Position numbers and translations under genes: made by a program. The notes below the pieces were generated by a model. The model did not search any database, was not told where the DNA came from, and saw only the letters and a program-made list of their open reading frames with translations. Below, one piece after another: positions 1 to 64,000 of a DNA stretch of 64,000 nucleotides (the stretch's first letter is position 1; each line of letters starts with the position of its first letter). The stretch is from Limnohabitans sp. MMS-10A-178. GTDB taxonomy: Bacteria > Pseudomonadota > Gammaproteobacteria > Burkholderiales > Burkholderiaceae_C. Location: contig NZ_NERY01000001.1 of NCBI RefSeq assembly GCF_003063375.1, positions 744,001-808,000 of the forward strand, in the 5' to 3' direction.

Positions 1-1457
1 CCAAAGTGATATTGGAGACCATTAAAAATAACAATCTGGATATCAAAGTGATGCTTGGAGTCTGGATCCAATCCGGAAACCCTGGAGGGATCAACGAAGC
101 AGAAATTGCCAGGGCGGTGAGCCTAGCCAACAACTACAAAAGTATCGTTTTGGCTTTGAGCGTGGGCAACGAAACGATGGTCAATTGGTCATTCAATCCA
201 GTGTCTGTAGCCGACATGGTCAAATACATCAACGCTGTCCGTAGTCAAGTCACGCAACCAGTGACCACTGATGACAATTGGGCATTTTTTGCAAAGGCAA
301 ACAATAACCAAGAACCAAAAGCTATCTTGAATGCGGTTGATTTTGTGGCAATGCATACTTATCCACTGGCAGACTCAGTGCATGACGCTAACAAATGGAA
401 CTGGCAGCAAACTGATAAAGCAGCTAATTTGCGCGCAGAGGCAATGATGGATGCCGCTATTGCAGCCGCAAAAAGTGATTTCAATGCGGTAAGGTCTTAC
501 ATGGACAACCTCGGCTTAACCAACACGCCCATTGTGATTGGAGAAACAGGCTGGAAGGCAGTAGCGTCTGGCGGTGAAAATTACCGAGCACACCCTGTTA
601 ATCAGAAAATGTATTTTGAACGTTTAACAGCTTGGAGCAACTCTAGCGCAGCTGCAAAACCAAAGAGCATTTTCTATTTTGAGGCGTTTGACGAGCCTTG
701 GAAAAAAGCCGACGACAAATGGGGGCTGTTCAATGTCGAACGTAAGGCGCGTTATGTTGTGCAGTCACTCTATCCAAATAGCATTTGGGAATCCGGTGCT
801 TACACATCTGCAGACGCCCTTTATTTTATTCCCACACAGAGTAACGGCACCATCACTGCCAATCGATACACTATTTTCTCGGACATGAATACCGCAGGTG
901 AAGTCAGGCCTTCGGAGTCAATTTTGTGGGTTGGCTGGGACAACCCAGCAACTGCTTATGCGGGAAGCAGCTCTATCAGCTTTGCAACTGGCGATGGGCC
1001 CAATTCATTAGAAATCACACCCGCACCTACAAGCTGGGGCTGGGGCATGATTGCGGCCTTGCAAACTTCTGCAGATGACCTTTCACAATTTGCCACAACA
1101 GGTAAGTTGAATTTCAGCATCAAGACAACGTATCCAGGAAAAATTGAGTTTGGTTTTTTAACAGGTACCACAACCGCGGGCAGTGCTTACGATGTTTACC
1201 TCACAGTTGATCCCGCCAATAATCCATATGGTTATGTCAATGATGGAACTTGGCGCAACGTTTCCATACCTGTCAGCGCCATAACGCCTCGCGGCGCCAT
1301 GGCCTATGGCATGACCGATGCCAGTAAGTCAAAACTAGATTTAAGCAAAGTGACTAACCCATTGGTCATTGCCGACAGGTATGAAAAAACAGGCAAGTCA
1401 AACAACTCGAATGACAGAACTAAGATCTACATTGACAATGTGTATTGGTCAAAATAA
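1..1457 (+). CDS. Glycoside hydrolase family 17 (beta-1,3-glucanase-like), 5' end cut by window
   Basis: The frame is open from the left edge, so the GTG at 6 is probably not the real start and the N-terminal part of the barrel, with any signal peptide, lies outside. Numbering from that GTG, the two GH17 catalytic glutamates are visible: E56 in 'SVGNE' (acid/base) and E180 in 'VIGETGW' (nucleophile). Residues from about 270 to the end are rich in Ser, Thr, Asn and aromatics and end in 'KIYIDNVYW', typical of a beta-sandwich carbohydrate-binding module. GH17 enzymes cleave or transfer beta-1,3-glucans such as laminarin. It converges on the sugar ABC operon, which carries a GH1 beta-glucosidase. 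Exact substrate and hydrolase versus transglycosylase activity cannot be told. Confidence 0.82.
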   Translation, partial: KVILETIKNNNLDIKVMLGVWIQSGNPGGINEAEIARAVSLANNYKSIVLALSVGNETMVNWSFNPVSVADMVKYINAVRSQVTQPVTTDDNWAFFAKANNNQEPKAILNAVDFVAMHTYPLADSVHDANKWNWQQTDKAANLRAEAMMDAAIAAAKSDFNAVRSYMDNLGLTNTPIVIGETGWKAVASGGENYRAHPVNQKMYFERLTAWSNSSAAAKPKSIFYFEAFDEPWKKADDKWGLFNVERKARYVVQSLYPNSIWESGAYTSADALYFIPTQSNGTITANRYTIFSDMNTAGEVRPSESILWVGWDNPATAYAGSSSISFATGDGPNSLEITPAPTSWGWGMIAALQTSADDLSQFATTGKLNFSIKTTYPGKIEFGFLTGTTTAGSAYDVYLTVDPANNPYGYVNDGTWRNVSIPVSAITPRGAMAYGMTDASKSKLDLSKVTNPLVIADRYEKTGKSNNSNDRTKIYIDNVYWSK

Positions 1458-1474
1458 GAGTTAAGTGGATACAA

Positions 1475-1513
1475 GAAAGCCCTGAGATTGCAAATGCACT
1501 CTCAGGGCTTTTT
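1475..1513 (+). terminator. Rho-independent terminator between convergent genes
   Basis: A 12-bp perfect stem, AAAGCCCTGAGA (1476-1487) paired with TCTCAGGGCTTT (1500-1511), has a 12-nt loop and continues into TT on the + strand. A-rich flanks suggest it can also stop the opposing operon, whose last codon is at 1525. Confidence 0.85.
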
Positions 1514-1524
1514 CAATCAGCAGA

Positions 1525-2580
1525 TCAGTTGACTCGATGACTTTTTGAGTCAAACCCCAGAATGTGGCTCTTGTTAAAAAACAAACCAATCGAATCATGA
1601 CTTTTGAATTTTTTGTCAGAGTTCATTTTGACATTGATCAAGTTTGTTAAACCATTAACTTGGCAGTGATAAATGGAAGAGTCGCCTAAATGTTCAGCCA
1701 GCACCACGGTGGCTGGTAGACCTTGAGCAGCCTCAACAATGTCAATGTGTTCTGGTCGAAAAGCAATGCAATGTGGCTTTGTTGAAAAATTTTCTGAATG
1801 CAAATTCCACCAAGCCTTCAGCCATTCAGAGGCCATGTTGAAATTAGGTTTCTCAATCAAGTTTATGCGAGGCGAACCTAAAAAACTGGCCACAAATTGA
1901 TTGCAAGGTTGCTCATACAGTGACAAAGGTGAACCCAACTGCTCTATGTTCCCATTGTTAAAAACTGCAATTCGATCGCCCATAGTCATAGCCTCAACTT
2001 GATCGTGCGTGACATAGATCATGGTGGTGCCTAATTCTTTGTGCAATCTTGAAAGCTCGATGCGCATGTTGACGCGCAACGCAGCATCAAGGTTGGACAG
2101 CGGTTCATCAAAGAGGAAGACTTTTGGTTTTCGAACAATGGCTCGACCAATTGCAACACGTTGACGCTCACCCCCCGATAGCTCTTTGGGAAATTTCTTG
2201 AGCATCTGATCAATGCGTAAAACCTCTGCAGCCTGACGGACTTGAAGTTGGCGTTCTTTTTCTTTGATGCCAGACATTTTGAGAGAAAAGCCCATGTTCT
2301 CTTCAACCGTCATGTGAGGGTAGAGTGCGTAGTTTTGAAATACCATTGCAACACCCCTGTCGGCTGGGTGTGTGTGCGTTACCTGAACACCGTCTATGGT
2401 GAGATCACCAGAACTAATTTCTTCGAGCCCAGCAATCATGCGCAATGTTGTTGACTTTCCACATCCAGATGGACCTACAAAGACCAAAAACTCGCCATCA
2501 TGAACTTCCAAATCGATGCCGCGAATAACTTCATTTCGGCCATAAGATTTGTGCAGATTTTTAAGTACAACATGTCCCAT
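1525..2580 (-). CDS. Sugar ABC transporter ATP-binding protein (MalK/MsmX/UgpC type)
   Basis: At 351 aa this is the cytoplasmic ATPase of a CUT1 sugar importer. It shows Walker A 'GPSGCGKST', signature 'LSGGERQRVAIG', Walker B '[12 protein letters not shown]' and the H-loop 'YVTHDQ', followed by a C-terminal TOBE-like region (about 235-351) usual for MalK-type subunits. It is the last gene of the operon and starts 4 nt after the beta-glucosidase stop. A second ATPase of the same class (ugpC, 23309-24331) exists in this window, so cross-energising is possible, but linkage argues that this one serves the neighbouring permeases. Confidence 0.92.
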   Translation of the reverse strand: MGHVVLKNLHKSYGRNEVIRGIDLEVHDGEFLVFVGPSGCGKSTTLRMIAGLEEISSGDLTIDGVQVTHTHPADRGVAMVFQNYALYPHMTVEENMGFSLKMSGIKEKERQLQVRQAAEVLRIDQMLKKFPKELSGGERQRVAIGRAIVRKPKVFLFDEPLSNLDAALRVNMRIELSRLHKELGTTMIYVTHDQVEAMTMGDRIAVFNNGNIEQLGSPLSLYEQPCNQFVASFLGSPRINLIEKPNFNMASEWLKAWWNLHSENFSTKPHCIAFRPEHIDIVEAAQGLPATVVLAEHLGDSSIYHCQVNGLTNLINVKMNSDKKFKSHDSIGLFFNKSHILGFDSKSHRVN

Positions 2581-2584
2581 GAAC

Positions 2585-3979
2585 TTAATTTCCTAGAACG
2601 GTCACTGCGGGTTCGTTGAGCATATTTGTTTTTAACTCTGGTAATTGAGTCCCTTGCTTTAAAAACTCTCTGTACCAAAGTGCACTGTCCTTCAGAACCC
2701 GCTTTTGTGTCTCGTAATCGACGTGAACGATGCCAAATCTCTTTTCATAGCCACTGGCCCATTCAAAATTGTCCATCAAGCTCCACACCATGTAGGCCTC
2801 TACTGGTACGCCTTGCTCAATGGCATCTGACAGTGCTCTGATGTGCTGCTGCAAGTAATCAACGCGATTTTTATCGTGGACGCTGCCGTTGACTATTTTG
2901 TCTTTGAACGCTGCGCCATTTTCTGTGATGTAAATGGCAGGCAGTGGATAGTCGCGATGCATTCGAACCAGCAATTCTGTTAAGCCTTGTGGATAGACTT
3001 CCCATTGCATGTCTGTTACCGGTAAACCGCTTTTCTGCACGTCCCATGGATCAGCCGCGCTAACCACTGATCTGGAGTAATAGTTAACCCCTAAGAAGTC
3101 TAGTGGCTGTTGAATGTGAGCCATGTCGTTTGACTCAATTTGAGGGGCATCACTGCCCAAGAAATCCAAAACATCGGCTGGATATTCTCCCTTGAACAGT
3201 GGATCCATGTACCAGCGAAGCAGTCGGCCATCTTCCAGTTTTGTTTTTTGTTTATCTTCAGTTGATTCAGTTGCAGAATGCATTGGCGCTAAATTCAAAA
3301 CAATCCCAAGCTTGGCGGTTTGACGCTCAGCGCGCAGTGCTTGCAAAGCCAAACCGTGACTCAACAACAGATGGTGCGAAACTTGTGTCGCTACGCCTCT
3401 GTGTTTAATCCCTGGCGCAAATATGCCTGTTTCATGGCCAAGATGTGCAATGACCCAAGGTTCGTTGTGTGTTGTAAACGATTGGACCCGATCACCCAAG
3501 CGACGAGCCACGGTTTGCGCATAGTCTACGAAGCGATGGACTGTTTCACGGTTAGCCCAACCACCCATTTGCTGCAGCGCATCCGGAAGATCCCAATGGT
3601 TGAATGTGACTGATGCCGCTATATTTTTTTCAAACAATGCATCGATAACGCGATCATAAAAATCTAAACCTTTTGAATTCCATGCCCCCTTGCCTGTTGG
3701 TTGAACGCGAGGCCAAGAAATGGACATTCGATACGCATTGACGCCCAAATCTGAAATGATTTGAATATCGTCTTGCCAATTGTTGTAGTGGTCACAAGCA
3801 ACTAGACCATTGCTGGCATCTGCAATCGCGCCTGGTTGCTCGCAAAACCGATCCCAAATTGAAGGACCTTTGCCATCAGATCGACCGCCACCTTCAATTT
3901 GAAATGCAGCCGTGGCAACGCCCCAAATAAAATCTTTTGGAAACTTTTTTATGCGCATTGCGTTATTTAGATCGGACAT
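2585..3979 (-). CDS. GH1 beta-glucosidase, cytoplasmic
   Basis: The 464-aa protein is full length for glycoside hydrolase family 1. 'FIWGVATAAFQIEGG' near the N-terminus, 'THNEPW' (acid/base Glu, about residue 172) and 'YITENG' (nucleophile Glu, about residue 353) are the family's landmark motifs. No signal peptide is visible, so it should cleave imported beta-glucosides to glucose in the cytoplasm. It lies inside the ABC operon, 34 nt after the second permease gene and 4 nt before the ATPase gene, which links import with intracellular hydrolysis. GH1 enzymes vary in aglycone and glycosyl preference, so beta-galactosidase or other side activities are possible. Confidence 0.93.
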   Translation of the reverse strand: MSDLNNAMRIKKFPKDFIWGVATAAFQIEGGGRSDGKGPSIWDRFCEQPGAIADASNGLVACDHYNNWQDDIQIISDLGVNAYRMSISWPRVQPTGKGAWNSKGLDFYDRVIDALFEKNIAASVTFNHWDLPDALQQMGGWANRETVHRFVDYAQTVARRLGDRVQSFTTHNEPWVIAHLGHETGIFAPGIKHRGVATQVSHHLLLSHGLALQALRAERQTAKLGIVLNLAPMHSATESTEDKQKTKLEDGRLLRWYMDPLFKGEYPADVLDFLGSDAPQIESNDMAHIQQPLDFLGVNYYSRSVVSAADPWDVQKSGLPVTDMQWEVYPQGLTELLVRMHRDYPLPAIYITENGAAFKDKIVNGSVHDKNRVDYLQQHIRALSDAIEQGVPVEAYMVWSLMDNFEWASGYEKRFGIVHVDYETQKRVLKDSALWYREFLKQGTQLPELKTNMLNEPAVTVLGN

Positions 3980-4013
3980 TTGCTTGGAATTTCAATGGTG
4001 TAAAAAAATGGTG

Positions 4014-4862
4014 TTACTTAACAGCGCCTGACGTTAAGCCTTCTATCAATCGCTTGGATGAGAAAGCAAACAAAATGAGCAGGGGAACGGTTGCGATTGC
4101 AGAGCCAGCCATCAATGCCCCCCACTCTGTATCTACCGGGCTTTGCATGCTTCTCAGCGCCAATGGCAATGTGTACATTTCAGGGGAACGCATGACCACC
4201 AATGGCCCAATAAAGTTATTCCACGAAGCAATGAATGTAATCAGGCCGAGCGTGCCCAATGCAGGCTGCAATAAAGGCAGAACGATCCGTGCATAGATCC
4301 CTAGCTCTGAGCAACCGTCCATTCTGGCGGCCTCAATCAGTTCTCTAGGAATGGATGTCAAAACAAATTGGCGCATTAAAAAAATTCCAAATGCACTGGC
4401 GGCACCAGGGATGAAAAGAGCATGGGGCTGATCAATCCAACCCAGCACATCCATGATCATGAAGGTAGGAATCATGCCCAAAAAAGAGGGTATCAGCATG
4501 GTCCCCATGACCAGGAGAAACAGGGGTTTTTTAAACTTGAACTCAAACATGGCGAATGCATAACCCCCCATGGAGCAAAAGATCAACGTCAATGCAGTAG
4601 ACGCCAATGCAATGTAGAGACTCCAGCCAAGACTGTTCCAAAAATGAATTTTTTCAGTCAATATTTTCAGATTTTCAAAAAATGCAGTACCAGGCCATAG
4701 GGGTGGGGGCAGTGTGAAAATTTCGGATTTAGTGTGTGTGGCAAATACAAACATGAAATAGAACGGCGCAAGCATGATCAGGCTACCCAAACCCACCATG
4801 ACATATGCCGTCACTACGCTGACTGAATGACTACCTTGCAATCGACGGCTTTCAGTCATCAT
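4014..4862 (-). CDS. Sugar ABC transporter permease (MalG-like)
   Basis: This 282-aa inner-membrane protein has about six hydrophobic segments and the EAA loop 'ELIEAARMDGCSELG', which contacts the ATPase in CUT1 importers. The first ATG overlaps the stop of the preceding permease gene (ATGA, 4 nt), showing translational coupling. A second ATG follows at codon 2. It pairs with the MalF-like gene to form the channel for the predicted beta-glucan oligosaccharide or beta-glucoside substrate. Confidence 0.92.
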   Translation of the reverse strand: MMTESRRLQGSHSVSVVTAYVMVGLGSLIMLAPFYFMFVFATHTKSEIFTLPPPLWPGTAFFENLKILTEKIHFWNSLGWSLYIALASTALTLIFCSMGGYAFAMFEFKFKKPLFLLVMGTMLIPSFLGMIPTFMIMDVLGWIDQPHALFIPGAASAFGIFLMRQFVLTSIPRELIEAARMDGCSELGIYARIVLPLLQPALGTLGLITFIASWNNFIGPLVVMRSPEMYTLPLALRSMQSPVDTEWGALMAGSAIATVPLLILFAFSSKRLIEGLTSGAVK

Positions 4863-5815
4863 GTTTCTCCCCTCTTAGGTTTGAATGCCAAGTTGGTCAA
4901 CCAAGTGAGGACAGCCACAAAAACAAAAAGAATCCAGGATAAAGCGCTGGCTGTTCCGAAATCATTGAAATCAAAAGCAGTCCGATACATGTACATGGCA
5001 GTGGTCATGCCAGATTGATCACTGCCGCCACGGCCGCCAGTCAAAATGAAGGGCTCTTCAAACAATTGCAAACCACCAATCAGAGTCAAAGTCACACCAA
5101 AATAAATCATTGGTTTGAGACTTGGCAGGGTGATGTACCAAAACTGATTCCAACGACTGGCACCATCCATGGTTGCTGCTTCATACATGTCCTTCGGAAT
5201 TGTTTGAAGTGCAGCCAAGTACAAGACTGTGTTGAATCCGACATATCGCCAAAACACCACAAATGAAATTGCAGGCTTGATGAATTCAGATTCACCTAAC
5301 CAATCAATGGGTTGTTGCGGAAAAAAACTACCAATCAAAGGCAGTTGGGCCGCACCAGCAATCACCTGATTGATCAGTCCGTAGTCAGTTGAGAACAAGG
5401 TGCTGAACATCATGGCGATGGCCACAGTGGAAGTGATGTACGGTAAAAAATAGGCCCCGACAGTGGCATTGCGTGTGCGCTTGAACTGAGCATGAATGAC
5501 GCAAGCTAGCGGAATTGCAATGAGATGTTGAGGAATTCCAGACACTGCAGCAAGCCAAAAAGTGTTCTTGATTGATTTCCAAAACCATTCATCTTCTAGT
5601 GTGAAAATAAAATTATCAAGGCCTACGTAAGACATGTTGGCCAAGCCAGATGTAGGCTCCCAACTTTGAAATGCCAGAAACAAAGAGAACAGAAGCGGAA
5701 ACAGTCCAAAGATAAAAAATAAAAGAACAAAAGGTGCCAGTAAAACGTACGGCACAAGTTTGGGGTGGAGTCGCCAGCGAGGACGGCGCTGAAGTTTGGG
5801 GGATATTGGGGTCAT
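4859..5815 (-). CDS. Sugar ABC transporter permease (MalF-like)
   Basis: The listed ORF reaches 5857, but the ATG at 5815 ('MTPISPKLQRR') lies 4 nt after the stop of the binding-protein gene and avoids a long overlap, so I use it (318 aa). A basic N-terminus is followed by a first membrane helix ('LVPYVLLAPFVLLFFIFGLF') and further segments. The EAA motif 'DMYEAATMDGASRWNQF' is typical of the upstream permease of CUT1 importers. It belongs to the binding protein - permease - permease - GH1 - ATPase operon. Confidence 0.92.
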   Translation of the reverse strand: MTPISPKLQRRPRWRLHPKLVPYVLLAPFVLLFFIFGLFPLLFSLFLAFQSWEPTSGLANMSYVGLDNFIFTLEDEWFWKSIKNTFWLAAVSGIPQHLIAIPLACVIHAQFKRTRNATVGAYFLPYITSTVAIAMMFSTLFSTDYGLINQVIAGAAQLPLIGSFFPQQPIDWLGESEFIKPAISFVVFWRYVGFNTVLYLAALQTIPKDMYEAATMDGASRWNQFWYITLPSLKPMIYFGVTLTLIGGLQLFEEPFILTGGRGGSDQSGMTTAMYMYRTAFDFNDFGTASALSWILFVFVAVLTWLTNLAFKPKRGET

Positions 5816-5819
5816 GGAG

Positions 5820-7067
5820 TTAACGCCGTGCACGACGCTCCAGCAAACGGTCTGCATCTTTCAATGCCAAGCGTATATCCTTACCTTGATTGAGCACTTT
5901 ATCGAGCTCTGTGTTGATCACTTCATCGGCAAAAGTATCCAGTCGATGAACTTTAGGCGCTTGAATATGGCGCGTGGCTTCGCGCCATAAAATTCGAGCC
6001 TTTTGCTGTCCAAGAAAAGCGATAGGTTCATTGAAAAAAGCATCGTTGTGAACACTGATCAGTGCAGGAAAAGCGTCTTGTGATTTGAAGGCTTCCAACT
6101 GACGATCAGGATTGAGAGTCATCAATTGAATCAGATCCCAGGCAAGCTCTTTTTGTGTTGCAGCTTTCGGAATGGCATAGAAGCTTCCGCCCCACGCTGC
6201 CCAGGTATTTTCAGGTAACTGTGATGCACGCCAGAGTCCCTTTGTTTCAGGTGCAAGCCAGTTGTTGAGATGTCCTGCAATCCATGCGCCAGACATTTGA
6301 GTGGCAACATGACCTCGTCGAAAACCTTCTGCCCATTCGTTAGACCATGCGCTGATTTTGCCGTCCAATTTGTTGTCTCGAATTCGTTTGGCCAACTCAA
6401 AAGCCTTTACAAATCGTTCGGTGGTAACAAGAGAATGACCTGCCGCATCAAAATACAAACCTTCGCCTGACTTAACGCCGCCACGAATAATCAAATCTTT
6501 CACATCTCGAGCATGGGCTACGAGGTAGGCGCCAGTTGATTTTTTGATGACAACCCCGGCTTTGATGTAACTGTCCCAACTGTTTGTTAGGTCGGCTTCT
6601 TGCAGTCCTGATTTCAGCAATAAGTCCTGCCTGTAAAGCAAGGTACCTGGACCTATGTCTGTTGGTATGGCAACCAAGCGACCCGTTGAAGATTTGGCTT
6701 GGTCAATTGAAAATGCAACAAACAAATGCTTCGATTCGTTCAAGTTGTAAGGCGGGGCACCAAGGTCTTCAAGTCCACCCCCAGTAGCAAAGCGGGCAAC
6801 GTAGCTTGACTCTAGAACCATCACATCCGGCGGTTTGGATGAGGTAGACAAAGCGGTGGTCATTGCAGTGTGGTGATCGGCGTACGCTCGACTGATCACT
6901 TTGACTTGAACGCCTGGGTGTTTTTTCTCCCATGCGGGCAATGCTGCTTTGATAATACTGTCAACCGCAGGATAGGCGGCCACAGTTAACACTTTCTGAG
7001 CATGTGCACAGAGTGTCAGATGGCTTAGCAAAACCGCTATGACAACAGATCGTATATTTGCAAACAT
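5820..7067 (-). CDS. Extracellular sugar-binding protein of ABC importer
   Basis: This is the first gene of the sugar operon. The ORF opens at a TTG (7121), but the ATG at 7067 begins a classic signal peptide (MFANIRSVV, hydrophobic core, then 'LCAHAQ' cleavage region), so I start there (415 aa). The mature part begins 'KVLTVAAYPAVDSII' and has the alternating pattern of family 1 solute-binding proteins. It should bind the oligosaccharide in the periplasm and pass it to the MalF/MalG-like pair. No strong Shine-Dalgarno is visible before either start. The predicted transcription start is near 7136, which would leave the TTG start only about 15 nt of leader and favours the ATG. Confidence 0.88.
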   Translation of the reverse strand: MFANIRSVVIAVLLSHLTLCAHAQKVLTVAAYPAVDSIIKAALPAWEKKHPGVQVKVISRAYADHHTAMTTALSTSSKPPDVMVLESSYVARFATGGGLEDLGAPPYNLNESKHLFVAFSIDQAKSSTGRLVAIPTDIGPGTLLYRQDLLLKSGLQEADLTNSWDSYIKAGVVIKKSTGAYLVAHARDVKDLIIRGGVKSGEGLYFDAAGHSLVTTERFVKAFELAKRIRDNKLDGKISAWSNEWAEGFRRGHVATQMSGAWIAGHLNNWLAPETKGLWRASQLPENTWAAWGGSFYAIPKAATQKELAWDLIQLMTLNPDRQLEAFKSQDAFPALISVHNDAFFNEPIAFLGQQKARILWREATRHIQAPKVHRLDTFADEVINTELDKVLNQGKDIRLALKDADRLLERRARR

Positions 7068-7125
7068 TGTGGAAAGACGAAACTCAGGCGCAAATTGACC
7101 AATGCGATGCACTGAAAGCAACTCA

Positions 7126-7172
7126 TGAAAGCGCTTTCAAGAATTATAGTGACCGCCGTCAAATTGGGTCAA
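7126..7172 (-). promoter_or_regulatory. Sigma-70 promoter with LacI-type operator for the sugar operon
   Basis: Reading the minus strand, TTGACC (7167-7172) and TATAAT (7143-7148) are separated by 18 bp, a near-consensus sigma-70 promoter. Immediately downstream, TGAAAGCGCTTTCA (7126-7139) is a perfect 14-bp palindrome of the form bound by LacI/GalR-family repressors. It covers the expected transcription start, so a bound repressor would block initiation. The LacI-family gene is adjacent. Confidence 0.8.
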
Positions 7173-7205
7173 AGGGTTATCCCTAGCCCTTATGGCTGAG
7201 CTCAA

Positions 7206-8231
7206 TCAAGGCTTGGCTGTCGATTCCCGAACGATCAACTTGGGTGCAGGCATGACAGCTGTTGGCTTGGTGTCTGCCAACATTTGCAAAATGGCAGAAG
7301 CGGTTAAGCGGCCTAGTTCGTAAGCAGGTTGATGGATTGTGCTCAAAGGCGGCGCAACGTAGATGGAATGGTAAAGATCATCAAAGCCAATGAGGGACAC
7401 ATCTTCGGGAATTTTGAGACCCTTGCGATGCAAGCTCAGAGCTGCACCGTATGCCATTTGGTCATTGGCAGCAAAGAGTGCTGTAAATTTGCGTCGGTTT
7501 GAAAGAAGTTGATCCGTGGCATTGAGGCCCCCATCGACTTGGTAGTCGCCTGACACCACCAACTGCGGGTCAAATGGAATGCTCGCATTTTTGAGCGCTG
7601 TGGTGTAACCCCGAAATCGCTCATTGGCATCAGGATGTGCGGCATCCCCCGAAATAAAAGCAATTTTGCGATGGCCTAAAGAAATCAAATGCTCAGTGGC
7701 TAAAACGCCGCCTGCAAAGTTGTCGAAGTTAAGGGCAAAGAGACCGCCACCTTTGATATTGCGCCCCGTGACGACGATTGGTAAATGTTTGGCAGCGTTT
7801 TTAAGTGCTTGGTCACTCAAGCGGCCGTTTAAAACGATCAACCCATCAACACGGCGCGATCTGAGGACATCAATGCAACGGCCTTCAGTCACGGGGTTCC
7901 AATGGGCGCTCACAAACAAGGGACTGTAGCCAGCACTGTCGAGTTCATCTTCAATACCGCGCAGAGCAGGGCCATAAAAGGGACTGTCTATGGCTTGCGT
8001 AACAACGCCAATGCTCAAAGTGCGTCCACCAGCAAGGCCTCTTGCTACAGGGTTGGGAACAAAACCTAACTCTGCAATAGCTTCATCAATGGCTTTTCTC
8101 TTTTCATCGCTGACAACGGCAGTACCGTTGAGGATACGAGAAACAGTGCTTGGTGAGACGCCAGCCAGCTTGGCAACACGCTCAAGTGTGACGGGGCCGG
8201 ACTTGACATTTTCGGCGCGCTTGTTTTTCAT
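7206..8231 (-). CDS. LacI-family transcriptional regulator of the sugar locus
   Basis: The 341-aa protein has an N-terminal LacI helix-turn-helix and hinge helix (about residues 15-65: 'TLERVAKLAGVSPSTVSRIL', then 'NPVARGLAGGRT'), followed by a periplasmic-binding-protein-like ligand domain ending 'KLIVRESTAKP'. It lies upstream of the sugar operon on the same strand. Copies of the same operator occur before the operon (7126-7139) and before this gene (8264-8277). Inferred role: repressor of uptake and hydrolysis genes, and of itself, relieved by a sugar. Some LacI members activate, so the direction is not proven. Confidence 0.9.
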   Translation of the reverse strand: MKNKRAENVKSGPVTLERVAKLAGVSPSTVSRILNGTAVVSDEKRKAIDEAIAELGFVPNPVARGLAGGRTLSIGVVTQAIDSPFYGPALRGIEDELDSAGYSPLFVSAHWNPVTEGRCIDVLRSRRVDGLIVLNGRLSDQALKNAAKHLPIVVTGRNIKGGGLFALNFDNFAGGVLATEHLISLGHRKIAFISGDAAHPDANERFRGYTTALKNASIPFDPQLVVSGDYQVDGGLNATDQLLSNRRKFTALFAANDQMAYGAALSLHRKGLKIPEDVSLIGFDDLYHSIYVAPPLSTIHQPAYELGRLTASAILQMLADTKPTAVMPAPKLIVRESTAKP

Positions 8232-8263
8232 AATTTAAGTAAGTTTCAAAATAGAACTTATCA

Positions 8264-8277
8264 TGAAAACGCTTTCA
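8264..8277 (-). promoter_or_regulatory. LacI-type operator upstream of lacI-family gene
   Basis: TGAAAACGCTTTCA on the + strand differs at one position from the perfect palindrome at 7126-7139. It lies 33 bp before the regulator's ATG. On the minus strand it falls between a weak -35 (TTGCTG) and an AT-rich -10 region, so it probably mediates autoregulation. Confidence 0.65.
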
Positions 8278-8363
8278 CAGCAATCTTGTGAGGAGGCTAA
8301 GTCACTTGAAGTTATTGTCATCCTGATGATCAAGTCATGACTTCATTGATGCATAAATCACCA

Positions 8364-9077
8364 TTAATTGGCCAAACCCACAAATACGTTTTGCACATCG
8401 TCATTGCCGTCAATGCCGGCAAGGAAATTTTCCACTTCTTCCAGTTGCTCTACAGACAGATTGGCAGGATCGACTGGGTTTTTAGGTTTGTATCCTAATT
8501 TGTTAGATAAGACCGTAAATCCATGGTCTGGCAGGGCTTTGCTAACCAGATCTAAATCTGTCGGGTCCGTGATGAACACAGTCACGCCGTCTTCATCGGC
8601 CACTTCGAAGTCTTGTGCGCCTGCTTCAATGGCAGCCAGTTCTGCATCTGCATTGGTTTGAGCAGCTTCTGCTTCAATCAATCCGACGTGATCAAAATCC
8701 CAAGAGACCGAGCCAGAAGTGCCCAGCTGACCTTTTCGAAACAAAACACGAACTTCAGATGCTGTGCGGTTGAGGTTGTCGGTCAGTGCTTCGACCATCA
8801 CAGGAACTTGATGCGGAGCAAACCCTTCATAAATGACACGCTCAAAATTGACGGGGTCACCCAAAAGGCCAGCTCCTTTTTTGATGGCACGTTCAAGCGT
8901 GTCTTTGGGCATAGACACTTTTCGGGCTTGCTCGACCACCAGTCGGAGCCGAGAGTTGGCAGCAGGGTCGGCCCCACTTTTGGCAGCCATCATGATGTCT
9001 TTGGCCAGACGTCCAAAGAGTTTGCCTCTAGCGTCTGCGGCTTGCGCCTTGCCTTTTGCTTTCCACTGCGCGCCCAT
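8364..9077 (-). CDS. YebC/PmpR (TACO1) family protein
   Basis: The 237-aa protein begins '[19 protein letters not shown]', a variant of the YebC N-terminus, and contains '[12 protein letters not shown]' and '[13 protein letters not shown]', which are family hallmarks. It is full length. Members were first described as DNA-binding regulators; recent work on the family points to a translation factor relieving ribosome stalling at proline stretches. Which applies here cannot be read from sequence. It ends about 130 bp before the lacI start and stands alone. Confidence 0.9.
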
Positions 9078-9167
9078 GGGGAGTACTTTCTCTGTGAGGG
9101 TGTAAGCTTGTCATTTTAAGACATGCTAAGACATTCCTTAGGCGCCTCAAGTTCACACTCTGACGAC

Positions 9168-9353
9168 TCACACAGTGATATCGACGTTGCCGCCCTTGGC
9201 CTGGCCAGTTGGTTTGACCTCCTGTCTGGTCACTTCTCGCTGAGCCTCTGTTCTTGGTGGTGGCGCTTCTTTTTTCTGCTCTGTTTGCACGGGGCGCTCT
9301 TGTTGCACCCGAGGGGTGTCGGGGCGATTGTTGGCGGGACGAATTTCTGACAT
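9168..9353 (-). CDS. Small disordered hypothetical protein (61 aa)
   Basis: The ORF track lists 77 aa from 9401, but the ATG at 9353 ('MSEIRPANNRPDTP') is preceded by AAGGAAG at 7-nt spacing, a good ribosome-binding site. The product is rich in Pro, Gln, Glu, Arg and Lys and has no hydrophobic core, so it is probably disordered. I recognise no family. It lies alone between the YebC gene (same strand, 90 bp downstream) and the divergent membrane protein gene. The clear ribosome-binding site is the main support; it may still be spurious. Confidence 0.5.
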   Translation of the reverse strand: MSEIRPANNRPDTPRVQQERPVQTEQKKEAPPPRTEAQREVTRQEVKPTGQAKGGNVDITV

Positions 9354-9480
9354 GATGAAACTTCCTTGAAATTGATGTGGGAATTTAGGGCGCTTCGACA
9401 AATGACATTGTCAAGCAAATTAAGATTCAACAGGCATCATTTGTCTGAAAGCACCTTGTGAAAATCGCCATCCAACTTTT

Positions 9481-10275
9481 ATGAAATTGCTCAAAAAATG
9501 CTTGGTCGTTGGCGTTTCGGCATGTATTTATTACCTGTCTTTGCTCATCAATGAGTGGGTCTGGGGCGAACCCGGTTTTTCCTTTGATGTGCACTGGGTG
9601 TTTTTCCCAAGCGGCATCAGGTTTGTTCTGGTTCTCCTGGCATTGGAGTCTGGGGCTTTGGGCATCGCATTGGGCGGTATTCTTTGGATCTATCAAGACC
9701 ACCCTGAATTGGGTCTTCATTTTGCTTTGATGACTGGGTTTATTGCAGGGCTCTCGCCGTTGCTGGCTCGCCAACTCAGCGTGATGTTTCTGGGTTTAGA
9801 CCGTGAATTTAAAGTGGTCTCCCCCATGACCTTGTTGAAGATTTCACTGCTTTTCGCTACGCTGAGTGCGTTTTTGCATCAACTTTGGTTCTACACCTTG
9901 GGACTCACGGAAAGCTGGCTCTTAAGTTTCAGTGTCATGGCATTGAGCAATTGGGCAGGAACCTTGTTGGTCTTAATGACCTTCAAGTTCATGGATCTTT
10001 CAGGGATCGACGATATAGGCAAAAAATTACTCGAGACCATTGCCATTAAAAGTGCACAAGGACAGCCTTTGGTCGTGACGCAAACCATGGAGTTGAGTGA
10101 CATTGCCAGCCCCGCCACCATCCACAGGCGCATTGAGATTTTGAAAAAAGCGGGACTGATTAAGGTCATGCAGACTGAGCAAAATCAAAAGGTCAAATTT
10201 TTGGTGCCCACCCAAGCGAGCATCGACTATTTTGAGAAGCTGGGCAAACTCATGACCTCAGCTCTTCGCGCCTAA
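9481..10275 (+). CDS. Membrane protein with MASE1-like N-terminus and C-terminal winged helix
   Basis: Residues 1-170 form about six membrane helices (roughly 6-24, 38-55, 57-72, 79-97, 117-140, 144-169). 'WVFFPSGIRFVL' resembles the start of MASE1-type sensor domains. Residues about 180-255 look like a winged helix of MarR type: the helix-turn-helix 'SDIASPATIHRRIEILKKAG' at 206-225, then a basic wing. No kinase, GGDEF or receiver domain is present. It may be a one-component, membrane-anchored DNA-binding regulator. No good Shine-Dalgarno precedes the ATG. Its stop is 11 nt before a threonine dehydratase-like gene, so the two are probably cotranscribed. The assignment is from pattern only. 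Confidence 0.75.
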   Translation: MKLLKKCLVVGVSACIYYLSLLINEWVWGEPGFSFDVHWVFFPSGIRFVLVLLALESGALGIALGGILWIYQDHPELGLHFALMTGFIAGLSPLLARQLSVMFLGLDREFKVVSPMTLLKISLLFATLSAFLHQLWFYTLGLTESWLLSFSVMALSNWAGTLLVLMTFKFMDLSGIDDIGKKLLETIAIKSAQGQPLVVTQTMELSDIASPATIHRRIEILKKAGLIKVMQTEQNQKVKFLVPTQASIDYFEKLGKLMTSALRA

Positions 10276-10286
10276 CTCCCTCAGGC

Positions 10287-11267
10287 ATGCCGCAAGCTCT
10301 TCCCACCTTCGAGGATGTTCTGGCTGCAGCAGCAAGGCTTGAAGGCGTCGCACTCAAGACGCCCGTTCTTCGGTCTCGTACTTTGGATGATCGACTGCAA
10401 GCACAGGTTTTTGTGAAGTGTGAAAACTTCCAGCGCATGGGGGCTTTTAAGTTCAGAGGCGGTTTCAATGCCTTGGCCAAATTAAGCGATTCGGAAAGAC
10501 GAGCTGGTGTGGTTGCGTATTCATCGGGCAATCATGCGCAAGCAGTGGCTTTGTCGGCAAAAATCCTCCAAATCCCTGCCACCATTTTCATGCCACATGA
10601 CGCTGCTCCTGCAAAGTTGGCAGCCACCCAAGGCTATGGTGCCAAGGTCATTGCTTATGACCGCTATAAAGAAGATGCCAATCTCCTTGCAACAGAGCTT
10701 TCCCTTTCTAAAGGGCTGACCTTCATCCCTCCCTTTGATCATCCCGATGTTTTGTCAGGCCAAGGCACTGCTGCGCTTGAATTGTTCAATGAAGTCGGTG
10801 CATTGGATGCGCTGTTTGTGTGCTTAGGCGGCGGCGGGCTATTGAGTGGAAGCGCACTGGCCGCGCAGGCGCTATCGCCTGGTTGCCAAATTGTGGGAGT
10901 AGAGCCAGCTGCGGGTAATGATGTACAGCAATCTTTGAGAAAAGGAGAGCGCGTCAAAATTGCAACGCCAGTGACCATTGCTGATGGCGCCCAAACGCCC
11001 ATGGTGGGTGCCATCACGTTTGAGATCATCAAAGCCTTGGTGCATGACATTCACACCGTGACGGATGAACAACTTGTCCAAACCATGCGTTTTTATGCCG
11101 AACGCATGAAGATGATTGTGGAGCCAACAGGATGTCTGTCCTTGGCAGCGGCCTTTCAAGCAAGTGCTTCAATCAAAGGTCAAAAAGTGGGCGTGATCAT
11201 CAGCGGTGGCAATATTGACATGGCCAGATTCTCGCAATTGATGTCGGCCTATCCTTCAGGCGATTAA
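10287..11267 (+). CDS. Threonine dehydratase / serine racemase-like PLP enzyme
   Basis: The 326-aa protein is a fold-type II PLP enzyme. The cofactor lysine is K55 in 'GAFKFRGG', 'SSGNHAQAVAL' holds the substrate loop, and 'CLGGGGLLSG' is the phosphate-binding glycine loop. It lacks the C-terminal ACT-like domains of biosynthetic IlvA, so it resembles short catabolic threonine ammonia-lyases and serine/threonine racemases; sequence alone does not separate these. It follows the membrane winged-helix gene by 11 nt. Its stop codon shares the tetranucleotide TTAA with the stop of the convergent ispB-like gene. Confidence 0.88.
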   Translation: MPQALPTFEDVLAAAARLEGVALKTPVLRSRTLDDRLQAQVFVKCENFQRMGAFKFRGGFNALAKLSDSERRAGVVAYSSGNHAQAVALSAKILQIPATIFMPHDAAPAKLAATQGYGAKVIAYDRYKEDANLLATELSLSKGLTFIPPFDHPDVLSGQGTAALELFNEVGALDALFVCLGGGGLLSGSALAAQALSPGCQIVGVEPAAGNDVQQSLRKGERVKIATPVTIADGAQTPMVGAITFEIIKALVHDIHTVTDEQLVQTMRFYAERMKMIVEPTGCLSLAAAFQASASIKGQKVGVIISGGNIDMARFSQLMSAYPSGD

Positions 11268-12277
11268 GTTCGCCGCTCTAGCAGTTGGGACGCCAGCGCA
11301 ACCAAAGCGTCTTTGTAGGGGCCATCTGGCAGGTATTGAGCCGCATCAACGGCGCGCTGCGCCTCAGACATGGCCGCCTTGCGGCTGGCTTCAAGGGCTC
11401 CCGTTTCGCGCACGATGGCAATGACGCTGCTCAGCTGGTCAACAGAACCTGTTTCGATGGCTTGTTGAATGAGCGCTCGTTGTTCTGCCGTCCCTTTTTG
11501 CATGGCCAAAATAAGTGGCAAGGTAGCTTTGCCTTCCCGCAAATCGTCACCGAGGTTTTTGCCCATTTCGGCGGCATTGCCCTCGTAATCCAAAACATCG
11601 TCAATGACTTGAAAAGCAGTTCCCAGGGCCTGACCATAGTTTGCGCAAGCTTCTTCCAGCTCAGGCGAAGCCTTCGCCAAGATGGCTGCCAAACGCGTGC
11701 TGGCCTCAAACAATTTGGCGGTTTTAGACCGAATGACGTGCAAATAGGCGGCTTCGTCTAAAGAGGCATCGTGCATGTTCATTAACTGTAGAACTTCACC
11801 CTCAGCAATGATATTGGTGGCATCGGCCAAAACTTGCATGATGCGCATGCTGCCAGCATCCACCATCATTTGGAAAGCTCGGGAGTAGAGGAAGTCACCC
11901 ACCAAGACACTGGCTGGATTGCCAAAATTCTCATTGGCTGTTGGCCGACCTCGTCTTAAAGTCGACTCGTCCACCACGTCATCGTGCAACAAAGTTGCCG
12001 TGTGGATGAATTCGACAACGGCTGCCAAACTGTATTTGTGCGCTTCTTGGTAGCCCAGTGCGCCACTGGTCAGAAGCAAAATGACGGGTCGAAGGCGTTT
12101 GCCACCCGCAGAAATAATGTATTGGGCCACTTGCCCCACCAGCGGCACGCCAGAACTCAGACGTTTGGCAATGACTTCGTCAACCCGAGCCATGTCATTT
12201 GCCACCAAGGCCAAAGCGGAGGCTGGAGAGGCTAGATGAGGTGCGGCGGAGGTGGGCAAAATGTCTTTGGTCAACAA
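11264..12277 (-). CDS. ispB: Polyprenyl diphosphate synthase (octaprenyl, ubiquinone side chain)
   Basis: The 337-aa trans-prenyltransferase carries both aspartate-rich motifs: 'LLHDDVVDESTLRRGRP' (about residue 98) and 'DDVLDYEGN', with 'GGKRLRP' upstream. It extends farnesyl diphosphate to the long chain used for ubiquinone; C8 is usual in Burkholderiales, and chain length is inferred. The frame opens with tandem TTG codons and no ATG before M29 ('MARVDEVIAKRL'), so the start is uncertain. It is divergent from rplU, which is the common arrangement in this group. Confidence 0.9.
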   Translation of the reverse strand: MLTKDILPTSAAPHLASPASALALVANDMARVDEVIAKRLSSGVPLVGQVAQYIISAGGKRLRPVILLLTSGALGYQEAHKYSLAAVVEFIHTATLLHDDVVDESTLRRGRPTANENFGNPASVLVGDFLYSRAFQMMVDAGSMRIMQVLADATNIIAEGEVLQLMNMHDASLDEAAYLHVIRSKTAKLFEASTRLAAILAKASPELEEACANYGQALGTAFQVIDDVLDYEGNAAEMGKNLGDDLREGKATLPLILAMQKGTAEQRALIQQAIETGSVDQLSSVIAIVRETGALEASRKAAMSEAQRAVDAAQYLPDGPYKDALVALASQLLERRT

Positions 12278-12387
12278 AATTCGTGGGCAGAACCCCCAAA
12301 AAACCTGCGTTGAAGGGTGAATTTCTGTGCGTGAGCCTGATTATAGAGAGCCAAAACGCAACTGGTATGACTCAAATATTAGAAAAA

Positions 12388-12485
12388 GGGGGCTTGGCAA
12401 GCCCCAAAAGACCGTGCTAAAATCCGCGGTTCCTTAGGGTTCGTCCTAGGGTTCATCCATTTCAGATATCAAAAAATATCAAAAA
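12388..12485 (+). promoter_or_regulatory. rplU promoter and repeat-containing leader
   Basis: TTGGCA (12394-12399) and TAAAAT (12418-12423) are 18 bp apart, and TG one base before the -10 makes it an extended -10 promoter. The -35 lies inside the inverted repeat GGGGCTTGGCAAGCCCC. The leader contains two tandem duplications: TAGGGTTCRTCC twice (12435-12446, 12447-12458) and ATATCAAAAA twice (12466-12475, 12476-12485), ending just before the L21 start. I recognise no described leader structure here. Confidence 0.7.
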
Positions 12486-12492
12486 GGTCATT

Positions 12493-12804
12493 ATGTACGC
12501 GGTCATAAAAACCGGCGGCAAACAGTATCGTGTTGCTGCTGGCGAAAAAATTAAAGTAGAACAGATTGCTGCGGACGTGGGCCAGGAAATCGTGATCGAC
12601 CAAGTTCTGGCAGTCGGAAACGGCGCAGATCTGAAGGTTGGCACGCCCCTGGTGTCCGGCGCAACAGTTACTGTCACAGTGTTGGCACATGGCAAGCACG
12701 ACAAAGTGCACATCTTCAAGATGCGCCGTCGCAAACACTATCAGAAACGTCAAGGTCACCGTCAGCAGTACACAGAACTGCAAATCGGTGCAATTGCAGG
12801 CTAA
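12493..12804 (+). CDS. rplU: 50S ribosomal protein L21
   Basis: The 103-aa product matches L21 from end to end: '[20 protein letters not shown]' at the start and the basic '[17 protein letters not shown]' that contacts 23S rRNA near the C-terminus. It is the first gene of the rplU-rpmA-obgE-proB string, with rpmA 11 nt downstream. A strong promoter and a repeat-rich leader precede it. Confidence 0.98.
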
Positions 12805-12815
12805 GGAGCTAGGTC

Positions 12816-13073
12816 ATGGCACAGAAAAAAGGCGGCGGCTCTACGCGAAACGGGCGCGATTCCAAGCCCAAAATGCTCGGTGTGAAGGCTTTCGGTGGTG
12901 AACTCATCAGCGCTGGCTCCATCATTGTTCGTCAACGTGGCACCAAGTTCCATGCTGGCACCAATGTCGGCATCGGCAAAGACCACACATTGTTCGCTTT
13001 GGTTGACGGCCACGTGTCGTTCGGTATCAAGGGTGCTCTGAACAAGCAAATGGTGAATGTGACTGCTGCTTAA
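12816..13073 (+). CDS. rpmA: 50S ribosomal protein L27
   Basis: The 85-aa protein begins '[17 protein letters not shown]', the N-terminal extension of L27 that reaches the peptidyl transferase centre, and continues with '[22 protein letters not shown]'. It is preceded by AAGGAG. A rho-independent terminator follows it, so obgE is probably expressed in part from its own promoter. Confidence 0.98.
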
Positions 13074-13094
13074 ACAGCGTCAGCCATTGCGCAA

Positions 13095-13121
13095 AGAGCC
13101 CCGCCGAGTCGGGGCTTTTTT
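13095..13121 (+). terminator. Rho-independent terminator after rpmA
   Basis: AGCCCCG (13097-13103) pairs with CGGGGCT (13110-13116) around a 6-nt loop, flanked by AAAG and a run of six T. It separates the ribosomal protein pair from obgE. Confidence 0.9.
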
Positions 13122-13141
13122 GTTCCAGTGCTCAAATTTAG

Positions 13142-15374
<2,233 letters not shown>

Positions 15375-15378
<4 letters not shown>

Positions 15379-16040
15379 TCTTTCAAATCGTTTTGCGGAT
15401 CGGGATCAAAACTGCCGCCTGGAGGCAGCTCCATGTGGATTTGGGTTTGCATCAAGCCAAATTGAACAGTCATGGAAACTTCGCCGCCTGTCTGACTGGG
15501 GGGTGCCGTGTTGGGGCTTTCGTTTCGAGGCCTTGACGGACCGCGATAAGACCTACCACGGTTGTCATAGCGTGGCAGGAATCTAGACAGTTCTGTGAGC
15601 GCCATTTCATAAACGCCCCGTTTGAACTCCACCACCACATCGAGTGGCACCCAGAAATCGTTCCAACGCCAAGCGTCAAACTCCGGGTGACTGGTGGCGC
15701 GCAAATTGATGTTCCAGTCAGGCTCAACCAGCTGGAGTAAATACCAGATTTGTTTTTGGCCCTTGTAATGGCCCCTAGCATCGCGCCGGATGAAACGATC
15801 AGGCACTTCGTAGCGCAACCAATCTCGGGTACGGGCCACGATGCGCACATGCTCCGGCAGGAGCCCCACTTCCTCGTGCAGTTCGCGGAACATGGCTTGT
15901 TCGGGGCTTTCACCCCGGTCAATGCCACCTTGCGGAAACTGCCAACTGTGGGTTCGGATGCGCTTGCCCCAAAACACCTGATTTTTCTGGTTGAGCAGAA
16001 TGATGCCGACGTTAGGCCGAAAGCCTTCGCGGTCAAGCAT
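15375..16040 (-). CDS. rppH: RNA 5'-pyrophosphohydrolase (Nudix)
   Basis: I start at the ATG at 16040 ('[17 protein letters not shown]'), the conserved RppH N-terminus, giving 221 aa, instead of 16079. The Nudix box is intact at residues 38-60: '[17 protein letters not shown]' then 'HEEVGL'. RppH removes pyrophosphate from triphosphorylated mRNA 5' ends and starts decay. Residues after about 160 form a low-complexity basic and proline tail ('[15 protein letters not shown]'), longer than in E. coli and common in Burkholderiales. It is divergent from proS. Confidence 0.94.
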
Positions 16041-16131
16041 AATCAAACCCCAAATTTTTAAACTGTGTCCATTATGCACGGACAGATCTGTGCAACATTA
16101 GGACTCACCCTGAGAACGCTTGGAATTGCCC

Positions 16132-17877
<1,746 letters not shown>

Positions 17878-17926
17878 GTTTGCTTAGCTTGCTTAGTTTG
17901 CTCAGAGCCCATTGAAAGCAGGGCGT

Positions 17927-18550
17927 ATGAATTTGCACAGACGCAAGTTTTTGCGCCAATGGGGCTTGAAAATGCTGGTTCTGCCCTGCATGCCATTGGC
18001 TTGGGCGGGCAATCAAGCTGAAGAGGCGCTGTCTGATTCAGTGCGCACGGCACTAAGCCAGGCCGTGGCGCAAAGTGGCCCTCCCGTGCCGGTTCTCCAT
18101 ACCGAACTAGAAAAAAATCAATTCAATGACTGGCTGGCCAAAGCTTCACTTCGCTTGAGTCAGTGGATGAAACACCCTGACGATCGACAAGAGTTTCTCC
18201 ACACCCTTTGGTATGAAGCGCGTCGTGCAGGCTTGTCTTTGTCTTTGGTGTTGGGCCTGATTGAAGTTGAAAGCGCCTTTAGAAAATACGCCATCTCTAG
18301 CGCAGGCGCACGAGGCTTCATGCAGGTGATGCCATTTTGGACGCGCAGCATTGGCGATGGCAACGAAAGCACTTTGTTTCACACCCAAACGCAACTGCGC
18401 TTTGGTTGTGTCATCTTGAAGTACATGCTGGAGCGTGAAAAAGGCAATCTATTTTTGGCCCTAGGTCGTTACAACGGCAGTCGAGGACAGGCTGCTTACC
18501 CCAACGCTGTTTTGGCAGCACAAAAAAAATGGTTTCAGTCGGTGGACTGA
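17927..18550 (+). CDS. Lytic transglycosylase (SLT domain), possible Tat substrate
   Basis: I start at the ATG at 17927 (207 aa), not the TTG at 17912. The N-terminus 'MNLHRRKFLRQWGLKML' looks like a twin-arginine signal and is followed by a hydrophobic stretch ending 'PLAWA'. An SLT domain covers about 90-200: the catalytic glutamate lies in 'GLIEVESAFRKYAIS', with 'GARGFMQVMPFW' and 'ALGRYNGSRG' following. It should cleave peptidoglycan glycan strands in the periplasm. The last codons form one arm of a strong terminator hairpin. Confidence 0.88.
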   Translation: MNLHRRKFLRQWGLKMLVLPCMPLAWAGNQAEEALSDSVRTALSQAVAQSGPPVPVLHTELEKNQFNDWLAKASLRLSQWMKHPDDRQEFLHTLWYEARRAGLSLSLVLGLIEVESAFRKYAISSAGARGFMQVMPFWTRSIGDGNESTLFHTQTQLRFGCVILKYMLEREKGNLFLALGRYNGSRGQAAYPNAVLAAQKKWFQSVD

Positions 18551-18562
18551 AACCATTTTCTT
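18526..18562 (+). terminator. Bidirectional terminator overlapping the transglycosylase stop
   Basis: A perfect 15-bp stem (AAAATGGTTTCAGTC at 18526-18540 with its complement at 18545-18559) has a GGTG loop. The 5' arm encodes the last residues of the transglycosylase. A-rich and T-rich ends suit termination from both sides, towards grxD as well. Confidence 0.85.
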
Positions 18563-18605
18563 TCAAGCTCCAAAGTAGAAGCTTGAGCTCTCAATCTGAG
18601 TGAGA

Positions 18606-18935
18606 TTATTCTTTGGGTGTGGTGCCCAGCACTTGAACCAGTTCACCCGATTCGTACATTTCCATCATGATGTCAGAGCCGCCGACAAATTCACCCTTCA
18701 CATACAACTGAGGAATGGTGGGCCAGTTGCTGTATTCCTTGATGCCTTGGCGAATTTCAGCGTCGTCTAGGACATTGACGGTTTTCACAGCCTTGGGGTC
18801 GACCCCGCAAGCCTTCAAAATTTGAATGGCGCGACCAGAAAAGCCGCACATGGGGAAGCTTGCGCTGCCTTTCATGAAAAGCAGTACTTCGTTTTGTTTG
18901 ACCAAATCATCAATGCGGGCTTGGGTGTCGCTCAT
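18606..18935 (-). CDS. grxD: Monothiol glutaredoxin (Grx4 family)
   Basis: The 109-aa protein has the CGFS active site in 'FPMCGFSGRA' and the family C-terminal part 'NWPTIPQLYVKGEFVGGSDIMMEM'. CGFS glutaredoxins bind a bridging [2Fe-2S] cluster with glutathione and pass it to apo-proteins. It lies downstream of prmC on the same strand, about 70 bp away, so it may belong to the hemA-prfA-prmC unit. Confidence 0.95.
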   Translation of the reverse strand: MSDTQARIDDLVKQNEVLLFMKGSASFPMCGFSGRAIQILKACGVDPKAVKTVNVLDDAEIRQGIKEYSNWPTIPQLYVKGEFVGGSDIMMEMYESGELVQVLGTTPKE

Positions 18936-19002
18936 GGAAATTCCTCGTTAACTATCGATGGGGTGATTATTTCATGTTGCAAGGGCTTGTGTTGTTTAGG
19001 GT

Positions 19003-19818
19003 CTATTTTTGACCGCCCGAGCACCTTTCGATGCCGGCCAAGTCCAACTTAGACTGCACATGGCCGTAGCCTGCTGCCTGCAGAAGTGCCCTGACTTGAG
19101 CCGCTTGTTGCCAACCGTGTTCAATGAGCAGCCAACCGCCCTGGGCCAAGTTTTTGTGAGCGTTTACAACGATCTTTTGAATGTCTTGAAGGCCCTCTGA
19201 GCCGCTGACCAAGGCCTCTTGGGGTTCGTGCTTGAGCAAAGCCAAATGGGGGTCGTTGGCCTCAATATAGGGTGGGTTGGAGACAATCACGTCAAATTCA
19301 CCCTGCACTTGGTTGAGCCAGTTGCTTTCTAGGAATGACACCCCTAAGCCTAGGTGCTTGGCGTTGTGAGAAGCCAAGCTAAGGGCTTGAGAACTGGCAT
19401 CAACGGCCATCACCATGGCCGCAGGCCGCTGCGATTGGAGGGCCAGCGCAATGGCCCCGCTGCCAGTGCCTAAATCTAAAAAGCGCGGGGTGGCCAAAGA
19501 GGCGGCACAAGCCAAAGCCCATTCCACCAATACTTCGGTGTCGTCTCTGGGATCTAAAACACGTTTGTCAATTTGGAGCGTGAGGCCAAAGAACTCTTTT
19601 TGGCCCACGATATAGGCCACGGGTTCGTGCTGAAGTCTTCTTTCAGCAAAGGCCTCAAAGTTTGCAAGCTGCTCTGGCGTCACTCCATCGGTGTCGTGTG
19701 CCAGCAGCCAAGCGCGATCGTGCAGCGGTCTGCCAATGGCATGCAAAAACAAGATTTGTGCCTCTAACCGTGGCAGCCCCATGGCTTGGCCGCGGATCAA
19801 ACATTGGGAGACGTTCAT
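19003..19818 (-). CDS. prmC: Release factor glutamine methyltransferase
   Basis: The 271-aa protein shows an SAM site '[20 protein letters not shown]' and the 'NPPYIE' motif that binds the target glutamine amide. PrmC methylates the glutamine of the GGQ motif in release factors. Its start overlaps the stop of prfA by 4 nt (ATGA), so enzyme and substrate are translationally coupled. Confidence 0.96.
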
Positions 19819-20915
19819 GGGGGTAAGCTCAGTTCCAGTTCAGCCAACTGCTCCGCTTGTCGGGCATACTGCAAAGCCTGCGTGACTTCCTCCAAATCGC
19901 CTTCCATGATGAAACTCAGCTTGTACAAGGTGAGGTTGATGCGGTGGTCGGTAAGCCGTCCTTGTGGAAAGTTGTAGGTGCGAATGCGGTCAGAGCGGTC
20001 GCCACTGCCAATCAGACCTTTGCGCAAGGCAGCATCTTTGGCGGCGCGCTCGCTCCGCTCTTTTTCTTGAATGCGGGCGGACAAAACTTGCATGGCTTTG
20101 GCTTTGTTGCGATGCTGGCTGCGATCGTCTTGACACTCCGCCACAATGCCTGTGGGAATGTGCGTGATGCGCACTGCAGAATCTGTTTTGTTAATGTGCT
20201 GGCCACCGGCACCGCTGGCGCGGTAAGTGTCGATGCGCAAGTCAGCTGGATTGATGCTTACCGCTTGGGCTTCGTCGGGTTCAGCCAATACCGCCACTGT
20301 GCAGGCACTGGTGTGTATGCGGCCTTGAGTTTCTGTGGCGGGCACGCGTTGCACGCGGTGGCCCCCTGACTCAAAGCGCATGCTGCCAAACACGTTCTCG
20401 CCTTCGATTCGAAGGACCACCTCTTTATAGCCACCCAACTCACTGGCAGACTCTGACATGATTTCAGCTCGCCAGCCTTTGCGTTCACAAAACTTGGTGT
20501 ACATGCGAAGCAAGTCGCCTGCAAACAGTGCCGATTCATCACCGCCAGTGCCGGCTCGGATTTCGAGAAAAGCGGGGCGCGCGTCATCAGGATCCTTGGG
20601 TAACAACATGCGCTGTAATTCAACTTCCAGCTCATTCATTTCTTGCGAAGCGCTTTGAATTTCTTCATCGGCCATGGCTTTCATGTCGGGGTCATCCGAG
20701 CTGGTCTCGAGCATGGCATTGGCTGCGTCTAAATCGCTGCTGCGTTCTTGAAAGCGGGCATAGCGTTTGGCCACGGCACTCACGTCGGCGTGTTCGCGCG
20801 AGAGCTTCAAAAACTGATTCATATCGGACATGATGTCCTCGCGCGACAGCAAAAAGTCGAGTTCTTCTAGACGCTGTGCATAACGCTCAAGCTGATGGCG
20901 TAAAAATGGTTTCAT
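19815..20915 (-). CDS. prfA: Peptide chain release factor 1
   Basis: The 366-aa RF1 carries the codon-recognition motif PAT in '[13 protein letters not shown]' and the GGQ loop in '[17 protein letters not shown]', whose glutamine is the PrmC target. It terminates translation at UAA and UAG. It is the middle gene of hemA-prfA-prmC; hemA ends 69 nt upstream. Confidence 0.97.
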
Positions 20916-20984
20916 GAATCTGAGAGAGAAAATTGAAGGGGCATTGAGCTTTTCTCAATGCAGCGCAGGCTAGGGCGAGAGTCG

Positions 20985-22256
20985 CTAGCGCTCTTTGCGC
21001 AAAAAGATACGTTGAACCGCGTGTGTGGCTTGAGCCACGTGTTCGGGGTCTGCTTCGCGGAGTTCGGCCATTGCGCCATGCAGCATTTTTTGGGTCAAAC
21101 CGCGGGAAAGTGCTTCCAGTACTTTTTCAGGGTCCTCACCCTTGGCCAGCATTTTGCGGGCACGGGCCATTTCAGCTTCTCGCCACTCATCTGCCTGGGC
21201 ATTCAATTGCTGAATGAGCGGTACGCTGCCGCGCTGAACCATCCAGTGCATGAAGCTTTGCACGCCGGCGTCAATGATGACCTCCGCTTCTGCCACCGCG
21301 GCTTGCCGATGAGCTTGACCGGTTTGAATGACGCTGGCCAAATCGTCGACGGTGTAGAGATAAACATCTTCCAAAGATTTAACTTCGGGCTCGATATCGC
21401 GAGGGACCGCCAAGTCGACCATGAACATGGGGCGGTTGCGCCGCTTTTTGAGTGCGCGTTCGACGGCCCCCAAGCCAATGAGAGGCAGTGTGCTGGCGGT
21501 GCAGCTGATGACAGCATCGAATTCATGCAAGCGATCGGGCAATTCGGACAAGCGCATGACTTCAGCGCCATATTGGGCCGCCAGCTTTTCACCACGATCC
21601 ATAGTGCGGTTGGCAATGGCCATGCTGCGCGGGTTTTTGGCGGCAAAGTGAGTGACCACCAATTCAATCATTTCACCCGCACCTACAAACAGCACTTTGA
21701 TTTTGCTGAGGTCTTCAAAAAGCTGACCGGCCAAGCGCACTGCCGCGGCAGACATGCTGATGGAATGAGCGCCAATTTCGGTGGTCGAGCGCACTTCCTT
21801 GGCAACTGCAAAACTTCTTTGAAACAACTGATTCAAGGTGCTGCCCAAGGCACCAGCTTCTTCGGCTGCCCTGACCGCATCTTTCAATTGACCCAGAATT
21901 TGGGCTTCACCCAAAACCATGGAGTCGAGCCCGCTGGCAACCCGAAAGGCGTGTCGCGCCACATGGCCTTCTTCAAGCAAGTAGGTGTGGGAGCGCAGTT
22001 CGTGGATGGAGACCCCACCACTTTGCGCTAGCCAATTCAAGGTGCCTTCTATGATGGGCTGATCTGCGGCACAATAAATTTCTGTGCGGTTGCAGGTGGA
22101 GAGAATGGCTGCTTCAGGTTCGCGCGCTGTTTGTGAGGCCAAATTGCCCCTGAGTTGGTGCAAAGTGGGGGGGAGTTGGTCGACGGCGAACGCAAACCGC
22201 CCGCGCAAATCGAGCGGGGCTGTTGTGTGGTTTAACCCCAATGCCCAAACTGCCAT
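20985..22256 (-). CDS. hemA: Glutamyl-tRNA reductase
   Basis: The 423-aa enzyme starts the C5 route to tetrapyrroles by reducing glutamyl-tRNA to glutamate-1-semialdehyde. The catalytic cysteine lies in '[12 protein letters not shown]', followed by '[15 protein letters not shown]' and an NADPH-binding Rossmann region '[13 protein letters not shown]'. Heading the hemA-prfA-prmC cluster is the usual arrangement in proteobacteria. Confidence 0.97.
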
Positions 22257-22296
22257 GTTTCGGATTATAAAACCTGCACCTCAGATAAGGAAATGA

Positions 22297-22578
22297 ATGA
22301 CTTGGGATGACGTTTTTTGGCATATGGTGAATTTTTCGCTGCCCGCCTTGATGGTATCTCTTGGCATCACCCTTTGGGGCTCGTTCCAATATCGGCGTCA
22401 ATCTCAAATCGGGTGGCTTTGGCGCTGGTTTTTCAGTGCCATGGGCGGTTTGGCTGTCTTGGTCGGCGGTTTGGTCATCACCGGCAACGACGGGAAAATG
22501 GCCACCTACGGTGCGCTGGTGTTGATTTGCGCCACCATTGAGTGGGCTTTGCAAATGAAATTTAAGCGGCAGGGCTGA
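22297..22578 (+). CDS. Small membrane protein of unknown function
   Basis: The 93-aa product has three hydrophobic segments (about 12-28, 40-60, 68-84) with 'FQYRRQSQIGWLWRW' between the first two and a basic C-terminus 'KFKRQG'. AAGGAAATGA precedes the ATG. I recognise no family. It is divergent from hemA (40 nt) and its 3' end overlaps the convergent ugpQ gene by 17 nt, so the last six codons are read on both strands. Confidence 0.7.
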   Translation: MTWDDVFWHMVNFSLPALMVSLGITLWGSFQYRRQSQIGWLWRWFFSAMGGLAVLVGGLVITGNDGKMATYGALVLICATIEWALQMKFKRQG

Positions 22579-23299
22579 AAACATCCACTCGGTCAGTGAT
22601 AATGCCGTCGGTTCCCAAGGCCAGCAAGTGCTGAGCAGCCCACTCGTCATTCACGGTGTAGCTGAGGCATCTCATTCCGGCGCCGTGAGCAGCCAACACA
22701 ATTTCCGGGCTCCACAGAGCGTATTGGCAGACGATGGCGCTGCAATCCAAGCGCTTGGCAGATTCTAACCATCCCTCGGTCAGGCTGTGGAGCAATAAAC
22801 CTCTGGGCAAATGGGGCGCGGCTTGTTGGGCGCCTTTGAGGGAATCAAATTGGAAGGAGGTGAGCAGAGGCGGCACTTTTTCGTGTTGCCAAAGGTGCGC
22901 AGCTTGTTGGGCCACGATTTCACCTGTTTTGAATTCAACACCCGGTGTGGGTTTGATTTCAATATTGAGGAAAAATTGGTTCCGATTGCAATATTGGGCG
23001 AGGCCGGTCAAAGTTGGCAGAGGCTCGCCGCTGTAGTGTCTTGAGTGCCAACTGCCAGCATCTAATTGTGAGAGTTGATGCCAGCTTTGTTCACCGCCAA
23101 TGCCGTGGCCGTTGGTGGTTCGATTCAGTGTGGCGTCATGCATTAGAAACACCACATCGTCTGCGCTGAGTTTGGCGTCGCATTCAAACATGCGGTAGCC
23201 GTACTCGGCGCCTTTGCGGAATGCGGCAAGTGTGTTCTCGGGCGCTAAAGTGCCTGCGCCTCGATGGGCGATCCAGCGGGGGTAGTGCCAATGTTTCAT
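22562..23299 (-). CDS. ugpQ: Glycerophosphodiester phosphodiesterase
   Basis: The 245-aa protein has the GDPD signature: 'IAHRGAGTLAPENTLAAF', then 'FECDAKLSADD', 'MHDATLNRTTNG' and 'LNIEIKPTPG', supplying the metal and catalytic residues. No signal peptide is present, so it hydrolyses imported glycerophosphodiesters in the cytoplasm to glycerol-3-phosphate and an alcohol. It is the last gene of the ugpBAECQ string, 9 nt after ugpC, as in E. coli. Confidence 0.94.
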   Translation of the reverse strand: MKHWHYPRWIAHRGAGTLAPENTLAAFRKGAEYGYRMFECDAKLSADDVVFLMHDATLNRTTNGHGIGGEQSWHQLSQLDAGSWHSRHYSGEPLPTLTGLAQYCNRNQFFLNIEIKPTPGVEFKTGEIVAQQAAHLWQHEKVPPLLTSFQFDSLKGAQQAAPHLPRGLLLHSLTEGWLESAKRLDCSAIVCQYALWSPEIVLAAHGAGMRCLSYTVNDEWAAQHLLALGTDGIITDRVDVFSPAA

Positions 23300-23308
23300 C
23301 GAGTCATT

Positions 23309-24331
23309 TTAAGCAATGCGTTTTTGGGTCTGCGCATCAAACCAGTGCAAGCGTTCGGCGCGTGGTGTGGCGTGTAACGTGCTGCCCGGATCAGGCGCGG
23401 GCAGCGATGCGTCCAGCCGCAAGGTGAGGGTTTCTGGCCCCAAGCGGGCGTGCACCAGGCGCTCGGCGCCCAGCAGTTCCACTGTGTCCACCGTCAACGA
23501 CCAGCTACCGTTTACGGGTACTGGCGTGATGTCCAGATGCTCGGGGCGAATACCCATAATTTGCCCTGTAGGCGTACCAGGAGAATGTTGGAGCAGGTTC
23601 ATGGGCGGTGAGCCGATGAAACTGGCGACAAAAGTACTGGCTGGGCGGTTATAGACCTCTTCTGGCGTACCGAATTGCTCCATGTGACCGCCATTCATCA
23701 CGATCATACGTTGGGCTAAGGTCATGGCTTCGACCTGATCGTGCGTCACAAAAAGGCTGGTGATACCCAACTCGCGGTGCAGCTTTTGAATCTCTAGCCG
23801 AGTCTGGGCGCGCAGCTTGGCATCTAGGTTGGACAGAGGTTCGTCGAACAAAAAAACCTGAGGCTGTCGCACGATGGCGCGGCCCATGGCCACGCGCTGG
23901 CGCTGACCACCGGAAAGCTCGCGCGGCTTGCGTTGCAGCAGCTGAGACAGCTCCAAAATCGCGGCGGCCTTGTCCACGCGTGCCTTGATTTCCTCCAGCG
24001 GTCGCTTGGCGATTTTCAGGCCATAGGCCATGTTGTCGAACACGCTCATGTGTGGGTACAACGCGTAGTTCTGAAACACCATGGCGATGTCTCGCTCAGC
24101 GGGCTCAAGGTCGTTGACCACGCGCTCACCAATCGACACGGTGCCTGCGGTGATTTCTTCAAGACCCGCCACCATGCGCAGCAGGGTGGACTTGCCACAG
24201 CCTGATGGCCCGACGATGACCACAAATTCGCCATCGTGGATGTCAGCGCTCAGATTTTGAATGACGGTATTGCCCTTAGCGCCTGTGCCATAGGTTTTTT
24301 GAAGGTGAGAGAGGGTGATTGAAGCCATCAT
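23309..24331 (-). CDS. ugpC: sn-Glycerol-3-phosphate ABC transporter ATPase
   Basis: The 340-aa ATPase has Walker A 'GPSGCGKST', signature '[15 protein letters not shown]', Walker B '[15 protein letters not shown]' and a C-terminal TOBE-type domain. Its start overlaps the stop of ugpE (4 nt); the second codon is also ATG. In E. coli UgpC and MalK can replace each other, so exchange with the ATPase at 1525-2580 is conceivable. Confidence 0.94.
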
Positions 24332-25179
24332 TTTTCCGTATCAACGAGGCCCTTGACGAACCACTTTTGCATCAGAACCACCACCAAGGCGGGTGGCAGC
24401 ATGGCCAAAATGGCCGTGGCCATGACCAAGTTCCATTGCACTTGCGAGTCGGGTCCAGCAGTCATGCTGCGGATGCCCATGACAATGGGGTACATGCGCT
24501 CTTCGGTGCTCATGAGCAGAGGCCATAGGTACTGGTTCCAGCCATAGATGAACTGGATCACAAACAGGGCCGCAATGCTGGTACGCGACAAAGGCAAGAG
24601 CACATCCCAAAAAAACTGCATGGGTGAGGCGCCATCCATCTTGGCTGCTTCGGCCAACTCATCGGGCACCGTCAGAAAAAATTGCCGGAACAAAAAAGTG
24701 GCTGTGGCAGAAGCAATGAGGGGGATGGTTAAGCCCGCAAAACTGTTGATCATCCCGAAGTCGGCCACCACTTGGTAGGTCGGCACAATCCGCACCTCGA
24801 CCGGCAACATCAAGGTGATGAAGATGCCCCAAAACACCGCTTTGCGAAATGGAAAATTGAAGTACACGATGGCAAAAGCACTGAGCAAAGAGATGACGAT
24901 CTTGCCAAATGCAATGCTTAGGGCTGTGACCAAACTGACCCACATCATCCGCGCTACTGGCACTTGGCTGGTCACACCGGGGCCTTCGCCCAACAATATG
25001 GTGCGGTAGTTTAGCCAAGCATCTTGGCCAAACCAGATTGGTATGGGCGACTGCGCCATGTCTTGTGCCGAATGGGTTGACCCGACCAAGGCGAGGTAGA
25101 TGGGGAACACAATAACCATCACGCCCAAAGCCAGCAGGGCGTGAGAGATCAGATCTAAAAAGGGATGCCGTTCGACCAT
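24328..25179 (-). CDS. ugpE: sn-Glycerol-3-phosphate ABC transporter permease
   Basis: The 283-aa permease has about six membrane segments and the EAA loop '[20 protein letters not shown]'. The start '[20 protein letters not shown]' resembles UgpE. It lies 1 nt after the stop of ugpA and overlaps ugpC by 4 nt. Confidence 0.94.
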
Positions 25180-25180
25180 G

Positions 25181-26074
25181 TTAGTAATTCACCTTGCGTT
25201 CGACATAGCGAAATTGCAGCACCGTCAAACTGATGACGATCGCCATGAGCACCACCGACTGCGCAGCCGAACCGCCCAAATCCATGGCTTTGAAGCCGTC
25301 AAAGTAGACCTTGTAGACCAAGATGGCCGTGTCTTTACCAGGCCCTCCTTTGGTGGTGGCGTCGATGATGCCGAAAGTTTCAAAAAAGGCGTAAACCGTG
25401 TTAACCACCAACAAGAAAAAAGTGGTGGGGGTCAATAGTGGTAATTGCACGGTCCAAAACCGCTGCCAAACGCTGGCACCATCGATGGAAGCAGCTTCAA
25501 CCAGTGATTTGGGAATGCTTTGAAAACCTGCCAAAAAGAACAAAAAGTTGTAGGCGATTTGCTTCCAAACCGAAGCGATCACGACCAATGTCATTGCATG
25601 GGTGCTGTTGAGCAAAATGTTCCATTCGACGCCGAATTTCTCAAGCACATAGGCCACCAAGCCCACCGAAGGCGAAAACAAAAACAACCACAGAACCCCA
25701 GCCACCACTGGCGCGACCGCATAAGGCAAGATTAGCAGGCTGCGGTACAACCAGATGCCCCGCACCACGCGGTCGGCGAAAAAGGCCAAAACCAATGACA
25801 GCGAAATCCCCAAGCCTGCCACCAACACCGAAAACAAAGCGGTGGTTTTGAACGATTCCAAATAGGTCTCATCGCGCCACAAAGCGACAAAGTTGTCCAG
25901 GCCGCTCCACTGAACCGAAGTGCCAAAAGCATCAGACTGTTGGAAAGACTGCACCAAAGCCTGACCGGCTGGCCAAAAGAAGAACGCCAAAATGATGAAG
26001 CCTTGGGGTGCAATCAGCACCCAAGGCAACCATTTGGACCGAAAAATAACTTTTTTATCGCTGCTCAAAATCAT
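25181..26074 (-). CDS. ugpA: sn-Glycerol-3-phosphate ABC transporter permease
   Basis: The 297-aa permease has the UgpA-like N-terminus '[20 protein letters not shown]' and EAA loop '[17 protein letters not shown]'. It partners UgpE. The ATG lacks a Shine-Dalgarno within normal distance; a 10-bp hairpin ends 2 nt before it and an AAGG lies just upstream of that hairpin (separate entry). Confidence 0.94.
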
Positions 26075-26076
26075 TC

Positions 26077-26106
26077 AAGCCAGCCGACGCGAACACCGGC
26101 TGGCTT
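26077..26106 (-). promoter_or_regulatory. ugpB-ugpA intergenic hairpin placed between SD and start codon
   Basis: On the minus-strand mRNA, AAGCCAGCCG and CGGCTGGCTT pair perfectly (10 bp, 10-nt loop), ending 2 nt before the ugpA ATG. AAGG lies one base upstream of the stem, about 33 nt from the ATG in linear sequence but close once the stem folds. No U-run follows, so it is not a normal terminator. It may instead set ugpA translation or protect the ugpB mRNA end. Confidence 0.6.
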
Positions 26107-26129
26107 GCCTTAAAAAAAGACCTAAAAGA

Positions 26130-27440
26130 TCAGGACTTATTGGCTTTTTCAAACCTCTCGAGCAATTCATTGCCGCGCTTGACGATGCTGTCCAAGGCGT
26201 CTTTGGCAGACTTTTTGCCCGCCCAAACTTGTTCGAGTTCTTCGTCTTCAATGGTTCGGATTTGCACATAGTTGCCCAAACGGATGCCGCGCGATTTATC
26301 GGTTGTCTTGCGAATCATCTGGTTGACCGACACGTCAGTTCCGGGGTTTTGCTTGTAAAAGCCCGAAGCTTCTGTGATCTTGAAGGCTTCCATTGTCACA
26401 GGCAAGTAACCGGTGCGCTTGTGGTTCACCGACTGAACGACTGGGTCAGACAGGTAATTGAAGAAAGCTGCAACGCCTTTGTTCTCTTCGGCTTTCTTGC
26501 CTGCCATGGCCCAGAGGCTGGCGCCACCAATCACGGTATTCTGAGGCGCACCGGCCACATCGGGGTAATAAGGCAAGGTGCCCACGGCAAACTTGAACTT
26601 GGCGTTTTTGCTGATACCGGCATAAGCAGCCGATGAGTTGGTGTACATGGCGCACTCGCCCGACTCAAACGTGGCACCGGCTGCACCGGCGCGACCTTTG
26701 TAAACAAACAGGCCTTGTTGGGCCATGTTGCCCAAGTTTTCTATATGGCGCACATGCAAAGGCGAGTTAAGAACCAAGCGGGCGTCCATGCCTTTCATGC
26801 CGTTGCCTTTGGTGGCCAATTCGGTGTTGTGCCAAGTGGAGAAGCTCTCCAACTGGGTCCAACCTTGCCAAGCAGTCGTGAAGGGGCATTTGTGGCCGCT
26901 GGCTTTGAGTTTGGCCGCGGCCAAAGCGACCTCAGGCCATGTTTGAGGCAGCTTGTCGGTCGAAACGCCAGCTGCCTTTAGGGCATCCACGTTGAACCAC
27001 ATCACGGTGGTTGAGCTATTGAACGGGAAAGACATCATTTGGCCGTTGGGCGCTGTGTAGTAACCGGACACGGCGGGCACATAGGATTGGGGGTCAAATT
27101 TATAACCTGCATCGCGCATGATTTTTTCTGCCGGGACCACCACGCCTTTGGAAGCCATCATCGTGGCAGTGCCCACTTCAAACACCTGCAAAATATGTGG
27201 GGCATTGCCAGCGCGGAAGGCGGCCACGGCGGCCGTCATGGATTCGTCATAGTTGCCCTTGAAGACGGGCACAATTTTGTAATCTTTTTGCTTGCCGTTG
27301 AAATCTTTCGCAATGTCACCGATCCATTCGCCAAGTGCGCCAGACATCGAGTGCCACCACTGAATTTCAGTTTGGGCTTGCGCGCCGAAGCTTGCAAATG
27401 CGGCCACAGCGACAGTGGCGAGCGTTTTTTTGTAATTCAT
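26130..27440 (-). CDS. ugpB: sn-Glycerol-3-phosphate-binding periplasmic protein
   Basis: I start at the ATG at 27440 (436 aa): it begins a signal peptide ('MNYKKTLATVAVAAFASFGA' then 'QAQ') and is preceded by AAGGAGT at good spacing. The ORF's upstream start at 27476 would hide the signal. The mature protein opens 'TEIQWWHSMSGALGEW', the start of UgpB-type binding proteins. It captures glycerol-3-phosphate or glycerophosphocholine in the periplasm for UgpAEC. It is the first gene of the operon. Confidence 0.94.
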   Translation of the reverse strand: MNYKKTLATVAVAAFASFGAQAQTEIQWWHSMSGALGEWIGDIAKDFNGKQKDYKIVPVFKGNYDESMTAAVAAFRAGNAPHILQVFEVGTATMMASKGVVVPAEKIMRDAGYKFDPQSYVPAVSGYYTAPNGQMMSFPFNSSTTVMWFNVDALKAAGVSTDKLPQTWPEVALAAAKLKASGHKCPFTTAWQGWTQLESFSTWHNTELATKGNGMKGMDARLVLNSPLHVRHIENLGNMAQQGLFVYKGRAGAAGATFESGECAMYTNSSAAYAGISKNAKFKFAVGTLPYYPDVAGAPQNTVIGGASLWAMAGKKAEENKGVAAFFNYLSDPVVQSVNHKRTGYLPVTMEAFKITEASGFYKQNPGTDVSVNQMIRKTTDKSRGIRLGNYVQIRTIEDEELEQVWAGKKSAKDALDSIVKRGNELLERFEKANKS

Positions 27441-27500
27441 AAGTACTCCTTTGAGTGTTGGATCAAACATGAGCATAAGTTCATGATTTCACATCTTATT

Positions 27501-27536
27501 AATGTGTCATGAAGCTTTGGTGACAAACTGAGCTTT
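27501..27536 (-). promoter_or_regulatory. Candidate Pho-box/promoter for the ugp operon
   Basis: The minus strand reads TTGTCAC-caaa-GCTTCAT, two 7-mers spaced by 4 nt of which the first fits a PhoB half-site (CTGTCAT-like) well and the second only in its TCAT. TAAGAT, a possible -10, lies about 11 nt further on. In E. coli ugp is PhoB-controlled. The match is weak and needs a matrix scan. Confidence 0.3.
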
Positions 27537-27622
27537 CCAAGATCAAACTCAATGTCTGGGTTCACTGTCCCCACCCTTGGTGCGTGAATTAGCTCCTGCA
27601 GTAAAATCTGCGCTTAAACCCC

Positions 27623-30600
27623 ATGAATGCTCCAACCACGCTCCAACACCTCATGCAGGCTGACGATTCGTCGCCTCGCTTGCGCGAAATTCCCTACAAC
27701 TACACAAGCTTCTCCGATCGAGAAATTGTGATTCGTTTGTTGGGTGTTCGTGCTTGGGACCTGCTCAATCAACTTCGAGACGAGCGCCGCACTGGCAGGT
27801 CTGCTCGCATGCTTTATGAAGTCTTGGGCGATATTTGGGTGGTTCAACGCAACCCCTACTTGCAAGACGACCTGCTAGACAACCCCGATCGGAGAAAGCT
27901 TTTAGTCGAGGCCTTACAGCATCGACTGGGAGAAGTCCAAAAACGTCGCACCCCTGATGCCGATGCTTTGCGAGATGGTGCCGTGGGCGAGTTGTTGGAA
28001 TTGGCAGGCAAGGCTGTCAAAGAGTTTGGTGAGACTTTCTCGGCCATGGCCCAGTTGCGCAAAAAAACGCAAAAGGGACTGGGCAAGCACACTGCCAAAG
28101 ACAATATCAAGTTTGATGCGCTGTCGCGCGTGAGCCATGTAACCGATGCTACCGACTGGCGCGTTGAATATCCCTTTGTGGTTCTCACGCCAGACACAGA
28201 AACCGAAATGGCCAATTTGGTCAAAGCCTGTTTCACCTTGGGCTTGACCATCATTCCAAGGGGCGGCGGCACGGGCTACACAGGCGGTGCAGTGCCCCTG
28301 ACGTGGAACAGCGCAGTGATCAACACTGAAAAGCTCGAAGCCATGTCAGACATTGAGATGGTGAAGTTGCCGGGGCTAGACAAAGAAGTGCCTACGCTTT
28401 GGACCGAAGTGGGCGTGGTCACGCAGCGCGTGGCCGATGCCGCAGAGCGCGCCGGCTGGGTCTTTGCTGTTGATCCAACATCTGCCGAAGCCAGCTGCAT
28501 TGGTGGCAACATTGCCATGAATGCAGGCGGCAAGAAGGCTGTTTTGTGGGGTACCGCACTCGACAATTTGGCCAGTTGGCGCATGGTAACGCCCGATGCG
28601 CAGTGGCTCGAAGTGACCCGCTTGAACCACAACTTGGGCAAGATTCACGATGTAGAAGTCGCCAGTTTTGAACTGAAATATTTCGAAGCCAATGGCACCA
28701 CACTGGTCCGCCAAGAACGCCTTGACATTCCCGGTGCAAACTTCCGCAAAGAAGGCTTGGGCAAGGACGTAACCGACAAATTCTTGGCTGGCTTGCCAGG
28801 CGTGCAAAAAGAAGGATGCGATGGCCTGATCACCAGCGCACGCTGGATTTTGCACCGCATGCCTGACCACACGCGCACCGTTTGCCTAGAGTTTTTTGGC
28901 AATGCCAAAGATGCGGTGCCCAGCATCGTTGAAATCAAAGACTTCATGTTCGCAGAGCAAAAACGCTCGGGTGTGTTGCTGGCAGGTTTGGAGCATTTGG
29001 ACGATCGCTATTTGCGCGCGGTGGGCTACACCACCAAGTCCAAACGCGGTGGCTTGCCCAAAATGGTTTTGGTGGGTGACATTGCCGGCGACAACGCCGA
29101 TGACGTGGCCAAAGTCACATCTGAAGTGGTTCGCCTTGCCAACTCACGCAGCGGCGAAGGCTTCATTGCCATCAGCCCTGAAGCGCGCAAAAAGTTTTGG
29201 TTAGATCGCAAAAGAACAGCGGCCATTAGCAAGCACACCAATGCCTTCAAAATCAACGAAGACGTCGTGATTCCACTGCCACGAATGGCCGAGTACACCG
29301 ATGGCATTGAACTCATCAACATCGAGCTGTCGCTGCGCAACAAAATCAAGTTGTGCAACGAATTGGAGCAGTTTTTAAGCAAGGGCAATTTGCCTTTGGG
29401 CAAGGAAGACGACGCTGGTCAAATTGCGCCTGCCGAGCTGTTGGAAGACAGGGTTGGCCAGGCTTTGGCTGTGGTGCGCGATGTGCGAGATTTGTGGCAA
29501 GGCTGGTTGCAGTCGGTGGACACCTTGTTTCCACAATTGCAAGATCACACATTGCGTGCCAGTTGGAAAACCCAAATCAAGGCACCTTTTGGAAGCATTT
29601 TTTCTGGGTCAGCATTCAAGCCTATCTTGGACGAATGCGTGGCCATCCACAAACGCGTTCTCAAGGGGCGTGTGTGGGTAGCGCTTCACATGCACGCAGG
29701 CGATGGCAATGTGCACACCAATCTGCCTGTCAATTCAGACGATTACGACATGCTGCAAACAGCGCATCAAACTGTGTCGCGCATCATGGTCTTGGCACGC
29801 AGTTTGGATGGGGTCATTTCTGGAGAACACGGCATTGGCATCACCAAGCTTGAACACCTGACCGACGCTGAACTCCAACCCTTTGCCGATTACAAGCAGC
29901 GGGTTGATCCTGAAGGGCGCTTCAACAAAGGCAAATTGATACGCAATGTGAGTGGCTCACAGGGTGTGGGTATTCAAGCCGATCTGACCAATGCCTATAC
30001 CCCCAGCTTTGGTTTGATGGCTCATGAGTCTCTCATCATGCAGCAGTCTGACATTGGCGCTATTGCCGGCAGCATCAAAGATTGTTTGCGCTGTGGCAAG
30101 TGCAAACCTGTGTGCGCCACGCATGTGCCCCGCGCCAATTTGTTGTACAGCCCGCGCAACAAAATTTTGGCCACATCCTTGCTGGTCGAAGCCTTCTTGT
30201 ATGAAGAGCAAACGCGCCGAGGTGTGTCCATTAAGCACTGGCAAGAATTTGAAGATGTGGCCGACCATTGCACTGTTTGCCACAAGTGCCTGTCGCCTTG
30301 CCCAGTCAAAATTGACTTTGGCGATGTGTCCATGAACATGCGCAACTTGCTGCGCAAAATGGGACAAAAAACATTCCGTCCCGGCAATGCTGCGGCCATG
30401 TTCATGCTGAATGCCACCAATCCCGAAACCATCAAACTGGCCCGAGCAGGCATGGTGGGTGTGGGCATGAAGGTGCAGCGCTTTGCCCACGATTTGCTCA
30501 AAACGTTTGCCCGTAAACAAACCAAAGCGCCGCCGTCTAGCATTGGCGCAGCGCCTATCAAAGAGCAAGTGATTCACTTCATCAACAAAAAGATGCCTGG

Positions 30601-31495
30601 CGGCTTGCCCAAGAAAACGGCCCGCGCTTTGTTGGACATTGAAGATCAAGACTACGTGCCTATCATTCGCAATCCGAAGGTCACTACGCCCGAGACGGAG
30701 GCGGTGTTTTACTTCCCCGGTTGCGGCTCTGAGCGCTTGTTCAGCCAAGTGGGTTTGGCCACGCAGGCCATGCTGTGGCACACGGGTGTTCAAACGGTTT
30801 TACCGCCAGGTTATTTGTGCTGTGGCTACCCCCAAAAGGGCAGTGGCCAGTTTGACAAGGCCGAAAAAATCATCACCGACAACCGTGTGCTGTTCCATCG
30901 CATGGCCAATACCCTCAACTACCTGGACATCAAAACCGTGGTGGTGAGTTGCGGCACTTGCTACGACCAACTTCAAGGTTATGAGTTTGACAAGATCTTC
31001 CCTGGTTGCCGCATCGTCGACATTCACGAGTACCTGCTCGAAAAGGGCATGACGCTCAGCAACCATGGCGCCTACCTGTACCACGACCCTTGCCACAGCC
31101 CCATGAAGCTGCAAGACCCCATGAAGACGGTCAAGTCCTTGTTGGGGCCTCAAGTGCTGAAGTCTGATCGCTGCTGCGGCGAGTCGGGCACCTTGGGCGT
31201 GACTCGCCCCGACATTGCCACGCAAGTTCGCTTCCGCAAAGAAGAAGAAATTCTCAAAGGCGAAACGCAAATGCGCGCCACTGGCATGGTGGGCGAAAAA
31301 GAAAACATCAAAGTCTTAACCAGCTGCCCAAGTTGTTTGCAAGGCTTGTCCCGTTATGGCGACGATTTGAAAAATGGCCTGTTGGAAGCCGACTATATTG
31401 TTGTCGAAATGGCCAAGCACATCTTGGGTGAGCAGTGGATGCCTGAGTATGTGGCGGCGGCCAATGCCGGCGGCATTGAGCGGGTTTTGGTTTAA
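27623..31495 (+). CDS. Giant FAD-linked/Fe-S oxidoreductase with DUF3683 N-terminus
   Basis: The 1290-aa protein combines an N-terminal region of DUF3683 type (about 1-130), a PCMH FAD-binding domain with '[14 protein letters not shown]' (about 210-230), the FAD-oxidase C domain with '[11 protein letters not shown]' (about 690) and '[10 protein letters not shown]' (about 732), two 4Fe-4S motifs ('[11 protein letters not shown]' about 820; '[12 protein letters not shown]' about 881), and two CCG domains (cysteine clusters near 1066, 1109, 1183 and 1234). This is the layout of D-lactate/glycolate/2-hydroxyglutarate-type dehydrogenases with the Fe-S subunit fused on. It probably oxidises a D-2-hydroxyacid and feeds electrons to quinone; the substrate is unknown. 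It is divergent from ugpB. Confidence 0.88.
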
Positions 31496-31521
31496 CGCAA
31501 AGCATCACGAAAGACAGCCTT

Positions 31522-31938
31522 ATGGCCGGATTGACAACAGGCGCACCAACGCCAGAGGCCTTGACCCTTCATGGTCAAAGCCGGGCATTGGAAATTTCCT
31601 TTTCCGATGGCCAAACATTTCGCATTCCATTTGAACTCATGCGCGTTTACTCACCATCTGCAGAAGTCCAAGGCCATGGCCCGGGGCAAGAAGTTTTGCA
31701 GTCGGGCAAGCGTGAGGTGGATATCGTTGAGCTGGTGCAAGTGGGCAATTACGCAGTCCAGCCCACTTTCTCAGATGGCCACAACAGCGGTATCTTTTCT
31801 TGGGATTACTTGTACCACTTAGGTGCAGAACAAGACCGTCTTTTAGACCAATACAAAGAACGCTTGTTGGCGGCTGGCGTGCAAAGAGACGATCCTATGC
31901 CCGTTGCCGCGGGTGCCTCTTGTGGCCATTCGCATTGA
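31522..31938 (+). CDS. DUF971 (gamma-butyrobetaine hydroxylase N-terminal-like) protein
   Basis: The 138-aa protein contains the DUF971 fold ('[27 protein letters not shown]' and '[19 protein letters not shown]'). Members resemble the N-terminal domain of gamma-butyrobetaine hydroxylase and are linked to Fe-S or metal binding. The C-terminus 'GASCGHSH' could bind metal. The oxygenase domain is absent. It sits 13 nt before ubiE and is probably cotranscribed with it; its role is unknown. Confidence 0.85.
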
Positions 31939-31951
31939 TTGGATTTTGAAA

Positions 31952-32683
31952 ATGAGCTCCACCCACTTTGGCTTCAAAACGGTCGATGAAAAAGAAAAGG
32001 CCAAGCATGTCAGGGGCGTTTTTGATTCGGTAGCTTCTAAGTACGACATCATGAATGACCTGATGTCGGTGGGTCTTCACCGTGTTTGGAAAGCGTATAC
32101 GGTGCAAGTGGCCAACCTGAAAGAAGGTGATCGTGCGCTCGACATTGCGGGCGGCACCGGCGATTTGTCACTGGCTTTTTCCAAAAAAGTCGGTAGCTCG
32201 GGCCAGGTTTTTCACACTGACATCAATGAAGCCATGCTCAGGACGGGGCGCGATCGATTGGTCAATGAAGGTGTGTTGTTGCCAACCTTGGTGTGTGACG
32301 CTGAGAAGTTGCCTTTTCCCAACAATCATTTCAATGTGGTCAGTGTGGCTTTTGGTCTGCGCAACATGACCCACAAGGATGCTGCACTTCGAGAGATGTG
32401 CCGGGTGCTCAAGCCTGGTGGCAAGCTGCTGGTTCTTGAGTTTTCCAAAGTGGCCAAGCCCTTGGAAAAAGCCTACGATTGGTACTCTTTCAATGTCCTG
32501 CCCAAACTGGGCAAGTGGGTGGCCGGAGACGATGCCAGTTACCGTTATTTGGCGGAATCGATTCGCATGCACCCTGGTCAAGAAGAGCTTAAAGCCCTTA
32601 TGAAAAATGCCGGATTTGGACATGCTGAATTTCACAATTTAAGTGCAGGGGTGGTAGCCTTACACGTCGGCATCAAATGTTGA
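31952..32683 (+). CDS. ubiE: Ubiquinone/menaquinone C-methyltransferase
   Basis: From the ATG at 31952 ('[20 protein letters not shown]') the enzyme has 243 aa, matching the UbiE N-terminus; the listed upstream start would overlap the previous gene. '[21 protein letters not shown]' and '[15 protein letters not shown]' are the UbiE signature and SAM site. It C-methylates the benzoquinol ring. It heads a cluster with ubiJ and ubiB, interrupted by a Tim44-like gene. Confidence 0.96.
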
Positions 32684-32712
32684 TCGTTCTTTTCTGATTT
32701 TTCGGAGTTAAT

Positions 32713-33726
32713 GTGAACAAATTTTTCAGCTTATTCCTGACCTCAATTTTGATTTTCAGCACCATGGACGCTGAGGCTTCTCGCCGTATGGGCGGTGGCA
32801 AATCTGTTGGACAACAATCCAACAACGTCACTCAGCGTGATGCCGTCAAACCGGCTGCACCAACTGCGCCTAGCCAAGCCGCTGCTCCCGCAAAACCCTC
32901 TACACCGACAGCAGCTCCCGCTCCTGCAAAGCGCCCTTGGGGTGCCATGCTGGGTGGCTTGGCAGCTGGCTTAGGTTTGGCGTGGTTGGCAAGCAGCATG
33001 GGGTTTGGCGAGGAATTTGGCAACATGCTCATGTTTGCGCTCTTGGCCATGGTGGCCGTGGGTGTGATCGGCTATTTCTTACGCTCACGCAAAGCTGGCG
33101 CTACCAGACAGGGTGACTTGGCTTACCAAGGCGCAGGTCAATCCGCAGAATCCCCCGCCACCATGCATCAGTACAACCCCGAAAAAGTGGGCAACGATGC
33201 ATCAGCACGTCCTTGGGAGTCACAGCAGACGCGCTTTGACCCTACGCCCGCAGCCCAAGCTCCAATGGGTGGCTCCTTGATTGGCTCTGCCATTGGCGGC
33301 GCCCAGCCTGCTGCCCAGCAGGGTTCACAAACCTGGGGTGTTCCTGATGGTTTTGACACTGTAAGTTTTGTCGAAGCTGCCAAGCGCAATTTCATCACCT
33401 TGCAAGATGCTTGGGACCGCGCCGACATGAGTTCGCTCAAGGCCATGATGACAGACAGCATGCTGTCTGAAATCAAGAGCCAATTGACAGAGCGTGAGGT
33501 TAATTTCCCAGGCCAGCCCAACAAAACCGAAGTGGTCATGCTCGAAGCCCAATTGTTGGGTATTGAAGAGTTGGCCGAGGGCTACATGGCCAGCGTTGAA
33601 TTCAACGGCGTGATCCGTGAAGAGCCCACCTCAGAGCCAAGCCCTTTCCGTGAGGTTTGGAACATGACCAAGCCCAAAAATGGCAACAGTGGCTGGTTGG
33701 TTGCTGGTGTACAAGCCCTGCAATAA
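32713..33726 (+). CDS. Tim44-like domain membrane protein
   Basis: The GTG at 32713 starts a 337-aa protein with a signal-like N-terminus ('MNKFFSLFLTSILIFSTMDA'), an Ala/Pro-rich linker (about 45-75), one or two membrane helices (about 77-120, 'GAMLGGLAAGLGLAWLASSM') and a C-terminal Tim44/MRPL45-like domain (about 210-337, 'FVEAAKRNFITLQDAWDRAD'). An out-of-frame ATG overlaps the GTG (ATGTG). Bacterial Tim44-like proteins are membrane proteins of poorly known function. It lies between ubiE and ubiJ, so a link to quinone biosynthesis or membrane assembly is possible. Confidence 0.86.
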   Translation: MNKFFSLFLTSILIFSTMDAEASRRMGGGKSVGQQSNNVTQRDAVKPAAPTAPSQAAAPAKPSTPTAAPAPAKRPWGAMLGGLAAGLGLAWLASSMGFGEEFGNMLMFALLAMVAVGVIGYFLRSRKAGATRQGDLAYQGAGQSAESPATMHQYNPEKVGNDASARPWESQQTRFDPTPAAQAPMGGSLIGSAIGGAQPAAQQGSQTWGVPDGFDTVSFVEAAKRNFITLQDAWDRADMSSLKAMMTDSMLSEIKSQLTEREVNFPGQPNKTEVVMLEAQLLGIEELAEGYMASVEFNGVIREEPTSEPSPFREVWNMTKPKNGNSGWLVAGVQALQ

Positions 33727-33745
33727 TTTCAAGGCTATCTCAAGC

Positions 33746-33769
33746 AAAGGCTGGCACAAGCCAGCCTTT
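33746..33769 (+). terminator. Strong hairpin after the Tim44-like gene (weak or partial terminator)
   Basis: AAAGGCTGGC pairs perfectly with GCCAGCCTTT around an ACAA tetraloop. The stem is strong, but only TTTC follows, so it may attenuate or stabilise the mRNA before ubiJ instead of stopping transcription fully. Confidence 0.6.
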
Positions 33770-33787
33770 CGGGAATAATTGGGGGCT

Positions 33788-34336
33788 ATGGCAACACAGT
33801 CCCCTTTTTCTTTGGTTGGCGAAGCTTTTGAGAAGTTCGCAACAAACACGCAAGCACCCGTTTGGGTTGTTGATGAATCACTCAATCGTGTGATTCTATT
33901 TTTAAATCACGTCATCAGCAGAGAACCCGAGGCCCAAGCCCGACTTGCGCGCCAAAAGGGTCGCTGCATTCAATTGCAATGGCAAGACAAACACCTACAG
34001 TTGGCACCTTCGGCTGCAGGCTTGTTGGAGCGTGTATCGAGCCGGCCATTCGATCTTAAATTGACGCTCACCGACAGCTCACCTTTGAACATGGCGGCCG
34101 CCTTGATCAAAGGCGAAAAGCCTGGTGTGCACATTGAGGGCGATGTTCAATTGGCTGCAGAAGTCAATTGGCTCATTGACCATGTGCGCTGGGACATTGA
34201 AGAAGATTTGGCGGCCTTGTTTGGTGATGCTGCGGCCCACAAGATGGCCAGTTTTGGGCGTCAAGCAGTGAATGCCATGCAAAGCTTTGTTCGCCAAAAA
34301 GCCCCTGGCCATTCCAACGACAAGGCTGCCCCATGA
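33788..34336 (+). CDS. ubiJ: Ubiquinone biosynthesis accessory factor (SCP2 domain)
   Basis: I use the ATG at 33788 (182 aa). An N-terminal SCP2-type lipid-binding region ('[22 protein letters not shown]', '[16 protein letters not shown]') is followed by an amphipathic C-terminal part. UbiJ binds ubiquinone intermediates and helps assemble the Ubi complex. Its position directly before ubiB (ATGA overlap) and near ubiE supports the call, since the sequence family itself is divergent. Confidence 0.85.
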
Positions 34337-35904
34337 ACCGTTTTTTCAGGGGAATATTCATTGTCTGGACGGTATGGCGATTTGGCCTGCATGAGCTGAT
34401 TCTCTCCAATTTCAATCAGCCCCTGCTAAAACTGCTCTCCAAAATTCTCACCTTGGGCCGCACTTACAAGGCTTCGCGAGGCGAGCGTTTGCGTTTGTCG
34501 CTCGAACATTTGGGTCCTATCTTTGTGAAGTTTGGACAAGTGATGTCCACTCGGCGCGACTTGTTGCCTGACGACATTGCCATGGAGTTGGCCAAACTCC
34601 AAGACCGTGTGCCGCCCTTTAGCTCAGACATTGCTGTGGCCAGCATTGAGCGAGCCTTTGGGCGATCTGTCGATGAAATTTTCGAGTCCTTTGACCGCGT
34701 GCCTGTGGCCAGTGCTTCCATTGCCCAAGTGCATTTTGCTTTGTTGAAAAACAAAGAGGGCTTGGTTCAAGAGGTTGCAGTGAAGGTGCTTCGCCCCAAC
34801 ATGTTGCCAGCCATTGAAAAAGATTTGAACCTCATGCGCATGATGGCGGGCTGGCTCGAAAAACTCAGCGCTGATGGCAAGCGCCTCAAGCCGCGCGAAG
34901 TGGTTGCAGAATTTGACAAACATTTGCACGATGAATTGGACTTGGTCCGTGAGGCAGCCAATGCGGCGCAGTTGCGACGCAACATGCAAAGTTTGAATTT
35001 GGTCATGATTCCTGAAATGCATTGGGATTTCTGTCATCCCGAAGTCATTGTGATGGAGCGCATGAAAGGCTTGCCCATCAGCCAAGTCGATGCCTTGCGT
35101 GCCGCTGGCGTAGACATACCGCAGTTGGCCAAAGATGGTGTGACGCTGTTTTTCACACAGGTATTTCGAGATGGTTTTTTCCACGCCGACATGCACCCGG
35201 GCAATATTCAAGTGAGCATTGAGCCCGAAACAATGGGCCGTTATATCTCACTCGATTTTGGCATTGTGGGCACCCTCACAGAATACGACAAAGAATATTT
35301 GGCACAAAACTTCAGTGCTTTTTTCAGGCGCGACTACAAGCGCGTGGCCGAATTGCACATCGAGTCGGGCTGGGTGCCTGCCCACACGCGAGTCGACGAA
35401 CTGGAGTCGGCCATCCGGTCGGTGTGTGAGCCTTACTTTGACAGGCCCTTGAAGGAAATTTCTTTGGGCATGGTGCTCATGCGACTGTTTCAAACCTCGC
35501 GTCGTTTCAATGTCGAAATTCAGCCGCAGTTGGTCTTGCTGCAAAAAACGCTTCTCAACATTGAGGGTTTGGGGCGTCAGCTAGACCCAGAGCTCGATTT
35601 GTGGAACACCGCCAAGCCATTCCTTGAGCAGTGGATGATTGACCAAGTCGGACCCAAAAGATTTTTTCAACAACTCCGCGAACAGGCTCCCCAATACGCC
35701 AAAATATTGCCTCAGTTGCCGCGCTTGATGCATGATTACTTGAAGCAATCCACAGCCAGTGCACACGATCGAAACCAATTGGCTGCGCTGCTGGCTGAAC
35801 AACAACGGACCAATCGACTGTTGCAGGCTGTTGTCTATGTTGTGATCGGCTTTGTTTCCACCCTCATCGTGCTCAATGCATTCGAAAGATTTCATCAAAT
35901 CTAA
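34333..35904 (+). CDS. ubiB: Ubiquinone biosynthesis ATPase/kinase-like protein
   Basis: The 523-aa protein has the KxGQ signature of the ADCK/UbiB family in '[20 protein letters not shown]', the alanine-rich loop '[14 protein letters not shown]', and metal and catalytic segments '[13 protein letters not shown]' and '[10 protein letters not shown]'. Hydrophobic C-terminal helices ('[19 protein letters not shown]') anchor it in the membrane. It supports ubiquinone synthesis through ATPase activity. Its start overlaps ubiJ by 4 nt. Confidence 0.96.
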
Positions 35905-35915
35905 GGAGAGTTATT

Positions 35916-37364
35916 GTGTTGCTGACATTGGTCATCGCTTATTTGCTCGTCACCATTGCCATCGGATTGGTGGCTGCCAAACGGGTTAAAACTTCAGCTG
36001 ACTTTGCCATTGCGGGCAGACACTTGCCTTTGGCAATGATTGTGACCACCACCTTTGCCACTTGGTTTGGCTCTGAAACAGTGTTGGGAATTCCTGCTAA
36101 GTTTGTCAACAGTGGTTTGGGCGGCGTGGTAGAGGATCCGTTTGGTGCGGGCAGTTGTTTGATTTTGGTGGGCTTGTTTTTTGCCGCTAAGTTGTACCGC
36201 ATGAGCCTGCTGACCATCAGCGATTACTACCGCGAGCGCTATGGCCGTTCCGTCGAAATCCTGTGTTCCATCATCATCATGGTCAGCTATTTGGGTTGGG
36301 TTTCTGCCCAAGTAACGGCGCTTGGCTTGGTGTTCAGTTTGTTATCGGGTGGTGTCATCAGCATGCCTATGGGCATGGTCATTGGTGTGGTGTCCATCTT
36401 GGCCTACACCTTGTTTGGCGGCATGTGGTCGGTTGCCATTACCGATTTCATTCAAATGATTATTCTGGTGGTAGGCCTGGCTGCCTTGGCCGTCTATGCG
36501 GGAGATCAGGCGGGCGGTGCCGACAAGGTTATTGCTTTGGCCGTCAGCCAAGACATGTTCAACTTTTTCCCTGAACCCAATCTGAAAGAGATTTTGTTTT
36601 TTGTAGCGGCCGCCATCACCATCATGTTTGGCTCTATTCCTCAGCAAGATGTGTTTCAGCGTGTGATGTCTGCCAACAGTTTGAATGCCGCCACCAAGGG
36701 CCCCATCATTGGCGGCATTTGCTATATCTTGTTTGCTTTTGTGCCCATGTTTTTGGTGGTCAGTGCGCTTATCATCATGCCCGAGAAGGCAGCGCAACTC
36801 ATTGAGGAAGACCCCCAAAAGGTATTGCCTACTTTGGTGATGGATCACATGCCTTTCATCATGCAAGTGCTCTTTTTTGGCGCATTGCTGTCTGCCATCA
36901 AATCTTGTGCGTCAGCCACATTGCTGGCCCCTAGCGTCACATTTACCGAAAACATATGGCGCCAGTTCCGCCCACACCAAAGTGACAAACAGGCCTTGCT
37001 GGCCATGCGCATCACGGTCTTGATTTTCAGTGGCTTGGTCTTGGCTTACGCCATTTCCATGCAGGGAAGTTCCATTTACGAGATGGTTTCTGGTGCCTAT
37101 CAGGTCACTCTGGTTGGCGCTTTCATTCCCTTGCTTTTCGGCCTGTATTGGCAAAAAGCCACCACCCAAGGTGCTATTTTTGCCATTGTTTTGGGTCTCC
37201 TGACTTGGCTGCTTTTGCTCTTGACCCCTGCTGGAGAAGAATTTCCAGCCCAATTGGCGGGTGTTTTGGCCAGTTTGGCAGGCATGTTGATCGGTTCTTT
37301 GGGCCCCCAAGCCATCGCCAACAAGCATGGTTCCCACCACGTTCTGCAAGGTAGCCGCCTATAA
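35916..37364 (+). CDS. Sodium:solute symporter (SSS family)
   Basis: The GTG at 35916 follows AAGGAGAG and starts a 482-aa protein with about 12-13 membrane helices. 'ADFAIAGRHLPLAMIVTTTF' and 'YGRSVEILCSIIIMVSYLGW' are typical of SSS transporters. The C-terminal tail after about 465 is hydrophilic. Substrates in this family range from amino acids to organic acids and sugars, and nothing here narrows it down. It follows ubiB by 11 nt and may be cotranscribed. Confidence 0.9.
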   Translation: MLLTLVIAYLLVTIAIGLVAAKRVKTSADFAIAGRHLPLAMIVTTTFATWFGSETVLGIPAKFVNSGLGGVVEDPFGAGSCLILVGLFFAAKLYRMSLLTISDYYRERYGRSVEILCSIIIMVSYLGWVSAQVTALGLVFSLLSGGVISMPMGMVIGVVSILAYTLFGGMWSVAITDFIQMIILVVGLAALAVYAGDQAGGADKVIALAVSQDMFNFFPEPNLKEILFFVAAAITIMFGSIPQQDVFQRVMSANSLNAATKGPIIGGICYILFAFVPMFLVVSALIIMPEKAAQLIEEDPQKVLPTLVMDHMPFIMQVLFFGALLSAIKSCASATLLAPSVTFTENIWRQFRPHQSDKQALLAMRITVLIFSGLVLAYAISMQGSSIYEMVSGAYQVTLVGAFIPLLFGLYWQKATTQGAIFAIVLGLLTWLLLLLTPAGEEFPAQLAGVLASLAGMLIGSLGPQAIANKHGSHHVLQGSRL

Positions 37365-37400
37365 TTGAGGGTTTTGTGATTCAACGCGAGAACCTTCTAC

Positions 37401-37748
37401 ATGCCCATCTACGCCTACAAGTGTGATTCCTGTGGCCATGCCAAGGATGTTTTGCAAAAGATGTCAGACGATCCCCTGACAAAATGCCCTTCCTGTGGTG
37501 CCCCCACATTCAACAAACAACTCACTGCCGCTGGTTTTCAGCTCAAAGGCTCTGGTTGGTACGCTACTGATTTCAAGGGCGGTGCCGCTAGCACGGCTGC
37601 ACCCGCTGTGGCGGGCGCTGCTGCAGGGACTGCCACGCCATCTGACGCGGGTGGTGGTGCAAGCCCTTCAGCCGAGCCCTCTGCCGCTTCGCCATCTTCA
37701 TCGGCATCATCGGCTTCTGCCTGCGCGCCTTCTTGCGCCTGTCACTGA
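37401..37748 (+). CDS. FmdB-family zinc-ribbon protein
   Basis: The 115-aa protein begins 'MPIYAYKCDSCG' and has the four zinc-ribbon cysteines C8, C11, C29 and C32. Residues about 60-105 are an Ala/Ser/Pro low-complexity stretch, and the end 'SACAPSCACH' adds three cysteines and a histidine that could bind a second metal. FmdB proteins are putative regulators of unclear role. It starts the fmdB-DUF502-aspS string common in Burkholderiales. Confidence 0.9.
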   Translation: MPIYAYKCDSCGHAKDVLQKMSDDPLTKCPSCGAPTFNKQLTAAGFQLKGSGWYATDFKGGAASTAAPAVAGAAAGTATPSDAGGGASPSAEPSAASPSSSASSASACAPSCACH

Positions 37749-37758
37749 GACTTTCTAA

Positions 37759-38424
37759 ATGAACTTGAAAATCCGCCATTATTTGTTGACAGGCTTGCTG
37801 GTCTGGTTGCCCATGGGTGTTACGGTCTGGTTGCTGACCTGGTTGGTTGGCACCATGGATGGCATTTTCTTGGCTATTTTGGGCGCGCTCGATGCTGTGA
37901 TTCCTGGCATGCACGAGTTGGCCGAATCATTGCGTCACATGCCTGGCCTGGGCGTGATCTTGGTGGCATTGGTTATTTACTTCACGGGTTTGTTTGTTAC
38001 CAATATCTTTGGTCAATGGTCCTTGCGGCAGTGGAACAAGATCATCACCCGAATTCCAGTAGTCAACAGCATTTACTCCAGTGTCAAGCAAGTGGCCGAC
38101 ACTTTGTTTTCTGGCAGTGGCAAGGCTTTTTCCAAAGCGCTATTGGTGCAATACCCCCATCAAGGTTCTTGGACCATTGCTTTTTTGACTGGCGCACCCA
38201 GTGGTCAGGTGGCGCAACAACTACCCCATGATTGCGTCAGTGTTTATGTGCCCACAACGCCTAACCCCACTTCTGGCTTCTTCCTCATCATGCCCAGAGC
38301 CAATGTGGTGGAGTTGGACATGAGTGTGGACGATGCCTTCAAGTACATCATCTCGATGGGTGTTGTGGTGCCCGGTGGCCCCGACGCATTGCCCCACAAA
38401 GCCAATACCTCCAAAGCAGTTTGA
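37759..38424 (+). CDS. DUF502 membrane protein
   Basis: The 221-aa protein has two strong membrane helices (about 5-30, '[20 protein letters not shown]', and 55-80, '[20 protein letters not shown]') followed by a soluble C-terminal domain with '[20 protein letters not shown]'. This is the DUF502 pattern; its function is unknown. It is 10 nt after fmdB and 43 nt before aspS. Confidence 0.9.
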
Positions 38425-38467
38425 ATTGGCTTGGAGCCAAAGATTTCCAATTGAAAGAACTTCCCCC

Positions 38468-40270
38468 ATGTCTATGCGTTCACATTACTGCGGTCTAGTT
38501 ACCGAAGCCCTGATGGGCCAAACCGTCACTTTGTGCGGTTGGGTCAATCGCCGTCGTGACCACGGTGGCGTGATCTTCGTCGACGTGCGCGACCGTGAAG
38601 GCTATGTGCAGGTAGTGTGCGACCCCGACCGTGCTGACATGTTCAAAACCGCCGAAGGCTTGCGCAACGAGTTTTGCATCCAGATCAAAGGCCTGGTTCG
38701 CGCTCGCCCAGAAGGCACCACCAACGACAACCTGAAAAGCGGCAAGATTGAAATCTTATGCCACGAACTGACGGTGCTCAACCCATCCGTCACGCCCCCG
38801 TTCTTGCTCGACGACGATAATCTGTCAGAGACCACGCGCCTCACACACCGCGTGCTCGACCTGCGCCGTCCCTACATGCAAAACAACCTCATGCTGCGCT
38901 ACAAAGTGGCCATGGAAGTGCGCAAGTTTTTGGACGAAAACGGCTTCATCGACATCGAAACTCCCATGCTGACCAAGAGCACGCCCGAAGGCGCGCGAGA
39001 TTACTTGGTGCCCAGCCGTGTGCACGATGGCCAGTTCTTCGCTTTGCCCCAGTCGCCCCAGTTGTTCAAGCAATTGCTCATGGTGGCTGGCTACGACCGT
39101 TATTACCAAATCACCAAGTGTTTCCGCGACGAAGACTTGCGCGCCGACCGTCAGCCCGAATTCACGCAGATTGATATTGAAACGTCCTTCTTGGGCGAGC
39201 AAGAAATTCGCGACATGTTCCAAGGCATGATCAGCAGCGTGTTCAAGAAAGTCTTGAACATCGATTTGGGTGCTTTCCCTGTCATGGCTTACTCTGAAGC
39301 CATGCATCGCTTCGGCTCAGACAAGCCCGACTTGCGCGTTAAGTTGGAGTTCACTGAGTTGACCGACATCATGGGCGATGTCGACTTCAAAGTGTTCAGC
39401 ACGCCTGCCACAACACCCGGCGGCCGTGTGGTGGCTTTGCGCGTGCCTGGTGGCTCCGAAATTAGCCGAGGTGAAATCGATGGCTACACCGAGTTTGTGA
39501 AGATCTACGGTGCCAAAGGTTTGGCTTGGATCAAGGTCAATGAAGTGGCCAAAGGCCGCGACGGTTTGCAAAGCCCCATCGTGAAAAACTTGCACGATGC
39601 AGCCATTGCCGAAATTCTGAAGCGCACCAATGCTCAAGATGGCGACATTCTGTTCTTCGGTGCCGACAAAGCCAAAGTGGTCAACGATGGCATTGGTGCT
39701 TTGCGCCTCAAAATTGGTCACAGCGAATTTGCCAAAAAATCGGGCTTGTTCGAAAACCGTTGGGCACCCATGTGGGTTGTCGACTTCCCAATGTTCGAGT
39801 ACGACGAAGATTCACAGCGTTACACCGCCGTGCACCACCCCTTCACCGCGCCCAAAGACGGTCACGAAGACTGGATGGTCACAGCCCCCGAGAAATGCAT
39901 TGCCAAAGGCTATGACATGGTTTTGAACGGCTGGGAAATTGGTGGTGGTTCTGTGCGCATTCACCGAGCCGACGTGCAGCAAAAAGTGTTTGACGCTTTG
40001 AAAATCACACCCGAAGAAGCTCAACTCAAATTTGGTTTCTTGCTCGATGCATTGCAGTATGGCGCACCACCCCACGGTGGTTTGGCCTTCGGCTTAGACC
40101 GCATCATTACGTTGATGACGGGTGCCGAATCTATTCGCGATGTGATTGCTTTCCCCAAAACACAACGTGCTCAGTGCTTGCTCACCCAAGCGCCAAGCCC
40201 TGTGGACGAAAAGCAATTGCGCGAGTTGCACATTCGCGTGCGCAACCCTGAAGCCGCTAAGGTTTCTTAA
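38468..40270 (+). CDS. aspS: Aspartyl-tRNA synthetase
   Basis: The ATG at 38468 ('[20 protein letters not shown]') gives 600 aa; the track's longer form reads back into the DUF502 gene. It has the OB-fold anticodon domain, class II motif 2 ('[20 protein letters not shown]'), the bacterial GAD insertion (about 290-420) and motif 3 ('[13 protein letters not shown]'). It charges tRNA-Asp; whether it also charges tRNA-Asn cannot be judged. Its stop is 3 nt from the stop of the convergent methyltransferase gene. Confidence 0.97.
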
Positions 40271-40273
40271 GGC

Positions 40274-41479
40274 TTAAGCCAAACCCAAACGCCACAAGGA
40301 AGTGACCTCTGCCGCACGTGCTGCGTGCAGAGGGTCGCTTTCATCTTGGACTTTTTTGTGCTCGGCTTTGGTGTCGAGTTTGCCGATGACCTTCAAGCCT
40401 CCGGCTGAGATCCATTCTTGAAGCTCTGCGCGAGTGCGCAATCCCAAATGCTCTGCCAAATCTGACAAGATCAACCAGCCTTCTCCTTGGGGTACAAGGT
40501 GGGCTGCTAAGCCCGCCAAAAAGCCTTTGAGCATGGCACTGTTCTCATCGTAGATTGCACGCTCAATGGGTGCGCTGGCGCGTGCAGGCAACCAAGGCGG
40601 GTTGCATACGATCAGAGACGCTGTGCCTTCGGGAAACAGATTGGCTTTGGACAATTCAACTTTGCCTTGTAGGCCTAAGCGCTTGATATTTTCTTTGGCA
40701 CATGACAAGGCGCGGTCATCAAGGTCGGTGCCAATCACGCGTTTGACGCCACGTTTGGCCAATACGGCAGACAGCACACCTGTACCCACGCCAATGTCAA
40801 ATGCCAAGTCGGTACTTGGCAGCGGTGCATCGGCAACCAGTTGAATGTACTCGCCGCGCAGGGGCGAGAACACACCATAGCTGGGGTGAATGCGGTTGTG
40901 AGGTGAACTGCCGAGTGCTGAAATTTCCATGCCTTTTTCATGCCACTCGTGGGCTCCCACCAAGCCTAACAATTCGCGCAAGGATGTTACGCAACCGGTG
41001 GTGCCGGCAGGGCCCCAGGCTTCATTCATGGCCGCTCGCCAATCTGGCGCGCGGCGCAAACTGATCTGACGGTCTGGATTGACTTGAATCAAGATCATGC
41101 TCAAGGTGCGAGCGCGTTGCGACTGGGCTTGGCGGTGCAAGTGAAAATTTTCTTGCGCTGTATGGTTTGTTTCAGGGTGGGACTTTGAAACTCTGCGAAT
41201 TTTTTTGGGTGCATCGCAGCGCCTGGCCAAGGCTTGCAGCAGAAGCCGTGCATTTTGAAAATCACCCCGCCAGAGCATGCCTGTACCTGCACATGCCAAG
41301 CGGTAAGCCCTGTCAGCGCTCAGGGTATCGTCTGCCAACACCACCCGTTTGGGAGCGGGTGCGCCGCGTTCGCTGCGCCAAACATCCTCGCAATCATGGC
41401 CGTTTTCTAGCCAAGTAATGGTGGTGGCAACTCCTTGGTGGGAGTTTGCGGGGAGGATGGGGGCGTCTTGACTGTGCAT
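40274..41479 (-). CDS. Class I SAM-dependent methyltransferase with NPPW motif
   Basis: I start at the ATG at 41479 ('MHSQDAPILPANSHQGVAT'), giving 401 aa; the longer ORF would run into divergent nudB. The C-terminal half has an SAM site 'AFDIGVGTGVLSAVLAKRG' and 'IVCNPPWLPARA', the NPP(Y/W) motif of enzymes that methylate a planar amide or exocyclic amine (PrmC, RlmG, N6-adenine types). The N-terminal about 200 residues contain 'ADRAYRLACAGTGMLWRGDF' and resemble no domain I know. The target is unknown. Confidence 0.78.
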   Translation of the reverse strand: MHSQDAPILPANSHQGVATTITWLENGHDCEDVWRSERGAPAPKRVVLADDTLSADRAYRLACAGTGMLWRGDFQNARLLLQALARRCDAPKKIRRVSKSHPETNHTAQENFHLHRQAQSQRARTLSMILIQVNPDRQISLRRAPDWRAAMNEAWGPAGTTGCVTSLRELLGLVGAHEWHEKGMEISALGSSPHNRIHPSYGVFSPLRGEYIQLVADAPLPSTDLAFDIGVGTGVLSAVLAKRGVKRVIGTDLDDRALSCAKENIKRLGLQGKVELSKANLFPEGTASLIVCNPPWLPARASAPIERAIYDENSAMLKGFLAGLAAHLVPQGEGWLILSDLAEHLGLRTRAELQEWISAGGLKVIGKLDTKAEHKKVQDESDPLHAARAAEVTSLWRLGLA

Positions 41480-41540
41480 GGCTTGATCATAGGTGCTTCT
41501 GGGGCAATTGCTCAATCCCTTCAAGACAAGGGCAAAGTTC

Positions 41541-42023
41541 ATGCAGAATGAACAGGCTATGCAAAATCCTGATTTCAAAATACCTGAGTCTGTTTTGGTT
41601 GTGATCTACACCCTTGAAGCCGAGGTCTTGCTCATTCGCAGGGCAGATGCAGGCACCTGGCAATCGGTCACTGGAAGCAAAGATTTTGAACATGAGACTT
41701 GGCATCAAACAGCATGCCGAGAGGTGATGGAAGAGACGGGCATTGACATTGCACACCCACATTGCGAGTTGTCTGATTGGGCGTTGGAGAATATTTATGA
41801 AATTTATCCGGCTTGGCGTTTTCGATACGCACCCCATGTGAGTCACAACAAAGAACGCGTCTTTGGCTTGAAGATGTCAAAGAAAATGCCCATCCGATTG
41901 AGCCCAAAGGAGCACACCGAGTACCAATGGTTGTCTTGGCAAGAGGCGGCAGACACCTGTTTCTCTCCCTCTAATGCAGAGGCCATATTGATGTTGCCCC
42001 GTTGGTTGCAAGGTTTGCGATGA
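41541..42023 (+). CDS. nudB: Dihydroneopterin triphosphate diphosphatase (Nudix)
   Basis: Starting at the ATG at 41541, the 160-aa protein contains 'IPESVLVVIYTLEAEVLLIRR', 'WQSVTGSKDFEHETW' and the Nudix core 'REVMEETGI', matching NudB. It hydrolyses dihydroneopterin triphosphate in folate synthesis, downstream of FolE, which is encoded 2 kb away. Its position after aspS is conserved. The stop overlaps the next gene's ATG. Confidence 0.9.
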   Translation: MQNEQAMQNPDFKIPESVLVVIYTLEAEVLLIRRADAGTWQSVTGSKDFEHETWHQTACREVMEETGIDIAHPHCELSDWALENIYEIYPAWRFRYAPHVSHNKERVFGLKMSKKMPIRLSPKEHTEYQWLSWQEAADTCFSPSNAEAILMLPRWLQGLR

Positions 42024-42853
42024 AAAAAGAGCAAGCTGCTTTTTTGAAGGTAGCCACCTACAACATCCACAAAGGCGTTCAAGGCATGGGCCCCGGGCGA
42101 CGGCTAGAAATTCACAACTTAGGTTTGGCCATTGAGCAGTTGGACGCTGACATTGTGTGTCTGCAGGAGGTTCGAAAAGTTCATCGGCGCGAAGAAAAGT
42201 ATTTCAAGCATTGGCCAGAAATACCGCAGGCTGAATTTTTGGCGCCACCAGGTTATCAGGCCATTTACAAAACCAATGCCGTGACGCGGCACGGTGAACA
42301 TGGCAATGCCTTGCTGTCACGCTGGCCTGTGGTGTCGCATCGGCATGAAGACATGTCAGACCATCGATTCGAGCAACGTGGCTTGCTGCATGTCGAAATA
42401 CAAGTGGGTGAAATACATGTGGGCGAAATTCACCGGGGCGCACTTCAAGTGGCTTCACACGGCACGCCCAATACAACAGCCCAAGCCAAGCAGTCATTGC
42501 CTTTGAATGTGCACGTGATTGTGGTGCATTTGGGACTGATCCCCGCTAGCAGAGTTCGCCAAGTAGAGCAGTTGCAGCACTACATTGAGCGCGAAGTGCC
42601 TAGCAAGTCGCCTCTGCTGGTGGCAGGGGATTTCAACGATTGGGGCACGCGTGTGACCAAAATGATGCGCATGCAAAATTTGAAAGAATGGGAAGGCGCC
42701 AAATACCCGACCTATCCCTCGAGATTGCCCATTGTTCAGCTAGACCATGTCTATGCCAAGGGATTGAGTCCTGTCAGTCAGATGGTGCCGCACGGCAAAA
42801 TTTGGCGCCAAATGTCTGATCACTTGCCTTTGGTTGCGCAATTTGACCTATGA
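42020..42853 (+). CDS. Endonuclease/exonuclease/phosphatase (EEP) family hydrolase
   Basis: The start at 42020 overlaps the nudB stop (ATGA), giving 277 aa. Motifs are 'VATYNIHKGVQG', 'IVCLQEVRK', 'LVAGDFNDWG' and 'SDHLPLVAQF', the metal and catalytic residues of the EEP fold. In E. coli the similar ybhP precedes clsB in the same way, so a role in phospholipid turnover is plausible. A short in-frame tandem duplication gives 'VGEIHVGEIH' near residue 130. Confidence 0.88.
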   Translation: MKKEQAAFLKVATYNIHKGVQGMGPGRRLEIHNLGLAIEQLDADIVCLQEVRKVHRREEKYFKHWPEIPQAEFLAPPGYQAIYKTNAVTRHGEHGNALLSRWPVVSHRHEDMSDHRFEQRGLLHVEIQVGEIHVGEIHRGALQVASHGTPNTTAQAKQSLPLNVHVIVVHLGLIPASRVRQVEQLQHYIEREVPSKSPLLVAGDFNDWGTRVTKMMRMQNLKEWEGAKYPTYPSRLPIVQLDHVYAKGLSPVSQMVPHGKIWRQMSDHLPLVAQFDL

Positions 42854-44079
42854 AAAGTCATCCAGTTCTTCGCGATGGCCACCAAATCAAACTGCTTCAG
42901 GGTGGCGCAGATTTTTTTCCTGAATTGATTCGTGCACTGGATGCTGCGCGCTCTCACATCCAACTTGAAACCTATATTTTTGATTTCCATGGCGATGGCG
43001 CATTGGTGGCTGCTGCTCTAGAGAGGGCAGGCCGACGTGGCGTGCGTGTGTGGGTCGTGGTGGATGGTGTGGGCACACCAAAACTGAAAGAGGAATGGCG
43101 AACTCGATTTGACTCGGCTGGCGTGGAGTGGCGCGTTTACTCGCCCTTGGGTACGCTCGGACTTCTCATTCCCAGTCGGTGGCGCAGGCTGCATCGCAAG
43201 TTGTGTGTGGTGGATGGCCATGTGGCATTTTGTGGTGGCATCAACATCCTCGATGATCTTTACGACCCCCAGCACGGTACTTTGAAGTCACCCCGTTTGG
43301 ACTTTGCGGTTTGCGCCGCTGGCGCTTTGGTGCAGCAAGTTCAAGAGGCGACCACGCAGCTTTGGTGGCGCATGCAAGCTGTGCGCCATGTAAGGCAGCA
43401 AAATTTTCCTGAGGCATTCAGCTCTTTCAGGGCTGCGGGCCTTCACATGCCCTGGATTCATGACACAAGGCAAGCGCATGGCGACACTTGGGTGGCCAAG
43501 GCGGGCTTGTTGCTCAGGGACAACCTGCTACATCGGGGGCAAATTGAAAAAGCTTACCGGCGTGCCATTGGTTTGGCCAGGCACGATATTGTGATTGCCA
43601 ATGCTTATTTCTTACCTGGCCGTAAATTGCGGCAAGCTTTGGTGCATGCCGCTCAACGAGGTGTGAGGGTGCGCTTGTTGCTTCAAGGTCGGTATGAATA
43701 CTTCATGCAATACCATGCCGCGCGGCCTGTCTATCGTCAATTGTTGGAAGCGGGTGTTGAAATATACGAATACTCAGAAAGCTTCTTGCATGCCAAAGTG
43801 GCCGTGATCGATGCCCATCACGATCGACCCTGGGCCACTGTAGGGTCTTCCAATCTTGACCCCTTTAGTTTGTTACTGGCCAGGGAAGCCAACGTGGTCG
43901 TGGCAGACACTTTTTTTGCCAAACACCTTAGAGACGGGCTTGAGCACGCCATGGCGTCCAAAAGCCAGCGAATCATGCCTCAATCCCTCTTGCAACGTTC
44001 GCAATTCCAAAGGGCCATGGATTGGACCGCTTTCGGGCTCATGCGATTGGCCATTTGGCTGACTGGCAATCGATATTGA
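42850..44079 (+). CDS. clsB: Cardiolipin synthase B-like phospholipase D protein
   Basis: The 409-aa protein has two HKD motifs, 'HRKLCVVDGHVAFCGGINI' and 'HAKVAVIDAHHDRPWATVGS', as in ClsB/YbhO. It lacks the N-terminal membrane helices of ClsA, though the C-terminal segment 'AFGLMRLAIWLTG' could attach to the membrane. It joins phosphatidylglycerol with a second phospholipid to form cardiolipin. It overlaps the EEP gene by 4 nt, the same pairing as E. coli ybhP-clsB. Confidence 0.92.
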   Translation: MKSHPVLRDGHQIKLLQGGADFFPELIRALDAARSHIQLETYIFDFHGDGALVAAALERAGRRGVRVWVVVDGVGTPKLKEEWRTRFDSAGVEWRVYSPLGTLGLLIPSRWRRLHRKLCVVDGHVAFCGGINILDDLYDPQHGTLKSPRLDFAVCAAGALVQQVQEATTQLWWRMQAVRHVRQQNFPEAFSSFRAAGLHMPWIHDTRQAHGDTWVAKAGLLLRDNLLHRGQIEKAYRRAIGLARHDIVIANAYFLPGRKLRQALVHAAQRGVRVRLLLQGRYEYFMQYHAARPVYRQLLEAGVEIYEYSESFLHAKVAVIDAHHDRPWATVGSSNLDPFSLLLAREANVVVADTFFAKHLRDGLEHAMASKSQRIMPQSLLQRSQFQRAMDWTAFGLMRLAIWLTGNRY

Positions 44080-44088
44080 ATTGAATGA

Positions 44089-44116
44089 TTGGCTTAAACC
44101 GCCATGCCCGTATAGT
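44089..44116 (+). promoter_or_regulatory. Candidate sigma-70 promoter for folE
   Basis: TTGGCT (44089-44094) and TATAGT (44111-44116) are 16 bp apart, in the 94-bp gap before folE. The -10 is good and the -35 fair. Confidence 0.5.
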
Positions 44117-44173
44117 GAAAAGTGGCTTGATTCACTGGTACGATCTAATTTTGACCATTCTCATTAGACGCCT

Positions 44174-44887
44174 ATGAATGCTCCCGCTCACTTGCCCGCA
44201 GAGGACATCGGAACACCCGTTTCCGTGAAAATTCGCGAACGCATCCTGGCCGCCCGCAAACGCTTCAATGCCAACGACAACATTGCTGACTTCATCCAGC
44301 CTGGCGAACTGGACCAAATGTTGGACGAAGTGGCGCAAAAAATGCAGACGGTTTTGGACAGCATGGTGATTGATACAAAAAACGATCACAACACCCAAGA
44401 CACGGCTCGCCGCGTGGCAAAAATGTACCTGAAGGAAGTCTTCAAGGGCCGCTATGTTCAAAGCCCCGAGGTCACCGAATTTCCCAATGCCGAGCACCTC
44501 AATGAACTCATGATTGTGGGTCCTATCACGGTGCGCAGCGCATGCAGCCACCACCTGTGCCCCGTCATTGGTCAAATCTGGATTGGTGTCTTGCCTAACG
44601 AGCACACCAATGTCATTGGTCTTTCTAAATATGCTCGGCTGGCGGAGTGGATCATGGGCCGTCCTCAAATTCAAGAAGAAGCCGTAGTTCAGTTGGCCGA
44701 CTTGATTCAGCGCAAAACGCAACCCGATGGCTTGGCCATCGTGATGGAAGCCAGCCACTTCTGCATGGGCTGGCGCGGTGTCAAAGACATGGACAGCAAA
44801 ATGATCAATTCTGTTATGCGTGGTGTGTTCTTAAAAGATGCCAATTTGCGTCGTGAATTCTTGTCGTTGATTCCTAGAAAGGCCTGA
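44174..44887 (+). CDS. folE: GTP cyclohydrolase I
   Basis: The 237-aa enzyme converts GTP to dihydroneopterin triphosphate, the first step of folate synthesis. The zinc ligands lie in 'SACSHHLCPVIGQIW' and 'CMGWRGVKD', and 'ASHFCMGWRG' is the family signature. It is separated by 2 nt from a BLUF photosensor gene. Confidence 0.96.
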   Translation: MNAPAHLPAEDIGTPVSVKIRERILAARKRFNANDNIADFIQPGELDQMLDEVAQKMQTVLDSMVIDTKNDHNTQDTARRVAKMYLKEVFKGRYVQSPEVTEFPNAEHLNELMIVGPITVRSACSHHLCPVIGQIWIGVLPNEHTNVIGLSKYARLAEWIMGRPQIQEEAVVQLADLIQRKTQPDGLAIVMEASHFCMGWRGVKDMDSKMINSVMRGVFLKDANLRREFLSLIPRKA

Positions 44888-44889
44888 TC

Positions 44890-45312
44890 ATGTTGGTTCG
44901 TTTACTTTATGCAAGTCGTGCCGTTGACCCTCAGCCATCGGTCATTGAATCCATCTTGTCTCAATCCCGACAATTCAACCCCAGCACAGGCATTACTGGT
45001 ATTTTGGTTTATGGTGCCGGCATCTTTTTGCAAGCCATCGAAGGTGGTCGTGAGGCAGTGAGTGACTTGTACGGCCATATTCAAAAAGACGCTCGCCACA
45101 AGCAAGTTGTGTTGTTGCATTACGAAGAAATTTCACAACGTCGCTTCAGTGGTTGGACCATGGGACAAGTCGATGTCTCACGTGTCAATACCAGCATCTT
45201 GTTGAAATACTCTGAGCGTGCCGAGCTTGATCCTTACAGCGTGTCGGGGTCTGTCTCTTTGGCATTGCTCGAAGAACTCATGGCCACAGCTTCCATCATT
45301 GGGCGTGCTTGA
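44890..45312 (+). CDS. BLUF-domain blue-light sensor (FAD-binding)
   Basis: The 140-aa protein is essentially one BLUF domain. The flavin-contacting residues are all present: Tyr7 in 'LLYASRA', Asn30 in 'FNPSTGITGILVY', Gln48 in 'IFLQAIEG', and Trp89 in 'RRFSGWTMG'. After residue 100 only a short helical tail follows, so output must be through a partner protein. It begins 2 nt after folE and overlaps the DUF429 gene, forming a probable three-gene unit. Its partner and target are unknown. Confidence 0.92.
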   Translation: MLVRLLYASRAVDPQPSVIESILSQSRQFNPSTGITGILVYGAGIFLQAIEGGREAVSDLYGHIQKDARHKQVVLLHYEEISQRRFSGWTMGQVDVSRVNTSILLKYSERAELDPYSVSGSVSLALLEELMATASIIGRA

Positions 45313-46159
45313 CATTTGTTTGATCGGCTGCGACTTCTCCAGCAGCCCGAGTCAACGCAAGCCCATTGTGGTTGCGCTGGGGACCAAACAGCGCAGCGTC
45401 GTCAAGCTTGACCGCTTGGAAAAATTTCACACACTTGATGCTTTTCAAAATTTTTTGAATGCACCCGTGCCTTCAGGCGCGATGTGTGTGGGCGGCTTTG
45501 ACTTGCCTTTCGGTTTGCCCCGCGAGTGGGTTGAGCACATGCAATGGCCTCTCACATGGCCTGAGTGCATGGACCGCTATGCCTCTTTCTCGCGCGAACA
45601 ATTGCGTCAATTTTTCAAACAGTTTTGCGACAGTCGTCCAGCAGGATCTAAGTTTGCACATCGCGCTACAGACTTGCCCGCAGGTTCTAGCCCTTCGATG
45701 AAATGGGTCAATCCACCCGTTGCATGGATGATGCACGCGGGTGTGCCCCTACTGCGAGCTGCGCATTGGACTTTGCCAGGAATGAGCCAGGGCCATCCCG
45801 ATCGCGTGGCCTTAGAGGCTTACCCAGGCTTGCTGGCCAAAGAAATTGTGAAGCAGCGCAGCTACAAGAGCGACGACAAATCAAAACAAACCCCCGACCG
45901 CTGGATGGCTCGCAAAGACATTTTGCATGCACTCGATTTGGGTCAAACCAAATTGGGTTTGCGGCTCAAGCTCAGCGCGGCGCAACACGACACTTTGTTG
46001 CTCGACGGATCGGGCGATTCTTTAGACGCGGTGCTTTGCATGGTGCAAGCGGCGTGGGCGCAGCAACAGCAAGAAACAGGGGCTTCAAAGGGGCCTTATG
46101 GCTTGCCAGAGTTTGATCCACTCGAAGGCTGGATTGTGAGCGCCTCAAGCCTAGAGTGA
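45305..46159 (+). CDS. DUF429 family protein (RNase H-like fold predicted)
   Basis: The listed ORF starts inside the BLUF gene; the GTG at 45305 ('VLDICLIGCDFSSSPSQRK') overlaps the BLUF stop by 8 nt and precedes the conserved 'GCDFSSSP' that opens DUF429 proteins, giving 284 aa. 'CVGGFDLPFGLPREW' and 'DSLDAVLCMVQAAWA' carry the acidic residues expected of an RNase H-like active site. Its function is unknown. Its 3' end overlaps the convergent SulP gene by 9 nt. Confidence 0.83.
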   Translation: MLDICLIGCDFSSSPSQRKPIVVALGTKQRSVVKLDRLEKFHTLDAFQNFLNAPVPSGAMCVGGFDLPFGLPREWVEHMQWPLTWPECMDRYASFSREQLRQFFKQFCDSRPAGSKFAHRATDLPAGSSPSMKWVNPPVAWMMHAGVPLLRAAHWTLPGMSQGHPDRVALEAYPGLLAKEIVKQRSYKSDDKSKQTPDRWMARKDILHALDLGQTKLGLRLKLSAAQHDTLLLDGSGDSLDAVLCMVQAAWAQQQQETGASKGPYGLPEFDPLEGWIVSASSLE

Positions 46160-47776
46160 TCGCAAAGCTTGAATGGCCTCCGTGTCGTTTCGATACAAGC
46201 TCACTTGGCTGTCTGGGCCCAACTCGCCTGCCAACTTGAGGGCTTTTTCTACCGGCAGTTTGATGCCGCTGATGTGCAACTGAATGCCGCTTCGAGTGAG
46301 GTATTGACGAAGTTGCTGAAGTGTCTCAACGCCGGTTGCATCAATGCGGTTGATGGGTTGCGCAAACAGGCACACATGTTGAATTTGCGCTTGCTCACGG
46401 AGTTGCTCTGTGATGTATTTTTCAAAGCTGCTGGCGGCGGCAAAGTCTAGTTCTGCATCCATCCGAATGGCAAATACATGGGGTGCCAGAGGGGGTAATT
46501 GCCACAAGTGACGGTCGCGCAAACTGCCATCTTCGTGCAAGCCCACTTCAATGATGCGAGGATGCAATCGAGTGTGCAAAAAGTGACTGAGGCCAAACAG
46601 AACGCCTGCTAAAACACCCCAATAAATGCGCGGGGCACTGAGCAAGGTGATGCCAAAGGTCAGACCTGCAGTCACGGCTTCCATGCGTGCCATTCGCCAC
46701 AGTTTGACAAAGGCCATGGGCTGAATGAGGCTAGAGACCGCCAAGATCACAATGGCTGCCAATACGGCGCGTGGCACATGAAAAAGCGCAGGCGCTGCAA
46801 AGACGGCCAAGAGCACGAATGACGTGGTGCCCACCACAGCCCAGCCTGTTTGGGCGCCCGCGGCCAGATTGATGGCTGATCGAGAGAAGGACGTGCTGGT
46901 GGCAAAACTGCCGCTCAAACCCGACACAATTTTGGCCAACCCCTGCCCAATCAAGTCTTGGTTTTCTTGCCAGACAGTGCCCTCTTTTTGGTTCTCTGTT
47001 TTGGCACAAGAAGCGGCCTCTAAAAAACTGACTAAGGCAATCAAAACAGCAGGGCCGGCCAGAAAGCCCAATTCTTCCAAAGAGGGTAACTTGGGTAAGG
47101 ACAGGCTTGGCAGATCTGATGGCAATGCGCCAATGACTGCACCGCCATTGGCAGCATAGCCCATGGCATAACTGACCGCCGCACTGACAACCACAACCAC
47201 CATGATGCTAGGCGATTTGGGAGCCCATTTTTTGGCCAGGAACAAAGCAGCCAAGCTGGCAGCGCCAAAAGCCAAATCAGCCCATTGGAAAGAGCCGCCA
47301 GATTGCCAACCTGTGAGGGCGGGCAATTGTGAAGCCATGATCAAAAGCCCTGCTGCTTGTGTGAACCCCATCATGACCGGCGAGCTGATGAGGTTCAAAA
47401 GCCAACCATAACGAAACACGCCCATCATCAACTGCAAAGTGCCTGCCATCAAGGCCAGCCAAACGGCCAAGTGAACCCAATGCCCACTGCCAGGCTGAGC
47501 CATGCCGATGAGAGATGCGCTAATCAGAATACAAGTGAGTGCAGAGGGACCGATGGACAGGCGGGTAGAGCCGCCCCACATCACGCCAATCAAAGCCGGC
47601 AAGAGCGCGGCATAAAGACCCGTGACCAAAGGCATGCCAGCCAGTGCCGCATAAGCAACCGACTGCGGCACCATGAGCAGGGCCACCGAAAATCCTGCCG
47701 TCCACTCTTGTTTAAAAAGCGCAGGCGTTAAGCGCGGCCATTGGAGGAAGGGAAACAAAGCCTTGACGAGGTTCAT
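46151..47776 (-). CDS. SulP (SLC26) anion transporter with STAS domain
   Basis: The 541-aa protein has the SulP membrane core ('AGFSVALLMVPQSVAYAALAGMP', then 'MGFTQAAGLLIMASQLP') and a C-terminal STAS domain (about 420-541, 'FAIRMDAELDFAAASSFEKY'). SulP members carry sulfate, bicarbonate, C4-dicarboxylates or other anions; the substrate is not readable here. It is distinct from the second SulP gene at 54447-56141. Confidence 0.92.
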   Translation of the reverse strand: MNLVKALFPFLQWPRLTPALFKQEWTAGFSVALLMVPQSVAYAALAGMPLVTGLYAALLPALIGVMWGGSTRLSIGPSALTCILISASLIGMAQPGSGHWVHLAVWLALMAGTLQLMMGVFRYGWLLNLISSPVMMGFTQAAGLLIMASQLPALTGWQSGGSFQWADLAFGAASLAALFLAKKWAPKSPSIMVVVVVSAAVSYAMGYAANGGAVIGALPSDLPSLSLPKLPSLEELGFLAGPAVLIALVSFLEAASCAKTENQKEGTVWQENQDLIGQGLAKIVSGLSGSFATSTSFSRSAINLAAGAQTGWAVVGTTSFVLLAVFAAPALFHVPRAVLAAIVILAVSSLIQPMAFVKLWRMARMEAVTAGLTFGITLLSAPRIYWGVLAGVLFGLSHFLHTRLHPRIIEVGLHEDGSLRDRHLWQLPPLAPHVFAIRMDAELDFAAASSFEKYITEQLREQAQIQHVCLFAQPINRIDATGVETLQQLRQYLTRSGIQLHISGIKLPVEKALKLAGELGPDSQVSLYRNDTEAIQALRSL

Positions 47777-47813
47777 GATGCCAAGCGTTGTTCAGTGGGC
47801 TTTGAAGGGGGGT

Positions 47814-48581
47814 TCAATGAATGGCCTGCTGGCGATAAGGTCGACACACTGGGCAATTCAAATTTCGGGCCGTGTTCATGGTTTGCCACTCCATGTGCTT
47901 CGCGTTGAACATCATGAGCTTGCCGTGAAGGCTGCTGCCCATGCCGCTCAAAATTTTAAGCGCTTCGGTTGCTTGCATGCTGCCAATGACTCCTACCAAG
48001 GGCGCCAAGACGCCCATGCTGGCGCAACTAGTTTCTTCAAAACTTTGGGTGGGCGGAAAGACGCAGGCGTAGCACGGTGAGTGTGTTTGCCGTGTGTCGT
48101 ACACCGCCACCTGACCATCTAGGCGCAAAGCCGCGCCTGAAACCAAGGGCTTGGCAAATTGGGCGCAGGCTTGGTTGATCAGTTGGCGTGTTTCAAAATT
48201 GTCTGTGCAGTCCAGCACCACATCGACCGTAGGCACGCATTGAGCGAGCAAGGCTGCGTCTGCTTTTTGGGCATAGCCGCTTACACGAACGTCTGGATTG
48301 ATGGCTGAAATGGCCGTTTGAAGAGATGCCACTTTGGCTTGCCCCACACGGTTTTGCGCATGCGCAATTTGGCGTTGCAGGTTGGTGACATCGACATGAT
48401 CGTGATCGACCAAGCTGATATGGCCCACCCCCGCGCTGGCCAGATAAAGGGCAGCAGGTGAGCCTAGACCACCTGCGCCAACGATGAGCGCGTGAGATTG
48501 AGAGACCTTCTCCTGACCCTCCACGCCCCATTCATCTAAAAGAATGTGGCGCGAGTAACGCAGCAGCTGATCGTCCCGCAT
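47814..48581 (-). CDS. moeB: ThiF/MoeB-type adenylyltransferase
   Basis: The 255-aa E1-like enzyme has the nucleotide site 'IVGAGGLGSPAALYLASAGV', 'VDVTNLQRQIAH' and zinc-binding pairs 'SPCYACVFPP' and 'CPVCRPY'. It adenylates the C-terminal glycine of a small sulfur carrier (MoaD or ThiS). No moaD or thiS is nearby, so MoeB versus ThiF is open; the two zinc pairs and length favour MoeB-like. It is 6 nt after ctpA. Confidence 0.88.
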   Translation of the reverse strand: MRDDQLLRYSRHILLDEWGVEGQEKVSQSHALIVGAGGLGSPAALYLASAGVGHISLVDHDHVDVTNLQRQIAHAQNRVGQAKVASLQTAISAINPDVRVSGYAQKADAALLAQCVPTVDVVLDCTDNFETRQLINQACAQFAKPLVSGAALRLDGQVAVYDTRQTHSPCYACVFPPTQSFEETSCASMGVLAPLVGVIGSMQATEALKILSGMGSSLHGKLMMFNAKHMEWQTMNTARNLNCPVCRPYRQQAIH

Positions 48582-48587
48582 GGGCGA

Positions 48588-50036
48588 TTACTTATCTTTT
48601 TTCTCTACTTTGCGCTCAGCCAAAGTGGCACTGGCCTTGACGGGCAAGCCTTTGAGTTGGTTGAGAGCCTGGATCAGTTGGAAGTCTTTGTCAGATCCAA
48701 ATTCTGGCGGACGTCTTTCGGACTCAGGCTTTTTGGCATCTTCTTCTAATTTTTTGAGTGCTGCTTCTCTGGCTTTTTGGCGCTCTTCATTTTTCTTTTC
48801 AGCTTCTTGGCCATTGCCAAGGTGCTTTTCTAAATCGGCCTCGCGCGTGCGCAAAGCTGCAAACACATTGCCGTTTTCAGTTTCGTCCAGCATGACATCC
48901 GGCAGGATGCCTTTGGCTTGAATCGATTGGCCATTGGGAGTGTAGTAGCGGGCCGTGGTGAGCTTCAAAGCGGTGTCGGGACCCAGCTGGCGAACCGTTT
49001 GAACGGAGCCTTTGCCAAATGTTTGGCTGCCCATGATGGTGGCACGTTTGTGATCTTGAAGTGCACCCGCCACAATTTCACTGGCGGAGGCGGAGCCTTC
49101 ATTGACCAAGACCACCAAAGGAATTTTTTTCAATTTGCCCTGTGTGTTTTGGGTGAGGCGTTGTATGGGATCGTTGTCTGCATTGCGGCGCCAAAACTGG
49201 GGCGCAGCTTTGTACACAAATTTACTTTCTGCCAATTGGCCGTTGGTGGAAACCACGGTAACGTTTTCTGGCAAGAAAGCGGCAGACAAGGCAACTGCGG
49301 CATCCAAAAGACCGCCTGGGTCGTTGCGCAAATCGAGCACCAAGCCTTGAAGCTTGGGATCTTGCTTGAACATGTCTTCTAATTTCTTGGAGAAATCTTC
49401 GACGGTTCTTTCTTGGAACTGAGAAACTCGAATCCAGCCATAGCCCGGCTGAACCAACCTGGCTTTGACCGATTGGGTTTTAATTTCTTCACGAACAATG
49501 GTGACTGTGAAAGTGCGGCTTTCGTCTTTGCGGAAAATGGTGAGGACCACTTTGGTGTTGGGCTCACCCCGCATGCGCTTGACCGCATCGTTCATGGACA
49601 AACCTTTGACGATGGTCTCGTCAATTTTGGTAATGAGGTCGTTGGTTTTCAAGCCAGCACGGTCGGCTGGTGAGCCTTCAATGGGGGACACCACTTTGAC
49701 CACGCCTTCTTCTTGAGTGATCTCAATGCCCACACCCACAAAGCGCCCAGAGGTTCCTTCGCTGAACTCTTTGAAGCTTTTCTTGTCGAAGTATTGAGAG
49801 TGCGGGTCGAGGCTTGAAACCATGCCAGAGATGGCTTCGGTGATGAGCTTTTTCTCGTCGACTGTTTCGACATAGTCGCTTTTGACCATGCCAAACACGG
49901 CGGCCAGTTGTTGGAGTTCTTCAAGCGGCAAGGGCGCAAAGGCACCTCGCGCTGTGGTTTGAAGCGAAATGGTGGTGAGCGCGCCCGCTAAAGCGCCAAT
50001 GCTGAGCCAACCTGCGATTTTTAATTTCTGTCCCAT
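48588..50036 (-). CDS. ctpA: Carboxyl-terminal processing protease (S41)
   Basis: The 482-aa protein has an N-terminal signal anchor ('MGQKLKIAGWLSIGALAGAL'), a PDZ domain ('VVKVVSPIEGSPADRAGLKTN', about 105-175) and the S41 core with catalytic Ser in 'VNEGSASASEIVAGAL' and Lys in 'TFGKGSVQTV'. The C-terminal about 70 residues are charged and repetitive. It degrades or trims periplasmic proteins. It lies in a gpmA-ctpA-moeB run. Confidence 0.94.
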   Translation of the reverse strand: MGQKLKIAGWLSIGALAGALTTISLQTTARGAFAPLPLEELQQLAAVFGMVKSDYVETVDEKKLITEAISGMVSSLDPHSQYFDKKSFKEFSEGTSGRFVGVGIEITQEEGVVKVVSPIEGSPADRAGLKTNDLITKIDETIVKGLSMNDAVKRMRGEPNTKVVLTIFRKDESRTFTVTIVREEIKTQSVKARLVQPGYGWIRVSQFQERTVEDFSKKLEDMFKQDPKLQGLVLDLRNDPGGLLDAAVALSAAFLPENVTVVSTNGQLAESKFVYKAAPQFWRRNADNDPIQRLTQNTQGKLKKIPLVVLVNEGSASASEIVAGALQDHKRATIMGSQTFGKGSVQTVRQLGPDTALKLTTARYYTPNGQSIQAKGILPDVMLDETENGNVFAALRTREADLEKHLGNGQEAEKKNEERQKAREAALKKLEEDAKKPESERRPPEFGSDKDFQLIQALNQLKGLPVKASATLAERKVEKKDK

Positions 50037-50122
50037 GTGCTTGACCCCTTAGGTCTCCTTTTCAACCAATATACACCCTGACAGTCTTCTTTGTGCAAGT
50101 CTGGTCATGTCTTTCGGGTAAA

Positions 50123-50866
50123 TCAAGCTTTACCTTGGCTGGCCACAGCCGCCGCCGCCTTGGCTGCTGCATCTGCATCACCCAGGTAGTAGTGTTTGAT
50201 GGGCTTCAAGTTGGCATCTAGCTCGTAGACCAGCGGAATGCCATTGGGGATGTTCAAGTTCACGATGTCGGCATCGGAAATGTTGTCTAAGTACTTGATA
50301 AGGGCTCGGATGGAATTGCCATGTGCGGCCACCACAATTTGCTTGCCAGCCTTGATGGCGGGAGCTATGGACTCGTTCCAAAATGGCATGACCCGGTCTA
50401 CCGTGTCTTTCAGGCACTCTGTGAGCGGAATATCCTGAGGCTTGAGTTTGGCATAGCGCAAGTCGGCGCGCTCACAGCGGGGGTCGGATGCTTCTAATGC
50501 AGGCGGTGGGGTGTCATAGCTTCGGCGCCAAACCAAAACTTGCTCATCGCCAAACTTTTTGGCTGTCTCAGCTTTGTTCAGTCCTTGAAGGGCGCCGTAG
50601 TGACGCTCGTTCAGGCGCCAGCTGTGGTGCACAGGCAGCCACTGGCGGTCCATGGCATCTAGGGTGTGCCACAGGGTGTGAATGGCGCGTTTGAGAACGC
50701 TGGTGTAAGCTAGGTCGAACTCGTAGCCTGCCGCTTTGAGCAAGCGGCCAGCTGTTTGAGCTTGCTCTATTCCCGTGGGCGTGAGGTCGACGTCAGTCCA
50801 TCCGGTAAAGCGATTTTCTAAATTCCAAGTGGACTCGCCGTGGCGAATAAGAACGAATTTGTACAT
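50123..50866 (-). CDS. gpmA: 2,3-Bisphosphoglycerate-dependent phosphoglycerate mutase
   Basis: I start at the ATG at 50866 ('[15 protein letters not shown]'), giving 247 aa. The catalytic histidine lies in 'LIRHGEST', with '[19 protein letters not shown]' and '[14 protein letters not shown]' supplying the rest of the site. It interconverts 3- and 2-phosphoglycerate in glycolysis. It is divergent from the rhodanese gene. Confidence 0.96.
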
Positions 50867-50977
50867 GGTCAAAGGATTTATCAAGAAAGAAATGCGGGAT
50901 CACGCCCAGCATTTTAGAATTCGAATCTGGCATGTCTTATTGAATTAGACTGCAATTGAACTTTTTAAGGGTTTTTT

Positions 50978-51385
50978 GTGAATTTTTTGATTGAAAACTG
51001 GATGTTGGTCGCCGTTGCAGCGGGTTCTGCCTTGGCTTTGTTTTTGCCAACTATCACCAAAGGTGCTGCAGGCGGTGTCGAACCTACAGAGGCTGTTTTG
51101 CTCATCAACCGCGAAAAAGCGGTTTTGATTGATGTTTGTGAACCCGCTGAATATGCGCAGGGGCATGCAATGGGCTCCAAGAACATTCCATTGGGTCAGT
51201 TGGAGACTCAACTGCCTCTGATGGTCAAAAACAAGAGTTTGCCGGTGATCTTGGTGTGCCAAGTGGGCGGCCGTGCCAGCCGAGCAGCCACACAAGCAAA
51301 AAAATTGGGCTACGAGCGTGCGCAGGCCTTATCGGGTGGCTTGAAAGCCTGGCGCGAAGCCAGTTTGCCCGTCGAAAAAGCCTGA
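50978..51385 (+). CDS. Membrane-anchored rhodanese-like protein
   Basis: From a GTG start, the 135-aa product has one N-terminal membrane helix ('WMLVAVAAGSALALFLP') and a rhodanese domain (about 38-132) with active-site cysteine in 'VILVCQVGGRASRAA'. It resembles E. coli YibN. The rhodanese-grxC-secB-gpsA order is conserved in proteobacteria, but the sulfur acceptor is unknown. Confidence 0.9.
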   Translation: MNFLIENWMLVAVAAGSALALFLPTITKGAAGGVEPTEAVLLINREKAVLIDVCEPAEYAQGHAMGSKNIPLGQLETQLPLMVKNKSLPVILVCQVGGRASRAATQAKKLGYERAQALSGGLKAWREASLPVEKA

Positions 51386-51435
51386 TCGAATCTGAAAAAG
51401 AAATCAGCCTGTTTGAGTATTGAATTGGAGAAGTC

Positions 51436-51696
51436 ATGCCCCACGTGAAGATGTACACCACTGCTGTTTGCCCATATTGCGTTAGAGCCAAGCAAATTTT
51501 GAAGGCCAAGGGCGTGACCGAGATTGAGGAAATCAGGATAGATACCCAGCCCGAAATTCGCGAGCACATGATGAGCATCACTGGCCGCAGAACAGTGCCT
51601 CAAATTTTCATTGGCGAGACCCACGTTGGGGGTTGCGACGATTTAATGGCCCTCGACGCCAAAGGCGGCTTGATGCCGCTCCTGCAAGCCAGTTAA
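51436..51696 (+). CDS. grxC: Glutaredoxin 3
   Basis: The 86-aa dithiol glutaredoxin has the active site CPYC in 'AVCPYCVRAKQIL' and 'TVPQIFIGETHVGGCDDL'. It reduces disulfides with glutathione in the cytoplasm. It lies 50 nt after the rhodanese gene and before secB. Confidence 0.96.
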   Translation: MPHVKMYTTAVCPYCVRAKQILKAKGVTEIEEIRIDTQPEIREHMMSITGRRTVPQIFIGETHVGGCDDLMALDAKGGLMPLLQAS

Positions 51697-51812
51697 ATCC
51701 ATTAGTTCAAGCATGACGCGGCCCTTTTCTTATCGGTCATAATGCTTGCAATCTCTCGGCAGGGGCTTTTCAAGCGGCCGAAGGGAAAACCACTTTTTTA
51801 CCAAGAGTTTTT

Positions 51813-52271
51813 ATGTCAGAAGCAAGCACCCCTGTGTTCCAAATCCAGCGCGTTTACTTGAAAGAAGCGTCTTTGGAGCAACCCAACTCTCCTGCCATTT
51901 TGCTCGAGCAACAACAACCCTCAGTCGATATTCAGTTGGGTGTTGAGGCCAACCAAGCAGCAGACGGTGTTTTCGAAGTCTGCGTTACTGCCACAGTGCA
52001 CACCAAAATTGAAGACAAAACCGTGTTCTTGGTAGAGTGCAAGCAAGCTGGTATTTTTGAAATTCGCAATTTGCCTGAAGACCAAATGGGCTCTGTCATG
52101 GGCATCGCTTGCCCCCAAATCATTTACCCCTACTTGCGTGGCAACGTTGCCGACATGATCACCCGTGGAGGCTTTCCACCCGTGCACTTGGCCGAAATTA
52201 ACTTCCAAGCCATGTACGAGCAACAACAAGCTGAAGCGGCAGGAAAAGCGGCAGCACCGCAAGTCCAGTAA
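51813..52271 (+). CDS. secB: Protein-export chaperone SecB
   Basis: The 152-aa protein matches SecB: '[19 protein letters not shown]', '[24 protein letters not shown]' and an acidic glutamine-rich tail. It keeps preproteins unfolded and delivers them to SecA. It is 20 nt before gpsA. Confidence 0.97.
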
Positions 52272-52291
52272 TTGACTTTGAGGCCCCCAAC

Positions 52292-53314
52292 TTGAGCCTG
52301 AAGATCGCGGTCATCGGGGCAGGTGCTTGGGGCACAGCGCTGGCCGTCAGCGCCAGTCGGCATGCGGCAGGACACCAGGTTCAATTGTGGACGCGTGACC
52401 CTGTTGCTGCCAAAGAGATGCAATTGCAAGGTCGCAACCAGCGTTATTTGCCTGAGGTTGAATTCCCCAAAACCTTGCGCTGCACCAGTTCAGATGTTTC
52501 GGAATTGGCCTCATGGGCTGCTGGCCATGACCTGATTGTCATTGGCACACCCATGTCTGCGCTGCGCAGCATGCTGCAAACATTGCAAAATGTTCAAGTG
52601 CCGGTGGCTTGGCTTTGCAAAGGGTTTGAAGCAGCCTCACCCCACATTGAATCGGGTGCCATGCCTCATGAGGTTTGCCAACAAGTTGCGCCCCATTTGA
52701 TGTCGGGCGCATTGAGTGGTCCCAGCTTTGCATTGGAAGTGGCGCGCGGTCAGCCCACTGCGCTGGTAGCTGCCAGTGCCCATGCCGCGGTGCGACAAAT
52801 TTTGGTAGAGGCTTTTCACAGCCCTAGTTTGCGTGTTTATGCCAACGACGACATGGTGGGTGTCGAAGTGGGCGGCGCAGTGAAAAATGTGTTGGCCATT
52901 GCCACCGGATTGTGTGATGGCCTGAACTTAGGCCTGAATGCACGGGCTGCATTGATCACCCGAGGTTTGTCAGAAATGACTCGTCTGGGCATGGCCTTGG
53001 GCGCCAAAGCAGAAACCTTTATGGGCTTGTCTGGCTTGGGCGATTTGGTTCTTACAGCCACAGGCGATTTGAGCCGCAATCGCAAAGTAGGACTGTTGTT
53101 GGCGCAGGGCATGGATTTGCATCAAGCGGTTCAATCCTTGGGCCATGTGGCCGAGGGTGTTTACAGCGCTCGCACCGTGGTCAAGCGTGCACAGGCGCTG
53201 GGCATTGAGATGCCCATTGCTCAGGGTGTGGTGGCCTTGCTAGACGGCCACTTAAAACCCTCTGAAGCCGTGGCAGCGCTCATGGGTCGAGACGCCAAGG
53301 GCGAAACGGCTTAA
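52292..53314 (+). CDS. gpsA: Glycerol-3-phosphate dehydrogenase [NAD(P)+]
   Basis: The 340-aa enzyme begins at a TTG (no ATG or GTG is near enough) with '[20 protein letters not shown]', the NAD(P) site. '[21 protein letters not shown]', '[17 protein letters not shown]' and '[18 protein letters not shown]' complete the family. It makes sn-glycerol-3-phosphate for phospholipids, complementing the uptake route encoded by ugpBAEC. Confidence 0.96.
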
Positions 53315-53326
53315 AGCATTTGTGAG

Positions 53327-54190
53327 TTAAACGGGTGTGAACGACAGCCGCACGTAGATGGGTGCGAAGGCTTCAGCTTGGGTAATTTCAATTAGCGTTT
53401 CTTTGGCCAACTCAAGCAAGGCAATGAATGTGACTACCAACACGGGCGTGCCTTTGCTGGGATCGAACAAGTTTTCAAACTCGACAAACTTGCGGCCCTG
53501 TAAGTGCTTTAAAACGATGCTCATGTGCTCTCGCACACTGAGTTCTTCGCGGGTAATTTTGTGGTGCTGAACCAGTTTGGCACGTTTCAAAATGTCGCGC
53601 CAAGCTTCTTGAAGTTCAACCAAGTGCACATCGGGAAAGCGCGGTTGCAGACTTTGCTCGATGTAGACCTGAGCCTTTAAAAAGTCGCGGCCGTACTGCG
53701 GCAAATTGCCCAACTGCATGGAGGCCATTTTCATTTGCTCGTATTCCAGCAAACGACGAACCAATTCGGCACGCGGGTCTTCGGGCTCTTGGCCCTCCGC
53801 CACTTTTTTGGGTGGCAACAGCATGCGCGATTTGATTTCAATCAGCATGGCGGCCATGAGCAAATACTCAGCAGCCAACTCAAGGTTGTGCTCGCGAATT
53901 TCATCGACATAACTGAGGTACTGGCGCGTGACCGCGGCCATGGGAATGTCGAGAATGTTGAAGTTTTGCTTGCGAATGAGGTAGAGCAGCAAGTCCAGAG
54001 GACCTTCAAAAGCCTCTAAAAAAACCTCTAAAGCATCGGGTGGGATGTAAAGGTCGTTGGGCATTGAAAACAAAGGCTCGCCATACAAACGAGCCACTGC
54101 CACGTGGTCAATGACCTCGGGCAGACCCGCCGTGTTTTCAACGGTGGGCAGAAGCTCTGGGGGAGCAGCGGTGTTTTCCAAAAGACTCAA
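53327..54190 (-). CDS. scpA: Segregation and condensation protein A
   Basis: The 287-aa kleisin has 'FEGPLDLLLYLIRKQNFNILDIPM' and 'EYLLMAAMLIEIKSRMLLP' in the N-terminal SMC-binding region and a C-terminal winged helix. With ScpB and SMC it condenses the chromosome. No scpB is adjacent. It overlaps the DUF3460 gene by 4 nt (ATGA). Confidence 0.94.
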   Translation of the reverse strand: MSLLENTAAPPELLPTVENTAGLPEVIDHVAVARLYGEPLFSMPNDLYIPPDALEVFLEAFEGPLDLLLYLIRKQNFNILDIPMAAVTRQYLSYVDEIREHNLELAAEYLLMAAMLIEIKSRMLLPPKKVAEGQEPEDPRAELVRRLLEYEQMKMASMQLGNLPQYGRDFLKAQVYIEQSLQPRFPDVHLVELQEAWRDILKRAKLVQHHKITREELSVREHMSIVLKHLQGRKFVEFENLFDPSKGTPVLVVTFIALLELAKETLIEITQAEAFAPIYVRLSFTPV

Positions 54191-54399
54191 CCTTTTGTTT
54201 GATAAACGTAGGGCTTTTGGGCCACACGGCCTGAATTGAATTCTTTCAAGACATGGCGGTCAACCGAGGCGTTCCACAGCAAAGCACGGGCTTCTTTTTG
54301 CGCTGCGTCAAGGTGAGGCCGATCTGCCTTGAGTTGTTCAATGAACTGGGTGGTGTCGGATTGGTAGTCAGGGCGACGGAAAAAATGCAGGAGCGACAT
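54187..54399 (-). CDS. DUF3460 family small protein
   Basis: The 70-aa protein 'MSLLHFFRRPDYQSDTTQFI' to 'QKPYVYQTKG' matches DUF3460, a family of short basic proteins in Betaproteobacteria. Its function is unknown. It is coupled to scpA by the ATGA overlap, so a role in chromosome segregation is possible but unproven. Confidence 0.88.
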   Translation of the reverse strand: MSLLHFFRRPDYQSDTTQFIEQLKADRPHLDAAQKEARALLWNASVDRHVLKEFNSGRVAQKPYVYQTKG

Positions 54400-54446
54400 G
54401 GCAAAGCGCTTTCTAATGAATTGAGGCTTATTTTAGCGTTACGGCG

Positions 54447-56141
54447 CTAGGGTTTTTCTGACATATGGGCCACTTCAAGAGCTGCTTCAAGGGCCGCTTC
54501 TAGCGCCGAAGACCAATCTGGGTAAACATTCTGGCCCATTGTGGTGAGCAAGCCGGTTCTGCGAGCAATGTCGAGCGGTTGGTGATGCAGCCCGCAAATG
54601 ATCAGCTGCACGTGCTTTTTTTGGCAGATTTTGGCCAGAGCCAACAAAGCGTCTGCGCCAGACGAATCGATATAAATCAAATTTTTGAGGTCTAAGACCA
54701 GTGATTTTTTCGGCAAATTTTCTTCGATGGCTTCTACCAGTTTCACCGCGCCAAAGAACAAGGCCCCATAAAACCGATATGCACTGACTTGCCCATGCTG
54801 GTTCTTTAGCGAGGGGCTGTCCGTGGGACCCAATGGCTCAACACGGCTCAGGTTGGAAATTCGGTAAATGAAAGTGAGGCAGGCGGCAAACAAACCAAAT
54901 TCGATGGCCACTGTGAGGTCGACCACGATGGTGAGCAAAAAAACGGCCAACAAGGTGATGCGGTAAGGCACTCGGAACTGTGTTAAATCTTTGAATGCGT
55001 GCCATTCACCCATGTTCCAAGCCACAAACATCAAGATGGCAGCCAGTGCTGGCAATGGCACGTGATTGGCCAATGGCGCTGCCACCCATACCACCGCCAA
55101 CAAAACCAGGGCGTGAACCATGCCGGCAATGGGTGAACGACCGCCACTTTTGACGTTGGTCACCGTGCGTGCAATGGTGCCAGTGGCGGGCATGCCACCG
55201 AAAAAGGGGGTGACAAAATTGGCCACGCCCTGTGCCATGAGTTCTTGATTGGGGTTGTGCTTGTCGCCAATGAGGCCATCGGCAATGCGGGCGCACAGCA
55301 AGGACTCGATGGCACCCAGCAATGTCAAGGTGAAGATGGGCATGCTCAAGTGCTGCAGGTTGGCCAAGCTGAATTCTGGCCAGACAAAACTGGGTAACTC
55401 TGAAGGAATGCCACCAAATTTACTGCCGATAGTTTCGACTGGCAGTTGCAGTAAGGATGCAATCAAGGTGGCTGCAATGAGGGCCACGATGGAGCCGGGC
55501 ACCACTTGCAAAATGCGTTTAAGTCCCTTCACGGGCGCTTGGCCTTGTTGGGCTGAAAACAGCCGCTGCCAAACCACAATCAGGACCAATGAGCCACATG
55601 CCAATGCCAGTGCAGGGGCTTGAAAGGTGGGCAGCGTTTCATGCAAGGTTTGCAAAATGCCAAAAAAATCGGCAGGCATGTTTGTGACCTGAAGCCCCAA
55701 AAAATCTTTCACTTGCGACAACATGATCAACACGGCAATGCCGTTGGTAAAACCAATGATTACCGCCACGGGTATGAATCTGATGAGGTTGCCCAATTTG
55801 AGCAAGCCCATGACAAAGAGCAAGACACCTGAAGCAGCGGTAGCCAGGATGAGATTGGCCAGGCCATAGCGTTCTAAGATGCCATACACAATGACAATGA
55901 AGGCGCCCGCCGGGCCGCCAATTTGAACTCTGCTGCCACCCAATGCCGATATGATGAAACCTGCAATGATGGCAGTGAACAGGCCCGCTTCGGGTTTGAG
56001 CCCTGAAGCGATGGCAAAGGCCATGGCCAATGGCAAAGCAACCACACCGACGGTAAAGCCTGCCGCGATATCTGTGCCCAGTTGCGCCCGGCTGTAACCC
56101 TTCAAAGAGTCGACAAGTTTGGGGCGAAAGAAGAAGGCCAT
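54447..56141 (-). CDS. SulP anion transporter with STAS domain (second copy)
   Basis: The 564-aa protein has the SulP core ('DIAAGFTVGVVALPLAMAFA', 'PVAVIIGFTNGIAVLIMLSQ') and a STAS domain (about 445-550, 'LVLDLKNLIYIDSSGADALL'). The STAS loop has a conserved DSSG. It differs in many motifs from the gene at 46151-47776, so this is not a recent duplication. Substrate is unknown; BicA-type bicarbonate carriers and sulfate carriers share this layout. Confidence 0.92.
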   Translation of the reverse strand: MAFFFRPKLVDSLKGYSRAQLGTDIAAGFTVGVVALPLAMAFAIASGLKPEAGLFTAIIAGFIISALGGSRVQIGGPAGAFIVIVYGILERYGLANLILATAASGVLLFVMGLLKLGNLIRFIPVAVIIGFTNGIAVLIMLSQVKDFLGLQVTNMPADFFGILQTLHETLPTFQAPALALACGSLVLIVVWQRLFSAQQGQAPVKGLKRILQVVPGSIVALIAATLIASLLQLPVETIGSKFGGIPSELPSFVWPEFSLANLQHLSMPIFTLTLLGAIESLLCARIADGLIGDKHNPNQELMAQGVANFVTPFFGGMPATGTIARTVTNVKSGGRSPIAGMVHALVLLAVVWVAAPLANHVPLPALAAILMFVAWNMGEWHAFKDLTQFRVPYRITLLAVFLLTIVVDLTVAIEFGLFAACLTFIYRISNLSRVEPLGPTDSPSLKNQHGQVSAYRFYGALFFGAVKLVEAIEENLPKKSLVLDLKNLIYIDSSGADALLALAKICQKKHVQLIICGLHHQPLDIARRTGLLTTMGQNVYPDWSSALEAALEAALEVAHMSEKP

Positions 56142-56195
56142 GCTTCAGTGTAGCGTTGGAAACGACCTAGTGATTGGCTGGCCGAAAGAGCCAGA

Positions 56196-58280
56196 TCAGT
56201 GAATTCGCATGCCAGGTTTTGCGCCTGGCCATGGATTCAACACATAAATGCCAGGCTCCGCTTTTTCATCCGCATGGCTGGCGGCCAGTACCATGCCTTC
56301 AGAAACGCCAAACTTCATTTTGCGTGGCGCCAAATTGGCCACCATGACGGTGAGCTTGCCAACCAAGTCTTCGGGTCTGTAAACACTGGCAATGCCACTG
56401 AACACATTGCGGTGTTTGCCTTCGCCCACATCCAAGGTGAGTCTCAACAACTTGCTTGAACCCTCCACCGCTTCGCATTGCACAATTTGCGCAATGCGCA
56501 GATCGATCTTGGCAAAGTCGTCGATGGAAATGGTGGGTGCAATGGCTTCGCCGCCAGGCAATGGCGCCGCTTCGACCACAGGTTCAGGTGCTTCAAACAA
56601 AGCATCCAACATGGCCACATCGACCCGTTGCATCAGGTGCTTGTAGTCGTTGATGGCATGACCTGCACCCAGCGAAGCTTTCACATCTGTGAAGTTCATG
56701 GCATCAATATTCAAGAACTTTTCCACGTTGCTGGCCAAAGAAGGCAGCACAGGTTTTAACATGACACTGAGCAAGCGGAAGGCTTCGATGCAGGTGGTGC
56801 AAACGTCGTGCAGGCGTGTGTCCATGCCTTCTTGCTTGGCCAATTCCCAGGGTTTGTTTTGATCGACGTATTCGTTCACTCGGTCGGCCAAGAGCATCAC
56901 TTCGCGCAATGCTTTGGCGTAGTCACGCTCATCGTAAAGCTTCGCAACGGGCGCCACGCCTTCGTGCAATTGCTTGAGCAAAGCTTGTCCATCGGCAGAC
57001 ACAAGGCCCAGTTTGCCACCTAAGCGCTTGGCAATGAAGCCAGCTGCGCGCGACGCAATGTTGATGTACTTGCCCACCAAGTCGGAGTTGACGCGGGCCA
57101 TGAAGTCTTCAGGGTTGAAGTCGACGTCTTCGTTGCGGCCATTGAGTTTGGCCGCAATGTAATAACGCAGCCATTCGGGGTTCATGCCCAGTTTCAAATA
57201 CTTGAGAGGGTCGAGGCCGGTGCCGCGGCTCTTGCTCATCTTCTCGCCGCTGACAGTTAAGAATCCGTGCACATAAACTGCGTTGGGTGTTTTGCGGCCG
57301 CTGAAATGCAGCATGGCGGGCCAGAACAAGGTGTGGAAATACGTGATGTCTTTGCCAATGAAGTGGTACTGCTCGACCTTGGGGTTGTTGATGTAGGCGT
57401 TGTAGTCCACACCAATTTTGCCCAAATAGTTTTTGAGAGAAGCCAAATAGCCAATGGGTGCATCGAGCCACACGTAAAAATATTTGCCGGGTGCGTCAGG
57501 AATTTCAATGCCGAAATAGGGCGCGTCGCGGCTGATGTCCCAGTCGCCCAAGCCGCCCTGGCCTTCTTCGTCTTTGGCAAACCACTCTTTGATTTTGTTC
57601 AGCACTTCGGGCTGCAAGCGCCCTGTGTCGTGCGTCCATTTTTCTAGGAACTCAACGCAGCGAGGGTCTGACAGTTTGAAGAAGTAGTGCTCAGATTGCT
57701 TCAGCACAGGTGTGGCGCCAGACAAAGCGGAATAGGGATTCTTCACTTCGGTGGGGGCGTAAACCGCACCGCACGATTCGCAGCTGTCGCCATACTGGTC
57801 TTTGGCGCCGCACTTAGGGCATTCGCCTTTGATGAAACGGTCGGGCAAGAACATCGACTTTTCGGGGTCAAAGAATTGCTCGATGGTCTTGGTGGCGATG
57901 AAGCCTGCAGCTTTGAGATCGCGGTAAATTTGTTGGGCCAGTTCGTGGTTTTCGGGGCCGTCGGTGGAGTGCCAATTGTCAAAGGCGATGTGAAAGCCAT
58001 CGAGATAAGGCTTGCGACCCGAAGCAATGTTGGCCACAAATTGCTGTGGTGTGATGCCAGCTTTTTCGGCAGCAATCATGATAGGAGCGCCATGCGCGTC
58101 GTCGGCACACACAAAGTGCACCTCATGACCTTGCATGCGCTGCGCACGAACCCAAGTGTCGGCCTGGATGTACTCCATGATGTGACCGATGTGGAAATTG
58201 CCGTTGGCATAGGGCAAAGCGGTCGTGACAAATATTTGTCGCTTGGTATCGGGGAGGTTCGAAGCAGTCGAGGCAGACAT
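56196..58280 (-). CDS. metG: Methionyl-tRNA synthetase
   Basis: The 694-aa enzyme has the HIGH motif in '[17 protein letters not shown]', zinc-knuckle cysteines in '[18 protein letters not shown]', KMSKS in '[11 protein letters not shown]' and a C-terminal tRNA-binding OB domain (about 590-694, '[14 protein letters not shown]'). It is the long dimeric form. It is divergent from apbC, with 89 nt between starts, an arrangement common in proteobacteria. Confidence 0.97.
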
Positions 58281-58369
58281 GAGGGGTCAGTTTGTAGGGG
58301 AATCCTCGATTTTATGGGCTTCGGCCCTCCGATGTCGCTAAACTTCCTGCCATTCGCAGAAAGTTTCAC

Positions 58370-59458
58370 ATGTCGACCCCAGAACAACTCCAAAAAGCCC
58401 TCGAATCGGTCATCGACCCCAACACTGGCAAAGATTTCGTCTCCACCAAAGCTCTGAAAAACCTGGTGGTGGACGGTGGCAATGTGGCTTTTGATGTCGA
58501 GTTGGGCTATCCCGCCAAGAGCCAAATCCCTGGTTTGCGCAACGCCCTTATTGCCGCAGCCAAACAGGTGCCCGGCGTGACCAATGTTTCTGCCAACGTC
58601 ACCACCAAAATTGTGGCGCATGCCGCACAGCGAGGTGTGGCCTTGTTGCCTCAAGTGAAAAACATCGTAGCCGTTGCCTCAGGCAAGGGCGGCGTGGGCA
58701 AGAGCACCACAGCAGTCAACTTGGCGCTGGCGCTGGCCGCAGAAGGCGCCAGTGTGGGCCTGCTGGATGCCGACATTTATGGCCCCAGCCAGCCCATGAT
58801 GATGGGCATTGAAGGCCGCCCCGAGAGCGAAGACGGCAAAACCATGGAGCCCATGGAAAACTATGGTGTGCAAGTGATGTCGATTGGCTTCTTGGTGAAC
58901 CAAGACGAAGCCATGATTTGGCGTGGCCCCATGGCCACACAGGCGCTGGAGCAGCTGCTGCGCCAGACCAATTGGAAAGATTTGGATTACTTGATCATTG
59001 ACATGCCACCTGGCACTGGTGACATTCAACTCACCCTCAGCCAGCGCGTGCCCATGACCGGTGCCGTGATTGTGACCACACCGCAAGACATCGCTTTGCT
59101 CGATGCCAAAAAGGGCATCAAGATGTTTGAGAAAGTGGGCGTGCCCATTTTGGGCATTGTGGAAAACATGGCGGTTCACGTTTGCACCAATTGTGGCCAT
59201 ATTGAGCACATCTTTGGCGCCGATGGCGGCAAGAAAATGGCCGAAAACTACCAAATGGATTACTTGGGCGCCTTGCCCTTGAACATGCAAATTCGCTTGC
59301 AAGCCGACAATGGTAAACCTACTGTGGTGGCCGACCCCGATGGCGAAGTGGCGGGCATTTACAAGTCGGTGGCTCGCCAAGTGGCCATCAAAATTGCGGC
59401 CAAGGCCAAAGACTTTTCAGCCAAGTTCCCTACCATCACGGTTTCTAAAAACACCTGA
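58370..59458 (+). CDS. apbC: Mrp/ApbC iron-sulfur cluster carrier ATPase
   Basis: The 362-aa protein has an N-terminal MIP18-like domain (about 1-80) and a P-loop ATPase with the deviant Walker A 'GKGGVGKSTTAVNL'. 'VHVCTNCGHIEHIFG' holds the CxxC that binds a bridging [4Fe-4S] cluster. It delivers clusters to apo-proteins. Its stop is 5 nt from the stop of convergent bclA, with no terminator between. Confidence 0.95.
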   Translation: MSTPEQLQKALESVIDPNTGKDFVSTKALKNLVVDGGNVAFDVELGYPAKSQIPGLRNALIAAAKQVPGVTNVSANVTTKIVAHAAQRGVALLPQVKNIVAVASGKGGVGKSTTAVNLALALAAEGASVGLLDADIYGPSQPMMMGIEGRPESEDGKTMEPMENYGVQVMSIGFLVNQDEAMIWRGPMATQALEQLLRQTNWKDLDYLIIDMPPGTGDIQLTLSQRVPMTGAVIVTTPQDIALLDAKKGIKMFEKVGVPILGIVENMAVHVCTNCGHIEHIFGADGGKKMAENYQMDYLGALPLNMQIRLQADNGKPTVVADPDGEVAGIYKSVARQVAIKIAAKAKDFSAKFPTITVSKNT

Positions 59459-59463
59459 ACCCC

Positions 59464-61029
59464 TCAAGCCTTTTTGTTTTCCATATCGCGCAAACGGAAA
59501 CGTTGAATCTTGCCGGTGGCAGTTTTGGGAAGCTCAGCGATGAACTCTACAAAGCGGGGGTATTTGTAAGGAGCCAAGCGCTCTTTCACAAACACTTTCA
59601 CGTCTTCTTCCGTCAGGCTCTGGCCGGCTTTCAAAACAATGAAGGCTTTCGTTTTGGTGAGGCCGTCGGTGTCAGCTTTGCCAATGACAGCGGCTTCCAA
59701 AATGGCCGGGTGTTGAACCAAGGTCGACTCCACTTCAAACGGCGACACATAAATGCCACTCACTTTGAGCATGTCATCGTTGCGTCCTGCGTAGGTGTAG
59801 TAGCCGTCTGAGTCGCGTGAGTATTTGTCGCCGCTTTTGGTCCATTCACCTTGGAAGGTGTCGCGTGATTTTTCGCGGTTGTTCCAGTACATCAATGCAG
59901 CACTCGGGCCCTTGATGTAAAGATCGCCAATCTCGTCGTGGCCCGACAGTACCTGGCCCTCTTTCCCGCGTAATTGCACTTCGTAGCCCGGCACAGGCTT
60001 GCCTGTGGTGCCATAACGAACATCGCCTGGCGTGTTGGACAAAAATACGTGTAGCATTTCGGTAGAGCCAATGCCGTCGATGATTTCGCAGCCAAAGCGG
60101 GCGGTCCAACGCTCACCAATGTCTGCAGGCAAGGCTTCACCAGCGGATGAGCACAGGCGCAATGCCACTTGGTCTTTGCTGGGCAAGTCAGGACTTGCCA
60201 ACATACCGCCATAGCCCGTGGGCGCACCATAAAACACGGTGGGTTTGTGGGTGATCAATCGCTTGAATGTGGCTTGCGGTGTGGGGCGCTCTGCCATCAA
60301 CACCACACTGGCGCCAACGCTTAAGGGGAAGGTGAGGGCGTTGCCCAAACCATAGGCAAAGAACAACTTGGCTGCTGAAAACACCACGTCATTGGACGTC
60401 AATGCCAAAACGCCTTTGCCATACAACTGCGCGGTCCAATACAGATTGCCTTGAGTGTGTACGGTGCCTTTGGGATTGCCCGTTGAGCCGGAGGAGAACA
60501 ACCAGAAAGCGGGTTCGTCTGTATGTGTTTCAGCAGGTAAGCTGGGGCCTGCGGCAGACGCCAACAAGTCTTTGAAATGCATGTGGGGTGCTGGCAATTC
60601 GCCCTCGTGGCGGGACACCACCACGTGCTTGATGCTTTTGGTGCCTAGCGAAATGGCAGTGTTCAAAGTGGTTAACAAAGCCGAGGACACCAAAGCCGCT
60701 TGAGCTCGGCTGTTGTTGATCATGAATACGTAGTCATCTGCCGTTAACAGGGTGTTGACAGCAACGGGCACCACACCTGCATAAAGTGCGCCCAAGAATG
60801 ACACGATCCAGTCTGTGCTGTCGTGCATCAACAAGAGAACGCGTTCTTCTCGCTTGAGGCCTAACTTTCGCAGACCCGCTGCACAGGCTCTGATTTGTTC
60901 GCCCATTTCGCCGTAGGTGAGGCTGCCCGCATCGTCAATGAGCGCCGTCTTGTCTTTGCGACTGTTGTTGGCCGCAATCAAAAATTGTGCAAAGTTGAAT
61001 TGCGCGGGAGGTGCTGAGGGCAGTGTCAT
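59464..61029 (-). CDS. bclA: Benzoate-CoA ligase
   Basis: I start at the ATG at 61029 ('MTLPSAPPAQFNFAQ'), preceded by GGAGACAACC; this gives 521 aa. The ANL-superfamily motifs are 'FSSGSTGNPKGTVHTQGNLYW', 'GIGSTEMLHVFLSN', 'GRNDDMLKVSGIYVSPFEVE' and the catalytic lysine in 'PKTATGKIQRF'. The 'GSTEMLHVFLSN' segment is characteristic of benzoate-CoA ligases. It activates benzoate to benzoyl-CoA for the box pathway, and divergent boxR supports that substrate. Confidence 0.92.
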   Translation of the reverse strand: MTLPSAPPAQFNFAQFLIAANNSRKDKTALIDDAGSLTYGEMGEQIRACAAGLRKLGLKREERVLLLMHDSTDWIVSFLGALYAGVVPVAVNTLLTADDYVFMINNSRAQAALVSSALLTTLNTAISLGTKSIKHVVVSRHEGELPAPHMHFKDLLASAAGPSLPAETHTDEPAFWLFSSGSTGNPKGTVHTQGNLYWTAQLYGKGVLALTSNDVVFSAAKLFFAYGLGNALTFPLSVGASVVLMAERPTPQATFKRLITHKPTVFYGAPTGYGGMLASPDLPSKDQVALRLCSSAGEALPADIGERWTARFGCEIIDGIGSTEMLHVFLSNTPGDVRYGTTGKPVPGYEVQLRGKEGQVLSGHDEIGDLYIKGPSAALMYWNNREKSRDTFQGEWTKSGDKYSRDSDGYYTYAGRNDDMLKVSGIYVSPFEVESTLVQHPAILEAAVIGKADTDGLTKTKAFIVLKAGQSLTEEDVKVFVKERLAPYKYPRFVEFIAELPKTATGKIQRFRLRDMENKKA

Positions 61030-61069
61030 GGTTGTCTCCGTGATCTGGATCAAAATTTTTTATTCAAGG

Positions 61070-61151
61070 TGCATTAAAAAGCTTTGGAATTCTTTCAACA
61101 AGCGGTATAAATGCACTATCTTGCTTGCAGATGAGTATGCAGTAAAGTGCA
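61070..61151. promoter_or_regulatory. bclA-boxR divergent promoter region with BoxR-type TGCA sites
   Basis: TGCAGTAAAGTGCA (61138-61151) is a TGCA-N6-TGCA inverted repeat. TGCA-N6-TGCT (61112-61125) is an imperfect copy, with further TGCA at 61126-61129 and 61070-61073. For boxR, TTGCTT (61121-61126) and TAAAGT (61143-61148) are 16 bp apart, so the perfect site covers the -10. For bclA (minus strand) a TTGTTG-17-TTTAAT pair is possible. The motif form matches what I recall for BoxR/BzdR operators. Confidence 0.65.
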
Positions 61152-61234
61152 TGTTTTGTCTGCCGCCAAATTTAAGGGTTTTCCCTTATAAATTGAGAAA
61201 TTTGTATCCCCTTCATAAGTTTTTGGAGACGTCG

Positions 61235-62152
61235 GTGACTGAAGCATCAACCGCATTTGTTGAAGTTGGAGACTCATTGGAGCCATTGCGCAGCCCTTTT
61301 TTGATGGCGTTGGGAGAGCGTGTTCGCAACTTGCGCTCTCGCAAAGGCATGACGCGAAAAGCCGTTGCCTTGGCAGCGGATGTGTCAGAGCGCCACTTGG
61401 CCAATTTGGAATATGGCACAGGGAATGTGTCTGTGTTGGTATTGCTCCAGGTGTCTCATGCCTTGCAATGCTCCTTGGCAGAATTGTTGGGCGATATCAG
61501 TACCAGCTCACCCGAGTGGCTGCTCATTCGGGAGTTGTTGAGCAAGCGCACAGAGTCTGATTTGAGACGTGCCCGTGTACAGCTGACAGAAATGTTTGGA
61601 GAAGGTGGTGATGCTTCTGCTCGTCGGACTCGCATTGCACTGATTGGTCTGCGAGGTGCTGGCAAAACCACGCTGGGTCAGCGTTTGGCAGACGATTTGG
61701 GTTTTGCGTTTATCGAACTCAGCCGTGAAATTGAAAAATTTGCAGGCTGTCAAATCAGTGAAATTCACAACCTTTATGGTGCCAATGCCTACCGCCGTTA
61801 CGAACGCCGTGCGTTAGAGGAAGCCATTCAAATTTATCCTGAGGTGGTCATTGCAACACCGGGTGGATTGGTCTCCGATTCAGCCAATTTCAACTTGTTG
61901 TTGTCGCATTGCACCACTGTGTGGTTGCAAGCCAGTGCTAACGATCACATGGCACGAGTGGCTGCACAAGGCGATCTGCGTCCTATGGCGGCCAGCCCTG
62001 AAGCCATGGAAGATTTGAAGCGCATCTTGGAGGGCCGCTCGGCTTTTTACTCAAAAGCCGACATCAGCATCGATACCAGTGCGCAAGACACCGACGAGAG
62101 CTTCAAACGTTTGAAAACTGAAGTACGCAAAGTAATTCAGTGGGTTGAGTGA
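61235..62152 (+). CDS. boxR: BoxR-type regulator: XRE helix-turn-helix fused to shikimate kinase-like domain
   Basis: The listed ORF begins far upstream inside the regulatory region; the GTG at 61235 is preceded by GGAG at 6-nt spacing and gives 305 aa, the usual BoxR size. Residues about 25-85 are an XRE helix-turn-helix ('MTRKAVALAADVSERHLANL'), and from about 130 a shikimate kinase-like domain begins with P-loop 'GLRGAGKTTLGQRL'. In BoxR/BzdR this second domain senses benzoyl-CoA and relieves repression of the benzoate genes. It is divergent from bclA and upstream of boxC. Confidence 0.93.
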   Translation: MTEASTAFVEVGDSLEPLRSPFLMALGERVRNLRSRKGMTRKAVALAADVSERHLANLEYGTGNVSVLVLLQVSHALQCSLAELLGDISTSSPEWLLIRELLSKRTESDLRRARVQLTEMFGEGGDASARRTRIALIGLRGAGKTTLGQRLADDLGFAFIELSREIEKFAGCQISEIHNLYGANAYRRYERRALEEAIQIYPEVVIATPGGLVSDSANFNLLLSHCTTVWLQASANDHMARVAAQGDLRPMAASPEAMEDLKRILEGRSAFYSKADISIDTSAQDTDESFKRLKTEVRKVIQWVE

Positions 62153-62196
62153 AGATTGCAAAATATTTCTAAAATATAGGGTAAATACTTATTATT

Positions 62197-62244
62197 TGCA
62201 ATAAATTGCATGTTGAGTGTTTTGAATTTATGCAATAAACTGCA
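62197..62244 (+). promoter_or_regulatory. boxC promoter with two BoxR-type operators
   Basis: Two perfect TGCA-N6-TGCA sites, TGCAATAAATTGCA (62197-62210) and TGCAATAAACTGCA (62231-62244), lie 34 bp apart. A possible promoter, TTGCAT (62206-62211), 17 bp, TATGCA (62229-62234), places the first site on the -35 and the second on the -10 and start site. The -10 is poor. Confidence 0.68.
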
Positions 62245-62279
62245 TGTCATCGGCTCAGCAACTCAATTTGGAGACACAC

Positions 62280-63938
62280 ATGACATCAGCACCCATCGTC
62301 AATTACCAAACCTCACCCGAAAACTACAAGCACATCAGCTTGGCATTTGACGGCGCAGTGGCTACTTTGTCCATCAACATCGATGAAAACGCTGGCATTC
62401 GGCCTGGCTACAAACTCAAGCTCAACTCATACGACTTGGGTGTGGACATTGAATTGCACGATGCTCTGCAGCGCATTCGCTTTGAGCACCCCGAAGTTCG
62501 CTCTGTGGTGGTGACCAGTTTGAAAGACCGCGTGTTCTGCTCTGGTGCCAACATTTTCATGTTGGGTGTTTCTACCCATGGCTGGAAAGTTAACTTCTGT
62601 AAGTTCACCAACGAAACACGCAACGGCATTGAAGACTCCAGTAAATACTCTGGCTTGAAATTTGTGGCCGCATTGAACGGCGCCTGCGCTGGCGGTGGTT
62701 ATGAGTTGGCTTTGGCTTGCGATGACATCGTTTTGGTCGACGACCGTTCTTCATCAGTTTCATTGCCTGAAGTGCCATTGCTTGGCGTATTGCCAGGGAC
62801 GGGTGGTCTGACTCGCGTCACCGACAAGCGCCACGTACGCCACGACTTGGCCGATATTTTCTGCACCAGTGTGGAAGGTGTTCGTGGTCAAAAAGCCGTC
62901 GACTGGCGCTTGGTCGATGCCATTGCCAAGCCCAACCAATTCCAGCAAGTGGTGCGTGAGCGCGCAGACAAATTGGCTGCACAAAGCGATCGTCCTGCTG
63001 CTGAAAAAGGGGTATCACTGACACCCATTCAACGCAATATTTCAGAGAACAGTCTCAGTTACAACAACGTCACAGTTGAAATCGACCGCGCAAAACGTGT
63101 TGCCACCTTCACAGTCAAAGCGCCTGCCTCTGCACAACCCACAGACATCGCTGGCATCTTGGCAGCTGGCGCTCAGTGGTGGCCCCTGCAAATGGTGCGT
63201 GAGTTGGACGACGCCATTTTGCACATGCGTACCAACGAACTTGATATTGGCACATGGCTGCTCAAAGCCACTGGCGATGCCAAAGCCGTGTTGGCCAGCG
63301 ACGCTACTTTGTTGGCTCACAAAGATCACTGGTTCGTGCGCGAAACCATTGGCCACTTGCGCCGCACTTTGGCACGTTTGGATGTGTCATCACGCAGTAT
63401 TTTTGCCATCGTCGAAGAGGGCACCTGCTTCGTTGGTACCTTTGCCGAATTGGCCTTCTGTGCAGACCGCACTTACATGTTGGCCTTGCCAGACGATGCT
63501 GACAAAGCACCCACCATTCAGTTGAACGAATTCAACTTCGGCTTCTACCCCATGGTGAACGACCAGTCTCGTTTGGCTCGTCGCTTCTACGAAGAAGTGC
63601 CGGCCATGGAAGCGGCTCGTGGTGCCATTGGCAAAGCATTGGACGCTGATGCTGCTTTGGATTTGGGCTTGGTCACTGCTGCACCCGACGATATCGATTG
63701 GGAAGACGAAATTCGCATGTGCTTGGAAGAGCGCGCTGCCATGTCACCCGACGCCCTCACAGGCCTCGAAGCCAACTTGCGTTTTGCCAGCCAAGAGAAC
63801 ATGCTCACCCGTATTTTTGGCCGCCTCACTGCATGGCAAAACTGGATCTTCCAGCGCCCCAATGCCGTGGGTGAAAAAGGTGCTTTGAAGGTGTACGGCA
63901 AAGGTGAAAAAGTGCAGTTCGACATGAACCGTGTGTAA
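62280..63938 (+). CDS. boxC: Benzoyl-CoA-dihydrodiol lyase
   Basis: The track starts at 62244, inside a predicted operator; the ATG at 62280 ('MTSAPIVNYQTSPENYKHIS') has GGAG 6 nt upstream, so I use it (552 aa). The protein is a crotonase-fold enzyme: 'FCSGANIFMLGVSTHGWKVNF' and 'NGACAGGGYELALACDD' form the CoA and oxyanion-hole region, with a second crotonase-like half from about 270. BoxC opens 2,3-epoxybenzoyl-CoA to 3,4-didehydroadipyl-CoA semialdehyde and formate. The oxygenase genes boxA and boxB are not in the window and probably follow. Confidence 0.94.
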   Translation: MTSAPIVNYQTSPENYKHISLAFDGAVATLSINIDENAGIRPGYKLKLNSYDLGVDIELHDALQRIRFEHPEVRSVVVTSLKDRVFCSGANIFMLGVSTHGWKVNFCKFTNETRNGIEDSSKYSGLKFVAALNGACAGGGYELALACDDIVLVDDRSSSVSLPEVPLLGVLPGTGGLTRVTDKRHVRHDLADIFCTSVEGVRGQKAVDWRLVDAIAKPNQFQQVVRERADKLAAQSDRPAAEKGVSLTPIQRNISENSLSYNNVTVEIDRAKRVATFTVKAPASAQPTDIAGILAAGAQWWPLQMVRELDDAILHMRTNELDIGTWLLKATGDAKAVLASDATLLAHKDHWFVRETIGHLRRTLARLDVSSRSIFAIVEEGTCFVGTFAELAFCADRTYMLALPDDADKAPTIQLNEFNFGFYPMVNDQSRLARRFYEEVPAMEAARGAIGKALDADAALDLGLVTAAPDDIDWEDEIRMCLEERAAMSPDALTGLEANLRFASQENMLTRIFGRLTAWQNWIFQRPNAVGEKGALKVYGKGEKVQFDMNRV

Positions 63939-64000
63939 GCCATTTATTTACAAAAAGTTTTGAAAGTGTTGTGCAGCAAGGTTCCCGGTGGTCTTTGCTG
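63939..64000. other. Right edge: no gene recognised
   Basis: The last 62 bases follow the boxC stop. No hairpin terminator and no start codon with a ribosome-binding site are visible, so transcription could continue into a further box gene beyond the edge. Confidence 0.4.

Follow-up and report, generated by a model that had tools for sequence, protein, structure and literature searches.

The window analysed here, a stretch of 64,000 nucleotides, contains an open reading frame on the forward strand that begins with an ATG at 9481, ends with a stop codon at 10275 and is translated into 264 amino acids, as had been proposed from the letters alone. The product carries a membrane segment and a winged helix on one polypeptide: a hydrophobic part (aa 1-171) is followed by the winged helix (aa 172-264) with no linker between them, the membrane part being N-terminal and lacking a periplasmic domain. 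The sequence-only reading took this for a one-component design, in which a MASE1-like sensor with six membrane helices is joined to a MarR-like DNA-binding domain. Does this gene represent a design in its own right, how did it arise, and could its product still work? Positions of the features discussed are collected in Table 1.

The two halves of the fused protein

In relatives the two halves correspond to separate genes, with 70-81% identity over aa 1-171 and 80-94% over aa 169-264; judged from these comparisons, homology backs both halves far beyond chance. Neither half reaches the curated cut-off of any named family. In profile searches the fused protein alone gave weak matches to helix-turn-helix models and no match to MASE1. 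Three divergent relatives of the membrane part match positions 27-175 of the 299 in the MASE1 profile (PF05231), with E values of 2.9e-6, 3.4e-5 and 8.9e-4 and with scores (27.1 bits for the best relative, 23.6 and 18.9) that all fall below the curated Pfam cut-off of 29.8 bits. The single protein of the window genome above that cut-off is another one, found in L242. The proposed MASE1-like sensor is therefore backed by sub-threshold matches in the relatives but not by the window protein itself.

MASE1 domains have been described as having about 300 residues and eight to ten membrane helices (PMC6510439), whereas members of the present family have 171-190 residues and five predicted helices. 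Because the profile match covers 27-175 of 299 positions, 'half-MASE1-like' is a fair name for the membrane part, and its kinship to MASE1 is supported, though not proven, by sequence. With the MASE1 domains of DgcE, PdeF/YfgF and the UhpB type it shares this similarity and a position preceding, or paired with, a cytoplasmic output. By genome context the output is a MarR-type domain, fused in the window and gene-paired in relatives. It differs in having about half the length and helices, in scoring under the Pfam threshold, in being mostly stand-alone, and in an output that is a DNA-binding protein and not GGDEF/EAL or a histidine kinase.

From aligned relatives AlphaFold2 predicts five membrane helices in the fused protein and not the six claimed before (mean pLDDT 83.6, about 64-82 in the winged-helix part). 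A sixth had been considered on account of a glycine/proline-rich break in the second helix. In the model the last membrane helix is followed, after about six residues, by the remainder of the winged helix. A structure search with this model returned no match with E<=0.001, giving weak MarR matches and none for the membrane part.

The winged helix is better seen in relatives that retain it in full. AlphaFold2 on 64 regulators yielded a MarR-type fold (mean pLDDT 85.6 for a full-length relative) with helices at residues 7-24, 33-47, 54-58 and 66-78, then the wing and a helix at 100-117. Foldseek with the full-length relative found 49 matches with E<=0.001, among them MexR (E 2.7e-5), BpsR, SlyA and MarR, and the regulator is accordingly predicted to have a MarR fold, in agreement with the sequence-only reading. 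The Pfam models MarR and MarR_2 gave nothing above cut-off, the best of their weak matches having an E value of 0.068. The likeness to MexR, SlyA and BpsR thus consists of the predicted fold from helix 1 to helix 5 with the wing, the best structural matches and, in the related genus g41, a candidate palindromic operator beside the gene. On the other hand, the regulator here is shorter, lacks the usual last helix, stays under the Pfam and NCBIfam cut-offs, and would be controlled by a membrane partner instead of a small ligand; the window copy is in addition without helix 1. This helix, residues 7-24, carries several of the most conserved residues and is exactly the part deleted in the window.

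Table 1. Features of the fused gene and of the gene downstream, in window coordinates
Feature	Position	Strand	Evidence
Fused gene, half-MASE1-like membrane domain and MarR-type winged helix, 264 aa	9481..10275	+	ORF, translation; both domain profiles match the same ORF
Membrane part, aa 1-171	9481..9993	+	AlphaFold model; 70-81% identity to separate 180-187 aa clade genes
Predicted membrane helices 1-2, aa 2-28 and 43-73	9484-9564, 9607-9699	+	AlphaFold
Predicted membrane helices 3-5, aa 79-104, 115-139 and 146-171	9715-9792, 9823-9897, 9916-9993	+	AlphaFold
Fusion junction TTCATGG|ATCTTTC, microhomology CATGG / CATCG	9985..10000	+	DNA alignment with L035, L036, L004 and others
MarR-type winged-helix part, aa 172-264, without helix 1 (..YLRYLVLAE..)	9994..10272	+	80-94% identity to 113-116 aa genes; model
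Predicted DNA-recognition helix, aa 211-223, inside conserved SPATIHRRIEILKKAGL	10111..10149	+	Conservation, model; same as in nearest relatives
Predicted wing, two-stranded hairpin, aa 227-243	10159..10209	+	AlphaFold model
threo-3-Hydroxy-L-aspartate ammonia-lyase-like PLP enzyme	10287..11267	+	NF005454, 518 bits against a cut-off of 452; PF00291, 8.8e-77

Origin of the fusion and distribution of the gene pair

Relatives were sought in the genus (90 genomes) and in genome contigs, and 11 of the same type were found. In all 11 the equivalents of aa 1-171 and aa 172-264 are two separate adjacent genes: a membrane gene of about 180-187 aa ends with a stop codon and is followed, after 22-50 bp, by the ATG of a regulator of 113-116 aa. 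DNA alignment with one of them, L035, showed that the window is without one continuous block of 133 bp: the membrane gene has lost its last 15 or so codons and the regulator its first 20 or so (helix 1), together with the spacer between them. The two genes of L035 are one base out of frame, so that loss of 133 bp brings them into frame. Short microhomology is shared by the ends of the deletion (TTCATGG and AACATCGATC).

The fusion is present in one of the 12 clade genomes, and among about 100 loci examined no second ORF with both domains was found. Open frames of 295-356 aa in G018, G446 and G455 could be read as fusions; their translation shows a stop between the two genes. From these alignments the fused gene is best explained as a single-lineage, in-frame deletion fusion of a conserved two-gene module. 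This runs against the view of it as an established one-component design, as the fusion belongs to one genome and has lost helix 1 while the relatives keep two genes.

To assess how widely the module occurs, 104 distinct loci of the regulator were compiled, most of them in Burkholderiales. A membrane gene adjoins the regulator in 73 of them (74 after re-checking). Thirty-two pairs are tandem with the regulator first, 27 are divergent, 14, including the window, have the membrane gene first, and none is convergent. A 4-nt overlap is found in most of the regulator-first pairs of the window genus. No partner was visible at the remaining 31 loci, one of which then proved to have one; with roughly 30 loci out of 104 having no partner within reach, the regulator is thus also able to work by itself or in trans. 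Within 399 genomes of the order the membrane family occurs in 36 and the regulator in 39, and the two families co-occur. Clear matches in 398 genomes sampled across the phylum are nearly restricted to the order; G809, from outside the class, has the pair with a 4-nt overlap. Genus g41, probably Polynucleobacter, has genomes of about 2 Mb and carries the regulator in 99 of 101. The genomic sites of the pair vary by lineage and include hemW, a trp gene cluster and assorted unrelated genes (names assigned by eye).

A locus of genus g41 (L184:4402-5331) encodes a protein of 309 aa in which a GAF sensor domain (GAF_2, E 1.4e-14) is joined to a member of this regulator family, next to genes for PAS/GAF-type signalling. 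The winged helix has thus been fused to a sensor a second time, independently, and the regulator family serves as a DNA-binding output for sensors of more than one kind.

The window genome also has lone paralogues of either half. A divergent membrane paralogue (L120:8498-9052, minus strand, E 7e-20) has no regulator detected adjoining it. A winged-helix paralogue lies beside hemW (L002:1486-1860 and L121:8802-9176, both minus strand); as read in L002 it is a soluble protein of 124 aa, 30% identical to the winged helix, with the hemW-like gene as neighbour. In other members of the genus the hemW site holds a regulator-membrane pair, of which the window genome has apparently lost the membrane gene.

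In six clade members (L190:2258-2773, L185, L186, L191, L118 and L124) a gene of 171 aa, unassigned to a family, runs into the start of the membrane gene or directly adjoins it, the overlap being 4 nt where both ends were read. The window and its nearest relatives are without this gene, which could possibly be a lost third component of the module.

Adjacent genes and a candidate operator

The ammonia-lyase gene begins with an ATG at 10287, 11 nt downstream of the fused gene on the same strand. It had been called a threonine dehydratase/serine racemase; position and superfamily hold, but NF005454 gives it another name (Table 1). The gene lies near the pair in 10 of 11 clade relatives, immediately next to it in most, and in one the contig ends too early. 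In three clade members (L185, L186 and L189) a molybdenum-hydroxylase-like cassette of two genes, of about 150 and 770 aa and on the opposite strand, separates it from the regulator. Synteny outside the clade revealed no association: the pair there adjoins unrelated genes. Pairing with the enzyme is thus local to the clade, and the link to an amino acid signal suggested in the sequence-only reading is weak. The ammonia-lyase gene may be a target of the regulator or a bystander. A MASE1 domain has been reported to modulate aspartate responses (PMC3718329); by analogy, its occurrence beside a hydroxyaspartate enzyme is suggestive but is not evidence.

On the other side, between a yebC-like gene and the fused gene, lies a small ORF divergent from the latter (9168-9401, minus strand, MSEIRPA.RP..PRVQQERP...). 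A similar ORF is found at L191:6190-6426, and this is probably a real small gene.

In genus g41 the palindrome TTAGC-N6-GCTAA is located between the divergent genes of the pair. Of 20 genomes, 12 have it with at most one mismatch and 17 with at most two (0.5% and 8%, respectively, in shuffled sequence), and it is also found where the membrane gene is missing (G066). Genome-wide it was commoner than a reversed-pattern control in all 10 genomes tested (11-22 sites as compared with 2-9). It recurs upstream of the same genes, for example a response-regulator and an alkylsulfatase-like gene (named by eye), in several g41 species. Since these species are relatives of one another and the sites could belong to a different regulator, we regard the palindrome as a lead to the operator of this regulator. 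Footprinting upstream of the window-clade pair and of the regulator-first pairs of the genus found no shared palindrome.

The longer form ATTAGC-N6-GCTAAT was observed at L243:1501-1518 (G110:C1:138866-138883), with more sites in L263-L276. In several g41 genomes it recurs in front of the same genes: a response regulator gene and a RodZ-like gene separated by about 702 bp, an alkylsulfatase-like gene and a D-Ala-D-Ala carboxypeptidase-like gene. These sites constitute a candidate regulon.

A putative membrane-to-DNA switch and the state of the fused protein

Gene fusions strongly hint that two proteins work together. Taken together, the fusion, the conserved neighbourhood, the overlaps of 4 nt and the recurring palindrome point to a simple pathway of two proteins that leads from the membrane to the DNA. 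On balance we favour the explanation that the 133-bp deletion fused two coupled genes of such a switch, one for a five-helix half-MASE1-like protein and the other for a MarR-fold regulator. The membrane protein would sense a change in the membrane or periplasm and would hold or release the regulator through direct contact at its positively charged cytoplasmic face; the regulator would bind palindromic sites, one of them ahead of its own gene. In the window lineage, which apparently belongs to the genus Limnohabitans, sensor and regulator would now form one tethered polypeptide. Functional coupling of the two genes is suggested by genome context; the direct contact, the sensing role and the direction of control are inferred. 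A switch based on direct contact is proposed because of the tight gene pairing, the 4-nt overlaps, the fusion itself and the precedent of E. coli DgcE, whose MASE1 domain is a docking site for the cytosolic partner RdcA (PMC6510439).

Comparable systems are known. Regulators of the ToxR/CadC type have an N-terminal winged helix, a single membrane helix and a periplasmic sensor domain (PMC5936718). The fused protein resembles them in having a winged helix and a membrane domain on one polypeptide, with the DNA-binding domain expected inside; it differs in the reverse order (membrane part first), in having several helices and not one, in the absence of a periplasmic sensor domain, in a linker that is almost missing and in its restriction to one lineage. 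CadC-LysP, ToxR-ToxS and the DgcE MASE1-RdcA pair are made up of separate proteins, at least one of them in the membrane, that act through direct contact. They belong to other families on both sides; the partner here is a soluble MarR-type regulator, and its contact with the membrane protein is putative.

In the papers searched there was no description of a MASE1-MarR pair or of a MarR anchored in the membrane. Each part belongs to a known kind, and their combination appears to be new. We advance only tentatively, as a possibility somewhat less likely than not, the larger proposal that half-MASE1/MarR pairs make up a class of transmembrane transcriptional signalling modules not described before, nearly core in a freshwater genus that is streamlined, and that the window protein is a working five-helix membrane-tethered MarR fusion. 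The module is near-core in a genus of small-genome Burkholderiales; if it is confirmed, MASE1-like domains, the inputs of which are largely unknown, would gain an easily assayed transcriptional output, and the fusion would be a natural experiment in how membrane-tethered regulators arise.

Several other explanations have to be weighed against a tethered regulator. As the fusion was seen in a single genome, it could be an artefact of assembly or sequencing, the source genome having two genes; a clean microhomology junction at which the loss of 133 bp restores the frame would be unusual as a sequencing error, and the assembly consists of 5 contigs and is 100% complete, so that we consider an artefact extremely unlikely. 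Hardly more credible is a periplasmic C-terminal domain that would not bind DNA, an arrangement that follows from five helices with the N-terminus inside and that agrees with the AlphaFold helix count and with the lysine-rich N-terminus. Against it, K+R counts in 72 membrane proteins put the C-terminus, and the loop that joins helices 3 and 4, on the inside, with a mean excess of about 5; the C-terminus comes out inside in 70 of the 72 on a five-helix and in 72 of 72 on a six-helix topology. In addition, a soluble protein with a MarR fold is predicted for the separate regulator. Taken on its own, the window protein gives a tied charge count when five helices are assumed. The cytoplasmic C-terminus that had been expected is thus supported, short of proof, by charge bias across the family. 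A third explanation is that translation from the in-frame ATG at the junction (M171, 9991) releases a free, shortened regulator and the fusion has little effect. Nothing resembling a Shine-Dalgarno sequence precedes this ATG and its product would likewise be without helix 1, which makes such a start improbable.

Whether the tethered protein works as a regulator or is a recently broken one appears to be about evenly balanced. The N-terminal helix of MarR proteins forms part of the dimer interface. We give slightly less than an even chance to the view that a recent loss-of-function deletion destroyed this dimerisation helix and left the fused protein inactive, or nearly so, and heading for loss. 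The deleted helix holds residues that rank among the best conserved in the family (Y, L, L and A of YLRxLxLA), about six residues separate the last membrane helix from the first helix of the DNA-binding domain, and 11 of the 12 clade genomes lack the fusion. However, the junction is in frame, with neither a stop nor a frameshift, and the branch leading to the window is as constrained as those of intact relatives. In a maximum-likelihood tree the window sequence clusters with L035/L036 (support 99/98), and its branch has a length of 0.087 changes per site. By parsimony, the membrane part underwent 27 silent and 15 replacement changes along this branch (pN/pS 0.16) and the regulator part 13 silent and 5 replacement changes (pN/pS 0.11), as compared with 0.12-0.23 and 0-0.13, respectively, in the intact relatives. 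A neutral phase taking up over about 13% of this branch can be rejected at the 5% level, so any decay would have to be very recent; none is visible in either half by these counts, and the deletion itself may be very recent.

The opposite view, to which we assign a likelihood also just below one half, is that the fusion is a working membrane-tethered one-component regulator, in which the membrane domain would replace dimerisation through helix 1 and DNA would be read at the membrane in the manner of CadC or ToxR. The absence of helix 1, a linker nearly missing where CadC has one, and the moderate confidence of the model in its DNA-binding half speak against it. In its favour are the C-inside topology and the precedent of CadC, a membrane-integrated regulator that binds DNA without cleavage (PMC5936718), as well as purifying selection on both halves, an intact wing and a recognition helix identical to that of the nearest relatives.
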